Below are positions 1-64,000 of a DNA stretch of 64,000 bases, piece by piece. The translations under genes were made by a program, and so were the position numbers. The stretch lies in NCBI RefSeq assembly GCF_019711615.1, contig NZ_JAIGNS010000001.1, positions 868,001 through 932,000 on the forward strand. The letters run 5' to 3'. The DNA is from Qipengyuania intermedia (GTDB taxonomy: Bacteria > Pseudomonadota > Alphaproteobacteria > Sphingomonadales > Sphingomonadaceae). How positions within the stretch are numbered: position 1 is the stretch's first letter; each line of letters opens with the position of its first letter. The notes beneath the pieces were generated by a model. That model worked only from the letters and a program-made list of their open reading frames with translations. It was not told the origin of the DNA and made no database searches.

Positions 1-137
1 GCATCGACGTCGAGGCCTTCATAGCCGCCGATGACGCCTACGTGCAGGCCGCCGGGAGCAGCGTTCTGCGCCTGCGCAACGGACGGGACGGCGATCATGC
101 CTGCGCCAAGCGCAGCCATTGCGAATATTGTCTTCAT
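1..137 (-). CDS. Outer membrane beta-barrel (porin-like) protein, N-terminal part only
   Basis: This is the first 45 codons of a gene whose 3' end lies beyond the left edge. The start MKTIFAMAALGAGMIAVPSV is a classic Sec signal peptide ending at AQAQ, probably cleaved near residue 23. It is followed by GLHVGVIGGYEGLDVD, a glycine- and aromatic-rich beta-strand pattern typical of small opacity/OmpA-like barrels of alphaproteobacteria. The start ATG at 137 is preceded by an AAGGAAA stretch. The exact family cannot be decided from so short a piece. Confidence 0.7.
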   Translation of the reverse strand, partial: MKTIFAMAALGAGMIAVPSVAQAQNAAPGGLHVGVIGGYEGLDVD

Positions 138-251
138 GGGAATTTCCTTGTTCTGCGATCCCTGTTGCTGCGCCCCCTGTCGCCGCGCGGATTGCGCGCG
201 CGTGAACCGCGGCGTCAGGATTGCAGATCGCTCGACGAATGGTGCCCGCAG

Positions 252-1388
252 CTAGGCGAGGACCTGGCGCAAGGTTGCCAGCAGCGCCTCTTCGTCGGCC
301 TCGGTATTGTAGAGGTGCGGCGTCACGCGCAGCGACTGGCCGCGCGCAGAAACGAAGACCTTCGCTTCGCCCAGCTTTTCGGTGAGGCCGTCCGGCAGGC
401 CGTCGGGAAATTCCAGCGACAGGAAATGTGGGCCGCGTTTGCCGACAGGGGAGGAGGTAAGACCCATTTCCTCTGCCTTGTCGGCAAGGCGAGTGGTCTT
501 GTGTGCCAGAGTCTCGGCAATCGCGCCGACGCCGTGATCCAGCAGGAAATCGAGGGCGGCGCCTGCCCCCATCATCGAGGGAGCGTTGGATTTCTCGCCC
601 ATGTCGAACCGCCGCGCGCCCGGCTGATAATCGCCGCGATAGTCGACCAACCGGGTGAAGTCCTGCGATCCGGCGCGGTTGATCCAGTTGTGCTCGATCG
701 GGCGTCCGCCGTGGTGCTTCGGATCGACGTAGAGAATGCCGAGGCCATAGGGCCCCAACAGCCATTTATAGCAGGCGGCGACCGCGAAATCGGGCTTTAC
801 GGCATCGAAATCGATCGGCATCGCCCCCAGCGATTGCGTCAGGTCGAGGACCAGTGCCGCGCCGAATTTGCGGCATTCCTCGCCCACCGCGACGAGGTCG
901 ACCACGCGTCCGTCGGCCCAGTGGCAATGCGGCACGGCGACGATGGCGGTATCCGCGTCGATCGCACCCAGCACGGCTTGGGTCCAGCAGGCATCGGCCT
1001 CGCGCCGGACCGCTATCACTTCCCCGCCCTCGCGCTCGGCCAGTTCCTGCCAGGGATAGACGTTGGACGGGAATTGTTCGCCCAGTGTCACCACGCGCCG
1101 CCCCTGTCCGACCGACAGGTTCGCAGCGGCATTCGCCATGCCGTAACTGACCGAAGGCACAACGGCGAGATTGTCAGGCGCTGTCCCCACCAGCCGCCCC
1201 GCTTTTTCGCGAAAGGTTTCGACCAGCGTGAAAAAGTCCTGCGGGTAGAAATTCCACGGCTGCTCCTTCAACCGCGCGCCCTCCACCATCGCCGCGCTGA
1301 CCGCGTGCGACAGCGGCGCCATGTAAGCGCAGTTGAGGTAATGGACGTCCTCCGGAATCGAGAACAGGTGCCGCTGCGAGGCGATCAC
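252..1388 (-). CDS. PLP-dependent class V aminotransferase-fold enzyme
   Basis: A 378-residue fold-type I PLP enzyme of the class V aminotransferase family (cysteine desulfurase / isopenicillin-N epimerase / kynureninase-like). The cofactor lysine is K208 in the CYKWLLGPYG motif. The aspartate of the LDLTQSLG segment about 25 residues earlier fits the PLP pyridine-binding position. The start is GTG at 1388. It lies 4 bases downstream of maeB on the same strand, so the two are probably co-transcribed. It lacks the active-site cysteine loop expected of a NifS/SufS desulfurase, so desulfurase activity is unlikely. The substrate is unknown; epimerase or lyase chemistry is possible. Confidence 0.88.
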   Translation of the reverse strand: MIASQRHLFSIPEDVHYLNCAYMAPLSHAVSAAMVEGARLKEQPWNFYPQDFFTLVETFREKAGRLVGTAPDNLAVVPSVSYGMANAAANLSVGQGRRVVTLGEQFPSNVYPWQELAEREGGEVIAVRREADACWTQAVLGAIDADTAIVAVPHCHWADGRVVDLVAVGEECRKFGAALVLDLTQSLGAMPIDFDAVKPDFAVAACYKWLLGPYGLGILYVDPKHHGGRPIEHNWINRAGSQDFTRLVDYRGDYQPGARRFDMGEKSNAPSMMGAGAALDFLLDHGVGAIAETLAHKTTRLADKAEEMGLTSSPVGKRGPHFLSLEFPDGLPDGLTEKLGEAKVFVSARGQSLRVTPHLYNTEADEEALLATLRQVLA

Positions 1389-1392
1389 CGGA

Positions 1393-3657
1393 TCAGCCCA
1401 GAACGCCCGCGCTCGCCAGCACCGCCAGCGTGAGGATATCGGGCGCGATGGCCGTCATGGGCGCGATCTGGACCGGCTTTTCCATGCCGATCATCATCGG
1501 GCCGACAGTGGTTTCCCCGCCCAGTTCGCGCAGCAGCTTGGCCGACAGGTTCGCCGATTGCAGACCGGGCATGATGAGCACGTTGGCCGGACCCGACAGG
1601 CGGTTGAAGGGATAGAGCTCCATCACCTTGGGGTTGAGCGCGGCATCGGGCGCCATCTCGCCTTCATATTCGAAGTTCACCGTATCGTCCGCATCGAGGA
1701 TCGCCACCGCGTCGCGGATATTGCCCAGCCACTGGCCCGACGGATTGCCGAAGGTGGAATAGGACATGAAGCCGACGCGCGGCTCGTGGCCCATGCGGCG
1801 CGCAACCGCTGCAGTCTCGCGCGCGATATGCGCCAGCTGCTCTGCCGACGGGCGCTCGTTGATCGTGGTGTCGGCAAGGAAGGTCGTGTGGTTCTTGCCG
1901 ATCATCATGTGGATGCCGAAAGGAACCGCGCCGGGTTTTTCGTCCAGCACCCTGCCCACTTCGCGCGCGGTCTGGGCGAAGGTTCGCGTGAGGCCCGAAA
2001 TCATGCCATCGCCATGGCCCAGCGCCACCAGCAGGGCGGCGAAGACATTGCGTTCCTGGTTGACCATGCGGGCGACGTCGCGCTCGGTATAGCCGCGGCG
2101 TTGCAGGCGCTTGTAGAGATAGTCGACCATGGCCGGGACCTTGTCCGAAACCTTGGAATTCTCGATGATCCAGTCGTCGGGATCCTCCACCGCCAGTTCG
2201 ATGAGCTTTTCGCGAACCTTGTCGGTCCGGCCGACCAGGATCGGCTCGCCATAACCGAAATCGCGGAACTGGATCGCGGCGCGCAGGGCCACTTCCTCTT
2301 CCGCTTCGGCGAAGACCATCCGCTTGGGATTGGCCTTCGCGAGGTCGTAGATATTGGTGAGCGCCGCCGTGGTCGGGTTGAGCCGCGCTTTCAGCTTGTG
2401 GCGGTATTCGTCCATGTCTTCGATCGGGGCCTGGGCGACACCGGAATCCATCGCCGCCTGCGCCACCGCGCTGGAGACGACTTCCATGAGGCGCGGATCG
2501 AAGGGTGCGGGAATGATGTATTCCTCGCCGAACTGGTGCGTCACGCCATAGGCGGCCGCGACTTCCTCGGGCACGCGTTCACGCGCGAGTTCCGCAATCG
2601 CGCGCGCGGCGGCGACCTTCATTTCCTCGTTGATCGCGGTCGCCTGAACGTCGAGCGCGCCGCGGAAGATGAAGGGGAAGCCGAGGACATTGTTGACCTG
2701 GTTGGGATAGTCGCTGCGCCCGGTCGCGATGATCGCGTCGGGGCGGACCGCCTTGGCGTCTTCCGGCATGATCTCGGGCACCGGGTTGGCCATGGCGAAA
2801 ATGATCGGCTTGTCCGCCATCTTCTCCACCCATTCCGGCTTCAGCGCGCCGGCAGCCGACAGGCCGAGGAAGATGTCCGCCCCGTCGAGCGCTTCTTCGA
2901 GGCTGGTTGCCGAAGTCGCGACGGCATGCGCGCTCTTCCACTGGTCGACGCCTTCGCGGCCCGGAGTGATCGGGCCGGACCGGTCGCACACGATCACGTT
3001 CTCGTGCGGGATGCCGATCGCCTTGATCAGCGCGGTACAGGCAAGTGCGGATGCGCCCGCGCCGTTCACCACCATCTTGCAGTCCTTCAGCTCGCGCCCG
3101 CTCAGATGGCAGGCGTTGATGAGGCCCGCAGCGGCAATGATCGCGGTGCCATGCTGGTCGTCGTGCATGACCGGGATGTTCATGCGTTCGCGCAGCGCCT
3201 GCTCGATGATGAAGCATTCGGGCGCGGCAATGTCTTCGAGGTTGATGCCGCCGAAGCTCGGCTCCATCAGGGCAACCGCCTCGATGAACTTGTCCGGGTC
3301 TTCTGTATCGAGTTCGAGATCGATCGAATCCACATCGGCGAAGCGCTTGAACAGAACCGCCTTGCCTTCCATCACCGGCTTCGACGCGAGCGCGCCAAGG
3401 TTGCCGAGGCCGAGGATCGCCGTGCCGTTTGAAATCACTGCAACAAGGTTCGAGCGCGCGGTATATTTCGCCGCGTCCTGCGGGTTGGCCGCAATCGCTT
3501 CGACCGGCGCCGCCACGCCCGGCGAATAGGCCAGGCTGAGGTCGCGCTGGCTCGCCATGGGCTTCGACGCGATGATCTCGATCTTACCGGGACGGATCGT
3601 CTCGTGATAGAACAGCGCCTCGCGCGTGGTGAATGCGGTCGGTTTTTCGTCGGCCAT
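1393..3657 (-). CDS. maeB: NADP-dependent malic enzyme with C-terminal phosphotransacetylase-like domain
   Basis: A 754-residue hybrid malic enzyme that decarboxylates malate to pyruvate with NADP reduction, supplying pyruvate and NADPH. The N-terminal half carries the malic-enzyme domains (SPGVAAPVEAI near residue 50; VMHDDQHGTAI near 160; the NAD(P) fold VVNGAGASALA near 190). From about residue 430 (RMVFAEAEEEVALRAA) it continues into a phosphate acetyl/butyryltransferase-like domain, usually regulatory in MaeB proteins. The length matches the family. The start chosen is ATG at 3657 (MADEKPTAF), with AGGGA 6 bases upstream; a longer in-frame start at 3708 would run into the mutS leader. 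It is divergent from mutS and upstream of the aminotransferase gene. Confidence 0.96.
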   Translation of the reverse strand: MADEKPTAFTTREALFYHETIRPGKIEIIASKPMASQRDLSLAYSPGVAAPVEAIAANPQDAAKYTARSNLVAVISNGTAILGLGNLGALASKPVMEGKAVLFKRFADVDSIDLELDTEDPDKFIEAVALMEPSFGGINLEDIAAPECFIIEQALRERMNIPVMHDDQHGTAIIAAAGLINACHLSGRELKDCKMVVNGAGASALACTALIKAIGIPHENVIVCDRSGPITPGREGVDQWKSAHAVATSATSLEEALDGADIFLGLSAAGALKPEWVEKMADKPIIFAMANPVPEIMPEDAKAVRPDAIIATGRSDYPNQVNNVLGFPFIFRGALDVQATAINEEMKVAAARAIAELARERVPEEVAAAYGVTHQFGEEYIIPAPFDPRLMEVVSSAVAQAAMDSGVAQAPIEDMDEYRHKLKARLNPTTAALTNIYDLAKANPKRMVFAEAEEEVALRAAIQFRDFGYGEPILVGRTDKVREKLIELAVEDPDDWIIENSKVSDKVPAMVDYLYKRLQRRGYTERDVARMVNQERNVFAALLVALGHGDGMISGLTRTFAQTAREVGRVLDEKPGAVPFGIHMMIGKNHTTFLADTTINERPSAEQLAHIARETAAVARRMGHEPRVGFMSYSTFGNPSGQWLGNIRDAVAILDADDTVNFEYEGEMAPDAALNPKVMELYPFNRLSGPANVLIMPGLQSANLSAKLLRELGGETTVGPMMIGMEKPVQIAPMTAIAPDILTLAVLASAGVLG

Positions 3658-3767
3658 GAATGTCCCTGTGTCGGTTATTGCCTTCGCCCTAAGGGCATTT
3701 GGCTGCAAGTCATAGGGGGAAAGACGGTTTGCGCCGCTTCCCGAATCGCGCGCCGCCCAGCTACGGC

Positions 3768-6398
3768 ATGGGCATGTCCGGCAAACCCACCCCGATGATG
3801 GAGCAATACCTCGCGCTCAAACGCGAAGCGGGCGACGCGCTGCTGTTCTATCGCATGGGCGACTTCTTCGAACTGTTCTTCGACGATGCGCGCGTGGCGG
3901 CGGGCGTGCTCGACATCGCGCTGACCAGCCGCGGGGAACATGGCGGGGAGCCGGTGCCGATGTGCGGCGTGCCGGTCCATTCGGCGGAAGGCTACCTCGC
4001 GCGCCTGATCAAGGGCGGGTGCCGGGTCGCTATTGCCGAGCAGACGGAAACGCCGGACGAGGCGAAGGAGCGCGCCAAGCGCGAAGGCAAGCCGGTGTCG
4101 AAGGCGCTGGTCGCACGCGATATCGTGCGCTTCGTCACGGCCGGCACGCTGACCGAAGAAGCCCTGCTGGAGCCGCGCCGTGCGAACCTGCTGGTCGCGA
4201 TTGCCCCGGTGCGCGATGCGATCGGGCTGGCGTCCTGCGACATCTCCACCGGCCGTATGGAACTGGAAGAATGCGCGCCCGACCGGCTCGATGCTGCGCT
4301 GGCTCGCTTGGGCGCGAGCGAAGTGGTCGCCCCTGACGATTGGGAGCCAAACTCCGAGGAGGTGATTGCCCGCCCCCGCGCCGATTTCCGCAGCGAGGAT
4401 GGCGAAGCGCGGTTGAAGGACCTTCACGGCGTCGCGACGCTGGACGGCCTTGGCGATTTCACGCGTCCCATGCTGGCGGCCGCAGGCGGGCTGATCGCCT
4501 ATCTCGACCATACCGGGCGCGGCCAGCTGCCGTTCCTCCTGCCGCCGGTCGCGCGCGGATCGGGCGCGCACCTGGCGATGGATGCGGCGACGCGGACCAG
4601 CCTCGAAATCCTCGCCGCGCAGAATGGCGGGCGCGAAGGCAGCCTCATCGCCTGCGTCGATCGCTGCGCCACGGGGGCCGGTGCGCGGCAATTGGCCGAG
4701 GACCTCTCCGCGCCTCTGGCCGATCTCGGCGCAGTCGAGGAGCGGCTCGCCGCCGTCCATCACTTCCACGCCGACCCGCTGCTGCGCGCGGACCTGCGCG
4801 CCATCCTGCGGCAGGCCCCCGATATCGGGCGCGCCCTGGGCCGTATCGTGGCGGGGCGCGGCAGCCCGCGCGATCTCGGGCAAATCCGCGACGGTCTGTC
4901 TGAGGCGCGCCGCGTGCGCGACATGCTCTCGCAAAGCGCGGACCTTCCCCCGCTGCTGGACCGGATGCTCGGCGCGCTCGGCGGGCATGGTGCGCTGGTC
5001 GACCATTTGTCGCGCGCGCTCGTCCCCTCTCCGCCGACCGAACGCAGCCAGGGCGGTTTCATCGCCGAAGGTTATGACCACGCGCTCGACGCGCTGCGCG
5101 AAACAAGTGGCAATGCCCGGCGCGCGATTGCAGCGCTGGAAGCGAAGTACCGCGAAGAGACCGAGACCGCCTCGCTCAAGATCAAGCACAACAAGGTGCT
5201 CGGCTATTTCATCGAAGTGCCCGCCAAGCACGGCGACAAGCTGATGGCACCCGACAGCGGCTTCACCCATCGCCAGACGATGGCCGGCGCGGTGCGCTTC
5301 AATTCGGTGGGCCTGCACGATGAGGCCAGCCGCATTGCCGAGGCGGGCGCCCACGCCCTCGCTGCCGAGGACGCGCATTTCGAGCAGCTGGTGAGCGAAG
5401 TGTGCACCGACCGCGAAGCAATCGCCGCGACCGCTGCCGCGCTCGCCCGGATCGACGTGTCCGCAGCGCTGGCGGAACGCGCAGTCGAAGGCGACTGGAC
5501 GCGGCCCGAGATGCACGACGAGCCCTGCCTCGAAGTGACAGGTGGACGGCATCCGGTGGTGGAGCAGGCGCTGGCCAAGGCGGGCGAACGCTTCGTCGCC
5601 AATGATTGCGCGCTGGGGCCTCATGACCGGCTGTGGCTTATCGGCGGCCCGAACATGGGCGGTAAGTCGACCTTCCTGCGGCAGAATGCGCTGATCATGT
5701 TGCTGGCACAGGCGGGCAGTTTCGTCCCCGCGACCTCTGCAAGGATCGGCCTTGCCGACCGGCTCTTCAGCCGCGTCGGGGCGAGCGACAACCTCGCGCG
5801 CGGACGCTCCACCTTCATGGTCGAAATGGTCGAGACGGCGGCTATCCTGAGCCAGGCGACGGACCGCAGCTTCGTCATTCTCGACGAAGTCGGACGCGGC
5901 ACGTCGACCTATGACGGCATGGCGCTGGCCTGGGCCGTGGTCGAGGCGGTGCACGAACAGCTCGCCTGCCGCTGCCTTTTTGCAACGCATTATCACGAGC
6001 TGTCACGCCTAGCCGACACCTGCGACGCGCTCAGCCTCCACCATGTCCGGGCGCGCGAATGGAAAGGCGATCTAGTCCTCCTGCACGAACTGGCCAAGGG
6101 CGCGGCCGATCGCAGCTACGGCCTCTCCGTCGCCAAGCTGGCTGGCGTCCCGGCCCCTGTAATCAAGCGGGCAAAGGCCGTGCTCGACAAACTGGAGAAA
6201 GGCCGCGCGGAAACCGGCGGGCTGGCCGCAGGGCTCGGCGACCTGCCGCTATTCGCGGCCAGCGTGGAGGCGACCGAGGAGAAGGACGACGGCCTCGGCG
6301 CACTGATCGATGCCATCGACGTCGATGCGCTTAGCCCGCGCGAAGCGCTGGAAAAGCTCTACGAACTGAAGGCGCAGGCGGCGGAAAGAAAGGTTTAA
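3768..6398 (+). CDS. mutS: DNA mismatch repair protein MutS
   Basis: Mismatch-recognition ATPase of methyl-independent mismatch repair. The N-terminal mismatch-binding motif is visible (MMEQYLALKREAGDALLFYRMGDFFELFFDDA, with the GDFFE residues). The C-terminal ABC-type ATPase has Walker A GGPNMGGKSTF near residue 625, Walker B VILDEVGRGTSTYDG near 702, and FATHYHEL. Length (~876 residues) is normal. The start is uncertain: ATG 3768 or ATG 3774 lack a Shine-Dalgarno, whereas an in-frame TTG at 3729 sits 8 bases after AGGGGGA. Two further small genes follow on the same strand. Confidence 0.97.
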   Translation: MGMSGKPTPMMEQYLALKREAGDALLFYRMGDFFELFFDDARVAAGVLDIALTSRGEHGGEPVPMCGVPVHSAEGYLARLIKGGCRVAIAEQTETPDEAKERAKREGKPVSKALVARDIVRFVTAGTLTEEALLEPRRANLLVAIAPVRDAIGLASCDISTGRMELEECAPDRLDAALARLGASEVVAPDDWEPNSEEVIARPRADFRSEDGEARLKDLHGVATLDGLGDFTRPMLAAAGGLIAYLDHTGRGQLPFLLPPVARGSGAHLAMDAATRTSLEILAAQNGGREGSLIACVDRCATGAGARQLAEDLSAPLADLGAVEERLAAVHHFHADPLLRADLRAILRQAPDIGRALGRIVAGRGSPRDLGQIRDGLSEARRVRDMLSQSADLPPLLDRMLGALGGHGALVDHLSRALVPSPPTERSQGGFIAEGYDHALDALRETSGNARRAIAALEAKYREETETASLKIKHNKVLGYFIEVPAKHGDKLMAPDSGFTHRQTMAGAVRFNSVGLHDEASRIAEAGAHALAAEDAHFEQLVSEVCTDREAIAATAAALARIDVSAALAERAVEGDWTRPEMHDEPCLEVTGGRHPVVEQALAKAGERFVANDCALGPHDRLWLIGGPNMGGKSTFLRQNALIMLLAQAGSFVPATSARIGLADRLFSRVGASDNLARGRSTFMVEMVETAAILSQATDRSFVILDEVGRGTSTYDGMALAWAVVEAVHEQLACRCLFATHYHELSRLADTCDALSLHHVRAREWKGDLVLLHELAKGAADRSYGLSVAKLAGVPAPVIKRAKAVLDKLEKGRAETGGLAAGLGDLPLFAASVEATEEKDDGLGALIDAIDVDALSPREALEKLYELKAQAAERKV

Positions 6399-6424
6399 CC
6401 GGGGCGGCGCTATAGGTGCTGCCC

Positions 6425-6769
6425 ATGGAAGCCAGCGTCTTTACCAAGCAGCGCAAGAAGCTCGTCATGATCGGGCTGTTCCTCCTGTCCGTCGTCCTAA
6501 TGGTCGGGCGCGAGGAAGACCCCGGCATGCTCCAGCAGATCGCCGAGCAGACCGGAGACCAGACGCAGGCCCCGCCGGTTGCACAGCCCGGCGCGCCCGT
6601 GCAGCAGCAAGCTGCCGCCCCGCGTCCGCAGGTCCGGCAGGACCCCGCGCTGGACGAGTGGTATTCGCAGGCCGGCACGCTGAACGCGCCGATGGAACCC
6701 TCGCCGCAGGACAACAGCTGGCTGATCAACGACACCGAGCCGCTCGTTTCCACCGAACCGGTCGGTTAA
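6425..6769 (+). CDS. Small single-pass membrane protein, function unknown
   Basis: A 114-residue protein that I do not recognise. After a short basic N-terminus (TKQRKKL) there is one hydrophobic segment at about residues 12-28 (VMIGLFLLSVVLMVG). It is followed by a Gln/Pro/Ala-rich periplasmic-looking region (residues 35-75) and a polar tail with WYSQAG and DNSWLIND. The layout suggests a membrane-anchored protein with most of its chain outside the cytoplasm. It starts 26 bases after mutS and may be read from the same transcript. Confidence 0.7.
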   Translation: MEASVFTKQRKKLVMIGLFLLSVVLMVGREEDPGMLQQIAEQTGDQTQAPPVAQPGAPVQQQAAAPRPQVRQDPALDEWYSQAGTLNAPMEPSPQDNSWLINDTEPLVSTEPVG

Positions 6770-6810
6770 GCGACCGGGGAACCTGCGTCTTTCCCATTCG
6801 CTGAACCTGA

Positions 6811-7221
6811 ATGGCACAGGACGATCCCCCCAAAGACACCGACAAGAGCACCGAGTGGGCAGAGTTCCGCACGGACCTTGCCGAAGACCGCAACATCATG
6901 GCGATGGAACGGACTTTTGCAGGCTGGATGCGCACTGCATTCGCAGCAATCGGCATCGGGCTGGGCTTTCGCGCCGTTTTCGGCGAGTTTCAACCGCCCT
7001 GGCTAGCCAAGGCAATCGCTACAGTGTTCATCTTCGGGGGAGGATGGCTCGCGGTGACCGCAGAACGGCGCGCATGCAAAACACTCGCGCGGCTCGACTC
7101 GCATAAGTTCGAGGCGATCAGCACGCCGAACTTCAAATTCATGGCCTACGCCGTCGCCACAGGCTCCGCGATATTGATCGCGGGCCTGTGGATCCTGAAT
7201 GACGGCGATCTGACCGGTTAG
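6811..7221 (+). CDS. YidH/DUF202 family inner membrane protein
   Basis: A 136-residue protein with the DUF202 signature: the LAEDRNIMAMERTFAGWMRT segment (residues ~28-47; D/E-R...RT...A..RT spacing) followed by three hydrophobic segments (about 48-60, 67-85 and 108-130). DUF202 proteins are small inner-membrane proteins of unknown function; eukaryotic relatives are the VTC1-like domains. The stop overlaps the stop of the convergent gene by 4 bases. Family assignment is good; no role can be inferred. Confidence 0.85.
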   Translation: MAQDDPPKDTDKSTEWAEFRTDLAEDRNIMAMERTFAGWMRTAFAAIGIGLGFRAVFGEFQPPWLAKAIATVFIFGGGWLAVTAERRACKTLARLDSHKFEAISTPNFKFMAYAVATGSAILIAGLWILNDGDLTG

Positions 7222-7562
7222 CTGCCGTCGCCGCGCAGGCCGTCGGGCTTGTGCTCCTTGCCGTATTTATCGACATTGTCGTCATGGTTCGGTTCGCCGC
7301 GATAGGCATCCATGTCGATCCGGCCCGAGCTTTCCATGTCGCGCATGTGATCGATCGTGTCCTGCGTGGAATCGCCCATCAGGCCCGACTTGTTGTCGCT
7401 CTTCTCGCTTTCGGTCGGCGAAGTCGTTTCAGTCGTCACCTGCTGTGCCTGTTCGGCCACTTCCTGGGCCTGGCTGCGGTGATCGTCCTGTTCGTCGTTA
7501 TGCGTTTCGGGCGCGAGGCCCGACTGGCGCATTTCCTGGCTCTCTGCCTTGGTATCGGTCAT
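7218..7562 (-). CDS. Highly hydrophilic hypothetical protein
   Basis: A 114-residue protein that is almost entirely polar and low in hydrophobics, with Gln/Glu/Thr/Ser-rich stretches (residues 10-60) and a C-terminal block IDMDAYRGEPNHDDNVDKYG that looks like the most conserved part. It is probably disordered. The start ATG at 7562 has a strong AAGGAGA six to seven bases upstream, which argues for real translation. The family is not recognised; a stress or desiccation role would only be a guess from composition. Confidence 0.7.
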   Translation of the reverse strand: MTDTKAESQEMRQSGLAPETHNDEQDDHRSQAQEVAEQAQQVTTETTSPTESEKSDNKSGLMGDSTQDTIDHMRDMESSGRIDMDAYRGEPNHDDNVDKYGKEHKPDGLRGDGS

Positions 7563-7609
7563 GCAAAATCTCCTTTGCACGACCAACGGGCGGCGAGGCC
7601 GGGAAGTTC

Positions 7610-8482
7610 CTAGCGCGTGGGGACCGGAGCCTCGCCCGCATAGTCGTAGAAACCGCGGCCGGTCTTGCGGCCGAGCCAGCCGGCTTCGACATATTTCACC
7701 AAGAGCGGGGCCGGACGATACTTGCTGTCGCGCGTGGTGCGATAGAGCACCATCAGGATGTCGAGACAGGTGTCGAGGCCCACGAAATCTGCCAGCTGCA
7801 GCGGGCCCATCGGGTGGTTGAGGCCGAGGCGGCAACCCTTGTCGATGTCCTCGATCCCCGCAGTCGACTGGCCGAGGACGAAGATCGCCTCGTTGATCAT
7901 AGGCAATAGGATGCGGTTGACGACGAAGCCCGGCTCGTCCTGGCTCAGCACCACTTCCTTGCCCAGCGCTTCCGCGAAGCCGCGGGTACGCAAGGTGGTT
8001 TCCTCGCTGGTCGCAAGGCCGGGAATGACTTCGATCAGGCCCATCACGGGGACGGGATTGAAGAAGTGCAGGCCGATGAAACGCGCCGGGTCGGGCGAAT
8101 AATTCGCCATGCGCGTGATCGGGATCGAGCTGGTGTTCGACGCCATGATCGCATCGGCGCGCAGTTTCTCGCCCGCCTTTTCGAAGATCGCCTGCTTGAT
8201 CTCTTCCTTCTCGGTCGCGGCCTCGATGATCATCTCGGCCTCGTCCATGCGCGCATAGTCGCCGACGGGCGTGATCCGGCCCATGGTCGCTTCGGCATCC
8301 GCGATTTCAATCTTGCCGCGCCCGACCAGCTTGCCGAGGGCCTTGTCGATCTTGCCAACGGCAGTCTCTGCCACTTCCAGGTTCACGTCGGCGAGCAGCA
8401 CCTGCATACCGTGCTGCGCAATGGTCTGCGCAATGCCGGAGCCCATCTGGCCCGCACCGATGATGGCGATCGTCTTGCTCAC
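7610..8482 (-). CDS. hbd: 3-hydroxybutyryl-CoA dehydrogenase
   Basis: A 290-residue NAD(P)-dependent 3-hydroxyacyl-CoA dehydrogenase acting on (S)-3-hydroxybutyryl-CoA in butanoate/PHB-type metabolism or the beta-oxidation end steps. The Rossmann motif IIGAGQMGSGIAQ is at residues 6-18. The catalytic histidine lies in FIGLHFFNPVPVMGLIEVI near residue 140, and the C-terminal dimer domain contains GLNHPMGPLQLADFVGLD. The start is GTG at 8482 (MSKTIAIIG), with GAAGGGA just upstream; the upstream in-frame extension has no family match. It is the last clearly linked gene of the gluQ-led run. Confidence 0.95.
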   Translation of the reverse strand: MSKTIAIIGAGQMGSGIAQTIAQHGMQVLLADVNLEVAETAVGKIDKALGKLVGRGKIEIADAEATMGRITPVGDYARMDEAEMIIEAATEKEEIKQAIFEKAGEKLRADAIMASNTSSIPITRMANYSPDPARFIGLHFFNPVPVMGLIEVIPGLATSEETTLRTRGFAEALGKEVVLSQDEPGFVVNRILLPMINEAIFVLGQSTAGIEDIDKGCRLGLNHPMGPLQLADFVGLDTCLDILMVLYRTTRDSKYRPAPLLVKYVEAGWLGRKTGRGFYDYAGEAPVPTR

Positions 8483-8553
8483 GTGATTTTCCCTTCGCAG
8501 ATGCAGCAAAGGCGCTGCACTAGCGAGAAGGAACGCCGCTGGCTAGCGCCGCT

Positions 8554-9132
8554 TCAGCGATTTGCGCCGGGAACCCACTTCACATCGTCCGCGCCGTTGG
8601 AATTGGCTACACGGGCGAGCACGAAGAGATAGTCGGACAGGCGGTTGATATAGGCCAGCGCCTGCGGATTGACCGCCTCGCTGGCGGCAAGGGCAACGCA
8701 GGCCCGCTCCGCACGGCGCACGGCCGCACGCGCCACGTGAAGGCGCGCCGAGGCCTCGCTGCCGCCGGGGAGCACGAAACTGGTCAGGGGTTCGAGATGC
8801 GCATTGGCCGTGTCGATAGCCTCTTCCAGCCATGTCACCTGGGCGGCGACGATACGCAGCACCATTTCGGAAGGCGCAAAATCGTCGCCCTCTTCGGCAG
8901 GGGTCGCAAGGTCGGCACCGAGGTCGAACAGATCGTTCTGGATGCGGAACAGCGCTTGTGCATGTTCGCTATCCGCTAGCGCAACGGCCGCATGGCCGAG
9001 CGCGCTGTTCGCTTCATCCACCACCCCGATCGCGTCCATGCGCGGCGCGTGCTTGGCAAGGCGCGAGCCGTCGACGAGGCCGGTCGACCCGTCATCGCCG
9101 GTGCGCGTGTAGATCTTGTTGAGCTTGACCAC
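8554..9132 (-). CDS. PduO-type ATP:cob(I)alamin adenosyltransferase
   Basis: A 192-residue corrinoid adenosyltransferase that makes adenosylcobalamin or adenosylcobinamide from ATP. The N-terminal ATP-binding motif KIYTRTGDDGSTGL (residues 6-19) and the C-terminal RRAERACVALA...NRLSDYLFVLAR block (about 137-173) are the PduO family hallmarks. Its setting among housekeeping genes rather than cob biosynthesis genes suggests cofactor activation or salvage, for example for methylmalonyl-CoA mutase or class II ribonucleotide reductase elsewhere. The gap to the upstream HIG1-like gene is 22 bases. Confidence 0.95.
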   Translation of the reverse strand: MVKLNKIYTRTGDDGSTGLVDGSRLAKHAPRMDAIGVVDEANSALGHAAVALADSEHAQALFRIQNDLFDLGADLATPAEEGDDFAPSEMVLRIVAAQVTWLEEAIDTANAHLEPLTSFVLPGGSEASARLHVARAAVRRAERACVALAASEAVNPQALAYINRLSDYLFVLARVANSNGADDVKWVPGANR

Positions 9133-9154
9133 CCCTAAGCCCGTTCGATGCGGA

Positions 9155-9385
9155 TCAGGCGGCGACGGCGAGCATGATCGCCATGATCACGATGGCCACC
9201 GCCTGCCATTTGACGCGCGCCATCATCGCCTTGTTCTGCTTCAGCTGCATTTCGGTCGCATCCACCTGCTCGCCGCTCTGCAAATCGATCTTGGTCGATT
9301 GGAGGAAAGCCACCACGCCGCGCACGAGGGACACGACGACCATGATCATGGCCGCGAGGATGAGGATTACGAAGACTGTGTTCAT
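9155..9385 (-). CDS. Two-helix membrane protein, HIG1-domain-like
   Basis: A 76-residue protein with two hydrophobic helices (residues 3-28 and 59-75) joined by a polar loop, and the segment LKQNKAMMARVKWQAVAI, which resembles the HIG1 motif (R-x3-Q is present, the upstream half is degenerate). HIG1-type small proteins associate with respiratory complexes in mitochondria and alphaproteobacteria. It sits 9 bases after gluQ. A role near cytochrome oxidase is known for the family but is not shown here. Confidence 0.75.
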   Translation of the reverse strand: MNTVFVILILAAMIMVVVSLVRGVVAFLQSTKIDLQSGEQVDATEMQLKQNKAMMARVKWQAVAIVIMAIMLAVAA

Positions 9386-9394
9386 GGGGCCTAC

Positions 9395-10225
9395 CTAGGT
9401 ACTGACGAGCGAAATTCCAGCTGGAAACTGTTCAGCGCGCAGCGCGTCGGCAAGTTCCCGCCCGTCCTCTCCGCCAAGCCTGCGATCGGCCAGGCTGGGC
9501 GATCCACGCCGCTTGGCGAGCTTCTGCCCGCTCTCGTCGACCAGGATCGGATGATGGTGCCAATCGGGCACCGGCAGGTCGAGCAGCGCCTGCAGCACAC
9601 GGTGCACATGGGTAGCCGCGAACAGGTCCTGCCCGCGCGTGACCAATGTCACTCCGTCCGCCGCATCGTCGAGCGTGGCGGCAAGGTGATAGCTGGCCGG
9701 CGCGTCCTTGCGCACAAGCACCACGTCGCCGAGCGGGCGCGGGTCGGCCCGGATGAGACCAGCCAGCTCGTCTTCCCAGAAAATCTCGCCCACTTCGGCC
9801 ATGGCACGGTCCACGTCCAGCCGCAGGGCAGCGGGCTTCTCCGGATCGAGCAGGCGGCCCTTGCAGGTGCCGGGATAGATCGCGCCTTCGGGCCCGAAAC
9901 GAGGTTCGGCCGCCTGGATATCGGCGCGCGTGCAGGTGCACGGGTAAAGCAGGCCGCGATGCAGCAGATCGCGCGCGGTCTCCTCATAAGTCGCCAGCCG
10001 GGTCGATTGCGCGGGCACTTCTTCCCATTCCAGCCCCAGCCATTCGAGATCGGCGCGGAATTCGTCGGCCAGTTCGGGGCGCGAGCGTTCGCCGTCGATA
10101 TCCTCGATCCGCAGCAGGAAACGTCCGCCCCGCTCGCGCACCAGATCGTGCGCCACGATGGCCGCATAGGCGTGGCCAAGATGCAGCGAGCCATTGGGGC
10201 TTGGGGCGAAGCGGGAGACGATCAC
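9395..10225 (-). CDS. gluQ: Glutamyl-Q tRNA(Asp) synthetase
   Basis: A 276-residue truncated glutamyl-tRNA synthetase paralogue that attaches glutamate to queuosine in the anticodon of tRNA(Asp). The class I signature is SPNGSLHLGH near residue 9 and the KMSKS equivalent is KLAKRRG near residue 235. The zinc-binding cysteines appear as YPCTCTRADI and YPGTC. The anticodon-binding domain of true GltX is absent, which separates it from GltX. It forms a queuosine-related pair at a distance with queC at 37 kb. It begins the minus-strand run gluQ, HIG1-like, adenosyltransferase, hbd. Confidence 0.94.
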   Translation of the reverse strand: MIVSRFAPSPNGSLHLGHAYAAIVAHDLVRERGGRFLLRIEDIDGERSRPELADEFRADLEWLGLEWEEVPAQSTRLATYEETARDLLHRGLLYPCTCTRADIQAAEPRFGPEGAIYPGTCKGRLLDPEKPAALRLDVDRAMAEVGEIFWEDELAGLIRADPRPLGDVVLVRKDAPASYHLAATLDDAADGVTLVTRGQDLFAATHVHRVLQALLDLPVPDWHHHPILVDESGQKLAKRRGSPSLADRRLGGEDGRELADALRAEQFPAGISLVST

Positions 10226-10341
10226 GTGACGGGACTCGCGGGATAAGCTTGTGGATAGCCTGTCTGTAACAGTCTTGACCCTTTTGTTTGCAAGTGCATT
10301 CTCAACCTCATCGGGGAGGGACGCACACGTGTCTACGACTG

Positions 10342-10950
10342 ATGTTCAAGGCTGAGTTACTCGAACGCGCGGCTCGTTTCCGCAGCGCCGACGAGGATCC
10401 GACACGAAATCTGGAATCGTGTCCCTCGCTCGTGCTCAACGCGGATTACACGCCGCTATCCTATTATCCGCTGAGCCTGTGGCCCTGGCAGACCGCAATC
10501 AAGGCGATCTTCCTCGACCGCGTGGACGTGATCGAGACCTACGAGCGCGAGGTCCATTCGCCCAATCTCGACATGAAGATTCCCAGCGTGATCGCGCTGA
10601 AGCAATATGTGAAACCGTCCGAATTCCCGGCCTTCACACGCTTCAACCTGTTCCTGCGCGACCGCTTCTCCTGCCAGTTCTGCGGCGACATGAACAATCT
10701 GACCTTCGACCATGTCGTGCCGCGCCGCCTGGGCGGGAAGACGACGTGGGAGAATATCGCCACCGCCTGCGCGCCCTGCAACATGAAGAAGGGCGGCCGC
10801 ACGCCCAAACAGGCGGGGATGACGCTCTATCACGAGCCGATCCGCCCGACCCACTGGCAATTGCAGCAGCACGGCAAGATGTTCCCGCCCAACTACCTGC
10901 ACGAAACATGGCGGGACTGGCTCTATTGGGACATCGAGCTGGAAGCGTAA
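10342..10950 (+). CDS. HNH endonuclease family protein
   Basis: A 202-residue protein with an HNH nuclease core: CQFCGDMNNLTFDHVVPRRLGG (residues ~110-131) and ATACAPCNMKKGGRTPKQAGM (~140-160). The paired CxxC motifs suit a structural zinc and the DH/N suits the metal site. The first ~100 residues carry the conserved SLVLNADYTPLSYYPLSLWPW segment seen in the stand-alone bacterial HNH family, whose role is unknown and probably not restriction. No good Shine-Dalgarno precedes ATG 10342; see the separate note on the out-of-frame GTG at 10329. Confidence 0.88.
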   Translation: MFKAELLERAARFRSADEDPTRNLESCPSLVLNADYTPLSYYPLSLWPWQTAIKAIFLDRVDVIETYEREVHSPNLDMKIPSVIALKQYVKPSEFPAFTRFNLFLRDRFSCQFCGDMNNLTFDHVVPRRLGGKTTWENIATACAPCNMKKGGRTPKQAGMTLYHEPIRPTHWQLQQHGKMFPPNYLHETWRDWLYWDIELEA

Positions 10951-10991
10951 GCGCGGCGATACTGCCGGACTGCTGGTCGCCGACTGCTACG

Positions 10992-11027
10992 GGCGTCCAG
11001 CCTCACATCACTGCGAGCCTGGACGCC
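10992..11027. terminator. Hairpin between convergent genes
   Basis: A 9-base inverted repeat, GGCGTCCAG (10992-11000) with CTGGACGCC (11019-11027), and a partial inner CTC/GAG pairing. It lies between the HNH gene and the convergent DJ-1-like gene. There is no U-run on either side, so it may act as a weak or Rho-assisted bidirectional terminator or as a 3' end stabiliser. Confidence 0.45.
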
Positions 11028-11065
11028 TATCGCGGCTGTTCGAGGAGCGATGCCCTCGGCCTATT

Positions 11066-11752
11066 TCACTTCGCGGCGGCGAGCGCTTCGAGCAGTTTTT
11101 CGGCCGCCGGTTCGCTCGAGGGCGGGTTCTGGCCGGTGATCAGCAAGCCGTCCTGCACGACATAGGGCTCGAACACGCCGTCCTTGGAAAAATCGCCGCC
11201 CTGCTGTTTGAGCACGTCCTCCAGCAGGAAGGGAACCACGTCGGTCAGGCCGACCGCTTCTTCTTCCTCATTGGTGAAACCGGTGACTTTGCGGCCTTTC
11301 ACGATCGGGTCGCCCTCCGGAGTGGCGACATTCTTGAGCACAGCCGGCGCGTGGCAGACGAGCGCCACCGGCTTGCCAGCCGATAGTGCGCCTTCGATGG
11401 TCGCCTTGGAATCGGCGCTTTCGGCAAGGTCCCACAGGGGTCCGTGACCGCCGGGATAGAACACGCCGTCAAAATCGGCGACATCGATCCCGGCAAGCTT
11501 GTGGGTCGATGCGAGATGCGCCTGCGCTTCTTCGTCGCTCTTGAACCTCTTGGTTGCATCGGTCTGGGCATCGGGCTCGTCGGACTTGGGATCGAGCGGG
11601 GGCTGGCCGCCGGCAGGGCTCGCCAGGGTGATGTCGTGCCCGGCATCCTTGAGCACATAATAAGGGGCAGCAAATTCTTCGAGCCAGAAACCAGTCTTCT
11701 TGCCGGTATCGCCAAGCTCGTCGTGGCTGGTGAGAACCATGAGGATTTTCAT
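11066..11752 (-). CDS. DJ-1/PfpI family protein (type 1 glutamine amidotransferase domain)
   Basis: A 228-residue member of the DJ-1/PfpI superfamily, closest in layout to the Hsp31/YDR533-type proteins (KILMVLTSHDELGDTGKKTGFWLEEFAAPYYVLKDAGHDITLASPAGG). The nucleophile cysteine is in PVALVCHAPAVL near residue 130 with the adjacent histidine, and FYPGGHGPLWDL gives the oxyanion region. Family members act as glyoxalase III, deglycase or chaperone. The start ATG at 11752 has AAAGGA upstream; the in-frame extension to 11944 is unlikely because it overlaps the tetR operator region. Confidence 0.9.
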   Translation of the reverse strand: MKILMVLTSHDELGDTGKKTGFWLEEFAAPYYVLKDAGHDITLASPAGGQPPLDPKSDEPDAQTDATKRFKSDEEAQAHLASTHKLAGIDVADFDGVFYPGGHGPLWDLAESADSKATIEGALSAGKPVALVCHAPAVLKNVATPEGDPIVKGRKVTGFTNEEEEAVGLTDVVPFLLEDVLKQQGGDFSKDGVFEPYVVQDGLLITGQNPPSSEPAAEKLLEALAAAK

Positions 11753-11936
11753 ACGGCTAGTCCTTTCGCACAGTGGGGGAACGCCCGTCGCATCGGGACG
11801 GAGCCTCGGGATTGGAACACGCGAGGCACGGTTCGGTTTCGCCCCGCCCCTCCTCATCGCTGGACCCGCTGCGCGGAGGGGACCATAAGCGAGCCGCGGG
11901 TCGCTCCCACGCGGTAGGCTGCGCGCCCATGAGAAT

Positions 11937-11958
11937 TTATTCAACAGCCATTGAATAA
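11937..11958. promoter_or_regulatory. Palindromic operator upstream of tetR
   Basis: A perfect dyad TTATTCAA-N6-TTGAATAA centred 52 bases before the tetR start. The right arm doubles as a possible -35 (TTGAAT), followed after 16 bases by TATGTT as a -10. A TetR dimer bound here would block its own operon. This geometry is typical of TetR/AcrR autoregulation; binding by this particular protein is inferred. Confidence 0.65.
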
Positions 11959-11999
11959 CCCGTTCGCGCGATTATGTTGCGGCGCACAAGGAGCGATCG

Positions 12000-12629
12000 A
12001 TGGCTGAGCGACGCGGGCGGGGACGCCCGAGCGATACACTAACGGATACGAGTGCAGCGATTGCGCAGGCAGCGCTGCAGCGCTTTGCCGCGCGCGGTTT
12101 CGAGGCGACGTCGCTGCGCGAAATCGCCGGTGACGCCGGGGTCGACGTCGCGCTGATTTCCTACCGTTTCGGCGGCAAGCTTGGCTTGTGGAAGGATATC
12201 GTGTCGACGGCGGGGGTGGACCTGCGCGAGGCTCTGGAGCAGGCGCTCGGCGACAGTGATCCCGGCAATGCCCGGCAGCAGCTCGACCATTCGACACGGG
12301 CTTTCCTCGCCTACCTCCTCGCCCGTCCCGAAATCCCCCGCCTGCTGCTGCGCGACATCACGATCGATAGCGACCGCTCGCAATGGCTGCTCGAAACCCT
12401 GTCCTTACCGCTCCACCGGCATTTCATCGACTTGGCGCAGGCGGCTGCGGACGAGGACGGGAAAAAGCCGACGCACCTCCAGTTCCGGGTGGCGAATTTC
12501 ATATATTCCGCTGCCAGCACGGTCGCGCGGCGCGAACGCCTCGGCAAGCTGGTCGACGGCGTGGGAGACGACGACCAGTTCGCAGCCGCGCTCGAAGGCG
12601 TTCTGCTCGGGGAAGGTCTCGGATTGTGA
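12000..12629 (+). CDS. TetR/AcrR family transcriptional repressor of the efflux operon
   Basis: A 209-residue TetR-type regulator. The N-terminal HTH is clear (AIAQAALQRFAARGFEATSLREIAGDAGVDVALISYRFGGKLGLW, residues 20-65) and the remainder is the helical ligand/dimer domain. It is the first gene of a four-gene operon, overlapping the MFS start by 4 bases (GTGA). The start ATG follows AAGGAGCGATCG. Ligands are likely substrates of the exporter it precedes; which ones cannot be told. Confidence 0.93.
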   Translation: MAERRGRGRPSDTLTDTSAAIAQAALQRFAARGFEATSLREIAGDAGVDVALISYRFGGKLGLWKDIVSTAGVDLREALEQALGDSDPGNARQQLDHSTRAFLAYLLARPEIPRLLLRDITIDSDRSQWLLETLSLPLHRHFIDLAQAAADEDGKKPTHLQFRVANFIYSAASTVARRERLGKLVDGVGDDDQFAAALEGVLLGEGLGL

Positions 12630-14311
12630 CCGACCGCGCGCCCCTTATCGACCATGTGGACGGGTACCGGTTCAAGCCGCACGAGATGCCGATCCTTCCC
12701 GGTTCTCCGGCCAATCCCGACCACCCCCCGGCACGCCGCGCGGCCTATCTCGCCATCGGCGTCTTCATGGCCCTGGTGGGCGGTGCGCAAAACGGCTTCT
12801 TGCTCGCCAATGCGCCGGCTCTCCAGGCCGAGTTCGCGCTCACCCCGGTCGAGACCGGGTGGCTGACCGTCGCCTTCTATTCGACCTATGCCACGATGAG
12901 CATGCTGTTGTTCCGCGTGCGCCAGGAATTCGGCATCCAGCCCTTCGTGCGATGGGCCATGGCGGGACTGGTCGCAGCCAATTTCGTGCAGATGATCGGC
13001 CCCGGCTATTATCCCGAGCTCGCCGCGCGCGCTGTTGCGGGCATTACCGCCAGCGGCCTGTCGGCGCTCGCGATCTATTACCTCATGCAGGGCCTGCCAG
13101 CCGCCATGCGGGTTGGCGGGCTGGTCATCTCTCTCGGCCTTACCCAGGTCGCTTTCCCGCTCACCCGCGCTTTATCGCCCGCGCTTCTGGTCGATGGCGA
13201 CATCACGCATATCTTCCGGTTCCAGTTCGCGCTCTCGCTGGTCGGCTTCGGCATGGTTTACATGCTTCGCCTGCCGCCCGGCATCCGCAAGCCGACCTTC
13301 GAAAAGCTCGACATTCCGAGCATCGCGCTGTTCGTGATCGGCGTTGCCGCGCTGTGCGCATTCCTGATCCAGGGCCGCATCCAGTGGTGGGACACGCCCT
13401 GGCTGGGTTACGCGCTGGCCGCCAGCGTCCTCGCGCTGGGCGGATGCTTCCTGATCGAAGCCAATCGCAAGAGCCCCATGCTCGACCTCAGCTGGCTGTC
13501 GAGCCGCGCGATCCTCGCCCTCGCCCTGATCGGGGCGACGGTGCGCATCCTCGTCGCCGAACAGGGTTTCGGGGCCAGCGGAATGTTCGCCGCGCTGGGT
13601 TACGGCAACGAGCAGCTGACCGGCTATTTCTGGGTCCTCGCCGGGGCGACATTCGGCGGCATGGCGCTGTCGGTTGTCCGGCTCGATCCCAGGGACCTCA
13701 CGCGGCCCGTGCTCTTCGCGATCCTCGTCATCGGCATCGCTGCCTTTGCCGATACGCGCACCGGGGTGATGACGCGGCCGCAGGACCTCTACCTCACGCA
13801 GGCCGCCATCGCTTTCGCAGCCGTTTTCGCCATGGGGCCGATCATGATGGAAGGGATGCTGCGCGCCCTTGCGGCAGGCCAGAGCTACGTCATCAGCTTC
13901 ATCGCGATATTCTCGCTCTCGCAATCGATCGGCGGCCTTGCCGGGATTTCGCTGCTGTCGGCCTTCCACACCGTGCGCCTCAAGACGCACCTCATCGATG
14001 CCGGCAGCACGCTCACGCTGGCCAACCAGCAGCTGGGCGAGGCTCTCGGCAATGCCGCACGGCGCGCCGCGCCGCTCCAGGGCGATCCCGCGCTCCGCCA
14101 ACAGGAGGCTGCGGCGAATATTTCGGCAGAGGTGGGCCGCGAGGCCGCAGTGCTCGCCTTCAACGATGTTTTCTTCCTCATCGGCACGCTGTCGGCTGTG
14201 ACCTTCGCCGTCGTCTTCGTGCCGTGGCTCCTCAACAAAATCCGCGGGCGCAACCCGCTCGCCAAGGAACTGGCCTTCATGGAGGCCATGCTCGCAAGGA
14301 CCAGACAATGA
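12626..14311 (+). CDS. MFS multidrug transporter, DHA2/EmrB-like
   Basis: A 561-residue major facilitator with a hydrophobic pattern of about 14 transmembrane helices, as in the DHA2 (EmrB/QacA) family. A cytosolic N-terminal ~35 residues (TDRAPLIDHVDGYRFKPHEMP) precedes helix 1. It is the inner-membrane pump of a tripartite exporter, working with the HlyD-type adaptor and OMF encoded next. The start is GTG 12626, overlapping the tetR stop; the reading frame is open far upstream, but that part has no transporter features. The 3' end overlaps the adaptor by ATGA. Confidence 0.9.
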   Translation: MTDRAPLIDHVDGYRFKPHEMPILPGSPANPDHPPARRAAYLAIGVFMALVGGAQNGFLLANAPALQAEFALTPVETGWLTVAFYSTYATMSMLLFRVRQEFGIQPFVRWAMAGLVAANFVQMIGPGYYPELAARAVAGITASGLSALAIYYLMQGLPAAMRVGGLVISLGLTQVAFPLTRALSPALLVDGDITHIFRFQFALSLVGFGMVYMLRLPPGIRKPTFEKLDIPSIALFVIGVAALCAFLIQGRIQWWDTPWLGYALAASVLALGGCFLIEANRKSPMLDLSWLSSRAILALALIGATVRILVAEQGFGASGMFAALGYGNEQLTGYFWVLAGATFGGMALSVVRLDPRDLTRPVLFAILVIGIAAFADTRTGVMTRPQDLYLTQAAIAFAAVFAMGPIMMEGMLRALAAGQSYVISFIAIFSLSQSIGGLAGISLLSAFHTVRLKTHLIDAGSTLTLANQQLGEALGNAARRAAPLQGDPALRQQEAAANISAEVGREAAVLAFNDVFFLIGTLSAVTFAVVFVPWLLNKIRGRNPLAKELAFMEAMLARTRQ

Positions 14312-15417
14312 CCGACCCTACCCAGCCCGAAAACCAGGCCGACAGCGACGCCATGCCCGCTCCCGAACGCGAAACGGGCTGGTCGCCCAACCCGTCCCGC
14401 CGCCGGATCGTGGTGGCGACCGCGGCGATCCTGATCGGCGTGCTGGTGGCGCTGTTCGCCTGGGGCCTGCCTCCTTTCGCAGGGGGCGACGAGACAACGA
14501 ACAACGCCTATGTCCGCGGCCGTACCACGGTCGTCAGCCCGCAGGTTGCAGGCTATCTCGTGGACGTCCCGGTGGTGGATTTCCAGCGCGTGCAAGAGGG
14601 CGACCTGCTGGCGCGGATCGACGATGCACCCTTCCAGCAAAAGCTCCAGCAGGGCGAGGCCAATACGGCAGCGCAGGAAGCCACGCTCGCCAACAGCGCC
14701 CAAAGCCTGCGGTCGGCACGCGCACAGCTCGAAGCGCAGGACGCCGCAGTCGCAGCGGCGCGTGCGGGGCTGGAGAAGGCCCAGGCCGACATGAACCGCA
14801 TCGCCGAACTCGTCGGCGAAGGCTCGGTTTCCCTGCGCGAGCGCGACCAGGCGCGTGCAGCCCTGCAACAGGCACAGGCAGGCGTAAGGCAGGCGCAGGC
14901 GCAGCGCGCCATCGCGGCGGAAAACGTCCGTTCGGTCACCGTTGGGCGGGGCGCGCTGGAAGCGCAGGTCGCTGGAGCCGAGGCTTCCAAGGGCCTTGCC
15001 GAATTCGAGCTGTCGCGCACCGAGATCCGCGCGCCGCGCTCCGGGCGGCTGAGCGAGGTCAGCGCGCGCGTCGGGCAGCTGGTCACTGCCGGAACGCAGC
15101 TCATGTACATCGTGCCCGACGATTTGTGGGTGGTCGCCAACTTCAAGGAAACGCAGACCGCGAATATGGCCGTCGGCCAGCGCGCCACGCTGGAAATCGA
15201 TGCACTCGGCGGCATCGAGCTGACCGGCCGCGTACAGAGCATCGCGCCTGCCGCCAGCAGCGAATTCAGCCTCGTCAAGCCGGACACCGGCGCGGGCAAT
15301 TTCGTGAAGGTGCCCCAGCGCATCGCCGTGCGGATCGTGCTCGACAAGGGACAGCAGGCGGCAGAGCGGCTCGGCCCGGGCATGTCCGTAGTCGCCACCG
15401 TCCATACGAAGGACTGA
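14308..15417 (+). CDS. HlyD/EmrA family periplasmic adaptor
   Basis: A 369-residue membrane-fusion protein. There is one N-terminal transmembrane helix (residues ~34-53). A split lipoyl (biotinyl-like) domain follows: TVVSPQVAGYLVDVPV...VQEGDLLARID at the start and FELSRTEIRAPRSGRLSEVSARVGQLV after the hairpin. A long alanine/glutamine-rich coiled-coil hairpin spans about residues 110-230. It links the MFS pump to the outer-membrane channel. It is translationally coupled to the MFS gene (ATGA) and the channel gene starts 2 bases after its stop. Confidence 0.95.
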   Translation: MTDPTQPENQADSDAMPAPERETGWSPNPSRRRIVVATAAILIGVLVALFAWGLPPFAGGDETTNNAYVRGRTTVVSPQVAGYLVDVPVVDFQRVQEGDLLARIDDAPFQQKLQQGEANTAAQEATLANSAQSLRSARAQLEAQDAAVAAARAGLEKAQADMNRIAELVGEGSVSLRERDQARAALQQAQAGVRQAQAQRAIAAENVRSVTVGRGALEAQVAGAEASKGLAEFELSRTEIRAPRSGRLSEVSARVGQLVTAGTQLMYIVPDDLWVVANFKETQTANMAVGQRATLEIDALGGIELTGRVQSIAPAASSEFSLVKPDTGAGNFVKVPQRIAVRIVLDKGQQAAERLGPGMSVVATVHTKD

Positions 15418-15419
15418 TC

Positions 15420-16787
15420 ATGAAGTGCAGATCGCTCGCCCTAGCGGCCACCACCGCCCTCGCCCTCTCGGCCTGCGCTCCTGCATTGCAGGACGCGCCC
15501 ATCGGCGCGGCAGTATCCCCGCCGACCGAATGGCGTACGCAGCTTGAAGTGACCGCCCCTGTCGAGCGGGAGTGGTGGGCCGGTTTCGGCGACCCGCAAC
15601 TTGTACGCCTCGTCGAACAGGCACAGGCGAACAATCCCGACTTGCAAGTCGCCGCAGCCCGCGTCGAAGAGGCGCGCGCGACCGAGCTTGGCTCACGCGG
15701 CTTCCTCCTTCCCGCCATCGGTGTCGGCGCCGAGGGCGGCGTGCGGCGCGAAATATCGCCTTTCGGCCAGCCGCAGACGACGCTAGCGTCACAGCCTGCA
15801 TTCCGAGCCAGCTACGAGCTCGATCTCTTCGGCAAGAACGCCGCCCGCGTGGATGCCGCCGAAGCCGGTGTTGCCGCAAGCGCCGCAGCCGCAGAAGCGG
15901 CACGCCTGTCGGTGAGCGCAGCGACTGCCAGCGGCTATATCACCCTGCTGGCGCTCGACCGGCGGCTCTCGGTGCTGGAGGAAACGCTGGTGGCACGGGA
16001 GGAAGCGGTGAAGTTCGCCCGCGACCGGGCCGAGGTCGGCTACACCTCTCAGCTGCCCCTGAGGCAGGCTGAGGCGGAATACCAGGCGACCGCGCAGCTC
16101 GTCCCGCAACTCAAGGCGCAGATCGCGCGTCAGGAAAACGCGCTTTCGGTCCTGACCGGCGAATTGCCGGGCGCGATCGAGCGCGGCGGGACGTTCGAAG
16201 CTCTGCGCCGGCCACCGGCACCTGCAGCCCTTCCTGCCGAATTGCTGCGCCGCCGTCCCGATGTCGCTGCCGCGGAGTACCGCATTGCCGCCTCGGATGC
16301 ACAGATGCGCCAGGCGCGCGCGGACTTCATGCCTTCGATCGATTTGGGGGCGACGGCGGGGATGGTGCTTTCCGACCTGCTCGCCGATCCGGTGGGCGTC
16401 TGGTCGCTGGGCGGCAGCATCCTGGCTCCGATCTTCCAGGGCGGGAAGCTGCAGGCGCAGCTCGACGGAGCGACGGCGCGCAGGGACCAGGCGGCATGGG
16501 CATACCGTTCGACCGTCCTGTCCGCGTTCGGGGAGGTTGAGGACCGCATGGCGGTGCTGGCCAATCTGCAGGACCAGCAGGTCGCGCTCGAAGCCCAGCA
16601 GATAGCCGTTGCCGACGCGCTGCGTCATGCGCGCAACCGGTACCGGGCCGGCTATTCGCCCTATATCGAACAGGTCGATGCACAACGCGCCCTGCTTGGC
16701 GTCGAATTGTCGCTGATCGAGGTGAAGGCCAATGAACTGACCGCGCTGGTCGGCCTTTACCAGGCCGTCGGCGGTTCGCCGGAATAG
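15420..16787 (+). CDS. Outer-membrane efflux lipoprotein (NodT/OprM type)
   Basis: A 455-residue TolC-like channel of the NodT lipoprotein subfamily. A lipoprotein signal is seen (MKCRSLALAATTALALSACA, lipidated cysteine at residue 19). Two OEP repeats follow, with the usual ARVEEARA and ARADFMPSIDLGA segments, the WWAGFGDPQL start motif and LPAELLRRRPDVAAAEY in the middle. It completes the TetR-MFS-HlyD-OMF exporter. A longer in-frame open frame exists upstream inside the adaptor gene but lacks a signal peptide. Confidence 0.95.
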   Translation: MKCRSLALAATTALALSACAPALQDAPIGAAVSPPTEWRTQLEVTAPVEREWWAGFGDPQLVRLVEQAQANNPDLQVAAARVEEARATELGSRGFLLPAIGVGAEGGVRREISPFGQPQTTLASQPAFRASYELDLFGKNAARVDAAEAGVAASAAAAEAARLSVSAATASGYITLLALDRRLSVLEETLVAREEAVKFARDRAEVGYTSQLPLRQAEAEYQATAQLVPQLKAQIARQENALSVLTGELPGAIERGGTFEALRRPPAPAALPAELLRRRPDVAAAEYRIAASDAQMRQARADFMPSIDLGATAGMVLSDLLADPVGVWSLGGSILAPIFQGGKLQAQLDGATARRDQAAWAYRSTVLSAFGEVEDRMAVLANLQDQQVALEAQQIAVADALRHARNRYRAGYSPYIEQVDAQRALLGVELSLIEVKANELTALVGLYQAVGGSPE

Positions 16788-16939
16788 GACTGACGGAGTA
16801 ATTCCGGGTCGGCGGTGAAGCGGCCGCCGGGGAACAGATTGCGAGACATCTCCGAGTCTTGAAAGATTGGCGGCGCGCCGATTTGCCTGTCCTGCTCGGG
16901 TGTGAGACAATCCGCATCGATGACGAGGGGGAAAGCGAA

Positions 16940-17452
16940 ATGTCAGGCAAGAGTTTCGGTGTGTTCGTATCTTTTCTGGCGCTACCAGCCCTGTACAGCT
17001 GCAATGACAGCGGAGAAAGGCCGCAAGCAGTTCAGGATGACCTGATAAACACGGAATATCCCGAAGATGTCGCCGAGATAGAGGCCGTTCTTGCCGACAT
17101 TCAATTGACTATTCGCGAAGGCGACATTGACAGGCTGATATCCCATCACGCTTACAGCCCCAAATTCTCGGACTTCCAAGATGGTGGTATGAGGACCGGT
17201 GCGACCGAGAACGAAAGAAATGAGCGCGAATTCTTCGGAGGGGCTAGCAGCATCGAAAAGTTTGAATATGCCGATCCGAAAATCTCAGTCTATGGCGATG
17301 TCGCCGTCGCAACTGTCCATCCTGATGTCGAAATGACCTTTGGTGATCAGGCAATTGCTGCAAGACGTCAGCTTACTTTGGTTTTTGCAAGGACCGAAGG
17401 CGGCTGGAAAATCGTGCATGAGCATAACTCGCCTCTGAACTCGGAGGCCTGA
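16940..17452 (+). CDS. Putative lipoprotein with SnoaL/DUF4440-like domain
   Basis: A 170-residue exported protein. The N-terminus MSGKSFGVFVSFLALPALYSCND reads as a lipoprotein signal with the cysteine at about residue 22. The rest resembles an NTF2-like (SnoaL/DUF4440) cone fold: an EIEAVLADIQLTIREGDIDRLISHHAYSPKF helix and a C-terminal LTLVFARTEGGWKIVHEHNSP strand pair. The start ATG 16940 follows GAGGGGGAAAG. The gene is visibly less GC-rich than its neighbours, so it may be a later acquisition. Substrate or role is unknown. Confidence 0.75.
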   Translation: MSGKSFGVFVSFLALPALYSCNDSGERPQAVQDDLINTEYPEDVAEIEAVLADIQLTIREGDIDRLISHHAYSPKFSDFQDGGMRTGATENERNEREFFGGASSIEKFEYADPKISVYGDVAVATVHPDVEMTFGDQAIAARRQLTLVFARTEGGWKIVHEHNSPLNSEA

Positions 17453-17492
17453 ACGATGTTTCCAAGCAGCTCTTTTCAAACGTTGCAGGCGA

Positions 17493-18731
17493 TCAGGTAA
17501 CCGCTGAGCGTTCCTGGAATTCGGCGCGTTGCCATTCGCCGCTTTCCAGCACTTCGGCCAAGTGGCGCGCTGCCTCCGCAATGTCCTCGAACCGCAGGTA
17601 AGCCGGCGCGAAGCCGAAGCGCAGGATGTCGGGATCGCGAAAGTCGCCGATCACGCCGCGCGCGATCAGGGCCTGGCAGATAGCATAGGCTTCTTCATGC
17701 CGGAACGAGAGCTGGCTGCCGCGCTGCGCCGGGTCGGGCGGACTGACGAGTTCCAGATCAACGCCGTTTTCCGCGAGGCATTGGCGGAAAAATTCCGACA
17801 GCTTTTGCGATTTGGCATAGAGCCGCTCGATCCCGATTTCGGCGATAATATCGACGCCGACTTCCAGCGCCGCGAGGCCGAGAATTCCGGGAGTGCCGCA
17901 CAGCAGGCTGTCGACCCCGGCGGCTGGCGTGTAGTCGTCGCTGAAGGCAAAGGGCCTTGCATGCCCCATCCAGCCCGACAGTGGCTGGCGAAGTGCAGAG
18001 TCCTCTACATTATCGGCTACATGGTGTTTAGCAGCGACGAAGGCATATGCAGGCGCTCCGGGGCCACCGTTCAGATATTTATATCCGCAGCCGACGGCAA
18101 AATCCGCTTTGCAATCAGCAAGATGCACCGGAAGAGCCCCGCCCGAATGCGACAGGTCCCACAGCACCAGCGCACCTTTGTCGTGTGCAGCGCGGGTCAG
18201 CGCTTCCATATCGAATAGCTCGCCGGTCTTGTAATGCGCATGGGTGAGGAGAAGCAGGGCTACATCCTCGTCGAGCGCATCGAGCAACTGGTCGCGCTCG
18301 ACCAGCCGCCGCTCCGCAAGCCCCTGTTTTTCCAAGCCTTCGATCATGTAGACGTCGGTCGGGAAATTGCCCGGCTCGCTCAATACGACCTTGCGCCCGG
18401 GCCGCATCGCGAGGGCTGCAGAAATCAGCTTGTAGAGGTTCACCGAAACGCTGTCGCACGCGATGACCTCGTGCGGCTGCGCGCCGATCAGCGGTGCGAT
18501 CTTGCCGCCGACGCGCTGGGGGAGATGGATCCAGTCAGCGCTGTTCCAACTGCGGATGAGGTCGCGGCCCCATTCCTCGCGCACCACCTGCTCCAGCCGC
18601 GCCGGCGTGGCGCGCGGAAGGCAGCCGAGGGAATTGCCGTCGAGATAGACGACACCTTGGGGCACGTCGAACCGCTCGCAAAATTGCGCCAGCGGATCGG
18701 CCGCATCGAGACTGCGCGCGCGCTCAAGCAT
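17493..18731 (-). CDS. kynU: Kynureninase
   Basis: A 412-residue PLP enzyme that hydrolyses kynurenine to anthranilate and alanine, the last step encoded in this operon. Diagnostic segments are VVYLDGNSLGCLPR near residue 28, WDLSHSGGALPV near 191 and the PLP lysine K218 in GCGYKYLNGGPGAPA. Length is normal for KynU. Its start overlaps the end of kynB by 8 bases, so translation is probably coupled. The final gene of the kynA-kynB-kynU operon. Confidence 0.97.
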   Translation of the reverse strand: MLERARSLDAADPLAQFCERFDVPQGVVYLDGNSLGCLPRATPARLEQVVREEWGRDLIRSWNSADWIHLPQRVGGKIAPLIGAQPHEVIACDSVSVNLYKLISAALAMRPGRKVVLSEPGNFPTDVYMIEGLEKQGLAERRLVERDQLLDALDEDVALLLLTHAHYKTGELFDMEALTRAAHDKGALVLWDLSHSGGALPVHLADCKADFAVGCGYKYLNGGPGAPAYAFVAAKHHVADNVEDSALRQPLSGWMGHARPFAFSDDYTPAAGVDSLLCGTPGILGLAALEVGVDIIAEIGIERLYAKSQKLSEFFRQCLAENGVDLELVSPPDPAQRGSQLSFRHEEAYAICQALIARGVIGDFRDPDILRFGFAPAYLRFEDIAEAARHLAEVLESGEWQRAEFQERSAVT

Positions 18732-19371
18732 CGGGAATCTCTCGCAAAATAGCGCGGGTCAGGCCCGCATCGCCGCCTCCGACCTTGAGCGGCAGGGCAA
18801 TCAGTTCGTACCGCCCTTCCTCCACCCCGTCGAGCACGAGCCCTTCGAGAATACGCATGGCATTTTTCGCCACCGTCTTGTGGGCATCCATCGTCTTGGA
18901 ATCCTGCGGATCGACGCTCGGCGCGTCCGTGCCGATCAGCTTGACGCCCTGCAGCGCCAGCCATTCGACCGCCTCTGCCGAAATCGGCGTCCAGTCGCTG
19001 CGCCATTCGTCATGCGGAAAGCTGTCCCAGGTACGGAAAAGCACGCGGTCCACGCTGTCGAGATGCGGAAGGTCGGCGACGTCGATTTCGCCGGAAACGC
19101 CGCGGGCATCCACAACAAGGCAGTGCCCGATGAAAGGGTCGAGCTCCATGCTCGCGGCATCCATTCCGTCGGCGGCATAGTGCAGCGGCGCATCGGCGTG
19201 GGTGCCGGAATGCGTGGTCATCGTCATCTTGCCGACATTGACCGGCGAGCCGTCCTCCATCCGCCACGTCAGCTCGAAACCGAACTCGGTATCGCCCGGC
19301 CAGACCGGCAATCCGGGGCGCAGGACCTGGCTGATATCCCAGATCCGGAGCGGGCTGCGCCACGAACTCAT
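18724..19371 (-). CDS. kynB: Kynurenine formamidase (arylformamidase)
   Basis: A 215-residue cyclase-fold metal hydrolase that converts N-formylkynurenine to kynurenine and formate. The zinc motif HSGTHADAPLHY is near residue 53, and WDISQVLRPGLPVWPGDTEF at the start is typical of bacterial KynB. It overlaps kynA by ATGA upstream and kynU downstream. Its position between the dioxygenase and kynureninase makes the assignment firm over other cyclase-family members. Confidence 0.97.
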   Translation of the reverse strand: MSSWRSPLRIWDISQVLRPGLPVWPGDTEFGFELTWRMEDGSPVNVGKMTMTTHSGTHADAPLHYAADGMDAASMELDPFIGHCLVVDARGVSGEIDVADLPHLDSVDRVLFRTWDSFPHDEWRSDWTPISAEAVEWLALQGVKLIGTDAPSVDPQDSKTMDAHKTVAKNAMRILEGLVLDGVEEGRYELIALPLKVGGGDAGLTRAILREIPDA

Positions 19372-20159
19372 ATCGCGGTCCTAACGCTCAGCAATTCGGG
19401 GAAGAAAGCCGCTTTCAGCACGCCGGCGAGGTAGGGCACGCCCGGCGTGCCGCCGGTGCCGCGCTTGAAGCCGATGATCCGCTCCACGGTCTTGAGATGG
19501 CCGAAGCGCCAGCGCTGGAAATGGTACTCCAGGTCGACCAGTTTTTCGGCCAGTTCGTAGAGGTCCCAGTGCTCCTTGGGCGAACGATAGATTTCGGCCC
19601 ATGCCGCCTCGACTTCGGAGGAATGCTCCCATACGGCTCCGACATCGCGCTCGAGGACCGCATCCGGAATAGAAAAGCCGCGCCGGGCAAGTAGCGCAAC
19701 GACCTCGGCATAGATGCTCTTGCGCTCCATTTCCGCGCGCAAATCCGCCGCCACTTCGGGCGTCGCTTCGTGCATGGTGATCATGTCCGGATTGCGCCCG
19801 CCGAGAAGGAATTCCATCATGCGGTATTGCGCACTCTGGAACCCGCTCGACCCGCCGAGATGGGGGCGGATGGTCGAATAATCGTGCGGCGTCATGGTGC
19901 TGAGCACGTCCCAGCTCTGGATCAGCTGACCTTGCGCCCGCGCCACCCGCGCCAGCATCTTGAACGAGGGGCGCAGGCGGTCTTCGACAATGCAATCGCG
20001 CGCCGCGAAAAGCTCGTGCAGGCACAGCTTGAGCCACAGTTCGCTGGCCTGGTGGACGATGATGAACAGCATCTCGTCATGCGCATCCGAGGAAGGATGC
20101 TGGGCGGAGAGGATCCGATCTAGGTCGAGATAGCTGGAATACGTTACGTCCTGCGTCAT
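19368..20159 (-). CDS. kynA: Tryptophan 2,3-dioxygenase
   Basis: A 263-residue haem dioxygenase that opens the indole ring of tryptophan to give N-formylkynurenine. Signature segments are VTYSSYLDLDRIL at the N-terminus, HDEMLFIIVHQASELWLKL with the substrate-side histidine, SGFQSAQYRMMEFLLG, and the C-terminal HFQRWRFGHLKTVERIIGFKRGTGGTPG containing the proximal haem histidine. The start chosen is ATG 20159 (MTQDVTY); the upstream extension to 20195 is not conserved-looking. It is the first gene of the kyn operon. Confidence 0.97.
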   Translation of the reverse strand: MTQDVTYSSYLDLDRILSAQHPSSDAHDEMLFIIVHQASELWLKLCLHELFAARDCIVEDRLRPSFKMLARVARAQGQLIQSWDVLSTMTPHDYSTIRPHLGGSSGFQSAQYRMMEFLLGGRNPDMITMHEATPEVAADLRAEMERKSIYAEVVALLARRGFSIPDAVLERDVGAVWEHSSEVEAAWAEIYRSPKEHWDLYELAEKLVDLEYHFQRWRFGHLKTVERIIGFKRGTGGTPGVPYLAGVLKAAFFPELLSVRTAI

Positions 20160-20210
20160 GCGCCCTGCCTTATGGCTGGGACGCACAAGGCGCAATGGTC
20201 GCGGCCGAAA

Positions 20211-20681
20211 CTACTGGTCGATGACCCGCGTTTCAGGATGGTGCTTGTCGAGATGCTTGCGGATGGTGCGCAGGTTCTTGGTGTTGGACCTGTAAAGCAC
20301 GTCGAACGCATCGCCGATCAGCGGCACCGCACCGACCGCCGTGTCGAACCCTACCCGGCCGAGCATGTGCCAGAGCTTCCATTTCGGCAGGCCGAGGTTG
20401 CGGGCTTCCCACACGATATAGCTGCCCATGGCGGCGGTAATGATGTCGCCCACCACCGGTACAAGGCCCACGATCGTGTCGAGACCGATGCGGTAGTTCG
20501 TGCCCGGCAGGACCATGCTGCGTTCGAGGATCATCTCGAGCGCTTCGACCCGGCGACGGATCGATTGCGGATCGCTGCCGGTGGGCAGATCGAAGGCGAA
20601 ACCCTGCGCATAGGCGCGATTTTCGGTGCGATCCTGGCCGCCCTGATAGGGCTCTATCGGAGTGAGGCGATTGTCTTCCAT
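20211..20681 (-). CDS. DUF4112 membrane-associated protein
   Basis: A 156-residue protein matching the DUF4112 pattern: RRVEALEMILERSMVLPGTNYRIGLDTIVGLVPVVGDIITAAMGSYIVWEARNLGLPKWKLWHMLGRVGFDTAVGAVPLIGDAFDVLYRSNTKN in outline, with two glycine-rich, moderately hydrophobic VGxxPxxGD repeats (about residues 75-85 and 118-128). Function of the family is unknown. The start ATG 20681 is 5 bases after the stop of the substrate-binding lipoprotein gene, suggesting an operon. Confidence 0.85.
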   Translation of the reverse strand: MEDNRLTPIEPYQGGQDRTENRAYAQGFAFDLPTGSDPQSIRRRVEALEMILERSMVLPGTNYRIGLDTIVGLVPVVGDIITAAMGSYIVWEARNLGLPKWKLWHMLGRVGFDTAVGAVPLIGDAFDVLYRSNTKNLRTIRKHLDKHHPETRVIDQ

Positions 20682-20686
20682 TGCCC

Positions 20687-22147
20687 TTAGATGGGCGCGC
20701 GGGTGAGCGGGAACAAGGGATGGAAGGCCCACGGGTTCTCGGAAAAGCCTTCCACGTCGGAGCGCACCTGCGCCCAACGGATCGGCGCACCGAGCGGAAT
20801 ATAGTAGTTCAGGGAAGTCAGGCTTTGCTCGGCCTCCGCCAGATAGGACGCTTCCTCGTTCGGGTTCTGGGCATCGACGGAAAGCGATACGAGGAAGTCG
20901 ACGTCTTCCGAGCAAACCTGCGGCGAAACCTTGCAATTGAACTGGTTTAGAAACCAGCGGGCACCGGCAAACCGCGCCACCCGGTCTCGCAGGACGAGGT
21001 CTGCCGAACGCCTGTTTTCCGCGCGCTGCGCAGCGATCCCGACCTGGCCGAGGTCGGCTTTGAGACGTTCGAACAGAATATCCGAACCGGGCCCGTCGGG
21101 CAGGGCGATCGAGATGCCCGGCGCACGCCCATTGGCGCTGGTCCATGCCGCAGCCCTTTGCGCCGCCCTGTTGCGCCGCTGGTCGAGCGATAATCCTTCC
21201 CACCGGGCCGGAGCCTGGGCAACGGCAGTTGGAAGATCGTCCGGCACGATGCGGTACGATGCATTCCAGCCCTCGATACTCAGCGCACTGGCAATCGCGC
21301 CCCGGTCGATGGCCAGGGCGATTGCCTCGCGGTTTTCGCTCGAGGCGAGGAATCCTTCGCGGCGGACCACGTCGAAGCCCAGTAATCCGATCGCGGAGTC
21401 CAGCCGCACGCTGGCGCGGGCGAAAGTGCTGGTGGATGCCAGCGGCAAGTCCTGCATCCTGCCTCCCAGCATGAGGTCGTACTGGTTCTGCGCAAAACCC
21501 TGAGCCGCGGCTTGGGCGCCAACGGATTGGAAACGGATCGAGCGCAGCCTCTCTTCCCAGTCCTGCTGCGGCGGAAGGCCGCGCTGCTCGGGCGGCATCA
21601 CCTCCAGCGTGACCGCATCCTCGGATCTTGCCGCCACCATCGGTCCCGTGCGCGCAAATTCTCCGCCAATTCCGAGTTCCGGCTGGGCGAGCAGCTGCAG
21701 GAGGCCGGGCATTGGGCTCTTCAGGCGGATTTCGACCACCCTTCCCGTCATCGCCCGCACGTCCGCGACCTTGGCAAGGTCCAGCCCGAGACTGGTTCCC
21801 TCGAGCCGGGATAACGTGCGCACCAGCGAATCCCTGACGCTATTGGCAGTCAGGCGCGATCCATCCGGCAGATCGAATTCGGTGATCCTGAAAATATAGC
21901 TCTTGCCATCGTCCGTGACGATCCACCGTTCGGCGATGGCAGGGACGACCTGTCCGTCCGAATTCATCCGCACCAGGCCCTGATGGGTTGCGCCGCGGAT
22001 ATGCTGAGCGGCCGGACCGATCCTCAGCCCCTGTTCGAAAGCGTCTTCGGGCGAGCCGATGAAAGCGACATCGACAACCCCGTCGTCCTCGCGATTGTCG
22101 CAGGCGGCCAGGGCCAGGATTGCGATAAGGGCTGCTGGAAAACGCAT
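20687..22147 (-). CDS. Orphan extracellular solute-binding lipoprotein, family 5
   Basis: A 486-residue protein with a lipoprotein signal (MRFPAALIAILALAACDN, cysteine 16) and a family-5 (oligopeptide/nickel) binding-protein layout: GLVRMNSDGQVVPAIAERWIVTDDGKSYIFRI near residue 57 and the ENREAIALAIDRGAIA segment near 290. No ABC permease or ATPase gene is adjacent, only DUF4112 downstream. It may deliver ligand to a distant transporter or act on its own in the periplasm. Ligand not predictable. Confidence 0.85.
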   Translation of the reverse strand: MRFPAALIAILALAACDNREDDGVVDVAFIGSPEDAFEQGLRIGPAAQHIRGATHQGLVRMNSDGQVVPAIAERWIVTDDGKSYIFRITEFDLPDGSRLTANSVRDSLVRTLSRLEGTSLGLDLAKVADVRAMTGRVVEIRLKSPMPGLLQLLAQPELGIGGEFARTGPMVAARSEDAVTLEVMPPEQRGLPPQQDWEERLRSIRFQSVGAQAAAQGFAQNQYDLMLGGRMQDLPLASTSTFARASVRLDSAIGLLGFDVVRREGFLASSENREAIALAIDRGAIASALSIEGWNASYRIVPDDLPTAVAQAPARWEGLSLDQRRNRAAQRAAAWTSANGRAPGISIALPDGPGSDILFERLKADLGQVGIAAQRAENRRSADLVLRDRVARFAGARWFLNQFNCKVSPQVCSEDVDFLVSLSVDAQNPNEEASYLAEAEQSLTSLNYYIPLGAPIRWAQVRSDVEGFSENPWAFHPLFPLTRAPI

Positions 22148-22186
22148 GACGCTGGGTTAGCAGCGACACCGTTTCGCGCAAGCGGG

Positions 22187-22591
22187 TCAGATCTTGCGAA
22201 GTCCGGCGTTGTATTGCGCGTAACTGCCGGCGGGGCGGGCGTAACGCGGCGCTTCCGACTGCGACTGGCCAGGTGTCGAACGAGCCGCCTTCGCATCGAT
22301 GTCCTGTTCGAACGCGATGCCCATGCGGTTGCCCTGCACCCACGCGACCGTGCCGCGCACAGGGTGGATGTTCCGCAGTTCGACGACCACGCGATCTCCG
22401 CGCGACAGCATCAGGTGACCTTCCGCCATCATTCCGCCGTCCGAGAGATTGCGCACCTTGACGCGCGAGAGTTCGTTCGCGCTGTCCAGGCGGATTTCCG
22501 CAGTCAGGAAAAGGCTATCCCGATTGAGGTGTCGCGTGTCGATCGAAGGCAAGGCCAATCGCTCCAAGGCTGCTCGTTCCGGGCATGGCAT
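22187..22591 (-). CDS. PilZ domain protein
   Basis: A 134-residue single-domain PilZ protein. Both cyclic-di-GMP contact motifs are present: RHLNR (RxxxR, residues 20-24) and NLSDGG (N/DxSxxG, residues 47-52). A C-terminal polar tail (residues ~100-134) has a QSEAPRYARPAGSYAQYN stretch. Likely a c-di-GMP-responsive adaptor; the target is unknown. It lies between the orphan binding protein and dksA, all on the minus strand but with separate intergenic gaps. Confidence 0.88.
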   Translation of the reverse strand: MPCPERAALERLALPSIDTRHLNRDSLFLTAEIRLDSANELSRVKVRNLSDGGMMAEGHLMLSRGDRVVVELRNIHPVRGTVAWVQGNRMGIAFEQDIDAKAARSTPGQSQSEAPRYARPAGSYAQYNAGLRKI

Positions 22592-22671
22592 CGAGCCATG
22601 CGTCCTAACGCGGCAAGCTACTGTTCGGCCGTGAAGAAATGGTTACCTCTCCCGCAAGATTTACGTTGCGA

Positions 22672-23130
22672 TCAGGTGTCGCGCGAAATCTTTTCTCGGC
22701 GCTCGTGAGCCGTTTGAGCTTCCACGGTCATCGTTGCCACCGGACGGGCGATGAGGCGACGCAAACCGATGGGATCGCCCGTCTTTTCGCAATAGCCATA
22801 TTCGCCTTCATCGATCCTGCGCAGCGCCGCATCGATCTTGGCGATCAGCTTGCGCTGGCGGTCACGTGTACGAAGCTCGATGCCCCAGTCGGTTTCGGAC
22901 GAGGCACGGTCGTTGAGATCGGGTTCGCGGATCGGCCCGTCCTGAAGAGATTGCAGCGTCTGGCCGGCCGCATCGTGAATGGATTTCTTCCAGTCGAGCA
23001 ACAGCACGCGAAAGAAATCCAGCTGCCGTTCGCTCATGTACTCTTCGTCATCGGACGGGACATAATTGTCGTCGACGGCGGCTTTCGCCTTTGCAAGCTT
23101 TTCGGAGACACTCGAAGCCGAAGTGGCCAT
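22672..23130 (-). CDS. dksA: DksA/TraR-type RNA polymerase-binding transcription factor
   Basis: A 152-residue DksA homologue, which binds in the RNA polymerase secondary channel and works with ppGpp. The coiled-coil part (MSERQLDFFRVLLLDWKKSI, residues ~40-60) and the C-terminal globular region GEYGYCEKTGDPIGLRRLIARPVATMTVEAQ are clear. Only the first of the four zinc cysteines remains, which is the usual alphaproteobacterial form and not damage. The start chosen is ATG 23130 (MATSASSV); 8 more residues are possible from 23154. Confidence 0.93.
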   Translation of the reverse strand: MATSASSVSEKLAKAKAAVDDNYVPSDDEEYMSERQLDFFRVLLLDWKKSIHDAAGQTLQSLQDGPIREPDLNDRASSETDWGIELRTRDRQRKLIAKIDAALRRIDEGEYGYCEKTGDPIGLRRLIARPVATMTVEAQTAHERREKISRDT

Positions 23131-23325
23131 TGATCCCGTATTCCTTCTACCCAAGGTACTCGAAGCTGCTCCTACCCGCCGGGCCGAATTTTTCCGGTCC
23201 CGTGCTGCTTCCTAGATGGCGCGGCCTATAGGTCGCAGCTTGGCGCCGCACAAGGAGCAATCCGGAGACTTCCAGAGCCCTGTGGCAAATTCGACGCATC
23301 GAAAGCGCCGATGCGGGAATCCGCG

Positions 23326-23340
23326 TTAACCTTTTATTGA
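23326..23340 (+). promoter_or_regulatory. CtrA-box-like sequence
   Basis: TTAA-N7-TTGA at 23326-23340, one base off the alphaproteobacterial CtrA box TTAA-N7-TTAA, in the 270-base gap between dksA and the Sel1-like gene and about 60 bases before the latter's start. A single short match; the rest of this gap shows nothing else I can name. Confidence 0.25.
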
Positions 23341-23401
23341 CCATAAGAGGCGAGGACTGTCCTCACCCGGCGGGGGGCCGGGGCAATGGGGGAAGTTCGA
23401 A

Positions 23402-23734
23402 ATGACCGTACTCACGAGCATCGAAGGCGGCGCAGGCCGTATCGACCAGAGCGATGAAGGCGCAGCAACGATCGCCGAATGCCTTGCGCAGTTTGCCCAA
23501 GGCAGCATCGACGCGCTTTACGATTTGGGAGTCGCTTTCTCGACCGGAAGCCACGGTGTCGTTTGCGACATGATCGAAGCGCACAAGTGGTTCAACATCG
23601 CTGCATCCAAGGGCCATGAAGAGGCAGCATGGTGCCGCGCCGACGTGTCCGATGAGATGACCGCACGCGAAATTTCCGAGGCCCAGCGCCGCGCCCGCCA
23701 GTGGCTCAGCGAAGGACAGCGCAAAGTCGCCTGA
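23402..23734 (+). CDS. Sel1-like repeat protein
   Basis: A 110-residue, mostly helical protein. Residues ~32-70 (AQGSIDALYDLGVAFSTGSHGVVCDMIEAHKWFNIAASKGHEEAAW) form one and a half Sel1/TPR-like repeats with the usual A..LG..Y/F and A..W...AA..G..A spacing. Such proteins mediate protein-protein contacts and are common, small and uncharacterised in sphingomonads. The start ATG 23402 follows GGGGGAAG. Convergent with the FemAB-like gene, 7 bases apart. Confidence 0.8.
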   Translation: MTVLTSIEGGAGRIDQSDEGAATIAECLAQFAQGSIDALYDLGVAFSTGSHGVVCDMIEAHKWFNIAASKGHEEAAWCRADVSDEMTAREISEAQRRARQWLSEGQRKVA

Positions 23735-23741
23735 ACGCCGG

Positions 23742-24875
23742 TCAGCCGCGCTTGAACGGAGTGCGGCGATCGAGGTAATTGCGATCCGCGGCAACGCCCT
23801 TGCGCTCGCGCTCGAGGAAATCCGCGATGGCTTCGCGAAAGCCGGGGTCGGCGATCCAGTGAGCGGAAGTGGTTTCCACCGGCTCATAACCGCGGGCCAG
23901 CTTGTGACCGCCCTGCGCCCCTGCCTCGACGCGTGACAGGCCGAGTTCGATCGCCGCATCGATCGCCTGGTAATAACACAGCTCGAAATGCAGGAAGCGC
24001 ACGTCCTTCGTGCATCCCCAATAGCGCCCGTATAGTGCTTCGCCGCCGATGAAATTGAGCGCGCCGGCAATCGGCTTGCCGTCTTCGAGCGCCAGAACCA
24101 GCATCAATTTCTCGCCCATTCGTTCTCCGAACAGGTCGAAGGCATCGCGGGTGAGATAGGGACGTCCCCATTTCCGCGCGCCGGTATCCTGGTAAAATAC
24201 CCAGAACGCATCCCAATGCTCGGGCCGGATATCGTCCCCCGTCAGCCGGACGATTTCGAGACCGGCTTGCGCGGCTGCCCGCTCCTTGCGCAAATCCTTG
24301 CGCTTGCGGGAGGTGAGCGAGGCGAGAAAATCGTCGAAACTTGCATAGTTGCGGTTCATCCAGTGGAACTGGATGTCGTTGCGCAGCAGCCAGCCGGCAG
24401 CTTCGAAAAACCGGATCTGGCCCGGCTCGATAAAGGTCGCATGAGCCCCCGAAAAACCGTTCTGGAGGCACAATTGCTCGGCAGCTTTCAGGAGCGGAGC
24501 TGCAAGGCTGTCGTCCGACAGCAACAGCCGCGGACCTGTGGCGGGTGTGAAAGGCGCAGTGATCTGGAGCTTGGGATAATATTCGCCCCCTGCCCGCTCG
24601 TATGCATCGGCCCAGGCGTGATCGAAAACGAACTCGCCCTGGCTGTGACCCTTGAGATAGGCGGGCAAGGCAGCGAGCGGCGGGCCATTTTCGGACGCAA
24701 TGATGACCGGTGCGCTCTGCCAGCCGCTGCCCGCACCGACGCTGCCTGAATCTTCCAGTGCCGTCAGGAATTCATGACGCATGAAGGGATTGTCGCCCGC
24801 CAGCGCATTCCAGGCATCTTTCTCGATCGCACCGACCGATCCTGCAACCCTTGCGGCAAGTTCGCCTTCGCTCAC
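23742..24875 (-). CDS. FemAB-like GNAT-fold acyltransferase (DUF482/peptidogalycan family)
   Basis: A 377-residue protein of the DUF482 family (double GNAT fold, related to FemAB peptidyl transferases). Recognisable segments are NPFMRHEFLTALEDSGSVG near residue 29, SRKRKDLRKERAAA near 189, and GALYGRYWGC...FLHFELCYYQAIDAAIELGLSRVEAGAQGGHKLARGYEP in the C-terminal half. It probably transfers an amino-acyl or acyl group; substrate unknown. It is the last gene of the five-gene overlapping operon and overlaps the GDPD gene by ATGA. Confidence 0.85.
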   Translation of the reverse strand: MSEGELAARVAGSVGAIEKDAWNALAGDNPFMRHEFLTALEDSGSVGAGSGWQSAPVIIASENGPPLAALPAYLKGHSQGEFVFDHAWADAYERAGGEYYPKLQITAPFTPATGPRLLLSDDSLAAPLLKAAEQLCLQNGFSGAHATFIEPGQIRFFEAAGWLLRNDIQFHWMNRNYASFDDFLASLTSRKRKDLRKERAAAQAGLEIVRLTGDDIRPEHWDAFWVFYQDTGARKWGRPYLTRDAFDLFGERMGEKLMLVLALEDGKPIAGALNFIGGEALYGRYWGCTKDVRFLHFELCYYQAIDAAIELGLSRVEAGAQGGHKLARGYEPVETTSAHWIADPGFREAIADFLERERKGVAADRNYLDRRTPFKRG

Positions 24876-25639
24876 GCCAGGCCATCCCCTTCCGCGATGA
24901 GTGCGTCGGCGTACCTCTGACCGGTGTCATGGGTCGCGGCGGAATTGACCGTCCAGGTCAGGACCGGAAAACCGCGCTCCTTCAGGGCAGCGACCATGGG
25001 ATTGGGAAGCGCAGCGACGTGATAGGCGATGAAGTCCGGCTTCGCGATCCACAGGGCAAGATGCCGCTGCCAGGCCTGCTGCGTCATCCCGTGCTCGTCC
25101 TCGCGCACGACGAGGCCGCGCACCGTTTTCGGCGAGTGTTCGGCAAACCAGCGGCTGACACGGGGATCGAAACTCATCACGGCGTGACGCCCGGCGTAGC
25201 CTGCCAGTGCATCGCGCACCGCGCGGCAGCTTTCCTCGATATCGTAGCGGCGACGGGACTTGATCTCGACCAAGATCGGGACACGTGTGTCGACCAGATC
25301 GAGCAGGTCGCCCAACCGCGCGAGCTTATGCTCGCTATCGAGGAAAGCGATCTGCGCCAGCTCGTCGGCACTGTAGTCGGATAGTGGGCCGGAAATGCCG
25401 GTTAGCCTGTCCAGCTCCCAATCGTGGACCAGCATGGGTGCATGGTCGCGGCTGCGCTGGATGTCGCATTCGATGCCCAGCCCCGCTTCGACTGCAAGCT
25501 CGAATGCGGCGAGGGAATTTTCCGGCACGCCGTCCCGGTGCATCCCCCTGTGCGCATAAGTCCAGTCGCGCAGCCAGCCGATCCGCGCCGGGTCCGGCGC
25601 CGGAACGATCAGGCGATCAAGCGGGGCGAAGAGCGACAA
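24872..25639 (-). CDS. Glycerophosphodiester phosphodiesterase
   Basis: A 255-residue GDPD TIM-barrel enzyme hydrolysing glycerophosphodiesters to glycerol-3-phosphate and an alcohol. The catalytic set is visible: AHRGMHRDGVPENSLAAF (H29, E37 region), GIECDIQRSRD (E/D metal ligands) and MLVHDWELDRLTG. No signal peptide, so cytoplasmic (UgpQ-like). It overlaps the RidA gene end by 23 bases and the FemAB-like gene by ATGA. Substrates may come from phospholipid turnover. Confidence 0.93.
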   Translation of the reverse strand: MSLFAPLDRLIVPAPDPARIGWLRDWTYAHRGMHRDGVPENSLAAFELAVEAGLGIECDIQRSRDHAPMLVHDWELDRLTGISGPLSDYSADELAQIAFLDSEHKLARLGDLLDLVDTRVPILVEIKSRRRYDIEESCRAVRDALAGYAGRHAVMSFDPRVSRWFAEHSPKTVRGLVVREDEHGMTQQAWQRHLALWIAKPDFIAYHVAALPNPMVAALKERGFPVLTWTVNSAATHDTGQRYADALIAEGDGLA

Positions 25640-26075
25640 TCGCGTCGACCTCTACTGCTGCATCGAGAGGGAGGACCGGGACGCCGACAGCGCTGCGCGC
25701 ATGGCGCCCCGCCTCACCGAAGACTTCGAACATGAGGTCGCTCGTTCCGTTCACCACCTTGGGCTGGTCGGTGAAGTCCGGCGTACTCGCGACGAAGCCA
25801 CCAAGCTTGACGATCTGTTCGACCCGCTCGAGCAAGCCGGCGGCCTTGAGCTGCGCCATGATCATCAGGCCGCAGGCGCGCGCCGCCGCCTGCCCCTGTT
25901 CGAGCGACACATCCGCGCCTAGCTTGCCGGTCACAAGCTTGCCATCGACGAAGGGAAGCTGGCCGGAAATATACGCGGTCTGGCCGGACACTACGAGCGG
26001 CTGGTAGCTGGCTACCGGTGCGGCCGCTTCGGGCAAGGTAATGCCCAGTTCTTCCAGCCTTGCTTCGATGGTCAT
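25617..26075 (-). CDS. RidA/YjgF/YER057c family protein
   Basis: A 152-residue member of the RidA superfamily, of the longer RidA_YjgF-like subgroup (MTIEARLEELGITLPEAAAPVASYQPLVVSGQTAYISGQLP). The arginine of HARSAVGVPVLPLDAAVEVDAIV and the following glutamate are the residues used for imine/enamine hydrolysis in RidA, so 2-aminoacrylate-type deamination is possible, though several subfamilies differ. The start ATG 26075 overlaps the HAD gene stop (ATGA). Confidence 0.92.
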   Translation of the reverse strand: MTIEARLEELGITLPEAAAPVASYQPLVVSGQTAYISGQLPFVDGKLVTGKLGADVSLEQGQAAARACGLMIMAQLKAAGLLERVEQIVKLGGFVASTPDFTDQPKVVNGTSDLMFEVFGEAGRHARSAVGVPVLPLDAAVEVDAIVALRPA

Positions 26076-26701
26076 GCGGTTTCCTTTTCGAGTTCTTCCT
26101 TCAGCCACGGAAGGGCGTGTTCCCAGGTGTCGATCCGCGCATCGGCATGGCCGGAGGTATGCGCGCAGTCGATATGCGGTGCCAGCATCGGCTCGCCGCA
26201 CAGGTGCAGCGTCGTGATCTGGCCGATCGTATCACGCGCAGAACGGTGATGCTGGGCAAGATCATCGATAAAGATCGCCTTGGTCGGATTGTATTCGTCG
26301 AGAATGCGCTGGAGCGCCGGTCCCTTGGGGCCCTGGTTCGTGAAGACGCGGGCGTTGAGGCCATGGTCGGCAAGCTGCTGGGTGCGCATCTGCTGGCGCT
26401 TGTCCACGAGGTTCGTGAGGATCACCACGTCCGCCTGCTCGCCGAGTTCGTTGATTCCCTCGATCGCGCCGGGGATCGGCGACTGGCGGTGCATCTCGGT
26501 ATCGAAGAACTTGCCCAGCATCCGCCAGATGTCGTCGGGCGCAAGGATCTCGCCGGTTTCCTGCCACCTCAGGGCCTGCGAGAAATCATTGCCGTTCATG
26601 CGGAATTCGACGCCCTGCGTCTCGTCCAGCCAGTCGCGAAAGGGCGACACCATGTAGAGGAGGACTTCATCGCAATCGGAGATGATCAGGGGGCGGCTCA
26701 T
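26072..26701 (-). CDS. HAD superfamily hydrolase
   Basis: A 209-residue haloacid-dehalogenase-type phosphatase. Motif I is SDCDEV (nucleophile D9, acid D11), motif II VILTNLVDKR near residue 94, and motif IV IFIDDLAQHH near 144. A helical cap lies between motifs I and II (residues ~15-80). Substrate unknown. Its start overlaps the DUF3572 gene stop by ATGA and its stop overlaps the RidA start, so it is in the middle of the coupled operon. Confidence 0.9.
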   Translation of the reverse strand: MSRPLIISDCDEVLLYMVSPFRDWLDETQGVEFRMNGNDFSQALRWQETGEILAPDDIWRMLGKFFDTEMHRQSPIPGAIEGINELGEQADVVILTNLVDKRQQMRTQQLADHGLNARVFTNQGPKGPALQRILDEYNPTKAIFIDDLAQHHRSARDTIGQITTLHLCGEPMLAPHIDCAHTSGHADARIDTWEHALPWLKEELEKETA

Positions 26702-26976
26702 GCAGACAGGCTCCTGTGGGCAGCGACAAGCGCTTCGGGCGTCGTGCCCAGCGCATCGGCTGCCGAGATAAGGTCGGGTTCGTGATTTGCGAGGAATTCA
26801 AGCACGGCCGCCTGCACGTCCCGCTCGCCGATACCGTGGCGAAGGCATTCGGGCGTCAGGCCGGTAAGGGACAGCAACCGCTCGGCGCGCCGGTCGTCGA
26901 CCAGCGCCCAGCCGAGCGCCTCAAGCGCCAGGACTTCGGGTGCGCGGGTTTCGCCGGATTTGTCGTTGGATAGAAT
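26698..26976 (-). CDS. DUF3572 family protein, apparently with a non-canonical start codon
   Basis: A 92-residue reading frame with the DUF3572 pattern (ALEALGWALVDDRRAERLLSLTGL, LRHGIGERDVQAAVLEFLANHEPDL, LVAAHRSLSA). There is no in-frame ATG, GTG or TTG before the conserved core. The best start is ATT at 26976, with AAAGGG ending 6 bases before it; an in-frame CTG at 26982 abuts that sequence. It is the first gene of the operon DUF3572-HAD-RidA-GDPD-FemAB, overlapping HAD by ATGA. A sequencing error restoring frame to GTG 26998 is the alternative. Confidence 0.75.
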   Translation of the reverse strand: MLSNDKSGETRAPEVLALEALGWALVDDRRAERLLSLTGLTPECLRHGIGERDVQAAVLEFLANHEPDLISAADALGTTPEALVAAHRSLSA

Positions 26977-27035
26977 TGTCAGCCCTTTCGCTTGTCACTA
27001 TGCCCCGGTGCCAGATCGCAGGAGACGGCAAGCAC

Positions 27036-27404
27036 GTGGCAAAGAGAATACTCGTTGTCGAGGATAACGACCTCAACCGGAAATTGTTCTGTGACGTGCT
27101 GAAGGCCAACGGCCACGAGGTCGTGCCCGTCGCCGACGGCAACAATGTCATCGCCACAGCCCGCAAGTTCGCGCCCGATCTCGTCATCATGGACATCCAG
27201 CTGCCCGGCGTGAGCGGGGTGGATTTGATCGCCGAGCTGAAGGACAATGGCGACCTCGCCAAGGTGCCGGTGCTCGCCGTAACGGCCTATGCGGGCAAGG
27301 GCGACGAGGAGCGCATCCGCGGCGCGGGCGCGGAAGATTACCTCGCCAAACCGGTATCGATCGGCCCTTTCATGGCCGCCGTGCGGCGCCTTGTCGGCGA
27401 GTGA
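27036..27404 (+). CDS. divK: DivK-type single-domain response regulator
   Basis: A 122-residue receiver domain without output domain. The phosphoacceptor is D53 in LVIMDIQLPGVSG, with the acidic pair VVEDN (D10), T83 region AVTAYAGKGDEERIR and K105 region LAKPVS. The sequence closely follows DivK, which in alphaproteobacteria controls the CckA-ChpT-CtrA phosphorelay through the PleC/DivJ kinases. The start is GTG 27036 with AGGAGA upstream; the longer frame from 26940 overlaps DUF3572. Confidence 0.93.
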   Translation: MAKRILVVEDNDLNRKLFCDVLKANGHEVVPVADGNNVIATARKFAPDLVIMDIQLPGVSGVDLIAELKDNGDLAKVPVLAVTAYAGKGDEERIRGAGAEDYLAKPVSIGPFMAAVRRLVGE

Positions 27405-27425
27405 GATAGCGCGCCCACGCTTGAC

Positions 27426-27446
27426 AAGCGGGGCCGGAAACCGCTT
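27426..27446 (+). terminator. Weak hairpin after divK
   Basis: AAGCGG (27426-27431) pairs with CCGCTT (27441-27446), followed by TTG. Short stem and short T-run; a possible weak terminator between divK and the ACP gene. The overlapping TTGACA at 27421 could alternatively be part of a promoter for ACP-SPT. Confidence 0.35.
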
Positions 27447-27522
27447 TGCCGCCCATTGATTATCTACTGCAAGCGCCGCGGGTCGCCCCTGCCGCTGTAA
27501 CATTACAAGGACTGGACCCTTC

Positions 27523-27765
27523 ATGGACCGTGCCGAAGTCGACGCAAAAATCCGCGAAATCGCAGAACCCTTCAACAAGAAGGGCGTCACCATCACCGAA
27601 GACACCAGCTTCCAGAACGACCTGGAATTCGACAGCCTGACCGTCATGGATTTCGTCGCGGAGATCGAGGACGAATTCGACATCATCATCAGCATGAACC
27701 AGCAGGCCGAGATCGAGAAATACGGCCAGCTCGTCGATGCCGTGACCAAGATGCAGGCCGACTGA
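27523..27765 (+). CDS. Acyl carrier protein dedicated to sphingolipid synthesis
   Basis: An 80-residue acidic four-helix acyl carrier protein. The phosphopantetheine attachment site is S38 in LEFDSLTVMDFV. It overlaps the serine palmitoyltransferase gene by one base (TGATG). In sphingolipid-making alphaproteobacteria an ACP next to SPT is specialised for supplying the acyl thioester to SPT, as distinct from the housekeeping FabF-linked AcpP. That role is inferred from the tight coupling here. Confidence 0.93.
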   Translation: MDRAEVDAKIREIAEPFNKKGVTITEDTSFQNDLEFDSLTVMDFVAEIEDEFDIIISMNQQAEIEKYGQLVDAVTKMQAD

Positions 27766-29021
27766 TGAGCGAGGGTATTTCCCAGCCGGACCAGCCGCAG
27801 ACGCTCGAGGGACACAAGGGCGACAAGGATCTCTTCTCCAAGTTCGACGACATCATCGCGATGCGCCAGGGCTTGCTCGACAGCGGCGTCGAGGACCCGT
27901 TCAACCTCGTCATGGAAAAGGTCCTCTCGCCGACCCGCGCCATCTGCAACGGGCGCGAGACGATCCTGCTCGGTACCTATAATTACATGGGCATGACCTT
28001 CGACCCGGACGTGGTCGAGGCAGGCAAGCAGGCGCTGGCCGATTTCGGTTCGGGCACGACCGGCAGCCGCGTGCTGAACGGCACCTACCAGGGGCACAAG
28101 GACGTCGAGGAAGCGCTCAAGGACTTCTACGACATGGACCATGCGATGGTCTTCTCCACCGGCTACCAGGCCAATCTGGGGATCATCAGCACCATCGCGG
28201 GCAAGGGCGATTACATCGTCCTCGACATCGACAGCCATGCCAGCATCTGGGACGGCTGCGCGATGGGCAATGCCGAAGTCGTGCCCTTCAAGCACAATGA
28301 TATCGAAGCGATGGAAAAGCGCCTCAGGCGCATACCGGGGGATGCCGGCAAGCTGGTCATCCTCGAAGGCGTCTATTCGATGCTGGGCGATGTCGCGCCG
28401 CTGAAGGAAATGATCGCGGTCGCGAAGAAATACGGCGCCATGGTGCTGGTCGATGAAGCGCACTCGATGGGCTTCATCGGCGAAAACGGGCGCGGCGTAG
28501 TGGAAAGCGCCGGGGTGATCGACGACGTCGACTTCATTATCGGCACTTTTTCCAAGAGCGTGGGCACAGTGGGCGGATTCTGCGTCTCCAACCATCCCAA
28601 GTTCGAGATCATGCGCCTGGTGTGCCGTCCCTATGTCTTCACCGCCTCGCTCCCGCCGAGCGTCGTGGCGACTGCCTGCACCTCGATACGCAAGCTCATG
28701 CACGGATCGAACAAGCGCGCGCATCTCTGGGAGAATTCCAAGAACCTGCACAAGGGGCTGAAGGACTTGGGCTTCCAGCTCGGCACCGAAGAACCTCAAA
28801 GCGCGATTATCGCGGTCATCATGCCCGACCTCCAGCAGGGTGCCGCCATGTGGGAAGCGCTGATCCAGAACGGGCTTTACGTGAACCTTGCCCGGCCGCC
28901 GGCAACACCGGCGAACATGACCCTGCTGCGGTGTTCGCTTTGCGCCGAACACAGCGAAGAGGAAGTGGGGGAGATCCTCGAAATCTTCGAAAAATCGGGC
29001 AAGGCCGTCGGGATAATCTGA
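27765..29021 (+). CDS. spt: Serine palmitoyltransferase
   Basis: A 418-residue alpha-oxoamine synthase that condenses serine with a long-chain acyl thioester to 3-ketosphinganine, the committed step of sphingolipid synthesis. PLP-site residues are D231 in VLVDEAHSMGFIG and the Schiff-base lysine K264 in GTFSKSVGTVGG. YNYMGM and GSGTTGSRVLNGTYQGHKDVE are family hallmarks. The soluble homodimeric bacterial type without a membrane anchor. The ACP gene upstream favours SPT over KBL or HemA. Confidence 0.95.
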   Translation: MSEGISQPDQPQTLEGHKGDKDLFSKFDDIIAMRQGLLDSGVEDPFNLVMEKVLSPTRAICNGRETILLGTYNYMGMTFDPDVVEAGKQALADFGSGTTGSRVLNGTYQGHKDVEEALKDFYDMDHAMVFSTGYQANLGIISTIAGKGDYIVLDIDSHASIWDGCAMGNAEVVPFKHNDIEAMEKRLRRIPGDAGKLVILEGVYSMLGDVAPLKEMIAVAKKYGAMVLVDEAHSMGFIGENGRGVVESAGVIDDVDFIIGTFSKSVGTVGGFCVSNHPKFEIMRLVCRPYVFTASLPPSVVATACTSIRKLMHGSNKRAHLWENSKNLHKGLKDLGFQLGTEEPQSAIIAVIMPDLQQGAAMWEALIQNGLYVNLARPPATPANMTLLRCSLCAEHSEEEVGEILEIFEKSGKAVGII

Positions 29022-29079
29022 CTAGGCGGGAACGCGCGTCCCCGCCTGCTCGTCTCCTTCCATGAAGGAGAACGATCAG

Positions 29080-29511
29080 ATGAAGACTACCAATAGCGGC
29101 AGCGCGACATACGAAGGACTTGGCAAGGACGGCAAGGGGCACGTCTCGACCGGATCGGGCGCCCTCGCCGCGCAACCCTATGGCTTCAACACCCGCTTCG
29201 AGGATGCGCCCGGAACCAATCCCGAAGAGCTTGTCGCCGCTGCCCATGCAAGCTGTTTCACCATGGCCCTGTCGTTCAAGCTGGCCGAAGCAGGCTTCAC
29301 CGACGGCCGAGTGGTCACCAGTGCAGAGGTGACGCTTGAAAAGCAGGATGGCGGCTTCACCGTCACCCGGTCCGCCTTGTCCACGAAGGGCAAGGTCGAG
29401 GGTATGGACCAGGCCAAGTTCGAAGAACTGGCCGCCGATGCCAAGGCCAATTGTCCGATCTCAAGACTGCTGAATTGCGACATCACTCTCGAAACCAAGT
29501 TCGAAGGCTGA
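29080..29511 (+). CDS. OsmC/Ohr family peroxiredoxin
   Basis: A 143-residue OsmC-subfamily thiol peroxidase that detoxifies organic hydroperoxides. The reactive cysteines are in PEELVAAAHASCFTMALSF (C~59) and in AKANCPISRLLNCDITLE (C~125). Start ATG 29080 is preceded by AAGGAGA; an in-frame ATG 29062 lies inside that ribosome-binding region. Placed between SPT and a bidirectional terminator. A link to lipid peroxide defence is plausible but not shown. Confidence 0.94.
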   Translation: MKTTNSGSATYEGLGKDGKGHVSTGSGALAAQPYGFNTRFEDAPGTNPEELVAAAHASCFTMALSFKLAEAGFTDGRVVTSAEVTLEKQDGGFTVTRSALSTKGKVEGMDQAKFEELAADAKANCPISRLLNCDITLETKFEG

Positions 29512-29528
29512 ATCCAGTTTTTCGCGAG

Positions 29529-29564
29529 AAAGGCCGGCCGGAGGTTGCGAAACGGCCGGCCTTT
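29529..29564. terminator. Bidirectional Rho-independent terminator
   Basis: Perfect 11-base stem AAAGGCCGGCC (29529-29539) with GGCCGGCCTTT (29554-29564), 14-base loop, with T-runs on both strands. It separates osmC (+) from the convergent hydroxylase gene (-). Confidence 0.85.
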
Positions 29565-29568
29565 CCCG

Positions 29569-30414
29569 TCAGGCGACCTTGGCCGTCGCCTCCTCTCCAA
29601 CCGATGGTTCCATTTCCCGGTTCTCGGGGAAGATCGGCCACATGAGCTGCTGGCCCAATGTCGCGGGCGCGAGGTTTTCGACGCCATAACTCTTGGGGAA
29701 GCTGCGCGTGATCTTCGCGGTGCCGAATAGGACATCCCAGAAGAACAGCAGGTTTCCGTAATTGCCCTTGTACTGAACCGCCGGATCGTCGGCATGGCGG
29801 CCGTGGTGCGCATGGTGCGTGGCAGGCGTCGAGATCGTCCGCTCGACCACCCACATCACGGGCGAGAGCCACTTGATCTTGTAGAGGGGCTTGTCCCAGG
29901 CGACATCGGAATGCGCGCCGGTGATGACCAGCAGCTTTACCACGATATAGCCGGCATAGACCCAGCCAAGGCCGAGGTAGATCAGCACTCCCGACAACCA
30001 GATGCCCGGCATCATTGCGTAATAGAATATGTTGTTTCGGTACACGAGCCGCACGCTCATGTACTTCGCGTTATGGTGCGCGCGATGCAGGTTGTAGAGC
30101 CAGTGGAAACTGTGGCTCGCGCGATGCCACCAATACTGCATCATGTCGTCGAGGATCAGGAACAGCCCGATCGCCAGGAAGATGTTGATGCCTGACAAGG
30201 CGCCTTCCCATTGCGGTGCGATCATACCTGCCAGTGTGGCCGAGGTGAACAGGACGGCAGGCTGGGTCAGGCCGAGCAGCATGACCATGCTGACCGCTTC
30301 CACGATTCCGTCATCGCGGGTCTGTTCGGATTTGCGGAACAGGTTGGTCCGCCACAGCTCCAGCAGGGCGAAGCCGAGGTAGATGCAGATGATCGCAATG
30401 GTCGAAGCAGGCAT
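29569..30414 (-). CDS. Sterol desaturase/fatty acid hydroxylase family membrane enzyme
   Basis: A 281-residue di-iron membrane oxygenase. The histidine clusters HRASH (near residue 97), HRAHH (near 109) and HHAHHGRH (near 200) are the metal ligands of the FA_hydroxylase family, embedded between about four hydrophobic helices. Family members hydroxylate fatty acyl, sphingoid, sterol or carotenoid chains. Proximity to the ACP-SPT genes makes a sphingolipid or carotenoid substrate the leading guess. Divergent from the Crp/Fnr gene across a 49-base gap. Confidence 0.88.
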   Translation of the reverse strand: MPASTIAIICIYLGFALLELWRTNLFRKSEQTRDDGIVEAVSMVMLLGLTQPAVLFTSATLAGMIAPQWEGALSGINIFLAIGLFLILDDMMQYWWHRASHSFHWLYNLHRAHHNAKYMSVRLVYRNNIFYYAMMPGIWLSGVLIYLGLGWVYAGYIVVKLLVITGAHSDVAWDKPLYKIKWLSPVMWVVERTISTPATHHAHHGRHADDPAVQYKGNYGNLLFFWDVLFGTAKITRSFPKSYGVENLAPATLGQQLMWPIFPENREMEPSVGEEATAKVA

Positions 30415-30463
30415 GGGTATCTCCCTTGTCGAATCCGGGCCTAGCGTTTACCGAAGCGAAATA

Positions 30464-31150
30464 ATGTTAAATGTTTTACATTCTGACCTGACTCGGCGCT
30501 CGCTGGTGTCGCCCATGCTGTTTTCCAGCCTCGACCCGGCCTTGCAGGCCCACCTGCTGCGCGGGTCGGCGGAGCGGCGCTACGAAGACGACCAGATCAT
30601 CCAGCAGCGCGGCGAGATGGCCGATGGTTTCTGGCTGATCGAGGCGGGCGAGGTCATGGTCGGCCAATTCCTGCGCGAAGGAGATTTCCGCGCGGTCGCC
30701 CTTCTCGGCAAGGGCGATTCCTATGGCGAGCTTGCGGTATTCTCCAACCGCCCCCGCATCGTCGATGCCGTGTCGCGCGGGCAGAGCACGCTGCGGCATA
30801 TCTCGGCCAACCGCTTCCTCGATGCGCTCGGCAATTACCCCGCCTCGATGAGAGCGCTGCTGGGCGCCCTCTCGCACCAGTTGCAGGACACTCTGTCGCT
30901 GCTCGCCGGGATGCGGCGCGGGACCAATCCGGCAAGAATGGCCGAACTGCTCGTGAATCTGGCAGGGGAGGTCCGGCGCGAAGCAAGGGTCGAAATCACG
31001 CAGCAGGAACTTGCCGAACTGCTCGGCATCACGCGGGTCACGGCCAACGCCGCGCTCAAGATCCTGCAACAGGCCAGGCTGATCGAGCGCGGGTACGGCA
31101 CGATCATCGTGCGCGACCGCGACCGCTTGATGCAATTCGCGCTGGACTAG
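30464..31150 (+). CDS. Crp/Fnr family transcriptional regulator
   Basis: A 228-residue regulator with an N-terminal cyclic-nucleotide-binding-type beta roll (residues ~20-125, including GDSYGELAVFSNRPRIVDAVS near 90) and a C-terminal winged HTH (EITQQELAELLGITRVTANAALKILQQARLIERGYGTIIV, ~175-215). It lacks the clustered cysteines of oxygen-sensing Fnr. Start ATG 30464 is likely, or ATG 30515. The arms AATGT (30463-30467) and ACATT (30478-30482) form a small dyad over the start. It may control the divergent hydroxylase gene. Confidence 0.9.
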   Translation: MLNVLHSDLTRRSLVSPMLFSSLDPALQAHLLRGSAERRYEDDQIIQQRGEMADGFWLIEAGEVMVGQFLREGDFRAVALLGKGDSYGELAVFSNRPRIVDAVSRGQSTLRHISANRFLDALGNYPASMRALLGALSHQLQDTLSLLAGMRRGTNPARMAELLVNLAGEVRREARVEITQQELAELLGITRVTANAALKILQQARLIERGYGTIIVRDRDRLMQFALD

Positions 31151-31151
31151 A

Positions 31152-31790
31152 TCAGCTGGCGTCGATGGCTGGCGGGTTGCTGCACACGCCGCCTTCTTCG
31201 TCCTCGCTGCCGCCAAGCTGCGTGAGGACCAGCACGCCGCCTACCACCAGGACGACGAAGGCCGTGGTGACGAGGCCGAGGTACTTGTCGATCACCTGCT
31301 TGATCGGCGCCCCGAAAACGCGGAACAGGATGCCCACCGTCATGAAAATGAGGGCGCGGGCGAACAGGCTCGACAACACGAAGGTGACGAGGTTCATGCC
31401 GACGAAGCCCGCGGTAATGGTCAGCAGCTTGAATGGGACCGGTGTTGCCCCGGCGATAAGGATCGCTTCGAAGTCGTATTCGCGCAGATGACACGCCGCG
31501 ACAGGGAATGCCTCGGTCAGGCCGAGCGCCCCGATCAGCCACGCCCCCACGGTGTCGTACAATCCCCACCCGATCGCATAGCCGAGCATGGCACCCGCGA
31601 CCGAGGCCAGCGTCGCGACCAGAGCGAACTTCACCGCCTTCTTCGGTTCGGCAAGGCACATGAGGCCAAGCAGCGGATGCGGCGGGATCGGGAAGAAGGA
31701 GGATTCGATGAAGCAGAAGAATGCCAGCCACCAGACCGCATGCGGATGCGCGGCCTTGTCCATTGTCCAGTTGTAGAGGCTACGCAGCAT
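31152..31790 (-). CDS. YqaA/DedA-type (VTT domain) inner membrane protein
   Basis: A 212-residue polytopic protein of the YqaA branch of the SNARE-associated/VTT superfamily. It contains FIESSFFPIPPHPLLGLMCLAEPKKA near residue 29 and ILIAGATPVPFKLLTITAGFVGMN near 115, the paired re-entrant-loop motifs of DedA-like flippases or scramblases, plus a C-terminal hydrophobic helix. Probably involved in membrane lipid handling; not experimentally defined for this subgroup. Convergent with the Crp/Fnr gene, one base apart. Confidence 0.87.
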   Translation of the reverse strand: MLRSLYNWTMDKAAHPHAVWWLAFFCFIESSFFPIPPHPLLGLMCLAEPKKAVKFALVATLASVAGAMLGYAIGWGLYDTVGAWLIGALGLTEAFPVAACHLREYDFEAILIAGATPVPFKLLTITAGFVGMNLVTFVLSSLFARALIFMTVGILFRVFGAPIKQVIDKYLGLVTTAFVVLVVGGVLVLTQLGGSEDEEGGVCSNPPAIDAS

Positions 31791-31864
31791 GTTCGGTTGA
31801 CCCTCGAAATCGAAGCCAGCGGACTAAGGCAGAGGAGCCGAGTAGGCAAGCGCCACCGTATAAC

Positions 31865-31904
31865 CTATTTGGTTCTTTTTTCTTGACATCGTGACGCTAT
31901 TTGG
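31865..31904 (+). repeat. Two direct CTATTTGG repeats flanking a -35 element
   Basis: CTATTTGG occurs at 31865-31872 and 31897-31904, exactly 32 bases (about three helical turns) apart, bracketing the TTGACA at 31883. Same-face spacing is what a dimeric or cooperative DNA-binding regulator would use. Regulator unknown. Confidence 0.4.
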
Positions 31905-31911
31905 CTAGACA
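31883..31911 (+). promoter_or_regulatory. Sigma-70-type promoter of the GTA remnant
   Basis: A perfect -35 TTGACA (31883-31888), a 17-base spacer and TAGACA (31906-31911) as -10. The expected transcript start is near 31918, giving a leader of about 85 bases before the small-terminase-like gene, with a stem-loop in it. Confidence 0.5.
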
Positions 31912-31942
31912 AATCAAACATCGCGATAGTGTGATTCACTCG

Positions 31943-31968
31943 AAAGGGCGGCCGACAGGTCGCCCTTT
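31943..31968 (+). terminator. Leader hairpin (terminator or attenuator-like)
   Basis: AAAGGGCG (31943-31950) pairs perfectly with CGCCCTTT (31961-31968), 10-base loop, followed by TGCGTTTC. It sits in the leader between the promoter and the first gene. It could be an attenuator, the 3' end of a short RNA, or a barrier to incoming transcription. Confidence 0.45.
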
Positions 31969-32003
31969 TGCGTTTCATACGTCCGCCGGATCGGGAGGGA
32001 GCC

Positions 32004-32633
32004 ATGGGAAAATCACGATCTTCTGCCCGCCACGCCTGGGAAGCCGCGTTCCTCAAGGCATTGCGTGAATATGGAAAGGTCAATGCAGCTGCGCACGCCG
32101 CCGGAATAACCACCGGGCCGCCCTATAACAGGCGCAAGGTCAGCGCCTCCTTCGATGCACAATGGAAGGAAGCGCTCGCTGTCTACAAGAGCGGGAAAAG
32201 CAAGCGCATCCGTAATAGCGAGGACCGCCCCGCCCCGCGCCAGTGGAAACGCGTCTTCCTCGACGCGCTCGCGGAAACGTCCAATGTCGCAGGCTCGGCA
32301 AGGCAGGCGGGTATTGCCCCGCGCGTGGCCTATCGCACCCGTCGCATTTGCGACGACTTCGCCGCCGACTGGCGCGCCGCGCTGTTCGAAGGATATGCCA
32401 ATCTGGAAATGGAAGTGCTCGGATACCTTCGCGATCCGGCCCCTACTCACAAGATGGATGTTACCGCGGCGCTGCGCCTGCTCGCGGCCCACAAGGAAAC
32501 GATCGCGCAGGAACGCGCCACCCGCGCCAATGTCAGCGCCGCCGAGGTCCGTGCCTCCATCGAACGCAAGGTCGACGAATTGCGCAAGAAGGTCGCCGGA
32601 CGCGACATCCAGCCGGAGCGCCCGCACCCATGA
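32004..32633 (+). CDS. Small terminase-like DNA-binding protein with duplicated HTH module
   Basis: A 209-residue basic protein. Two similar segments, residues ~8-55 (HAWEAAFLKALREYGKVNAAAHAAGI...FDAQWKEAL) and ~77-125 (RQWKRVFLDALAETSNVAGSARQAGI...FAADWRAAL), each form a helix-turn-helix of the phage small-terminase type. The C-terminal part (~140-209) is helical with a possible coiled coil. Its position directly before a large terminase (ATGA overlap) supports a DNA-packaging recognition role. SD GGGAGGGAG precedes ATG 32004. The gene itself appears intact. Confidence 0.8.
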   Translation: MGKSRSSARHAWEAAFLKALREYGKVNAAAHAAGITTGPPYNRRKVSASFDAQWKEALAVYKSGKSKRIRNSEDRPAPRQWKRVFLDALAETSNVAGSARQAGIAPRVAYRTRRICDDFAADWRAALFEGYANLEMEVLGYLRDPAPTHKMDVTAALRLLAAHKETIAQERATRANVSAAEVRASIERKVDELRKKVAGRDIQPERPHP

Positions 32634-33166
32634 ACCGACCACTGTCGCGCCCCGAGGTCTGGGCGAGGCTCGAGGAGGAAGAGCTGGCCGACCATGTAGG
32701 GGGCATGAGTGAGGGAGAGCTCGGCGAGTTTGCCTATGACTTTCAGAACCATGCGCATGACGGCCAGCTGCCTCCGGAGGGCGACTGGTACATCTGGCTC
32801 GTCATGGCAGGACGCGGTTTCGGCAAGACGCGCGCCGGGTCCGAATGGGTACGCAGCATCGCCGACCGCGATCCCCAGGCGAGAATTGCGCTGGTGGCGG
32901 CCAGTCTCGGTGAAGCGCGCGCCGTCATGGTCGAGGGCGAAAGCGGGATCATCGCCTGCTGCGCGCCCGACAAGAGGCCGACCTTCGAGCCCTCGCTGTG
33001 GCGGATCAGCTGGCCCAACGGAGCCGTTGCCACGCTCTATTCGGCCGCGGAACCCGAGGCCTTGCGCGGTCCGCAGCATAGCCATGCTTGCGGGCCAGGC
33101 GCAGAAGGAGTTTTTCGTCAACGAGGCGCTGGCCCGGATCGACATGCTGCTCAACCCAGTCGTTGA
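32630..33166 (+). pseudogene. Truncated GTA/phage large terminase subunit
   Basis: The first ~152 codons match the ATPase half of a GTA-type large terminase: WLVMAGRGFGKTRAGSEW (Walker A), ARIALVAASLGEARAVMVEGESG, and WPNGAVATLYSAAEPEALRGPQHSHA. The native sequence stops near 33086, before the Walker B and the nuclease domain, and the frame reads on into out-of-frame DUF2793 sequence to a TGA at 33164. Full-length relatives are around 400-plus residues. It cannot package DNA. Confidence 0.85.
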
Positions 33167-33482
33167 GGGAATCCTGTCGGTTCCGCCGGCCGAGCCCACC
33201 TCGGGAGCATGCTATATTGTCGGTGAGCAGCCGACGGACGAATGGGCTGGTCTTGCCGATGCAATTGCAGGATGGATCGATGGGCAATGGACCTTCGCCT
33301 CGCCGTCACCCGGATTGGCAGTACACGAAAAGTCGAGCGGCACATCCTTGCTTTACTCGAATGGCTGGCAGCGCCTGGAAGCGCCAACCACTCCATCCGG
33401 AGGAGACGTCGTCGACGCGCAAGCCCGCACAGCGATCGAGGAACTAGTCGCGCTATTAAGGCAACGCGGCCTATTCGCATGA
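33084..33482 (+). CDS. DUF2793 protein, N-terminally truncated by the GTA deletion
   Basis: A 132-residue frame with the DUF2793 core: AGQAQKEFFVNEALARIDMLLNPVVEG at the start, GACYIVGEQPTDEWAGLADAIAGWIDGQWTF in the middle, and the C-terminal GGDVVDAQARTAIEELVALLRQRGLF. In intact GTA/prophage clusters this gene follows the tail and host-specificity genes. Its own first residues are missing; the ATG at 33084 was created by terminase sequence (the codons for His-Ala) in another frame. No good ribosome-binding site, so expression is doubtful. Confidence 0.7.
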   Translation: MLAGQAQKEFFVNEALARIDMLLNPVVEGILSVPPAEPTSGACYIVGEQPTDEWAGLADAIAGWIDGQWTFASPSPGLAVHEKSSGTSLLYSNGWQRLEAPTTPSGGDVVDAQARTAIEELVALLRQRGLFA

Positions 33483-33679
33483 TAGTTCGGAACCGTATCC
33501 CGAAGTCATCGTTAGGGGGTTGTCTGAGAGTGAGATATCGCTCGGACAGCTTTGTATTTCGACGGGAATCGCGACATTCTTGCAACAGTTCCCGTCCAAT
33601 GCCTGCTTGCCACGTGTGAGCGGGAAAGTTAGATAACCACCACTCGGTGGCTCCAATTCGCAAAAAGGGGAAATAAATA

Positions 33680-34810
<1,131 letters not shown>

Positions 34811-34838
34811 TTTCACTCACCGAGTGAAAACAGGATTA

Positions 34839-34865
34839 GGGGCCGGAGCAATCCGGCCCCTTTTT
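34839..34865 (+). terminator. Rho-independent terminator of ompA
   Basis: GGGGCCGG (34839-34846), 6-base loop, CCGGCCCC (34853-34860), then TTTTT. A smaller hairpin, TCACTC-N3-GAGTGA (34813-34827), precedes it. Confidence 0.9.
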
Positions 34866-34866
34866 C

Positions 34867-34901
34867 GTTGGTCCCTTGTGATTTCAACCAACAAGGGATC
34901 C
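34867..34901 (+). promoter_or_regulatory. sodC leader with two mutually exclusive stems covering the ribosome-binding site
   Basis: Stem A pairs TCCCTTGT (34872-34879) with ACAAGGGA (34891-34898), extended by GG/CC around one bulged base; its 3' arm contains the only Shine-Dalgarno of sodC. Stem B pairs GTTGGT (34867-34872) with ACCAAC (34887-34892) and shares bases with stem A, freeing the site. It could also be a DNA dyad for a regulator. Confidence 0.45.
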
Positions 34902-34905
34902 CTAA

Positions 34906-35439
34906 ATGAATTACGCAAAAGCCCTCTTGGCAATTTCTGCAGCGGTGCAGCTCGGCGCATGCTCCACTTATGGAAGCATACCAACCGAGCGCGTCGGTAG
35001 CGCCACTCTCGCTTTCGGTAACGGCCTGCCCGCCGGCACGGTCCAACTACTCTCGGACGGTGAGACCGTCACGATGGGCGTCGCGGCCACGGGCCTCGAG
35101 CCTGGCGCGCACGGCTTTCATCTCCACACCACCGGCAAGTGCGAGAGCCCCGGCTTCCAAAGCGCAGGTGGGCATCTCAATCCCGCGGGACGAGAACACG
35201 GCAGCGAGAACCCTGCCGGCAAACATCTTGGCGATCTGCCGAACCTAGTTGCGAACGACGCAGGCCGCGCGACTGCTCAGTATGACCTACCCGGCTCCGC
35301 CAGCAGCGTCCTGGAAGATATCTTCGACGCGGACGGAACCGCCGTCGTGATCCACGCAGGACCGGACGACTACCGCAGCGATCCCGCAGGCGATGCCGGT
35401 TCACGCGTTGCCTGCGGCGTCATCAAAGCCGCTGGCTAA
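34906..35439 (+). CDS. sodC: Cu-Zn superoxide dismutase, probable lipoprotein
   Basis: A 177-residue periplasmic superoxide dismutase with a lipoprotein-type signal (MNYAKALLAISAAVQLGACS, cysteine 19). Metal ligands and the disulphide are visible: HGFHLHTTGKCES, GGHLNPAGREHG, HLGDLPNL, AVVIHAGPDDY and GSRVACGVI. It protects against external superoxide. Only 95 bases separate it from ompA and these hold ompA's terminator, so it needs either read-through or a promoter inside that gap. The SD AAGGG lies in a potential hairpin. Confidence 0.95.
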   Translation: MNYAKALLAISAAVQLGACSTYGSIPTERVGSATLAFGNGLPAGTVQLLSDGETVTMGVAATGLEPGAHGFHLHTTGKCESPGFQSAGGHLNPAGREHGSENPAGKHLGDLPNLVANDAGRATAQYDLPGSASSVLEDIFDADGTAVVIHAGPDDYRSDPAGDAGSRVACGVIKAAG

Positions 35440-35449
35440 ACCGAGGCCG

Positions 35450-37093
35450 CTAGACTGACTCCCCGGCCGCGCGAGCGCGCTCCAGAACGGAAGCGCCCGC
35501 GGCCGGTACCAGCTTGAGCGCCGCAAGCAGCAGCACAAACCCAAACGGCGCGGCCACCAAGGTCGTCAGCATGCCGGTGCTCAACCCTCCGGGACTGACA
35601 GCAGATACGTAACCCGCAAGGAATGGCCCGATCCCGAGACCGATCAAAGTGGTCGAGAGGAAGAAGATAGCCGTCGCCATTCCGCGCATGCGGGGCAAGA
35701 CCAGGGCCTGGCTGCTCGCCGCTGCAGCACCCAGCGCCGAAGCGCTGGTCATTTGCGCAAGGAAGCTCGCGACATAGAACACGGTGAGGCTCTCGGTCGT
35801 GTAAGCGACGACGATCGGCGGAAGCGAAGCGAGCAGGCCGAACAGGATGACCATTACACGCCCGTTCTGAAATTTTTCCAGGAGGTAATCTGCCATGCGT
35901 CCGCCCAAGATTACCCCGAGAAAGCCCGCCAGTGCAGACGGCGCGCCGAGGAACCAGCCGAGGTCGGTCTTATCCGCGCCGAGAACGCGCTCCGCATAGG
36001 GTGCACCCCAATAGGACGCCGCATAAGCCATGAACGCGACTGTGCCATAGCCCAGCACGACGCTGAGGAATGCTGGCGAGCCCCACGTAAGGCGGAAAGT
36101 CGGGAGATCGCGAGTATATAGCGCCGTCGCCCAGCTGAAGACTGCGTAATATCCAACGCCAAGGAATAGCCACTGGTCGCTGACCGGCACACCCGCTGCG
36201 GTCAGTCCAACCGCATCGGACAAATAGGCCGAGGCCCCGGGTGTAATCGACGTCAGGAACACAGCAATGACAGCGAAGGCGACAAGGCCCGCGACATTGA
36301 TGGCGAACGCGCCGAGCCCGCGCTGAAACGCGCCAAGGAGCGTGAAGGGCGGAATGACCTGGAAAAGCTCCTGGAAGAACCCGCGGAACGGATGCGGATT
36401 TTCCGGAGTGGGCAGGCCGTCAATTTCTCCCCGTACGGGCTCCCGTAGGGTCAGGACCCAAAGCGCAAGCAGGAGCCCCGGGATACCGACCGACAGGAAT
36501 GCCGCCTGCCAGCCAACAAGACCGAGTGGGCCGCCGTCAGGGTAGGCTTCGTTCCAATTCTCGACGACCAGACCGCCAATCAGCAACGAGATGCCGCCGC
36601 CGATGTAGAGGCCGCTAGAATAGATGGCTAGCGCGGTGGCACGCAGGCGCGCTGGAAACCAATCCGAGATCAAGGAATAGGCCGAAGGGCTGGCTGTCGC
36701 TTCGCCAACGCCGACGCCGACGCGCGCAGCAGTAAGTGCCCCGGCATTCTTCGCGAAGCCCGACAGTGCAGTCATCGTGGACCACAACGCCAGGCCGATT
36801 GTCATCAACCGGATGCGTTTCCAGCTGTCCGCCAGTTTGCCGAGAGGTATGCCGAAGAGCGCATAGAAGACGGCAAAAGCGGTACCGTAAAGAAATCCGA
36901 GATAGTCGTCCTCGACACCAAGGTCGGCCTTGATGTCATTGGCCAGGATCGAAAGGATTTGCCGGTCGATGAAGTTGAGAACGTATACGAGGACGAGAAC
37001 GCCCAGCGCATACCAGCTGTAGGCAGGGACTTTGGAATCCGGTTGAGGCGACGCTTCGATTGTCTTCTCGCTAGTCACGTCGCTCTGGCTCAA
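35450..37093 (-). CDS. MFS transporter, spinster-like family
   Basis: A 547-residue major facilitator with ~12 or more helices. The N-terminal YALGVLVLVYVLNFIDRQILSILANDIKADLGVEDDYLGFLYGTAFAVFYALFGIPLGKLADSWKRIRL region has the FIDRQ and GxLADxWxR motifs of the spinster-type subfamily common in sphingomonads. The start is TTG 37093 (MSQSDVTSE), 4 bases after the queC stop, with GGGAG upstream. Substrate unknown; co-transcription with queC is notable. Confidence 0.85.
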   Translation of the reverse strand: MSQSDVTSEKTIEASPQPDSKVPAYSWYALGVLVLVYVLNFIDRQILSILANDIKADLGVEDDYLGFLYGTAFAVFYALFGIPLGKLADSWKRIRLMTIGLALWSTMTALSGFAKNAGALTAARVGVGVGEATASPSAYSLISDWFPARLRATALAIYSSGLYIGGGISLLIGGLVVENWNEAYPDGGPLGLVGWQAAFLSVGIPGLLLALWVLTLREPVRGEIDGLPTPENPHPFRGFFQELFQVIPPFTLLGAFQRGLGAFAINVAGLVAFAVIAVFLTSITPGASAYLSDAVGLTAAGVPVSDQWLFLGVGYYAVFSWATALYTRDLPTFRLTWGSPAFLSVVLGYGTVAFMAYAASYWGAPYAERVLGADKTDLGWFLGAPSALAGFLGVILGGRMADYLLEKFQNGRVMVILFGLLASLPPIVVAYTTESLTVFYVASFLAQMTSASALGAAAASSQALVLPRMRGMATAIFFLSTTLIGLGIGPFLAGYVSAVSPGGLSTGMLTTLVAAPFGFVLLLAALKLVPAAGASVLERARAAGESV

Positions 37094-37097
37094 AATC

Positions 37098-37814
37098 CTA
37101 CTCCCTCAAATCAGGCGCTTCCGGCGCATAGGCAGTCGTATCGACTAGCCCCGCATCGTCAAAGCCCTTTCGACGAAGTCGGCAAGAATCGCACGCCCCG
37201 CAAGCCGTTCCATTTTCCGTTGGATCGTAGCAGGACCAGCTCCAGGAAGGGTCGAGATCGAGGCGATAGCATTCGCGCGCGATGTCGGCTTTGCTCATAT
37301 GCTGGAGCGGCGCGTGGATCGAAAACGGCTTCCCTTCGACGCCTTGCTTGGTGCCCAGCCGGGCGGTCTCGGCGAAGCTTGCGATGAATTCGGGTCGGCA
37401 GTCGGGGTAGCCTGAATAATCCAGAGCATTCACGCCGATAAAAATGTCCCGGGAATGCACGCTTTCTGCAAAGGCGGTCGTAAGCGCTAGAAAGACGAGA
37501 TTGCGGGCCGGGACATATGTAACGGGAATATCGTCGCCGACGCCCTCTTTCGGAACGTCGATGTCGTCCGTCAGCGCCGAACCCCCGAAGCGGCGCAAAT
37601 CGAGAGGCAGCTCGACATGGCGCGATACGCCGAGAAGGCGCGCAATCTTGCGCGCCGACTCCAGTTCGCGAATATGGCGCTGACCGTAGTCGATTGTCAG
37701 TGCATGGACGGCAAATCCCGCTTCGCGCGCGAGAGCGGCACTGACCATCGAGTCCAAACCGCCCGACAGCAACACGACTGCCGGCGGCGAATCCGCTTTG
37801 GTAGTTTCATTCAT
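37098..37814 (-). CDS. queC: 7-cyano-7-deazaguanine synthase
   Basis: A 238-residue ATP-dependent enzyme converting 7-carboxy-7-deazaguanine and ammonia to preQ0, a queuosine precursor. The PP-loop is VVLLSGGLDSMV near residue 16 and the zinc site is SCYDPTENGTACGACDSCRLRRKGF at the C-terminus. Start ATG 37814 is preferred on family length; a TTG at 37850 would add 12 residues. It is followed by the MFS gene after 4 bases and preceded at 39 bases by the secreted hypothetical gene. Confidence 0.95.
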   Translation of the reverse strand: MNETTKADSPPAVVLLSGGLDSMVSAALAREAGFAVHALTIDYGQRHIRELESARKIARLLGVSRHVELPLDLRRFGGSALTDDIDVPKEGVGDDIPVTYVPARNLVFLALTTAFAESVHSRDIFIGVNALDYSGYPDCRPEFIASFAETARLGTKQGVEGKPFSIHAPLQHMSKADIARECYRLDLDPSWSWSCYDPTENGTACGACDSCRLRRKGFDDAGLVDTTAYAPEAPDLRE

Positions 37815-37853
37815 GAGAGGGCAGCTAGTGCCTTCGCCCTTCGCGGGCAATGC

Positions 37854-38273
37854 TCACCGGCAAGAACCGGTGCGGCGTGCCTCAGCCGAAAACTGGAACG
37901 GTCGCCCGCCGACGATGCCTTGGCTATCAATCTGCACCAGCGAAGGCCCCTCCTTGCGCACGTTTGTACGGCCGTAGCCGTCTCCGGGACAGGTATACTG
38001 GACCGTCACTTCATTGCGGCCGTCTTCGACCACGAAGCGATTGCATCCGCCTGCCGAATGGCGCAACTGGATCAATTCACGACCGGTGCGAACGCAGACT
38101 TTGCGAGCGGGAGATCCGTCCCGAAAACGAAGCTGCCACTCCCCTTTTTCGAGCGAATCGAGCATGGCGAGCGAAGACTGGGCAAGTGTCGGCGACGCGA
38201 CGGTACCGACGCATAGCAGTGCCAACGCGCCTCCAATCACGCCAAGTTTCTGTTTTCCGGTCACTTTCACCAA
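37854..38273 (-). CDS. Secreted hypothetical protein, DUF3617-like
   Basis: A 139-residue protein with a signal peptide (KLGVIGGALALLCVGTVASPTLAQS, cleavage near residue 32). The mature part has GEWQLRFRDGSPARKVCV, QYTCPGDGYGRTNV and a C-terminal SAEARRTGSC, a cysteine-rich beta pattern resembling DUF3617 periplasmic proteins. Four cysteines could form two disulphides. Function unknown. Precedes queC on the same strand with a 39-base gap. Confidence 0.72.
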   Translation of the reverse strand: MVKVTGKQKLGVIGGALALLCVGTVASPTLAQSSLAMLDSLEKGEWQLRFRDGSPARKVCVRTGRELIQLRHSAGGCNRFVVEDGRNEVTVQYTCPGDGYGRTNVRKEGPSLVQIDSQGIVGGRPFQFSAEARRTGSCR

Positions 38274-38293
38274 TTACCTCGATTATCTCGCCT

Positions 38294-38306
38294 GATACGT
38301 CGTATC
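38294..38306. promoter_or_regulatory. Perfect 13-base palindrome upstream of the secreted DUF3617-like gene
   Basis: GATACG-T-CGTATC, 21 bases before the start at 38273, in an otherwise featureless 116-base gap. Position fits an operator; no regulator is known. Confidence 0.3.
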
Positions 38307-38389
38307 TAGGCCAGGATTATGAATATTCTGCGCTGAACCGCTGCAGAACGCCCTGGTTCCCAGTCTAGCCGCGTGTCTACTGTATCAGG

Positions 38390-39295
38390 CTAGGCTTCGA
38401 TCGGGAACTGACGCGAACAGAACGCGCAATCGACTTTGATTATTCCGTCTTCATCACGCATTTCGGCCCGCTCGGTTTCTGCAAACTTCGCAAGCACACT
38501 TTCGTAGTGTTCTATCGAACACCTGCAGCCCTTCTCGATTGTATGGCCGCTGCTGATCCTGATCTCGTCTTCCTCGTGAAAGAGGCGCCAGACGATCGCT
38601 TCGAGCGACAGTTCCGGGTCGAGCAGTTCTTCATGCCGCAGCGATCCTGCCAAAACCGAAACATGCTCCCACTCAGGATGGTCGAGCCTCGCGTGCAGAC
38701 GCTCACGACCTTCCTCTCCGTCCGGCAAGTGCTGAACCAGCATGCCCGCAGCCAGGCAACTGCCCCCGGTTGCGCGAACTGCGGTACGGATCAGGGTAGG
38801 GACCTGTTCGGACTGGAAGAAATAGGCTTCGCACGCTTCAGCAAGAGAGTCGCCCTCCAGAGGTACGATACCCTGATAACGACCGCGTCCGCCGGTCATA
38901 TCGAAGGTAATGGCGAGGTATCCCTTGCCGAAGAGCGCAAAAAGCGACGGGTTCGCCCCTAGTTCGACGAGCTTTTCGTCGTCGAAATCGACATATCCGC
39001 GCAGCGCCCCGTCCTTGTAATCGCATACGAGCAGATTGATGGCACCGGCTTCGGTCTGCGCCTGCATGGTGACCTGGGATCCCTCGCCTTTGAGCAGGCC
39101 GCCCATGAGGGACGTCAGCACCAAAGCTTCCGCCAAGAGGTGCGTAATCGGCGCGGGATAGTCGTGCGCGGAGAGGATTTCGTCGAGAGCTGTGTCGAGC
39201 CGCACGACGCGGCCGCGGGCATCCCGTGACGGGATAGCGAAAGACAGAGTCTTTCCGGCGAAAGTTTCGTCCTGGGCGGGCTGATTATCGGTCAT
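38390..39295 (-). CDS. hslO: Redox-regulated chaperone Hsp33
   Basis: A 301-residue Hsp33. The C-terminal zinc switch has both motifs, GCRCS (CxC, near residue 259) and CAFC (CxxC, near 291), so oxidation-triggered unfolding and activation are intact. Core segments such as LLAEALVLTSLMGGLLKGEGSQVTMQAQ and ACEAYFFQSEQVPT are typical. Start ATG 39295 (MTDNQPAQDE); a TTG three codons upstream is also open. Located directly downstream of argF on the same strand, 45 bases apart. Confidence 0.95.
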   Translation of the reverse strand: MTDNQPAQDETFAGKTLSFAIPSRDARGRVVRLDTALDEILSAHDYPAPITHLLAEALVLTSLMGGLLKGEGSQVTMQAQTEAGAINLLVCDYKDGALRGYVDFDDEKLVELGANPSLFALFGKGYLAITFDMTGGRGRYQGIVPLEGDSLAEACEAYFFQSEQVPTLIRTAVRATGGSCLAAGMLVQHLPDGEEGRERLHARLDHPEWEHVSVLAGSLRHEELLDPELSLEAIVWRLFHEEDEIRISSGHTIEKGCRCSIEHYESVLAKFAETERAEMRDEDGIIKVDCAFCSRQFPIEA

Positions 39296-39340
39296 GGCGC
39301 GCAATATGGTGCGGCGCGCCCAGATTTACAGACCCCGCCG

Positions 39341-40303
39341 TCAGCCGATCAATCCGTGGCACCAGAGCAGGATGGCTTTTTGCGCGTGAATGCGGTTCTC
39401 CGCTTCGTCGAAAACGACCGACTGGGGGCCCTCGAACACAGCTTCGCTCACTTCTTCCCCGACGTGGGCGGGCAGACAGTGGAGGAATTTTGCATTTTGA
39501 TTGGCCAGCGCCATCAGGTCGGTATCGACTTGAAACGGCGCCATCGCTGCAAGCTTGGCGTCGGCATGATCCTGCCCCATCGACACCCAGGTGTCCGTCA
39601 CGACCACATCGGCACCGCGCGCCGCTTCACCGGCGTCGTTTGTCAGTGTCACCTTCGAGCCGGCAGACCGAGCCATTTCGACGAACTCGGATTCCGGTTC
39701 GTATCCGGCCGGCGTTCCCACGCGCACGTTGAATTTGAATAGAGCGGCTGCTTCCAGAATGGAGTGCAGCACGTTGTTGCCATCGCCCAGCCAGGCGATC
39801 TCCAGCCCGGGCAGCGCCTTGCCGTGTTCCACCATGGTCAGCAGGTCGGCCACGATCTGGCAGGGATGCGAACGGTCGGTCAGCCCGTTGATCACCGGTA
39901 CGTGGGCATAGTGCGCCAGTTCCTCGGCCTTGGCGTGATCGTCGGTGCGGATCATGATCGCATCGACCATCCGGCTGAGCACGCGCGCGGTGTCTGCGAT
40001 GCTCTCGCCGCGTCCGAGCTGGCTAGTACCGGAATCAAGGATCAGGGCCGATCCGCCGAGCTGTCGCATCGCGATATCGAAGCTGACGCGAGTACGGGTC
40101 GAATTCTTCTCGAAGATCATGCCGAGTACATGGCCCGCGAGCGGTGCATCGGCGTCGGGCTTGCCCTTGGGCCAGCCCGCCCGCGCCGCCTTGCGATCCT
40201 GCGCGTCGGCAAGCATGGCGGCAATCGCATTTCCGCCCGCGTCCGACAGGTCGAGGAAATTCCTCACTGCCGGCCCCAGGTCGAGTGCGTTGCCGCCTGC
40301 CAT
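39341..40303 (-). CDS. argF: Ornithine carbamoyltransferase
   Basis: A 320-residue transcarbamylase making citrulline from ornithine and carbamoyl phosphate. The carbamoyl-phosphate motif is [13 protein letters not shown] near residue 64, the ornithine side is near [10 protein letters not shown] (~238), and HCLPAH (~275) holds the catalytic cysteine. It overlaps argD by one base (TGATG), giving an argD-argF operon for arginine synthesis. Confidence 0.96.
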
Positions 40304-41493
40304 CAGGCGTCTTCCGGCGCGAAGCTCGCCGCGCCTGCGGAAAGCTTGTCGAGGAATTCGTCGAACTCCGCATCGCCTGCCACCAGCGGCGGAAGGACGC
40401 GCAGGGTCTGATCCCCTGCAGCCACGCACAACAGCTGGTGATTATCCCGCAGGTGGACGAAGAACGGCCGGCTCTCCACCTTCATGCGGATCCCCAGCAT
40501 CAGGCCCTTGCCGCGAACGAGATCGAAGAGGTCGGGATAGTTGCCGATGAACTGCTCGAGTCGGCTGCGCAGGCGCTCGCCCTTTTCGGTGACTTCGGCG
40601 AGGAATTCGTCATTCGCAACAGCGTCCATCACCGCCATGCCTGCTGCCATCGCCAAGGGATTGCCGCCATAGGTGGATCCGTGCGTGCCGAAGCCCATTC
40701 CGCGCGCTGCTTTTTCCGTCGCAAGGCAGGCGCCCAGCGGGAAGCCGCCACCGATGCCCTTGGCACTCGCCATCACGTCGGGCTCGACCCCGTAGTGCTC
40801 GTAGGCGTAGAGCTTGCCGGTGCGAGCGACGCCGCACTGCACTTCGTCGAATACGAGCATGAGATCATGCTCGTCGCACATGGCCTTGAGACCGTGGATG
40901 AATTCGTCCGATGCCGGACGGATGCCGCCTTCGCCCTGAATGGGTTCGACGAGGAAGCCTGCGGTCTTGTCGCTGACCAGCGCCTTCGCGCTCTCGAGGT
41001 TGTCGAATTCGGCATACTGGAAGCCGGCGAGCAAGGGGTGGAAGCCCTTGTGCATCTTTTCCTGGTTGGACGCGCTGATGGTGGCCATCGTACGGCCATG
41101 GAAAGCGTTGGTGAAGGTGATGAGCTCGGTGCGGTTCGAGTCGCCATCTTCGTGCTGGTGATAGGCGCGCGCAGTCTTGATCGCGGTTTCGACAGCTTCG
41201 GCGCCGGAGTTGGTGAAGAACACCGTGTCGGCGAAAGTCTTGTCGACGAGCCGCTGCGCCAGTGCCTCGCCCTGCGGACTTCCGTAGAGATTCGAGACAT
41301 GCATCAGCTTCTCGGCCTGCCGCTGGATCGCCCCGATCAGCCCCTTGTGGCTATGGCCGAGCAGGTTGACCGCGATGCCGCTGGCGAAATCGAGATAGCG
41401 CGTGCCATCTTCGTCGATCAGGTGACAGTGGTCGCCTTCTACGGGGCGCACGCCGCAGCGCGGGTAAACGGGCATCAGCGGGGTAATCGACAT
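40303..41493 (-). CDS. argD: Acetylornithine/succinyldiaminopimelate aminotransferase
   Basis: A 396-residue class III PLP aminotransferase. The cofactor lysine is K245 in [16 protein letters not shown], with [13 protein letters not shown] and [15 protein letters not shown] as family marks. It makes N-acetylornithine from the semialdehyde; many ArgD enzymes also serve lysine synthesis. The start ATG has GGAGG a few bases upstream. Coupled to argF, which settles the ArgD assignment over other class III enzymes. Confidence 0.96.
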
Positions 41494-41528
41494 CGGACCT
41501 CCGGTATTCTCGAAAAGCGAAACGACAA

Positions 41529-41555
41529 ATGGCGGCCCCGAACGGGAACCGCCAT
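41529..41555 (-). terminator. Hairpin downstream of the cold shock gene
   Basis: ATGGCGG (41529-41535) pairs with CCGCCAT (41549-41555), with a further CCCG/CGGG inner stem. On the minus strand it is followed by TTTGT. Likely terminator for the cold shock gene, just before the argD promoter region. Confidence 0.55.
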
Positions 41556-41626
41556 CTGCGTAATGTTCGACGATCTATTGCTTCTGCAACGCCGGGTCAA
41601 ACAGGCGCTACGGAAACCGGCGGAAA

Positions 41627-42379
41627 TTATTCCGCAGGAACGAGATTGACCGCCGAATACTTGCCTCGTCGATCGACCTCGAGATCGAACTCGTAGCGTT
41701 CGCCTTCGTTGATGGCCGACAGACCCGAACGCTCGACCGCGCTTATGTGCACGAAAGCATCGGGCTGCCCGTCATCGCGGGTCAGGAAGCCGAAGCCCTT
41801 CATGGAGTTGAAGAACTTTACCGTACCGGTCGCCTTCTCACCGGTCAGTTCGCGGCGCGGAGCTTCGCTGCGCGATTCGACTGCGATGACATCGCCGACA
41901 ACCTGCAGGTCCTGCGCCGACACCTTGCCGCCGCGATCCACGAGGTTGAATTCCAGTTCCTGTCCTTCGGCCAGACCTTCGAGGCCGGCGCGCTCGACAG
42001 CGCTGATGTGAACGAAGATATCTTCACCGCCGGTATCCTGCTGGATGAAGCCGAAGCCCTTCTGCGAATTGAAGAACTTCACCTTGCCCTTGCCAGTGCC
42101 GACAACCTGGGCGGGCATGCGATTGCCACCGCCGCCACCGCCGCGCGGACCGCCGCCGAAGCCGCCGCCGCCGCCACGATTGCCGCCGCCGAAGCGGTCA
42201 CCACCGCCGCCACCGCCACCGAAACGATCGTTACCGCCACCGAAGCGGTCACCGCCGCCACCGAAGCCGCCGCCCTGCTGGTCGAAACCGCCGCCCGGAC
42301 CACCGAACGGATCGTAGCTGTCTTCCCCGAAACCGTCCCGCTTGTCCCGTCCGCGGCGGCGCCCTCTGTCGTAACCCAT
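41627..42379 (-). CDS. Double cold shock domain protein with glycine-rich N-terminal region
   Basis: A 250-residue protein. Residues ~1-20 are basic, ~25-86 are a low-complexity Gly-rich region with repeated DRFGGG/FGGG units, and two cold shock domains follow: GKGKVKFFNSQKGFGFIQQDTGGEDIFVHISAV (~97-160) and ATGTVKFFNSMKGFGFLTRDDGQPDAFVHISAV (~183-248), each with RNP1 (GFGFI/GFGFL) and RNP2 (VFVHIS-type). It should bind single-stranded RNA or DNA. Start ATG 42379; the 160-base upstream leader shows no clear structure that I can define. Confidence 0.93.
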   Translation of the reverse strand: MGYDRGRRRGRDKRDGFGEDSYDPFGGPGGGFDQQGGGFGGGGDRFGGGNDRFGGGGGGGDRFGGGNRGGGGGFGGGPRGGGGGGNRMPAQVVGTGKGKVKFFNSQKGFGFIQQDTGGEDIFVHISAVERAGLEGLAEGQELEFNLVDRGGKVSAQDLQVVGDVIAVESRSEAPRRELTGEKATGTVKFFNSMKGFGFLTRDDGQPDAFVHISAVERSGLSAINEGERYEFDLEVDRRGKYSAVNLVPAE

Positions 42380-42635
42380 AACCCTGCAAATACCTTGTCG
42401 TTCAGCTCGAAACTCACTGCGAACGGCGCGGGAGCTGAAACGCGCCGGACGCGGGCAGACACGAGCGAAATGCGCGAGACCTACCCCTCAAACCATTACG
42501 CATAGCGCGAAACCGCGCGTCAAGCGAATGATTTAGCATTTACCCCATGTCTCGCGAGCGATTGTGACATTTTCGCATGAATTCGCGCAGGTTTCTTCGC
42601 TTGCATCGACGATCTCGCTTCGGCATCGGTTCGAA

Positions 42636-43454
42636 ATGGAAATCATGCAGCTTCTCAGCGATCCGGCCGCCTGGCTCGCCCTGCTCACGCTGATCGCGCT
42701 CGAAGTCGTCCTCGGGGTCGACAATCTCATCTTCATTGCGATCCTGTCCAACAAGCTGCCCGAACATCAGCAGCAGCGCGCGCGACGTATCGGGCTTGCG
42801 CTGGCGCTGATCATGCGGATCGGCATGCTGCTCCTGATCGGCTGGCTCGTCACCTTGCAGACCCCGCTGTTCGATCTCGGAATCGTGGGCCCTCCGGTCG
42901 AGGGGACCAATAAGGCGAGCTTCGAGACGGCGTTTTCCGGTCGCGATCTCATCCTTCTGGCCGGCGGCCTGTTCCTCCTGTGGAAGGCCACCAAGGAGAT
43001 CCACCATTCGATGGAGCCGGAAGACGATTCGGGTGATCTCCTCGACAAGACCCCTGGCGTCGGCGCAGCGGCCACCGCAACCTTCGGCGCGGTCATCGCA
43101 CAGATCGTCGCCATCGACCTCGTGTTCTCCGTCGATTCGATCCTGACTGCGGTCGGCATGACCGACGAGATCCCGATCATGGTCACGGCGGTCGTGATCA
43201 CTGTCGGCATCATGATGGTGGCAGCCGATCCACTCGCCAAATTTATCGAGAAAAACCCGACGCTGGTCATGCTGGCGCTCGCCTTCCTCGTCATGATCGG
43301 CCTCGTGCTGATCGCGGACGGGTTCGGCTTCCACGTGCCGAAGGGCTATATCTACGCCGCCATGGGCTTCTCCGTCGGCGTGGAAATTCTCAACATCGTC
43401 CAGCGGCAGCGCCGGGCGAAAGCCGCTGCGCTCGCCAAGGGAGACGCCGCATGA
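42636..43454 (+). CDS. TerC family integral membrane protein
   Basis: A 272-residue membrane protein with about seven helices and the two acidic TerC motifs: EVVLGVDNLIF near residue 21 and IDLVFSVDSILTAVGM near 160. TerC/Alx proteins are linked to metal (manganese) export and tellurite resistance. Start is probably ATG 42636 (MEIMQLL) or ATG 42645, as no clear SD is seen. A yybP-ykoY riboswitch, common for this family, is not apparent in the leader. Overlaps the next gene by ATGA. Confidence 0.92.
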   Translation: MEIMQLLSDPAAWLALLTLIALEVVLGVDNLIFIAILSNKLPEHQQQRARRIGLALALIMRIGMLLLIGWLVTLQTPLFDLGIVGPPVEGTNKASFETAFSGRDLILLAGGLFLLWKATKEIHHSMEPEDDSGDLLDKTPGVGAAATATFGAVIAQIVAIDLVFSVDSILTAVGMTDEIPIMVTAVVITVGIMMVAADPLAKFIEKNPTLVMLALAFLVMIGLVLIADGFGFHVPKGYIYAAMGFSVGVEILNIVQRQRRAKAAALAKGDAA

Positions 43455-43891
43455 ACGAATTCCGCAGGATCACCGATACGTTCTATGCCAGCCCGCAAAT
43501 CGATCCCGAGCAAGTGGCGGAGGCAAAGGCGCAGGGTTTCACGCTGATCGTCAACAATCGCCCCGACGGCGAGGAACCCGGTCAGCCGGAAGGCTCGGCA
43601 ATCGAATCCGCCGCACGCGAGGCGGGTCTCGACTATATCGCAATCCCGGTGAGTTCGGCAGGCTTCAGCCAGCCGCAAGTCGAAGCCTTGCGCGACGCGC
43701 TTGGCAAAGCTGAAGGCAAGGTCCTGGGCTTCTGCCGGTCCGGCACCCGCTCGACCTTCCTGTGGTCGCTTTCCCAGGCTGCCGATGGTGCAGAACCCGA
43801 CACGGTGGCCGCAGCGGCGCGCAGCGGTGGATACGATGTCTCGCCCATTCGCCCGGCCATGGATGCGCTGTCCGCCAACGCCCGCGGCTGA
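43451..43891 (+). CDS. DUF442/TIGR01244-type phosphatase-like protein
   Basis: A 146-residue protein of the beta-lactamase-hydrolase-like (DUF442) family, related to dual-specificity phosphatases. The active-site loop is GFCRSGTRSTFLWSL near residue 96, with the cysteine nucleophile. In some bacteria this domain is fused to an ETHE1-like sulfur dioxygenase, so a role in sulfide oxidation or a phosphatase are both possible. Translationally coupled to terC and ends exactly where the convergent M20 gene ends. Confidence 0.88.
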   Translation: MNEFRRITDTFYASPQIDPEQVAEAKAQGFTLIVNNRPDGEEPGQPEGSAIESAAREAGLDYIAIPVSSAGFSQPQVEALRDALGKAEGKVLGFCRSGTRSTFLWSLSQAADGAEPDTVAAAARSGGYDVSPIRPAMDALSANARG

Positions 43892-45310
43892 TTACTCGCG
43901 ATAGTCGAGCGGGGGATCGCGGTCCCCCAGCAGCGAGACGTATTCATAATCCTCGCCCCGCGCAGCATCGAATTCCGCGCGGGCGGCCTTGCGCATTTCC
44001 TCGTTCGTATAGAGCTCAGCCGCCATCAGGGTCAGCGCCTTGGCGGCCAATTGGGCGCCTTTGTGCCCGATCGAATGACCGCTTGCTGCCACTGCCTGCC
44101 AGCTATGTGCGCTCGTGCCGGGCACCCAGGTCGCGGTGCGCACGCCGACGGTCGGAGTCGCCCAGGACACGTCGCCGACGTCGGTAGAACCATAGCCAAG
44201 CGTCTTGGCATAAGGCTGCACCTTGCCCGCCTCCTCCAGCGGTTCGGCATTCTCTCCGAAGCTCTTCGCGATTTCCTCGGCCCAGGCACGTTCTTCCGCA
44301 GTGTACTCGATCCCGCCGAGGCTGCGCAGCTTGCGGTCCATCGCGCGGGCCAGCGTCTCGTTGACGAGCAGGGGATTATTGCCGTGGATCACCTCCCACT
44401 CGACCTCTGTGCCCGTGCCCATTGCAGCGCCCTTGGCCGCCGCTTCAAGGCGGGTCCACAGCGCCTGCACTTCGGCAGCATCCGAATGCCGCACGTAATA
44501 GAAGACCTCGGCAAAATCGGGGATGACGTTGGGAGCCGATCCACCCTCGGTGATGACGTAGTGGATGCGCGTGTCCATGCTGGTGTGCTCGCGCATCATG
44601 TTGACCATCATGTTCATGGCCTCGACCCCGTCCAGCGCGCTGCGCCCGCGCTCGGGAGCGCCTGCCGCATGGGCGGAAATGCCGCGGAACCTGAACTTGG
44701 CGGAGCGGTTGGCGAGGCTGGTCCGGGCCGCTGCGCTGTTTTCATCGGCCGCGTGCCAGTGAAGCGCCACGTCGACATCGTCGAACAGCCCTGCGCGGGT
44801 CATATAGACCTTCCCGGATCCGCCTTCCTCGGCCGGTGTTCCGTACAGGCGGATCCGCCCCGGCGTTCCCGTCTTTTCCAGCCAGCGTTTGACCGCAATC
44901 GCCGCGGTCAGCGATCCGCCTGCAAACAGGTTGTGACCGCAGGCATGTCCCGCGCCATGTTCCGACTGCTCCCGCGTGGGCGCGGCGGTCTGGCTGATGC
45001 CCGGCAGGGCATCGTATTCAGCAAGGATCGCGATTATCGGTCCGCCCTCGCCCCACTCCGCCAAGAAGGCCGTGGGTATATCCGCAATGCCGGCCTCAAC
45101 TTGGAAACCCTCGCTCTGCAACTCATCCTGCAGCAGCCCGCTAGACCGGTTCTCAAGATAGCCGAGTTCGGCCCAGCCCCAGATCTGCTGAGAAACGCGC
45201 GCCGTCCGGTCTTCCTGCGCTTCGACTTCCGCCACCGGATCGGCGGATTGCGCGGCAAGCGGCATGGACAGGCAGGCGGCGACCACCGGTAGCAGGGCGA
45301 CTTTCTTCAT
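43892..45310 (-). CDS. Exported M20 family amidohydrolase (AbgB-like)
   Basis: A 472-residue metallohydrolase with a Sec signal peptide (MKKVALLPVVAACLSMPLAAQS). Metal ligands lie in EHGAGHACGHNLFAGG (near residue 125), the catalytic EE in YGTPAEEGGSGK, and VALHWHAADE near 190 gives a further histidine. The RGISAHAAGAPERGRSALDGVEAMN segment is the lid/dimer domain. Family members cleave N-acyl or p-aminobenzoyl amides; exact substrate unknown. Start ATG 45310 is set by the signal peptide. Confidence 0.9.
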   Translation of the reverse strand: MKKVALLPVVAACLSMPLAAQSADPVAEVEAQEDRTARVSQQIWGWAELGYLENRSSGLLQDELQSEGFQVEAGIADIPTAFLAEWGEGGPIIAILAEYDALPGISQTAAPTREQSEHGAGHACGHNLFAGGSLTAAIAVKRWLEKTGTPGRIRLYGTPAEEGGSGKVYMTRAGLFDDVDVALHWHAADENSAAARTSLANRSAKFRFRGISAHAAGAPERGRSALDGVEAMNMMVNMMREHTSMDTRIHYVITEGGSAPNVIPDFAEVFYYVRHSDAAEVQALWTRLEAAAKGAAMGTGTEVEWEVIHGNNPLLVNETLARAMDRKLRSLGGIEYTAEERAWAEEIAKSFGENAEPLEEAGKVQPYAKTLGYGSTDVGDVSWATPTVGVRTATWVPGTSAHSWQAVAASGHSIGHKGAQLAAKALTLMAAELYTNEEMRKAARAEFDAARGEDYEYVSLLGDRDPPLDYRE

Positions 45311-45372
45311 TGCGTATCTCTCCGTTTGGCCAAACTTGCCGCAAAGCGCAGCGCGTGCCAATCGGTATCGCC

Positions 45373-45774
45373 ATGGACATCCCTCCCGCTATTCTCCAGT
45401 TTCTCGGATCGCTGGTCGCCATCCTTGCGCTGGCAGGCCTGGCCTTCGCCTTGCGACTAGGGCCTGCTCCGCGCCTCAAGGACGAGCAAGCGGCTCGCAC
45501 GGCCGCAGACGAAGCGGTCAGCGGGTTCGATCCGGTGGAAATCGCGCTCGATCGGGACGGCACCGGCGCGCTCATGCGCGATAAGGCAGGACGTATCCTG
45601 TTGCTCCGGCAGCACGGGAGCCATTTTGCGGGACGCATGCTGACAGGCGCTGCGGTAGTCACCCGCGACGGCGATGCCCTGCTGATCGACACGGCGGAGA
45701 AACGGTATGGTGCGGCGCGCCTTGAGATCCCTGATCCTTCAGCTTGGATGCAGGCGATCGAGGCGATACAGTAG
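45373..45774 (+). CDS. Hypothetical protein with N-terminal membrane anchor
   Basis: A 133-residue protein. One hydrophobic helix (residues ~8-28, ILQFLGSLVAILALAGLAFAL) is followed by a soluble domain with the strands VEIALDRDGTGALMRDKAGRILLLRQHGSHFAGRML and GDALLIDTAEKRYGAARLEI, which look like a small all-beta fold. I do not recognise the family. It starts divergently from the M20 gene and ends 9 bases before the hydroxylase gene. Confidence 0.7.
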   Translation: MDIPPAILQFLGSLVAILALAGLAFALRLGPAPRLKDEQAARTAADEAVSGFDPVEIALDRDGTGALMRDKAGRILLLRQHGSHFAGRMLTGAAVVTRDGDALLIDTAEKRYGAARLEIPDPSAWMQAIEAIQ

Positions 45775-45783
45775 CGCAGAGCC

Positions 45784-46722
45784 ATGCCCGATTTTTCGCC
45801 CACCGAACTAGCCGTTCCAGGCTTTGTCGCCCTCGTCCTGATCGAGATGGTCTGGGCCTGGCGCAAGCGACCGGAAAGCTACGAACCGAAGGATACGCTC
45901 ACCAGCCTTGCCTTCGGCCTTGGCAGCACGGTCGCCGGACTGCTTTTCGGCGGCCTGTTTTTCGCGCTGTTCCTGTGGGTCTGGCAGTTCCGCCTGTTCG
46001 ATATCGAGTGGAGCTGGTGGGCCTTTGCGCTTTGCTTCGTGCTCGACGACCTCAAATATTACTGGGTCCATCGCTTCGGCCACCGGGTGCGGTGGTTCTG
46101 GGCGAGCCATGTGAACCATCATTCGAGCCAGCATTACAACCTGTCCACTGCGCTCCGCCAGACATGGACCGGATTCCTGACGCTTGGCTTCGCCTTCGCG
46201 CTGCCGCTGGTCCTGATCGGTTTCCATTCCGGGATGATCGCGCTCGCGGGCGGGTTCAACCTGATCTACCAGTTCTGGATCCATACCGAAGCGATCGACA
46301 AGATGCCCCGCTGGTTCGAAGCGGTGATGAATACGCCCAGCCATCACCGCGTGCACCATGCCACCAACCCGCGCTACCTCGACCGCAACTATGCCGGTGT
46401 GTTCATCGTCTGGGACAAGATGTTCGGGACCTTCGAGCCGGAAGTGAAGGACGAGAAAATCCGCTACGGGATCGTCAAGCAGCTCGGCAGCTTCAACCTG
46501 CTGTGGGCGGTCTTCCACGAATGGATCGGCATAGCGCAGGACATGTGGCGCGCGCCTTGGGGCAGCAAGCTCGGCTACCTGCTGCGCGAGCCCGGCTGGA
46601 CCCATGACGGCAGCCGCGAGACCAGCGACCAGATCCGCGCCGCCTGGCTAGCGCGGCAGGGGACGGTCCCCAAACAGGTTTCAAGTGAAAACCCGATTGC
46701 AGGCGACGCCGAGGCTGCCTAA
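45784..46722 (+). CDS. Sterol desaturase/fatty acid hydroxylase family protein
   Basis: A 312-residue membrane di-iron oxygenase, the second of this family in the window. Histidine clusters are HRFGH (near residue 96), HVNHHSSQHYN (near 110) and HHRVHH (near 195). It has hydrophobic helices at about 10-25, 44-68 and 130-160 and a longer soluble C-terminus. Substrate unknown; the histidine spacing differs from the 29.6-30.4 kb paralogue, so they probably act on different lipids. Follows the anchored hypothetical gene closely. Confidence 0.88.
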   Translation: MPDFSPTELAVPGFVALVLIEMVWAWRKRPESYEPKDTLTSLAFGLGSTVAGLLFGGLFFALFLWVWQFRLFDIEWSWWAFALCFVLDDLKYYWVHRFGHRVRWFWASHVNHHSSQHYNLSTALRQTWTGFLTLGFAFALPLVLIGFHSGMIALAGGFNLIYQFWIHTEAIDKMPRWFEAVMNTPSHHRVHHATNPRYLDRNYAGVFIVWDKMFGTFEPEVKDEKIRYGIVKQLGSFNLLWAVFHEWIGIAQDMWRAPWGSKLGYLLREPGWTHDGSRETSDQIRAAWLARQGTVPKQVSSENPIAGDAEAA

Positions 46723-46746
46723 CCTCTCGAATCGAGAGGAGTAATC

Positions 46747-48333
46747 ATGGATGAATTCGACGTAGTCGTTGTCGGTGGCGGCAGCGGGGGCAGTGCAGTT
46801 GCAGGGCGGCTGGCGGAAGCAGGCAAGCGCGTCTGCCTGCTGGAGGCAGGTCCGCGCAATAACGGCATGCTGGTGCGCACACCGGGCTTCATGCCCTTCC
46901 TGCGCAATGCGTCGAACTATCGCTATGACACGGTTCCGCAAAAGGGCCTAAACGGACGTATCGGATACCAACCGCGCGGGCGTGGCCTTGGCGGATCGTC
47001 AGCCATCAACGCCATGGTCTACATCCGCGGCAATTCCTTCGATTACGACCAGTGGGAAAGCCTCGGCTGCACCGGCTGGTCCTATGACGACGTGCTGCCC
47101 TATTTCAAACGGGCCGAACACAATGTGCGCGGCGAGGACGAATTCCACGGCGATGATGGGCCTCTGTGGGTGAGCGACCAGAAATGGCCGAACCCGGGCA
47201 GCCTCGCCTTCGTCGAAGCTGCTGCGCAATTGCAGCTGCCTCGTAACGGCGATTTCAACGGCGCAAAACAGGAAGGCTTCGGCCTGTACCAAGTTACCCA
47301 GAAGGATGGCGAACGCTGGTCCGCCGCACGCGCCTATGTCGAACCCAAGCGGGGATCGAAGAACCTCGACGTCAGGATCGGGGTAACGGTGCAAAAGCTG
47401 GAGATCGCGGACGGCCGCGTGACCGGCGTGACCTATTCGGCCGGCACGCGCCGCCGCACCGTCACCGCAAAGGGAGGCGTGGTCCTTTGCGCCGGTGCTT
47501 TCAATTCCCCGCAGGTACTCATGCTTTCCGGCATCGGCCCGGCCGAGCATCTGAAGGAACACGGCATCGATGTCATGATCGACAAGCCGGCCGTCGGGTC
47601 GGACCTCCAGGATCACATCGACTACGTTTCCAGCTGGGAAACCGAGAGCAAGGAGTTCATCGGCAGCAGCCTTGCCGGCACCGCCCGGATGGCGAAAGCC
47701 ATCATCGAGCACCGCCGCAAGCGCACCGGGATCATGACCACGCCCTATGCCGAGGCAGGTGGCTTCTGGAAGGTCATGGACGATGCCCCCGCCCCCGATA
47801 TCCAGTGGCACTTCGTGCCCGCAATGTTGGAAGATCATGGCCGGGAGAACGTGAAGGGCCACGGCTTCTCCCTGCACGCCTGTGTGCTGCGCCCGGAAAG
47901 CCGGGGGACGGTTCGGCTCGCCAGCCGCGAGGCGAGCGATGCGCCGGTGATCGACCCGAACTTCCTCGACGACGACCGCGACATCGCTGTCCTGCGCAAA
48001 GGCGTTCGCCTCTCGCATCGCATCGCCGCCTCGCCGAGCCTTGCAAAGTTCGATCCGCAGGACCGCTATCCCATCGATCTCGACGACGACAACCAGCTTG
48101 ACGAGCTGATCCGCAACCGCGCCGATACCGTTTATCACCCCGTCGGAACCTGCCGGATGGGACCGGACGATAGCGATGTCGTCGATCCCACGCTCAAGGC
48201 GCGCGGTGTCGACGGTCTGTGGATCGCGGATGCATCGATCATGCCGCGCCTCGTCAGCGGCAATACCAACGCGCCGAGCATCATGATCGGCGAACGGTGT
48301 GCCGACTTCGTGAAGGCGGAACTGGGCGCCTAG
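46747..48333 (+). CDS. GMC family flavin oxidoreductase
   Basis: A 528-residue FAD-dependent alcohol/choline dehydrogenase-type enzyme. The FAD Rossmann motif is DVVVVGGGSGGSAVAGRLAEAGKRVCLLEAG (residues 5-35), GGSSAINAMVYIRGN is GMC signature 1, and GAFNSPQVLMLSGIGP is signature 2. The catalytic histidine is in ADTVYHPVGTCRMG near residue 462, and a second active-site Asn is near GNTNAPSIMIGER. SD GAGAGGAG precedes ATG 46747. The alcohol substrate cannot be predicted. Confidence 0.94.
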   Translation: MDEFDVVVVGGGSGGSAVAGRLAEAGKRVCLLEAGPRNNGMLVRTPGFMPFLRNASNYRYDTVPQKGLNGRIGYQPRGRGLGGSSAINAMVYIRGNSFDYDQWESLGCTGWSYDDVLPYFKRAEHNVRGEDEFHGDDGPLWVSDQKWPNPGSLAFVEAAAQLQLPRNGDFNGAKQEGFGLYQVTQKDGERWSAARAYVEPKRGSKNLDVRIGVTVQKLEIADGRVTGVTYSAGTRRRTVTAKGGVVLCAGAFNSPQVLMLSGIGPAEHLKEHGIDVMIDKPAVGSDLQDHIDYVSSWETESKEFIGSSLAGTARMAKAIIEHRRKRTGIMTTPYAEAGGFWKVMDDAPAPDIQWHFVPAMLEDHGRENVKGHGFSLHACVLRPESRGTVRLASREASDAPVIDPNFLDDDRDIAVLRKGVRLSHRIAASPSLAKFDPQDRYPIDLDDDNQLDELIRNRADTVYHPVGTCRMGPDDSDVVDPTLKARGVDGLWIADASIMPRLVSGNTNAPSIMIGERCADFVKAELGA

Positions 48334-48866
48334 CGCGCGAGCCGCTTGGCCATGGTCGCAAGGGGGACGGGTACCGTACCGTTGGTGTCCTCCCACTCGC
48401 TTTCCACCACATAGCCACAGCGCTCGTAGAACGGCTTGCCGGCCATGGTGGCCGCCATCTCGATTTCGGCGAAGCCTTCTTTCGCAGCAGCGGCTTCGGC
48501 TGTCTCCAGGATGAGACGACCGATTCCTTTCTTCGTGTGATCGGGGTGGGTGTACATCGCCCTGATCCGTGCCCGTTCGCTCGCAGTGTCAAGCAGGCGC
48601 GGGTCGCGGCCAGCCGAATGGTTGCCGCCATACAACGTCGCCCGGCGCGACCATCCTCCACACCCCACCACTACGCCGGCCTCGACGACGCAGAAATAGG
48701 TCCCGTCTTCGATCAGCAGCCGGTCCAGACCCATCCCCGCTTTGGACGCTTCGATCTGCTCGGCCGTCAGGTAGCCGACCTGCAACCGCTCGATCGCGAG
48801 ATCCATGAGGACGCGGATATCGTCTTCATCTTGTTCGGTAGCGAGCCTGATTTCGACCATCATCAT
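48330..48866 (-). CDS. GNAT family N-acetyltransferase
   Basis: A 178-residue acetyltransferase. The acetyl-CoA-binding motif A is MYTHPDHTKKGIGRLILETAEAAA (residues ~103-126; the Q/RxxGxG/A pattern reads KKGIGR), followed by FYERCGYVVESEW, the usual motif B. The N-terminal part (VEIRLATEQDEDDIRVLMDLAI) is typical. Acceptor substrate unknown. Its stop overlaps the GMC gene stop by 4 bases. Confidence 0.88.
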   Translation of the reverse strand: MMMVEIRLATEQDEDDIRVLMDLAIERLQVGYLTAEQIEASKAGMGLDRLLIEDGTYFCVVEAGVVVGCGGWSRRATLYGGNHSAGRDPRLLDTASERARIRAMYTHPDHTKKGIGRLILETAEAAAAKEGFAEIEMAATMAGKPFYERCGYVVESEWEDTNGTVPVPLATMAKRLAR

Positions 48867-48880
48867 CTCCGCAACGAGAA

Positions 48881-48905
48881 AGGGGCGACCCGCAAGGCCG
48901 CCCCT
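48881..48905 (-). terminator. Terminator of the TonB-dependent receptor gene
   Basis: AGGGGCG (48881-48887) pairs with CGCCCCT (48899-48905). Read on the minus strand it follows the receptor stop and is trailed by TTTCTC. Confidence 0.65.
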
Positions 48906-48931
48906 CTTCGTTCATTATGCCTGCCCGTGGA

Positions 48932-51700
48932 TTACCACTGGAAGCGGGCGCGCAGATAGTAGCTGCCGCCGTTGAAGCCGAAGGGCGAACGTTCGCCGTA
49001 CTTCGCACCGACGATGCCCGAATAGGGGTTTAGCGTCGGATAGTTGTCGAACATGTTCTGCGCACCGACTGCCAGTTCGAGGCCGTCGATCACTTCGTAA
49101 CCAAGCTCCGCATCAAAGGTCAGCTCTGCCGATGCGTCGATCGGAAGGGTCGAATCCTCGAGGTGGGCTTCATAGTAGCTGCCGAAGTAGTTGGCGCGCA
49201 GGAGACCGCGGAAACGGCCCTGTTCGTGCGTGATGTTGAGGAAGCCCTTCCATTTCGGCAGGCCCTCTTCAAGCTGGCGAACGCGGGTGGCCGAAATGGT
49301 CTGGCCTACGTCGGTCACCTCGGTTTCGGTGTAGTTGATCGCCAGCGTCGCGCGAGTGGTGCCGCCTTCGATCGGGTAGAGCCTTGCGTTCGCCACGAAG
49401 TCGAGACCCTGCGTGCGCGTATCGAAATCGTTGTTAAAGAAGGTGAAGGCCACCAGATCTTCGAACCCGGTGAAGTCGTTGCGATCGATCACCCCTGCCG
49501 CGTCGAGCTGCGTGAGCAATTCGGCCGGGGACGGCGTGAAGGTTGCCGTGCAATTGTTGGCCACGTTCTCGCGATCGGCCAAATAGCAGAGCGCTGCCGG
49601 GAAATCGATCGTCGAGGAGCGCGAGATGCGGTCCTTCAGCTTGATGTTGAAATAGTCGAGCGTGACCGAGAAATCGCCCATGTCACCCGCAATACCGAGC
49701 GTGAAGCTGTCGGCCTTTTCGGGCCCGAGGGTCGGACGATCGAGACCGAGGCCGCCATTGGCAACCGTGTCCGCGATATAATCCGAAGCGATCAGGCCGG
49801 CGGGGCTGAACAGCGGGAACGTGCCTTCGTCCTGCAGCTCGCCATTGGAGAACTGCGTGGTGACGTTGATCACGTTCGCCTGGCCCGCGGTCGGCACGTG
49901 GAAGCCGGTCGAATAGGTGCCGCGAAGGCGCCATGCATCCGACAGCTTGAACAGGCCGCCCAGCTTCCAGGTGACGGTGTCGCCGAAGCTCTTGGTGTCT
50001 TCGTAACGGACCGCGCCCTGCAGCGTCAGGGCGTCGATCAGGTCGGCTTCGATATCGATGTAAGCCGCCTTATTGTCTTCCTTGCTGGTGCCGGCCGAAT
50101 TGGTGGCAAAGCCCGGGAAGCCGTTCGAGCTGGTCGAGAAGCCTTGTCCGGTCGGATAGGCTGCGCTCGGCTGGGCGAGCGGGCCGAGTTCGAAGGAGGC
50201 CGGATCGCCTGCGGTGATGCCGAATTCCTCGTCGCGATATTCGGCACCGGCAGCGATATAGACGCTGCCTTCACCCACTGCGAGATTGTATCCGAGGTCG
50301 AGGTTGACGACGTTCTCGGTCTGCGAATAGCCGCCTGGATTGAATTCGGTCGGCGTGTTCGGGCCAAGCGAAGCGTTGACCGTGTTGCGGATCGAGAAGC
50401 TAGATTTGTTGCGACCATGGCGGTAGCTGAGGTCGAAATCGAGCGCGTTGAACAGCTGGCCGCGGATACCGACGGCAGCCGAATAATCCTCGATGTCGCC
50501 GCCGAACCGCGGAGTGAAGCCGCCCGGGAACAGTTCGACGAAGGAGAAGCAGTTCGCGTCGGCACTGACCTGCGCCAGGATGGTCGGGTCGGGGATCAAC
50601 CCGCCCTGGGTGAGCGGGATACCGGCCGGGCAATCGCCCGCCGTGTCTAGCGAAAGGTCGCCCACCAGCACGGAGGCGACGCCGCCGTCTTCTTCGGCAA
50701 GCGGTGCGCCGGTCGCCGGATCGACGAACGGACCGGCGTAAACGCCGCCACGATTGGTCGGGTTACGGAAGAAGAAGCCGCCGTCGACGTTGCGCTCGGC
50801 ATAGTTGCCGAATGCGTAGAGTTCGATTGCAGGCGAAAGTTCGAGGCCGAAGTTGGCGAAGAACTTCATGTCGTCGTTGACGTTCGGCTGGCCCCAGATC
50901 TGGGCCGGGTCGGCAACTGCGGTATTGCCGGCGGCGATCAGCGCGGCAGCGTCGTCGCGCTGTACGGAGCGGACAGTCGCATCGGATTCGCCATATTCGG
51001 CCGACAGGTTGAGGAAACCTGCTGCCGTGACCGGAATGCCGACATTGGCAGCGATGGTGTATTTGTCGCCATCGCCTTCGTAGGTCTCGCCCCACTGCGC
51101 AGAAACAGTGCCGCCGTCGGGGCTGTCCTTGAGGATGAAGTTGAGAACGCCGGCAATGGCGTCCGAACCGTATTGCGAGGATGCGCCGTCGCGCAGCACT
51201 TCGAGCTGCTTGATCGCGATCGACGGGATGACGGAGATATCAGGGCCCTGCGAACCGTCGGAAATACCGCCGCCGAGAAAGGCGATGACTGCGGCGCGGT
51301 GCTGGCGCTTACCGTTGACCAGGACCAGCGTGTTGTCGGGCGAAAGGCCGCGCAAGTTGGCCGGGCGGACGAGGGTTGCCGCGTCGGAGATCGGCTGGGT
51401 GCCGACATTGAAGGAGGGCACGGAAACGCGAAGCACGTTGCCGATATCGCTATCGGCCTGGTTGTTGAGCTCGGCCGATGAAACGATGTCGACCGGCGCG
51501 ACGGTGTCCGCCGCCGAACGGTCGGCCTGGCGGGTGCCGGTCACGATGATGGCACGGTCGGCCTGTTCGGCAGCGACCGCATCGGTTTCTATCCGGGTCT
51601 GGGAATCCTGTGCCATCGCAGGCGCGGAAGTGACAAGCGCTGCCGCTCCGCAAAGAAGCGCCGCACGCGTGGCAAGAATGCTATTCCGATTACTTGTCAT
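48932..51700 (-). CDS. TonB-dependent receptor
   Basis: A 922-residue outer-membrane active transporter. Signal peptide at residues 1-33 (ending PAMAQ), then a plug domain starting at AIIVTGTRQADRSAADTVAPVDIVSSAEL with RGLSPDNTLVLVNGKRQHRAA and VLRDGASSQYGSDAIAGVLNFILKD, and a 22-strand-type barrel ending in the aromatic YYLRARFQW. Large sphingomonad receptors of this subgroup take up carbohydrates, peptides or other organics as often as iron chelates; ligand unknown. Start ATG 51700 follows GGGAGGAAAA. Confidence 0.94.
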   Translation of the reverse strand: MTSNRNSILATRAALLCGAAALVTSAPAMAQDSQTRIETDAVAAEQADRAIIVTGTRQADRSAADTVAPVDIVSSAELNNQADSDIGNVLRVSVPSFNVGTQPISDAATLVRPANLRGLSPDNTLVLVNGKRQHRAAVIAFLGGGISDGSQGPDISVIPSIAIKQLEVLRDGASSQYGSDAIAGVLNFILKDSPDGGTVSAQWGETYEGDGDKYTIAANVGIPVTAAGFLNLSAEYGESDATVRSVQRDDAAALIAAGNTAVADPAQIWGQPNVNDDMKFFANFGLELSPAIELYAFGNYAERNVDGGFFFRNPTNRGGVYAGPFVDPATGAPLAEEDGGVASVLVGDLSLDTAGDCPAGIPLTQGGLIPDPTILAQVSADANCFSFVELFPGGFTPRFGGDIEDYSAAVGIRGQLFNALDFDLSYRHGRNKSSFSIRNTVNASLGPNTPTEFNPGGYSQTENVVNLDLGYNLAVGEGSVYIAAGAEYRDEEFGITAGDPASFELGPLAQPSAAYPTGQGFSTSSNGFPGFATNSAGTSKEDNKAAYIDIEADLIDALTLQGAVRYEDTKSFGDTVTWKLGGLFKLSDAWRLRGTYSTGFHVPTAGQANVINVTTQFSNGELQDEGTFPLFSPAGLIASDYIADTVANGGLGLDRPTLGPEKADSFTLGIAGDMGDFSVTLDYFNIKLKDRISRSSTIDFPAALCYLADRENVANNCTATFTPSPAELLTQLDAAGVIDRNDFTGFEDLVAFTFFNNDFDTRTQGLDFVANARLYPIEGGTTRATLAINYTETEVTDVGQTISATRVRQLEEGLPKWKGFLNITHEQGRFRGLLRANYFGSYYEAHLEDSTLPIDASAELTFDAELGYEVIDGLELAVGAQNMFDNYPTLNPYSGIVGAKYGERSPFGFNGGSYYLRARFQW

Positions 51701-51820
51701 TACTTTTTCCTCCCGGGAACAAAGTTGAATGATCGAATCTGACGCCGGGATTGCACTTGGCGCAATAGTATTTCGTGTGGGCAAGCATGAAGCGAACAGT
51801 AGTGTGACAGCTTTGCAACA

Positions 51821-51854
51821 TAAAAAGAGGCCGGCCCCGTGAGGGAACCGGCCT
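51821..51854 (-). terminator. Rho-independent terminator on the minus strand (glnK-amtB)
   Basis: AGGCCGG (51828-51834) pairs with CCGGCCT (51848-51854); on the minus strand the stem is followed by CTTTTTATG. It lies about 90 bases after the amtB stop, before the receptor promoter. Confidence 0.7.
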
Positions 51855-51889
51855 GTTGAAGTCTTCTGTTCGCAGGAGGAACATGGGTG

Positions 51890-51935
51890 GGCGGGGCCGC
51901 CCGTGAGGAGAGAGGAGAGAGGAGGCGGCCCCGCC
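51890..51935 (-). repeat. 12-base perfect inverted repeat after amtB
   Basis: GGCGGGGCCGCC (51890-51901) and GGCGGCCCCGCC (51924-51935) form a perfect 12-base stem. The 22-base loop is almost all purine on the plus strand (GAGAGGAGA repeats). It begins 10 bases after the amtB stop. No T-run follows, so it may be a 3'-end protector or a protein site ahead of the second, canonical terminator. Confidence 0.6.
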
Positions 51936-51945
51936 GAGTTGGTGA

Positions 51946-53286
51946 TCAGTTGTAGGCGCGTTCTCCATGTTCGGAGATATCGAGACCTTCGACTTCGGCG
52001 TCTTCGGTGACCCGCAGTCCGATCAGAGCCTTGACGACAAGGCCGGCGATCAGGGTGCCGATACCGGCCCAGGCAATGGTGACGAGAACGCTGTAGGTCT
52101 GGATCCAGAGCTGCGCGCCGAGAGCGGTCGAACCGTCGCCGGGACCGCCGAGGAACGGCTGGTAGACGACTGCCGTACCGATAGCACCGACGATGCCGCC
52201 CACGCCGTGGATGCCGAATGCATCGAGGCTGTCGTCATAGCCGAACTTCATCTTCACCTTGGCGACGAAGATGTAACAGACGGCCGAGCTCAGGATGCCG
52301 AGCAGGATCGCGCCGAACGGCCCGCTGTTGCCTGCTGCCGGGGTGACGGCGACGAGGCCTGCAATAACGCCCGAGCAGAAGCCCAGCGCGCTGCCCTTGT
52401 GGCCCGCTGCCCGTTCGATGACCATCCAAGTCAACGCACCGGCTGCAGTGGCGACGAAGGTGTTGATCATCGCAAGACCGGCCGAACCGTCGGCTTCCAG
52501 AGCCGAACCTGCGTTGAAGCCGAACCAGCCCACCCACAGCAGGCCGGTGCCGACCATGGTCAGGGTAAGGCTGTGCGGCATCATCGGTTCCTGCGGCCAG
52601 CCACGGCGCTTGCCGAGGAGGTACGCAAGGACGAGGCCCGAGATACCGGCGTTGATGTGCACGACGGTGCCGCCAGCGAAGTCGAGCGCGCCATCGTCAA
52701 GTAGCAGGCCACCCGTGCCCCACACCATGTGAGCGATGGGAAAATAGACGATCGTAAGCCACAGGGGCACGAAGAGCATCACCGCATTGAACTTCATGCG
52801 CTCTGCCGTTGCGCCCAGGATCAGGGCAGCGGTGATGGCTGCGAATGTCATCTGGAAGCTGATGAAGACGTACTTGCTGATGACCTCGTCGGTGAACGTC
52901 GCGGCCGTGCTGCTCGCGTCGGTACCGGAAAGGAAATAGCTGCCACCGCTGATGAACTTTCCGAGAAGCCCTTCATAAGTGGTGTCGCCGAATGCGAGGC
53001 TGTAACCCCACATCACCCAGATCAGCATTGCGAGCGCGGCAGTGGCGCCGATCTGTGTCATGGTGGCGAGCATGTTCTTCGAGCGGGTCAGACCGCCATA
53101 GAACAGGGCGAGGCCCGGGAGGATCATCAGCATCACCAGGACGGTGGCGGTCATCATCCAGGCATTGTTGCCGGGGTTGGGCACGGCGGCTGCCGCTTCG
53201 GCGGCGTCCTGTGCGAAAGCTGCCGTGGCAGTGGTGAACGAGGCGGCGAGAACGGCGGCCCCGGTAAGAATCTTGCGCATGGTCAT
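51946..53286 (-). CDS. amtB: Ammonium transporter
   Basis: A 446-residue Amt/Rh channel with a cleavable signal peptide (residues 1-26) and about 11 helices. The twin pore histidines are in YFPIAHMVWGTGG and DAFGIHGVGGIVG. LFYGGLTRSKN, and GWFGFNAGSAL with the family's ADGSAGLAMINT, are further hallmarks. The cytoplasmic tail (EDAEVEGLDISEHGERAY) is the PII-contact tail. Start ATG 53286 follows AAGGAG. Downstream of glnK by 17 bases. Confidence 0.96.
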   Translation of the reverse strand: MTMRKILTGAAVLAASFTTATAAFAQDAAEAAAAVPNPGNNAWMMTATVLVMLMILPGLALFYGGLTRSKNMLATMTQIGATAALAMLIWVMWGYSLAFGDTTYEGLLGKFISGGSYFLSGTDASSTAATFTDEVISKYVFISFQMTFAAITAALILGATAERMKFNAVMLFVPLWLTIVYFPIAHMVWGTGGLLLDDGALDFAGGTVVHINAGISGLVLAYLLGKRRGWPQEPMMPHSLTLTMVGTGLLWVGWFGFNAGSALEADGSAGLAMINTFVATAAGALTWMVIERAAGHKGSALGFCSGVIAGLVAVTPAAGNSGPFGAILLGILSSAVCYIFVAKVKMKFGYDDSLDAFGIHGVGGIVGAIGTAVVYQPFLGGPGDGSTALGAQLWIQTYSVLVTIAWAGIGTLIAGLVVKALIGLRVTEDAEVEGLDISEHGERAYN

Positions 53287-53303
53287 GGTGCTCTCCTTGC
53301 GGC

Positions 53304-53642
53304 TCACAGCGCGGTTTCGCCGGTTTCGCCGGTACGGATGCGGGTGGCGTCCGCGAGATCGAAGACGAAGATCTTGCCGTCGCCGATCGCTTCGGTGCTG
53401 GCGGTTTGCTGGATCGTCTCGATGACTTGCGGGGCAAGGCCGCTGGCCACTGCGATTTCCAGCTTCACCTTGGGAAGCATGTTGGTCGAATATTCGGCAC
53501 CGCGATAAATCTCGGTCTGCCCCTTCTGGCGTCCGAAGCCCTTGACTTCGGACACGGTCATTCCGGCCACACCGATGCTCCCGAGCGCTTCGCGCACTTC
53601 GTCGAGCTTGAATGGCTTGATGACAGCGATGATGTATTTCAC
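53304..53642 (-). CDS. glnK: Nitrogen regulatory protein P-II
   Basis: A 112-residue PII signal protein that blocks AmtB and signals nitrogen and energy state. The start is GTG 53642 (MKYIIAVIKPFKLDEVREAL). The T-loop GFGRQKGQTEIYRGAEYSTNMLPKVKLE contains the uridylylated tyrosine (Y51, RGAEY), and IGDGKIFVFDLADATRIRTGETGETAL is the C-terminal ATP-binding part. Pairing with amtB and a sigma-54 promoter upstream argue for the GlnK role rather than GlnB. Confidence 0.96.
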   Translation of the reverse strand: MKYIIAVIKPFKLDEVREALGSIGVAGMTVSEVKGFGRQKGQTEIYRGAEYSTNMLPKVKLEIAVASGLAPQVIETIQQTASTEAIGDGKIFVFDLADATRIRTGETGETAL

Positions 53643-53693
53643 GCCTTCACCCCTCTGGCTGCGCACCGGCCAAGCACCGGCTTTCGCACCTGC

Positions 53694-53710
53694 AGCACGA
53701 AGCGTGCCAA
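53694..53710 (-). promoter_or_regulatory. Sigma-54 promoter for glnK-amtB
   Basis: Minus-strand TTGGCACGCTTCGTGCT: a perfect -24 TTGGCACG and a near-consensus -12 (GTGCT against TTGCT), with the GG and GC exactly 10 bases apart. Predicted start near 53683, about 40 bases before the glnK GTG. NtrC-type enhancer sites should lie upstream toward 53740-53780, but I could not define one. Confidence 0.75.
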
Positions 53711-53784
53711 ACGCGCATCGGGAGTGTTTTCAGGTTAATTCGGGGGCGCACACGCCGAGCAATGCCCAATTATTAGGCTGCTGC

Positions 53785-54486
53785 CTATTTTTCCATCAGT
53801 TCTAGCTTCGCAACCACGGGCAGATGGTCAGAAGCTACCGCGGATAGCGCGGTGTGGTGCACATGGGCCGAATGGCAGGCCCAGTGGTGGCTGGCCACGA
53901 TCCGGTCGAGCGAAGCTACCGGCTGGCGGCTCGGATAGCTTTTGCCCGGGGTGACGACGGTCCAGTCGCTGGCAAATTCGCGCATGGCCCCTGTCGCGCG
54001 GCCCCACTGGTTGAAATCGCCCATGATGACCGTCGGCAGTTGCCGCGTGGCGGAACTTACGTAATCCAGCAGCGAACGGATCTGGTCGCGGCGGCGCAGG
54101 CCGGACAGGTCGAGATGGGTGCCGATAACCCGCATCATCCGCCCTTCGATCATGAGATCGCCGCAGGCCGCCCCGCGAGGCTCCAGTGTGGGAAGGTCCA
54201 GCGCCTCGCCGCCATATACGTCCATTTCGCGCCTGACGAGGATCGCATTGCCGTGCCAGCCGATGCTGCGCGGTCGCTTCGCGACTTCGACCAGTCGCCA
54301 ATGCGTGTCGTCGAGTTCGGCGCGCGGGATGGTCGTCGCCCGGTCGCCGATCCTGCGATCCACCTCTTGCAGCGCGATCACGTCGGCGTCGATTTCGTGA
54401 ATGACCGAAAGGATGCGCTCGGGATCGCGCTTGCGGTCGAGCCCGACCGCCTTGTGGATGTTGTAGCTGGCGAAAGTAAGCTTCAC
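53785..54486 (-). CDS. Endonuclease/exonuclease/phosphatase family hydrolase
   Basis: A 233-residue EEP-fold metal-dependent phosphodiesterase. Motifs run in order: TFASYNIHKAVGLD (N-terminal Asn), DVIALQEVDRR (metal Glu near residue 41), GWHGNAILVRR, GTHLDLSGLRRRDQ, VIMGDFNQWG (D and N near 155), and the terminal SDHLPVVAKLEL (catalytic DH). It has no signal peptide. Could act on nucleic acid, phosphoinositide-like or sphingomyelin-type esters; the substrate is open. Confidence 0.9.
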   Translation of the reverse strand: MKLTFASYNIHKAVGLDRKRDPERILSVIHEIDADVIALQEVDRRIGDRATTIPRAELDDTHWRLVEVAKRPRSIGWHGNAILVRREMDVYGGEALDLPTLEPRGAACGDLMIEGRMMRVIGTHLDLSGLRRRDQIRSLLDYVSSATRQLPTVIMGDFNQWGRATGAMREFASDWTVVTPGKSYPSRQPVASLDRIVASHHWACHSAHVHHTALSAVASDHLPVVAKLELMEK

Positions 54487-54493
54487 GCGCGCG

Positions 54494-55051
54494 CTATTCG
54501 CCCCCGATATAGCGGTCGGTCGTGCGCACCGGAATGCCGTCGATACTTGTGTCGCGACCTTGCTTCTTCGTCAGCCATTCTTCCGGATCGGATTGCCTAT
54601 GCGCCTTCTGCAGGGTCGCACGCTCGCCGCGGTATTCCATGAAAGGCACGCCCCAGCCGCAGCTCGTCTGGACACTTTCGACGGCAATATCGAAAATCTG
54701 CCGCGTCCCGGGCAGCAGGTCGAAATGTGCGGCCAGGTCTGCCCAACCCTCGTCCTGAGGCAGAACCGCGCGCCCGCTCCCGTAGATGCGCAGGATCAAC
54801 GCCGGTCGGTCGAAATTGCAGAACATCAGCGTGATGCGCCCGTCACGCGAAAGGTGCGCATGGGTTTCGTTGCCCGATCCCGCAAGGTCGAGATAGGCGA
54901 CTCGCGTCGGCCCGAGCACGCGAAAAGCGTCATAGCCCTTGGGGCTGAGATTGATGCGGGCATCTTCGGCGGCTGTGGCGACAAAGAAAACCGGCTGCTT
55001 GCCGATCATCTCGATATGCTTGTCATCCAGCGCGTCGAAGAATTCTGCCAT
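54494..55051 (-). CDS. Pyridoxamine 5'-phosphate oxidase-like FMN-binding protein
   Basis: A 185-residue split-barrel flavoprotein of the PNPOx-like superfamily. MAEFFDALDDKHIEMIGKQPVFFVATAAEDARINLSPKGYDAFRVLG at the N-terminus, then RITLMFCNFDRPALILRIYGSGRAV, correspond to the FMN-binding strands. It lacks the PdxH C-terminal signature, so it is probably a general reductase or oxidase, not vitamin B6 synthesis. It is coupled to the alpha/beta hydrolase gene by TAATG and lies 7 bases before the EEP gene. Confidence 0.88.
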   Translation of the reverse strand: MAEFFDALDDKHIEMIGKQPVFFVATAAEDARINLSPKGYDAFRVLGPTRVAYLDLAGSGNETHAHLSRDGRITLMFCNFDRPALILRIYGSGRAVLPQDEGWADLAAHFDLLPGTRQIFDIAVESVQTSCGWGVPFMEYRGERATLQKAHRQSDPEEWLTKKQGRDTSIDGIPVRTTDRYIGGE

Positions 55052-55920
55052 TAGAGGAAGTCCCTGATCGTCTTCATGAACCGGTCGAACTGGTCGTGAT
55101 GGAGCCAGTGTCCGGCATTTTCGAACTCGATCACCTTCGCATTGTCGAAATGATCGAGCCTGCCGTCGCCTTCGGGATTGGATGCCCAGCTGTCCGCGCC
55201 ATAGAGCAGGAGGGTGGGCGCCGTGATCGCAGACCATGTCTGGTGCAGGAACTCATCGGCGATGTCCTCGACCGCCCAGACATTGAGATGCGGATCGAAT
55301 TTCCAGCTGTAGGTCCCATCCTCGTTTCGGTTCACACCGTGGATGGTGAGGTGCCGCGCCTGTTCTTCCGTCAGGTAGCTGTTTTCCTCGATCATGCGCG
55401 CGAAAGCGGATTCGATGCTGTCGTACTTGCGCGGCATCCGACCCGATGCACCACGCTTCTTCTCGATCCATTCCTTCATGCGCACGGGATACGGGTCCTC
55501 GCGCATTTCGGCCTGACGCTTGGGGCTGGGACCGAGGCCCTCGATCGCGACGATCTTGGTTACCATCTCGGGGAATGTGCCCGCGTAGCGCAGCGAGACA
55601 TTGCCGCCCATGGAATGGCTGACGATCGTGACCGGGCCGACGCCCAGCTGATGGACAAGCTGCGCAAGGTCATAGACCATGTCGTTGACGTGGTAATTGC
55701 CATCCGAGACCCAGTCGCTGTCGCCGTGGCCGCGGTGATCCATCGCCACGACATGCCAGTCGTCGCGCAATTCTTCGGCTACCCAGTCCCAGCTGCGCGC
55801 ATGGTCGCGCCCGCCGTGAACCAGCACGAGCGGCGGCTTTCCGCGGTTGCCCCAATCGAGGTAATTGAGGCGCAGGCGCTGGGAAATGAAGATCTGGGAA
55901 GTCGGGCCGGTAAGCGTCAT
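55051..55920 (-). CDS. Alpha/beta hydrolase
   Basis: A 289-residue alpha/beta-hydrolase. The oxyanion segment is VLVHGGRDHARSWDW near residue 32, the nucleophile elbow is SHSMGG (S~103), and the last acid/histidine pair appears as GADSWASNPEGD and NAGHWLHHDQFDRF (H near 273). VVAMDHRGHGDSDW is characteristic. Substrate not predictable (ester, lactone or epoxide). First gene of a probable three-gene operon with the PNPOx-like and EEP genes. Confidence 0.92.
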   Translation of the reverse strand: MTLTGPTSQIFISQRLRLNYLDWGNRGKPPLVLVHGGRDHARSWDWVAEELRDDWHVVAMDHRGHGDSDWVSDGNYHVNDMVYDLAQLVHQLGVGPVTIVSHSMGGNVSLRYAGTFPEMVTKIVAIEGLGPSPKRQAEMREDPYPVRMKEWIEKKRGASGRMPRKYDSIESAFARMIEENSYLTEEQARHLTIHGVNRNEDGTYSWKFDPHLNVWAVEDIADEFLHQTWSAITAPTLLLYGADSWASNPEGDGRLDHFDNAKVIEFENAGHWLHHDQFDRFMKTIRDFL

Positions 55921-55957
55921 GGCGTTCCCATGCCGCGAAGCAGCGCCGCTCGCAAGC

Positions 55958-57502
55958 CTACCGCTCCTTCGTGGCCGAAAAGGTCAGGTCGGGATTCTTT
56001 TCCTGCTGGTAGGAAACGTCCCAAGGGCTCTTCGCCATGAAGACCAGGTCGCCGTCGCGGTCCCGGGCGAGGTTGGCGCGATTGTATTTCTCGAATTCGT
56101 CGAGCGCCTTCTCCTCGCCCTTGAGCCAGCGCGCCGTCGCGAAGGGTGATGCTTCGAGGCCCGCCTCCACCTTGTATTCGGCCGAGAGGCGGCTGATCAA
56201 GACTTCGAGCTGGAGCTGGCCGACCACGCCCACGATGTGCTGGGCGCCAAGTTCGGGATAGAAGACCTGGATCACGCCCTCTTCCGACAGATCGTCGAGC
56301 GCCTTGCGCAATTGCTTGGTCTTGGTCGGGTCCTTCAGCTGGACGCGGCGCAGGATTTCCGGCGCGAAATTCGGCAGGCCGGTGAAGCGGACGTCGTTCT
56401 TTTCCGACAGCGTATCGCCCACACGCAGCGTGCCGTGGTTTGGAATGCCGATTATGTCGCCCGGCTCGGCGATGTCGGCCACTTCGCGGTCTTGCGCGAA
56501 GAACAGAATGGGCGAGTGGATCGCGATCGGCTTGCCGAGGCCCGACGGGGTCAGCTTCATGCCGCGTTTGAAGGTGCCCGAAACCTGCCGCATGAAAGCA
56601 ATGCGGTCGCGGTGATTGGGGTCCATGTTCGCCTGCACCTTGAAGATGAAGCCGGTGACCTCGTCGCGGGTCGGCTCGATCTGTTCGTCACCAGCCGGCT
56701 GGGGGCGCGGCGGGGGCGCGTACTTCGCGATCGCCTCGATCAGCTCGGTCACGCCGAAATTCTTGAGCGCCGACCCGAAATAGACCGGCGTGAGGTCGCC
56801 GTTGCGATAGGCCTCGAGATCGAATTCGGGATATCCGACCTGCGCCAGTTCGATGTCCTCGGCGAACAGTTCGGGCAGCTCGGGATTTGCGTCGCGCTTG
56901 CCCTTGAATTCCTTCGACGGACCTTCCGGGCGCGCAACCGCACCCGTTTCGAAATCGAGAATGCCCTCGAACTGGCCGCCCATGCCCACCGGATAGGCCT
57001 GCGGACTGACGTCGAGGGCCAGCATGTCGGCAATCTCGTCGAGCAGTTCGAACACCGGCCGGCCCTCGCGGTCGACCTTGTTGACGAAAGTTATGATCGG
57101 CACGCTGCGCAGGCGGCAGACCTCGAAGAGCTTGCGCGTCTGCGGCTCGATACCCTTGGCGGCGTCGATCACCATGATGGCGGAATCGACCGCAGTCAGC
57201 GTGCGATAGGTGTCTTCGGAGAAGTCTTCGTGCCCCGGCGTGTCGAGCAGGTTGAAGGTGATGCCGTCACGCTCGAACGTCATGACAGAGCTGGTCACCG
57301 AGATACCGCGCTGCTGTTCGATCTTCATCCAGTCAGAACGGGCGCGACGGGCAGCGCCGCGCGCCTTGACCTCACCGGCGAGGTGGATCGCGCCGCCGGT
57401 CAGCAGCAGCTTCTCGGTCAGCGTGGTCTTACCCGCGTCGGGATGCGAGATGATCGCGAAAGTGCGGCGGGACTGGGTCGTATCGGAATTCGCTTGCGCC
57501 AT
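55958..57502 (-). CDS. prfC: Peptide chain release factor 3
   Basis: A 514-residue translational GTPase that recycles RF1/RF2 from the ribosome. GTPase motifs are AIISHPDAGKTTLTEK (G1, residues ~16-31), QQRGISVTSSV (G2), LLDTPGHEDFSED (G3) and TFVNKVDREG (G4). The RF3-specific EVKARGAARRARSDWMKIEQQRGIS and C-terminal domains follow. Full length. Stands alone between the hydrolase operon and the divergent lipoprotein gene. Confidence 0.97.
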   Translation of the reverse strand: MAQANSDTTQSRRTFAIISHPDAGKTTLTEKLLLTGGAIHLAGEVKARGAARRARSDWMKIEQQRGISVTSSVMTFERDGITFNLLDTPGHEDFSEDTYRTLTAVDSAIMVIDAAKGIEPQTRKLFEVCRLRSVPIITFVNKVDREGRPVFELLDEIADMLALDVSPQAYPVGMGGQFEGILDFETGAVARPEGPSKEFKGKRDANPELPELFAEDIELAQVGYPEFDLEAYRNGDLTPVYFGSALKNFGVTELIEAIAKYAPPPRPQPAGDEQIEPTRDEVTGFIFKVQANMDPNHRDRIAFMRQVSGTFKRGMKLTPSGLGKPIAIHSPILFFAQDREVADIAEPGDIIGIPNHGTLRVGDTLSEKNDVRFTGLPNFAPEILRRVQLKDPTKTKQLRKALDDLSEEGVIQVFYPELGAQHIVGVVGQLQLEVLISRLSAEYKVEAGLEASPFATARWLKGEEKALDEFEKYNRANLARDRDGDLVFMAKSPWDVSYQQEKNPDLTFSATKER

Positions 57503-57625
57503 GCGCCGCGCGCTAGACCGACAGCGCCCCCGCGTCCACCGCTAAGGGTGTTGGACGGACCTTGTCGCCTTAAGCGAATGGAAACACTCGCTATTTAGGT
57601 TGAGGCCACGAATTGGGGGGGCACG

Positions 57626-58237
57626 ATGTCTATAATACGCAGCATATTGTCTATATTTGGCGCGATCTTCTTGGCGTCTTGTGGCGATTCCGGCGAATAT
57701 TACGAGAAAACGCCGCAGCAGGTCACGCAGGCTATCAAGAGTGCGCACCTTCCAACACACGTGCTCGGCAAGCAGATCAAGCGCAGCCGCGTCACCCAGC
57801 CCGCTCCCGATACCGTGGTCACGACCCTGCTGGGCGAAGGCGGGCGCGAAATGATGCACTTCGTCACCACCGTCACGCCCGATGGCACCGGCTCGCGCGT
57901 CGCCACCGAGATCGCGGTGCCGGAAGGCGTCAAAGAGCGGCTCGACGAAGCCGTGGCGAAGGACCCGATGGCGAATTACGCAATGAACCTGATGCAAGTC
58001 GTCGCACGCGAGCACGTGGTGGCGGCGATCGAGGGCCGCCCGTTCGACATGACGCTGGGCAACCCGAATGCGCAGGCCGCAATGGAAATGAACCCGGAAA
58101 TGCGAGCCCAGTTCGAACAGGCGAACAAGGCCGCGTCGGATATGGCAAAATACGAGCAGCAGCTCGATTTCGAACAGAATTACGGCAGCGATTGGGGTGA
58201 CAGCGGGGCTGGCACCGGCGACGGCTGGGGCAATTGA
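57626..58237 (+). CDS. Hypothetical lipoprotein
   Basis: A 203-residue protein with a lipoprotein signal (MSIIRSILSIFGAIFLASCGD, cysteine 19). The mature part has an alpha/beta region (residues ~28-125, including VVTTLLGEGGREMMHFVTTVTPDGTGSRVATEIAVPEG), a helical segment and a Gly/Asp/Trp-rich tail (DWGDSGAGTGDGWGN). I do not recognise a family. It is divergent from prfC, with 123 bases between them. Confidence 0.75.
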   Translation: MSIIRSILSIFGAIFLASCGDSGEYYEKTPQQVTQAIKSAHLPTHVLGKQIKRSRVTQPAPDTVVTTLLGEGGREMMHFVTTVTPDGTGSRVATEIAVPEGVKERLDEAVAKDPMANYAMNLMQVVAREHVVAAIEGRPFDMTLGNPNAQAAMEMNPEMRAQFEQANKAASDMAKYEQQLDFEQNYGSDWGDSGAGTGDGWGN

Positions 58238-58246
58238 GTGTGGTCG

Positions 58247-58999
58247 TCAGCCCTCGCCCCGGGCCACCCGGAAGCCGCCGAAACTCTGGCTGACCGGCAT
58301 CAATTCCAGCGTATTGATATTGAGGTGTGGCGGTAGCTCCGCGACCCATCGAACGGTCTCGGCAATATCGTCTGCAGTCATCGGATCCGCGCCGCCATAG
58401 AGCGTCTCGTGCGCTTCCTCGTTGCCGTCCGTGCGAACGAGCGTGAATTCGGTTTCCACCATGCCTGGCTCGATCGAGCAGACGCGCACGCCCGTGCCGT
58501 GCAGGTCGGCCCGCAGGCCGAGGCTGAACTGGCGCACGAAGGCCTTGGTCCCGCCATAGGCATTGCCGCCCGGATACGGGTAATTGGCCGCTACGCTTGA
58601 GATATTGATGATCGCGCCCTTGCGCTCGATCAGCGCAGGCAAGAGCTTGTGCGTGATCGAAGCCAGAGCCGTGACATTCGTCTCGATCATCGTCTTCCAC
58701 TGGTCGAGATCGGCCTCTTGCGCAGGCGCCGTGCCGAGCGCGAGGCCCGCATTGTTCACCAGCAGGTCGAAGCTCGAAAACGCTTCCGGCAAGCCGTCCA
58801 GGGCCGCATCGCGCGCCGCCTCGTCGCGGACGTCGAAGCTGGCAGCATGGACCTTATCCGCACCGAGATCCGCGACCAGCGCATCCAGACGTTCCTTGCG
58901 CCGTCCCGTCGCTACACAGCGCCAGCCGCTCGCAACCAGTGCGCGAACCGTCGCCTCGCCGATGCCCGAAGTTGCGCCAGTGACGAGGGCAGTCTTCAT
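58247..58999 (-). CDS. Short-chain dehydrogenase/reductase (YdfG-like)
   Basis: A 250-residue classical SDR. The cofactor motif is TGATSGIGEAT (residues 7-17) with a following RRKERLD that favours NADP(H). NNAG is near residue 87, the catalytic serine is in INISSVAANYPYPGGN, and YGGTK (YxxxK) is near 152. Overall layout resembles YdfG-type NADP-dependent 3-hydroxy acid dehydrogenases acting on serine, allo-threonine or malonic semialdehyde. It overlaps the end of pheT by ATGA. Confidence 0.92.
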   Translation of the reverse strand: MKTALVTGATSGIGEATVRALVASGWRCVATGRRKERLDALVADLGADKVHAASFDVRDEAARDAALDGLPEAFSSFDLLVNNAGLALGTAPAQEADLDQWKTMIETNVTALASITHKLLPALIERKGAIINISSVAANYPYPGGNAYGGTKAFVRQFSLGLRADLHGTGVRVCSIEPGMVETEFTLVRTDGNEEAHETLYGGADPMTADDIAETVRWVAELPPHLNINTLELMPVSQSFGGFRVARGEG

Positions 59000-61389
59000 C
59001 CGCGCAGCTCCGCACCCTGCTTGGCCGCATTTGCAACGATCTTGTCCGAGATCGCCTTGATCTCTTCGTCGGTGAAAGTCTTCTCGCCGGGGCGCAGCAC
59101 GACTTCAACCGCAACCGACTTGTGGCCCTCGGGCACTCCCTGGCCGGCGAAGACATCGAAGACGCGAGCATCGACGATCCCTTTCTTGTCCGCCCCGCGC
59201 ACTGCCTTGACGAGCTCGCCAGCAGGCAGCTCCGCCGGGACGAGGAATGCGAAGTCGCGGGTCACGTCCTGCAAGGCCGGTGGCGCATAGGTCGCGCGCG
59301 CAAATCCGCCGCCGCCCTTCTTCGCCGGGATCGCGTCGAGGAAGATTTCGACTGCCACGACCGGACCATCGATGTCGAAGGCCTTGAGCGTGTTGGGATG
59401 AAGCGCACCGAAACGGGCGAGCACATTCTTCGGGCCGAGACGCAAGGTGGCGGACTGGCCTGGGTGGAACTGCTCGCCAGCCTCGCCCATCACCATGAGG
59501 ATGCCGACCGGGGCACCGGCCGCTTCGAGCAGCGCCATGGCTTCTGCCTTGGCGTCATAGGCATCGAACTTGGCGCCCTTACCATTGGACCAGCCGCGAG
59601 CGGTCTTCTCTCCGGAAAGCACGACGCCGAGCGTAGGCTTTTCATCACTCGCGCCGTTCTGGCCGCGGAAATAGCGTCGCCCGATTTCGAACAGGCGCGC
59701 GCCGTCGGACCCGCGATCGGCATTGCGCTTGGCTGCCGAAAGCAGCCCCGGAATAAGCGAGGGGCGCATGGCCTTCATGTCTTCGCTGATCGGGTTTTCC
59801 AGAACCCACAGCTGGGCACCGTCCGCGAAATGCTCCGCTTCGGCAGTCGGCAGGAAGGACCAGGTAATCGCTTCGTTGAGGCCACGCGCAGCCGCGGCAC
59901 GGCGCAGCTTGCGCTCCGCTTGCTGGAGCGGGGTTGCCGTCGGCAATGCGACACCGGGACGGCGCGGAAGCGGGGTGCTTTCAACCTCGTCGATGCCGTG
60001 GATGCGGACCACTTCCTCGACGAGGTCAGCCGGGCCTTCGATATCGTGGCGGCGCGGCGGGCATGTGACCGTCCAGTCATCACCAACTTCGAAATCCAGC
60101 GAAGTCAGGATGGCGCGCTGCTCGTCCCGGGGGACTGCAAGGCCGCCGAGACGCTCTGTCAGGTCAGGGTCGAACTCGATCTTCAGAGCATCGGTCGGCG
60201 GAGTACCTGCGCGCACCACCTCGGTCGGCTCGCCACCGCAGGTCTTGGTGATCAGGCTGGTGAGGATGGCGAGGCCATCGTCGAGATATTCCGGATCGAC
60301 ACCGCGCTCGAAACGCGTGCGCGCGTCGGAGGCAAGGCCGAGCTTGCGCCCCGTCACGCCGATGCGCTCCGGATTGAAATAGGCGATTTCGAGCAGGACG
60401 TCGGTAGTGCCCTCCGTCGCGCCCGAATGCTCGCCGCCCATGATGCCGGCAATATCGTGCACGCCGTTGTCGTCGGCGATCACGGTCATCGTGTCGTCGA
60501 GCGTATAGGTCTTCTCGTTCAGCGCCTCGACCGTTTCGCCGTTCCTGGCGCGGCGGGCCACGACCGCGCCCGACAGCTTGGCGAGGTCATAGACGTGAGC
60601 CGGACGACCGAAGGCGAGCATCAAATAATTGGTCGCATCGACCAGTGCCGAGATCGGACGCTGGCCTGCCGCAATCAGGCGGCGCTGCATCCACTCGGGC
60701 GAAGGCTTGGTGTTGTCGACCCCGCGAATGACGCGGCCATAGAACGCCGGGCAACCTTCCGGATCGTCGGTGCGGATTTCGATCGGGCACGGGCCCGACG
60801 CCTCGATGGCGGAAGCCTCGACCGGCTTGAAGGTGCCGAGGCCAGCCGCCGCAAGATCACGCGCGATGCCTTCGACGCCCATGCAGTCGGGGCGGTTGGG
60901 CGTAATGGCCACATCGAAAATGGGCGATGCATCGTGATACTCGGCGAAGGTCTGGCCGACCGGCGCATCTTCGGGAAGCTCGATGATCCCGTCGTGCTCT
61001 TCGCCCAATTCGAGTTCGCGAACCGAACACATCATACCGTTCGAGTCGACGCCGCGGATCGCGCTCTTGCGCAGCTCCATGCCGTTTGCCGGGACCACCG
61101 CACCGGGCAGGCCGAGCACGCCCTTCATTCCGGCGCGCGCATTCGGCGCACCGCACACGACCTGCAGCGGATCGCCCTCACCCGTGTCGACGGTCAGCAC
61201 CTGCAACTTGTCGGCATCGGGATGCTTGGCCGCGGTCAGCACCTTGGCGACACGAAACCCTTCCAGCTTTTCTGCCGGATCCTCGATCCCCTCGACCTCA
61301 TGGCCGATACGATTGAGTGCAGCCGCAATGTCTGCGACGCTCGCGTCGGTTTCGAGGAAGTACTTCAGCCATTCGAGCGAGAACTTCAT
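58996..61389 (-). CDS. pheT: Phenylalanine-tRNA ligase beta subunit
   Basis: A 797-residue bacterial PheT. An EMAP-II/tRNA-binding domain ([17 protein letters not shown]...[11 protein letters not shown], ~residues 55-90) is followed by B3/B4 editing, B5 and the catalytic-like core, and ends with the ferredoxin-fold anticodon-binding domain ([24 protein letters not shown] to the C-terminus). Full length. It overlaps pheS (ATGA upstream) and the SDR gene (ATGA downstream), so all three are likely on one transcript. Confidence 0.97.
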
Positions 61390-62486
61390 GCGCTTGCTCC
61401 CACGCCTGCGGAGAGGGTCGGCTGGTCGAAGGGCGAGAAACCATAATGGTCGAGCCAGCGCTGATCGCCGTCGAAGAAGGCGCGCAAATCATCCATCCCG
61501 TACTTGAGCATGGCGAGGCGGTCGACGCCGACGCCAAACGCGAAACCCTGCCATTCGTCCGGATCCAGCCCGGCAAATTCGATTACGCGGCGGTTGACCA
61601 TGCCGCTGCCGAGAAGCTCCATCCAGCCGTGGCCCGGCGCATCGCCGTCCCCGCCGAGCACGCGGCGGCCATTCACGTCCTGCCAGCCAACATCGACCTC
61701 GACCGAAGGTTCGGTGAACGGGAAGTAGGATGGGCGCAGGCGCAGCACGATATCGTCGCGCTCGAAGAAAGCCTTGAGGAAGGTTTCCAGCGTCCACTTG
61801 AGGTGGCCGAGATTGATATCCTTGTCGATCACGAGGCCCTCGACCTGGTGGAACATCGGCGTGTGCGTCGCGTCGCTGTCGGAGCGATATACGCGGCCCG
61901 GCGCAATGATGCGGATCGGCGCGCCCTGCTTCACCATCGAGCGGATCTGCACCGGCGAGGTGTGCGTACGCAGCAGCATGCGGCGCCCCTCACTGTCCAC
62001 GTCGGGGAAATAGAAGGTGTCGTGCATGGCGCGCGCAGGGTGCGTTTCAGCCATGTTGAGCGCGGTGAAGTTGTGCCAGTCGTCTTCGATTTCGGGACCG
62101 GTGGCGACCGAGAAACCGAGGTCGGCGAAGATCTCCGCCAACTCGTCCATCACCTGGCTGACGGGGTGGACACTTCCCTTCGGCGATTGCGGCTCGGGCA
62201 GGGTAAGGTCGAGCGTTTCGGACGCGAGCCGCCGTTCGAGTTCGGCGGAATCCAGCGCATCCTTCTTGGCGGCGATCGCATCGGCGACATCGCTGCGCAG
62301 GCCCTGGATCTTGGGCGCTTCGCTCTGGCGCTCTTCCGGGCTCATCTTGCCCAGCGTCTTCATCAGTCCGGAAATCGAACCCTGCTTGCCAAGCAGTTCG
62401 ACCCGCAAGCTTTCCAGGGCGGCGGCATCCTGTGCTTCGTCGATACGCGTCAGCGCGCTCTCACGCATTGTAGCCAGATCGGTCAT
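61386..62486 (-). CDS. pheS: Phenylalanine-tRNA ligase alpha subunit
   Basis: A 366-residue class II synthetase catalytic subunit. An N-terminal coiled coil (residues ~1-85) precedes motif 1/2 regions ([45 protein letters not shown]) and motif 3 near [17 protein letters not shown] at the C-terminus. The FHQVEGL segment and EPSVEVDV are also typical. Starts the pheS-pheT-SDR operon. Confidence 0.97.
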
Positions 62487-62597
62487 CTATTCCTCGGGAA
62501 TCCTGTAGGGGGCTGCCTCTAGCGGCATAGTCCGAAATGCTAAAGCCCAGTTTCGAAGTCGATGCGAGCCATGCGCTCGAGAACTCCGACTTTGCCT

Positions 62598-63407
62598 TCA
62601 GCCAGCGGGTCGCGCAGGTCTATGCAGCACCTGCACGGCCTCTCCCGCGACCGCCTGGCGCGCCTTGGCAGCGGCTCCGAGGACGGGGTGAGGCAGTCTC
62701 GCATAGTCGCGGGGTCCCATGCCCATGAAACGCTTGAAATCGCGCGTGAACTGCGCCTGGTCGTAATATTGTGGATCGAGCGCCGCAATCCAGCTCATCG
62801 ACGGGTCCAGCATGAACTGCGCAAGGCTACGCAGGAAGCGTTGCCGCCGGATCAGCAGCTGCGGCGTGAAGCCGAACGCATCGAGGGCAAATCGCTCGAG
62901 TGTGCGGGTGGTCATTGCGAGTTGCTCGGCAAGATGCGCGACAGTCGCGCAGGCCGGGTCGAGCAGCGCGCGCTGCGCCTCGACGATATGCGCTTCCCGC
63001 TTCCCGGGCTTGTCCAGCACCTTCGCTAGGAGCGCAAAAATCGCGTCCTTCTGTGCGAGAGTGCTGTTGCTGCGCGAAATCTCGATAAGCGGGGTCAGTT
63101 GCTGCATGTCCGGATCGGCTTCGACATCGCACATCCGGTCCGCGTAATCGGCTGCGCTTCTCCCGACGAGGCGCGGCACGGTCTCCGGAGCTCCGGGTCC
63201 AATACTCGCGGAAAGCTCTCCTTCCAGCACTATGCGCAGGTTGAACCATTCAGGATGCAGCCAGTCGCGTATCGGCTTGGCTGCGCTGCCGGGCTCTTGC
63301 TCGACCACATCGAAGCGATAGACGGTCGTAACGAACGGCCTTAGCTCTTCCGGCGGAAGGAAAAACTCGAGTTCGACGTCGAGCGCGCCGCTCGCGGTAT
63401 CGGTCAA
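62598..63407 (-). CDS. AraC-type transcriptional regulator with shortened sensor domain
   Basis: A 269-residue regulator. The C-terminal AraC DNA-binding domain is clear (VAHLAEQLAMTTRTLERFALDAFGFTPQLLIRRQRFLRSLAQFML...QAQFTRDFKRFMGMGPRDYAR, ~residues 155-235, two HTHs). The N-terminal sensor runs ELRPFVTTVYRFDVVEQ...LRIVLEGELSAS and then jumps at PRLVGRSAADYADRM, seemingly lacking ~30 residues expected there in relatives. It overlaps the upstream paralogue by ATGA. Confidence 0.85.
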   Translation of the reverse strand: MTDTASGALDVELEFFLPPEELRPFVTTVYRFDVVEQEPGSAAKPIRDWLHPEWFNLRIVLEGELSASIGPGAPETVPRLVGRSAADYADRMCDVEADPDMQQLTPLIEISRSNSTLAQKDAIFALLAKVLDKPGKREAHIVEAQRALLDPACATVAHLAEQLAMTTRTLERFALDAFGFTPQLLIRRQRFLRSLAQFMLDPSMSWIAALDPQYYDQAQFTRDFKRFMGMGPRDYARLPHPVLGAAAKARQAVAGEAVQVLHRPARPAG

Positions 63408-64000
63408 GGCGCGCTTCCCCCGTCCAGGTCCTGCCGCGGCTTGTCGAGTGTCTGCACGGGGGAACCCCAGATCCGCTGACGTTCGGTCATGAAGGCATCG
63501 AGAATGGGATGGTCCATCGTGGCATATTCGGTCGGACTCATACCCATGAATTCATGGAACTCGCGCACGAAATGGGGTTGGTCGTGATAGTGCCGGTCGA
63601 TCGTTCGGGACCAGCTTTCGCCTTCCGAGAGCATGAATGCGGCAAGGCTGCGCATCATTCGCTGGCGGCGAAGCAGGAAGCGCGGCGAAAAGCCGAAGTG
63701 CCGGTTGCACAGCCGCTCTAGCGTGCGCTTGTGCATCGCTGCAGCGTCCGCGAAATCGTCGATCGAGGTCAGGTATGGATCGACCATCGCTTCATGGATC
63801 GCGATGATACGCGCCTCGTCACGCGTCGGCTGCAAATTGTCGCGTAACACCCCCACCAGCTTCGCAAATTGCGCGTCATCATCATGCGACGGGTCGCACA
63901 ACAAGTCGCAAAGACCTGCCAGGTGCCGGAAGGTCGGATCCCGCTCGCCGTCGCAAATAGTGTTGGCCGATTCGTGGGCGGGCTGGGCTATCAGCTGCGC
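63404..64000 (-). CDS. AraC-type transcriptional regulator, 5' end outside the window
   Basis: The reading frame is open to the right edge, so only the last 198 residues are here. The visible N-terminal part (AQLIAQPAHESANTICDGERD) is the end of the sensor domain. Two HTHs follow (IDDFADAAAMHKRTLERLCNRHFGFSPRFLLRRQRMMRSLAAFML and HFVREFHEFMGMSPTEYA). It is a paralogue of the next gene downstream, with which it overlaps by ATGA. Confidence 0.85.
   Translation of the reverse strand, partial: AQLIAQPAHESANTICDGERDPTFRHLAGLCDLLCDPSHDDDAQFAKLVGVLRDNLQPTRDEARIIAIHEAMVDPYLTSIDDFADAAAMHKRTLERLCNRHFGFSPRFLLRRQRMMRSLAAFMLSEGESWSRTIDRHYHDQPHFVREFHEFMGMSPTEYATMDHPILDAFMTERQRIWGSPVQTLDKPRQDLDGGSAP

Follow-up and report, generated by a model that had tools for sequence, protein, structure and literature searches.

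The RcGTA-like clusters of the Alphaproteobacteria begin with the genes of the small (TerS) and large (TerL) terminase subunits, and end with DUF2793, an arrangement found in the intact relatives of the locus described here. In the excerpted text of PMC10883770, DUF2793 is identified as the tail fibre of RcGTA, and GTA loss and pseudogenisation are reported in many alphaproteobacterial lineages. Costly elements can also be deleted from the chromosome by recombination, as in chromosomal curing by transformation (excerpts of PMC4795794 and PMC5850275).

The locus analysed here lies in a window of 64,000 nucleotides of the genome of Qipengyuania intermedia, and differs from the intact clusters in lacking the whole segment that separates TerL codon 153 from the start of DUF2793. 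It resembles the recurrent alphaproteobacterial losses in that many lineages are affected, although the excerpts of PMC10883770 name deletion bias and cheaters, and not one identical pair of breakpoints being reused. The fused loci also differ from the products of chromosomal curing, as presented in the excerpts on that process, in that no imported tract is found at them on average. A further parallel is provided by the human mitochondrial common deletion, a recurrent deletion hotspot at direct repeats, in which the same deletion arises many times, whereas the fused GTA sites have no direct repeat. No earlier description of a recurrent, identical GTA junction was recognised in the excerpted literature searched and, as far as this literature shows, the recurrence of one base-exact GTA deletion is undescribed.

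The fused locus of Qipengyuania intermedia

Genomes are designated here by G-numbers and GTA loci by L-numbers, with the genome of the window being G000, and its nearest intact relative, G032. The left chromosomal flank is the gene of a VTT/DedA-like membrane protein (31155..31790, minus strand; Pfam VTT_dom, E 2.6e-7, slightly below the curated cut-off), which adjoins the GTA locus in most of the Qipengyuania loci fetched. The right flank, in most of the Qipengyuania loci for which the right side was fetched, is the gene of an OmpA-like outer membrane protein (33680..34810, plus strand; Pfam OmpA, E 2.1e-17; OMP_b-brl, E 6.3e-15). This gene contains a long proline run, at positions 34365-34450 of the window, near which the draft contigs of G006, G021, G024, G026, G071, and G076 end.

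Between these flanks, the TerS gene is complete (32004..32633, plus strand; phrog_4044, E 3.6e-12), overlaps TerL, and is 94-95% identical to the TerS of G028 and G032. It is preceded by a conserved stretch (31861..32003, plus strand), presumed to be the promoter region, which is near-identical in the fused G000 and G028 and the intact G032, with a mean column identity, together with TerS, of 95% in the three genomes. The initial annotation had described the first gene as retained, which is correct, and the promoter as intact, which holds for the conservation of this stretch, while a consensus scan of it found no match to a promoter of the sigma-70 type.

The N-terminal 153 codons of the GTA TerL (32630..33088, plus strand; Pfam Terminase_6N, E 7.8e-10, with the match covering only profile positions 2-99 of 215) are 93% identical to the intact TerL of G032, and presumably retain the Walker A motif, but have lost Walker B and the nuclease. 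The sequence is readable as ...LRGPQHSHA up to codon 153 (33086-33088), and then runs directly into DUF2793 (AGQAQKEFFVNEA), one frame off, at the deletion junction (33086..33091, plus strand), which was located by comparison with the relatives. Judging by these relatives, the sequence can be derived from the left parent as far as 33087-33090, and from the right parent starting at 33091. The TerL frame (32630-33166) is out of register past 33088, and stays open to 33166. The DUF2793 gene (33091..33482, plus strand; PF10983, E 1.2e-24) is missing approximately the first 20 codons, including the start found in the intact relatives, and its frame in the window extends from an ATG at 33084 to a stop at 33482.

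In 17 intact relatives, by contrast, TerL goes on with WCDE, and DUF2793 is found 12.2-14.1 kb downstream, while G036, G031, and G011, which were included in the same comparison, carry other deletions. The cluster of Qipengyuania flava likewise extends from TerL to DUF2793. The gap in G032 is 12.2 kb long, and is filled by GTA genes, including Phage_capsid (E 2e-92) and Rcc01698_C. Given the TerL identity with G032, the VTT and OmpA flanks common to both genomes, and the presence of these two genes in G032, the window locus is the remnant of an RcGTA-type cluster, following the deletion of approximately 12-14 kb, which begins at TerL codon 153 and reaches the start of DUF2793. The fusion of the start of a GTA cluster to its end, as first annotated, is thus confirmed by both the profiles and the intact relatives.

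The G032 capsid protein, used as a query, found no match in any of the 14 fused Qipengyuania genomes, while all six intact controls matched, and the portal gene (Phage_portal) is absent from G000 and G028, but present in G032. The search of the rest of the genome that had been recommended at the outset thus recovered neither the capsid nor the portal gene in G000, both of which belong to a working RcGTA-type GTA. Given these absences, the genome of the window should not make GTA particles, as had been predicted for this lineage.

Distribution of the junction among genomes

Searches for TerL and DUF2793 recovered the same junction in 14 of the 60 Qipengyuania genomes (G000, G006, G014, G015, G019, G020, G021, G022, G028, G029, G062, G070, G076, and G081), and in six of the 127 genomes that represent other genera of the family (G084, G156, G161, G162, G167, and G168, from six genera). 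The family sample consisted of 129 genomes, including these 127 from outside Qipengyuania, and its counts are based on cut-offs of 1e-20 for TerL and 1e-6 for DUF2793, with the coordinates being read by eye. The junction is also present in 13 of 80 named TerL loci, the other 67 having WCDE, and the fused loci include those of Tsuneonella flava, Erythrobacter ani, E. rubeus, Porphyrobacter sp. AAP82, Alteripontixanthobacter muriae, and a Novosphingobium MAG. Two of the named loci (L180 and L257) were left out as repeats of G028 and G162, which leaves 11 further named genomes, and a total of 31 fused alleles without repeats, all distinct in both arms. This recurrence excludes a chance origin of the junction, and the loss can no longer be regarded as a single step private to the lineage of the window, as first proposed, given that the alleles come from several genera.

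The register of the joint is common to 28 of the 31 alleles. It is identical in 12 of the 14 fused Qipengyuania genomes, and 2 nt shorter in the other two (G029 and G062), while that of G156 is 1 nt longer. The two shorter alleles were left out of the codon-153 donor, hairpin, and shared-run comparisons, and G156 was kept in the stop, shared-run, and joint-base counts despite its indel.

In an rpoB tree of 55 genomes, from which G006, G029, G062, G013, and G077 were left out for having a split rpoB or none, each of the 11 fused tips stands as a fused-only clade of its own, which gives 11 such clades, in comparison with a mean of 10.3 when the labels are shuffled. Some of the nodes are weak (0.50 for G000/G032 and 0.16 for G076/G078), so that G000 and G028, and likewise G070 and G076, may each represent one event. 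At least nine separate Qipengyuania clades carry the junction, besides G006 and G029/G062, which are outside the tree, and fused (7) and other (13) genomes are also intermixed in the Erythrobacter group. The 12-kb cluster is not easily regained, and the distances in the GTA interior speak against the re-acquisition of intact clusters, given that they follow rpoB (r=0.76; 27 intact genomes).

Other deletions also occur. Partial GTA clusters are found in G001, G031, G036, G066, G068, G072, and G080, and six of the partial deletions have differing breakpoints (L105 in G066, L107 in G068, L043 in G031, L117 in G080, L111 in G072, and L092 in G001). TerL is also fused to DUF2793 at approximately codon 140 in G160 (L278) and codon 134 in G208 (L271), so that not every fusion of this type uses the common base. 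In G184 (L273), an independent deletion truncates TerL no more than a few bases from this position (AGCCATGCCTGG), and continues into a different GTA gene, which suggests a left-side hotspot in TerL. In two clusters that otherwise look intact, the capsid match is in two pieces (G016:C2:1814908-1816042 and G035:C2:100356-101430), a sign of either inactivation or sequence error.

Origin of the constant junction

The best explanation, to which we would give slightly less than an even chance, is that a position-specific process has deleted the segment between these two sites repeatedly, recently, de novo, and with base precision. It is supported by the constant register, the scatter of the fused alleles on the rpoB tree, the GTA interior that follows rpoB, and the near-identical left end of the deletion in G184. 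The lack of any motif or repeat that would make two unlike sites meet stands against it, together with the joining at other positions in G160 and G208.

A number of candidate causes can be set aside. Microhomology-mediated deletion, which had been proposed on the basis of the pentamer GCTTG at the junction, is not supported, given that the identity at the junction is just 0-2 bp in ten intact relatives, compared with 195 or more direct repeats, each 7 bp or longer, that link these two regions in every one of the ten. In G032, neither parental site has GCTTG (TerL GCCTGG, DUF2793 TACTCGGG). Base pairing is possible between the TerL and DUF2793 arms, but a hairpin across the joint is barely stronger in 12 fused alleles (-12.6) than in 30 joined intact flanks (-11.9), which speaks against guidance by hairpins or inverted repeats, and is a further point against recurrent deletion. 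As for a plasmid or phage template, no record matched across the junction at the sensitivity used, and one plasmid and three phages matched on the TerL side only. Ku-dependent joining is not a requirement, since Ku is found in just eight of the 14 fused Qipengyuania genomes, and its absence from the other six, two of which are incomplete, also weighs against the recurrent deletion. Ku is patchy in the genus as a whole (33 of 60 genomes). A two-step origin through the GCCAYGC repeat, found in both TerL (SHA) and DUF2793 (RHA) in some genomes, would, judging by eye, need second deletions that differ between clades.

Site-specific recombination agrees with the register of the joint, which is constant in 28 of the 31 alleles. 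No recognition core common to both sites was seen by eye in the sites listed.

The bases at the joint are numbered here AGYCAYGC(8) 9 10 11 12. In 29 alleles, positions 9-12 read CTGC (10 alleles), TCGC (8), TTGC (5), GTGC (2), and, once each, ATGC, TCGT, ACCC, and CCAC. The TerL parent offers xTG at this point (GCN TGG), while the DUF2793 parent could offer TTG, TCG, ACC, or CCA, with TTG being ambiguous. Read by eye, and with the parents known in few clades, bases 9-11 seem to behave as a block that resembles either TerL or DUF2793, which would be consistent with a cut staggered by 3 nt. Given this block-like behaviour and the constant register, a staggered enzymatic cut would be the most likely process. 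A putative enzyme would cut both conserved sites with a short stagger, and the cut ends would be rejoined, to form the fused TerL'-DUF2793', with a producer becoming a cell unable to make GTA, at a fixed base position. It is more doubtful, and on present evidence improbable, that the Sphingomonadaceae possess or encounter an anti-GTA activity that cuts and joins DNA site-specifically, and excises the segment from TerL codon 153 to DUF2793.

The strongest alternative, which is conceivable but also unlikely, is that a single old deletion allele passed from species to species by homologous recombination through the highly conserved blocks on either side of the junction, with later recombination trimming the imported tract to almost nothing. 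Its carriers may have been GTA particles able to hold the short allele but not the cluster. The constant register and nearly constant central bases of the 31 alleles would fit this spread, and the near constancy of bases 11-12 is a possible mark of common descent. Position 9 is a T in 14 of the 29 fused alleles, while GCT occurs at TerL codon 153 in two of the 67 intact named loci, and in none of 34 unfused Qipengyuania sequences, an excess that could reflect common descent, and G000, G006, and G020 are closer at this codon to other fused alleles than to intact ones. TerS-TerL also seems to have been exchanged between species, given that, in the unfused Qipengyuania loci, the distances over 360 nt of TerL ahead of codon 153 show no agreement with rpoB (r=-0.04), in contrast with those of the GTA interior. 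G020 and G076 have non-native left arms, in which TerS-TerL resembles that of another clade. The cargo of GTAs is limited in size. The insertion of islands by transformation falls with their size (excerpts of PMC5850275).

Most of the flanks appear to be native, however, in the fused genomes for which a closely related intact sister is available. In the 50 bp next to the junction, G021 is 100% (left) and 98% (right) identical to its intact sister G005, with values of 94% and 94% for G070 and its sister G078, 94% and 86% for G014 and its sister G016, and 88% and 82% for G000 and the intact G032. The fused G084, from another genus, has the residues of the intact G177, of its own genus, on both sides (GPEHSHA, AAQAQKEITHNEA), and bases typical of their own clades can be seen by eye in G070 and G084 less than approximately 25 bp from the junction on both sides. 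On average, no excess of shared runs was found between fused partners in relation to intact ones (18.0 vs 17.3 on the left and 9.0 vs 8.9 on the right; n=29), and the value for fused partners surpassed the intact value in 16 of 29 alleles on the left and 13 of 29 on the right. Longer runs are found in single pairs of fused alleles, such as G000-G161 (right, 20 vs 10) and L198-L217 (left, 26 vs 16). Seven fused-intact pairs show little donor signal, except at codon 153 itself. The donor tract common to the recipients that would be expected of such a spread is thus not found on average, and young losses would leave no time for the trimming of this tract. The native flanks and the lack of a shared-run excess favour recurrent de novo deletion, while the T at position 9, the constant bases 11-12, the longer single-pair runs, and the non-native left arms of G020 and G076 count against it.

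The description of the junction as a fossil, in the initial annotation, is doubtful. The examined stretch of TerL' is free of stops in all 31 alleles, as is DUF2793' in 28, with stops being found in G022, L214, and G156. The dN/dS of TerL' and DUF2793', respectively, is low in the fused pairs, at 0.09 and 0.10 in G000-G028, 0.15 and 0.34 in G029-G062, 0.05 and 0.12 in E. ani-E. rubeus, and 0.33 and 0.10 in G070-G076, in which the TerL' arms are of different origin. On the assumption of a single deletion per pair, a frame free of stops would be expected under neutrality with a probability of 0.02-0.06 for DUF2793' (three pairs), and of 0.17 and 0.33 for TerL' (two pairs). These open frames and low ratios would be expected if TerS, TerL' and/or DUF2793' were kept for a role, for example, as a tail-fibre-like or interfering protein, in an arrangement favoured by selection, although we consider this to be rather improbable. 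No start codon at the junction is common to all the alleles, the codon there being ATG or ACG, while TerL' has an out-of-register tail that ranges in length from 10 codons to 100 or more, and function would leave the base precision unexplained, as well as the stops in three alleles. The initial annotation had also considered relatives in which this fused arrangement is the functional form, and what was found in the relatives is the arrangement, and not its function.

The remnants of other deletions are equally open, so that open frames may only mean youth. No stop was found in the matched remaining stretches of the six Qipengyuania deletions with differing breakpoints, nor, in eight of nine genomes, in those of the deletions in which the capsid gene was wholly or partly lost. 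The G036 remnant has two stops, in a stretch where the intact controls also have stops. Given these remnants, the open frames are read here as young losses, with retained function as the rival, and this youth also fits recurrent de novo deletion.

The remaining alternatives have very little to commend them. A one-off, microhomology-mediated deletion in this lineage, or a single ancestral deletion inherited vertically, would account for the junction itself, but is highly improbable in the face of 31 alleles scattered on the rpoB tree, the minimal microhomology, and an intact interior that follows rpoB. An assembly artefact is the least credible of all, since, while several of the fused genomes are draft or metagenome assemblies, the junction is also found in assemblies of 1-4 contigs (G000, G028, G014, G015, and G020), and the capsid gene was found nowhere in the 14 fused Qipengyuania genomes.

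Implications for GTA loss

The persistence of GTA production, despite the expected rise of cheaters, is called unresolved in the excerpted text of PMC10883770. The joining of two unlike sites with base precision, in nine or more lineages of a single genus, calls for a mechanism that was not found described in the literature searched. At this locus, a producer turns into a non-producer through a single event, which can be counted, is of a size suited to PCR, and is seen again in many species, so that the rate, cause, and fate of this step in GTA loss become measurable.
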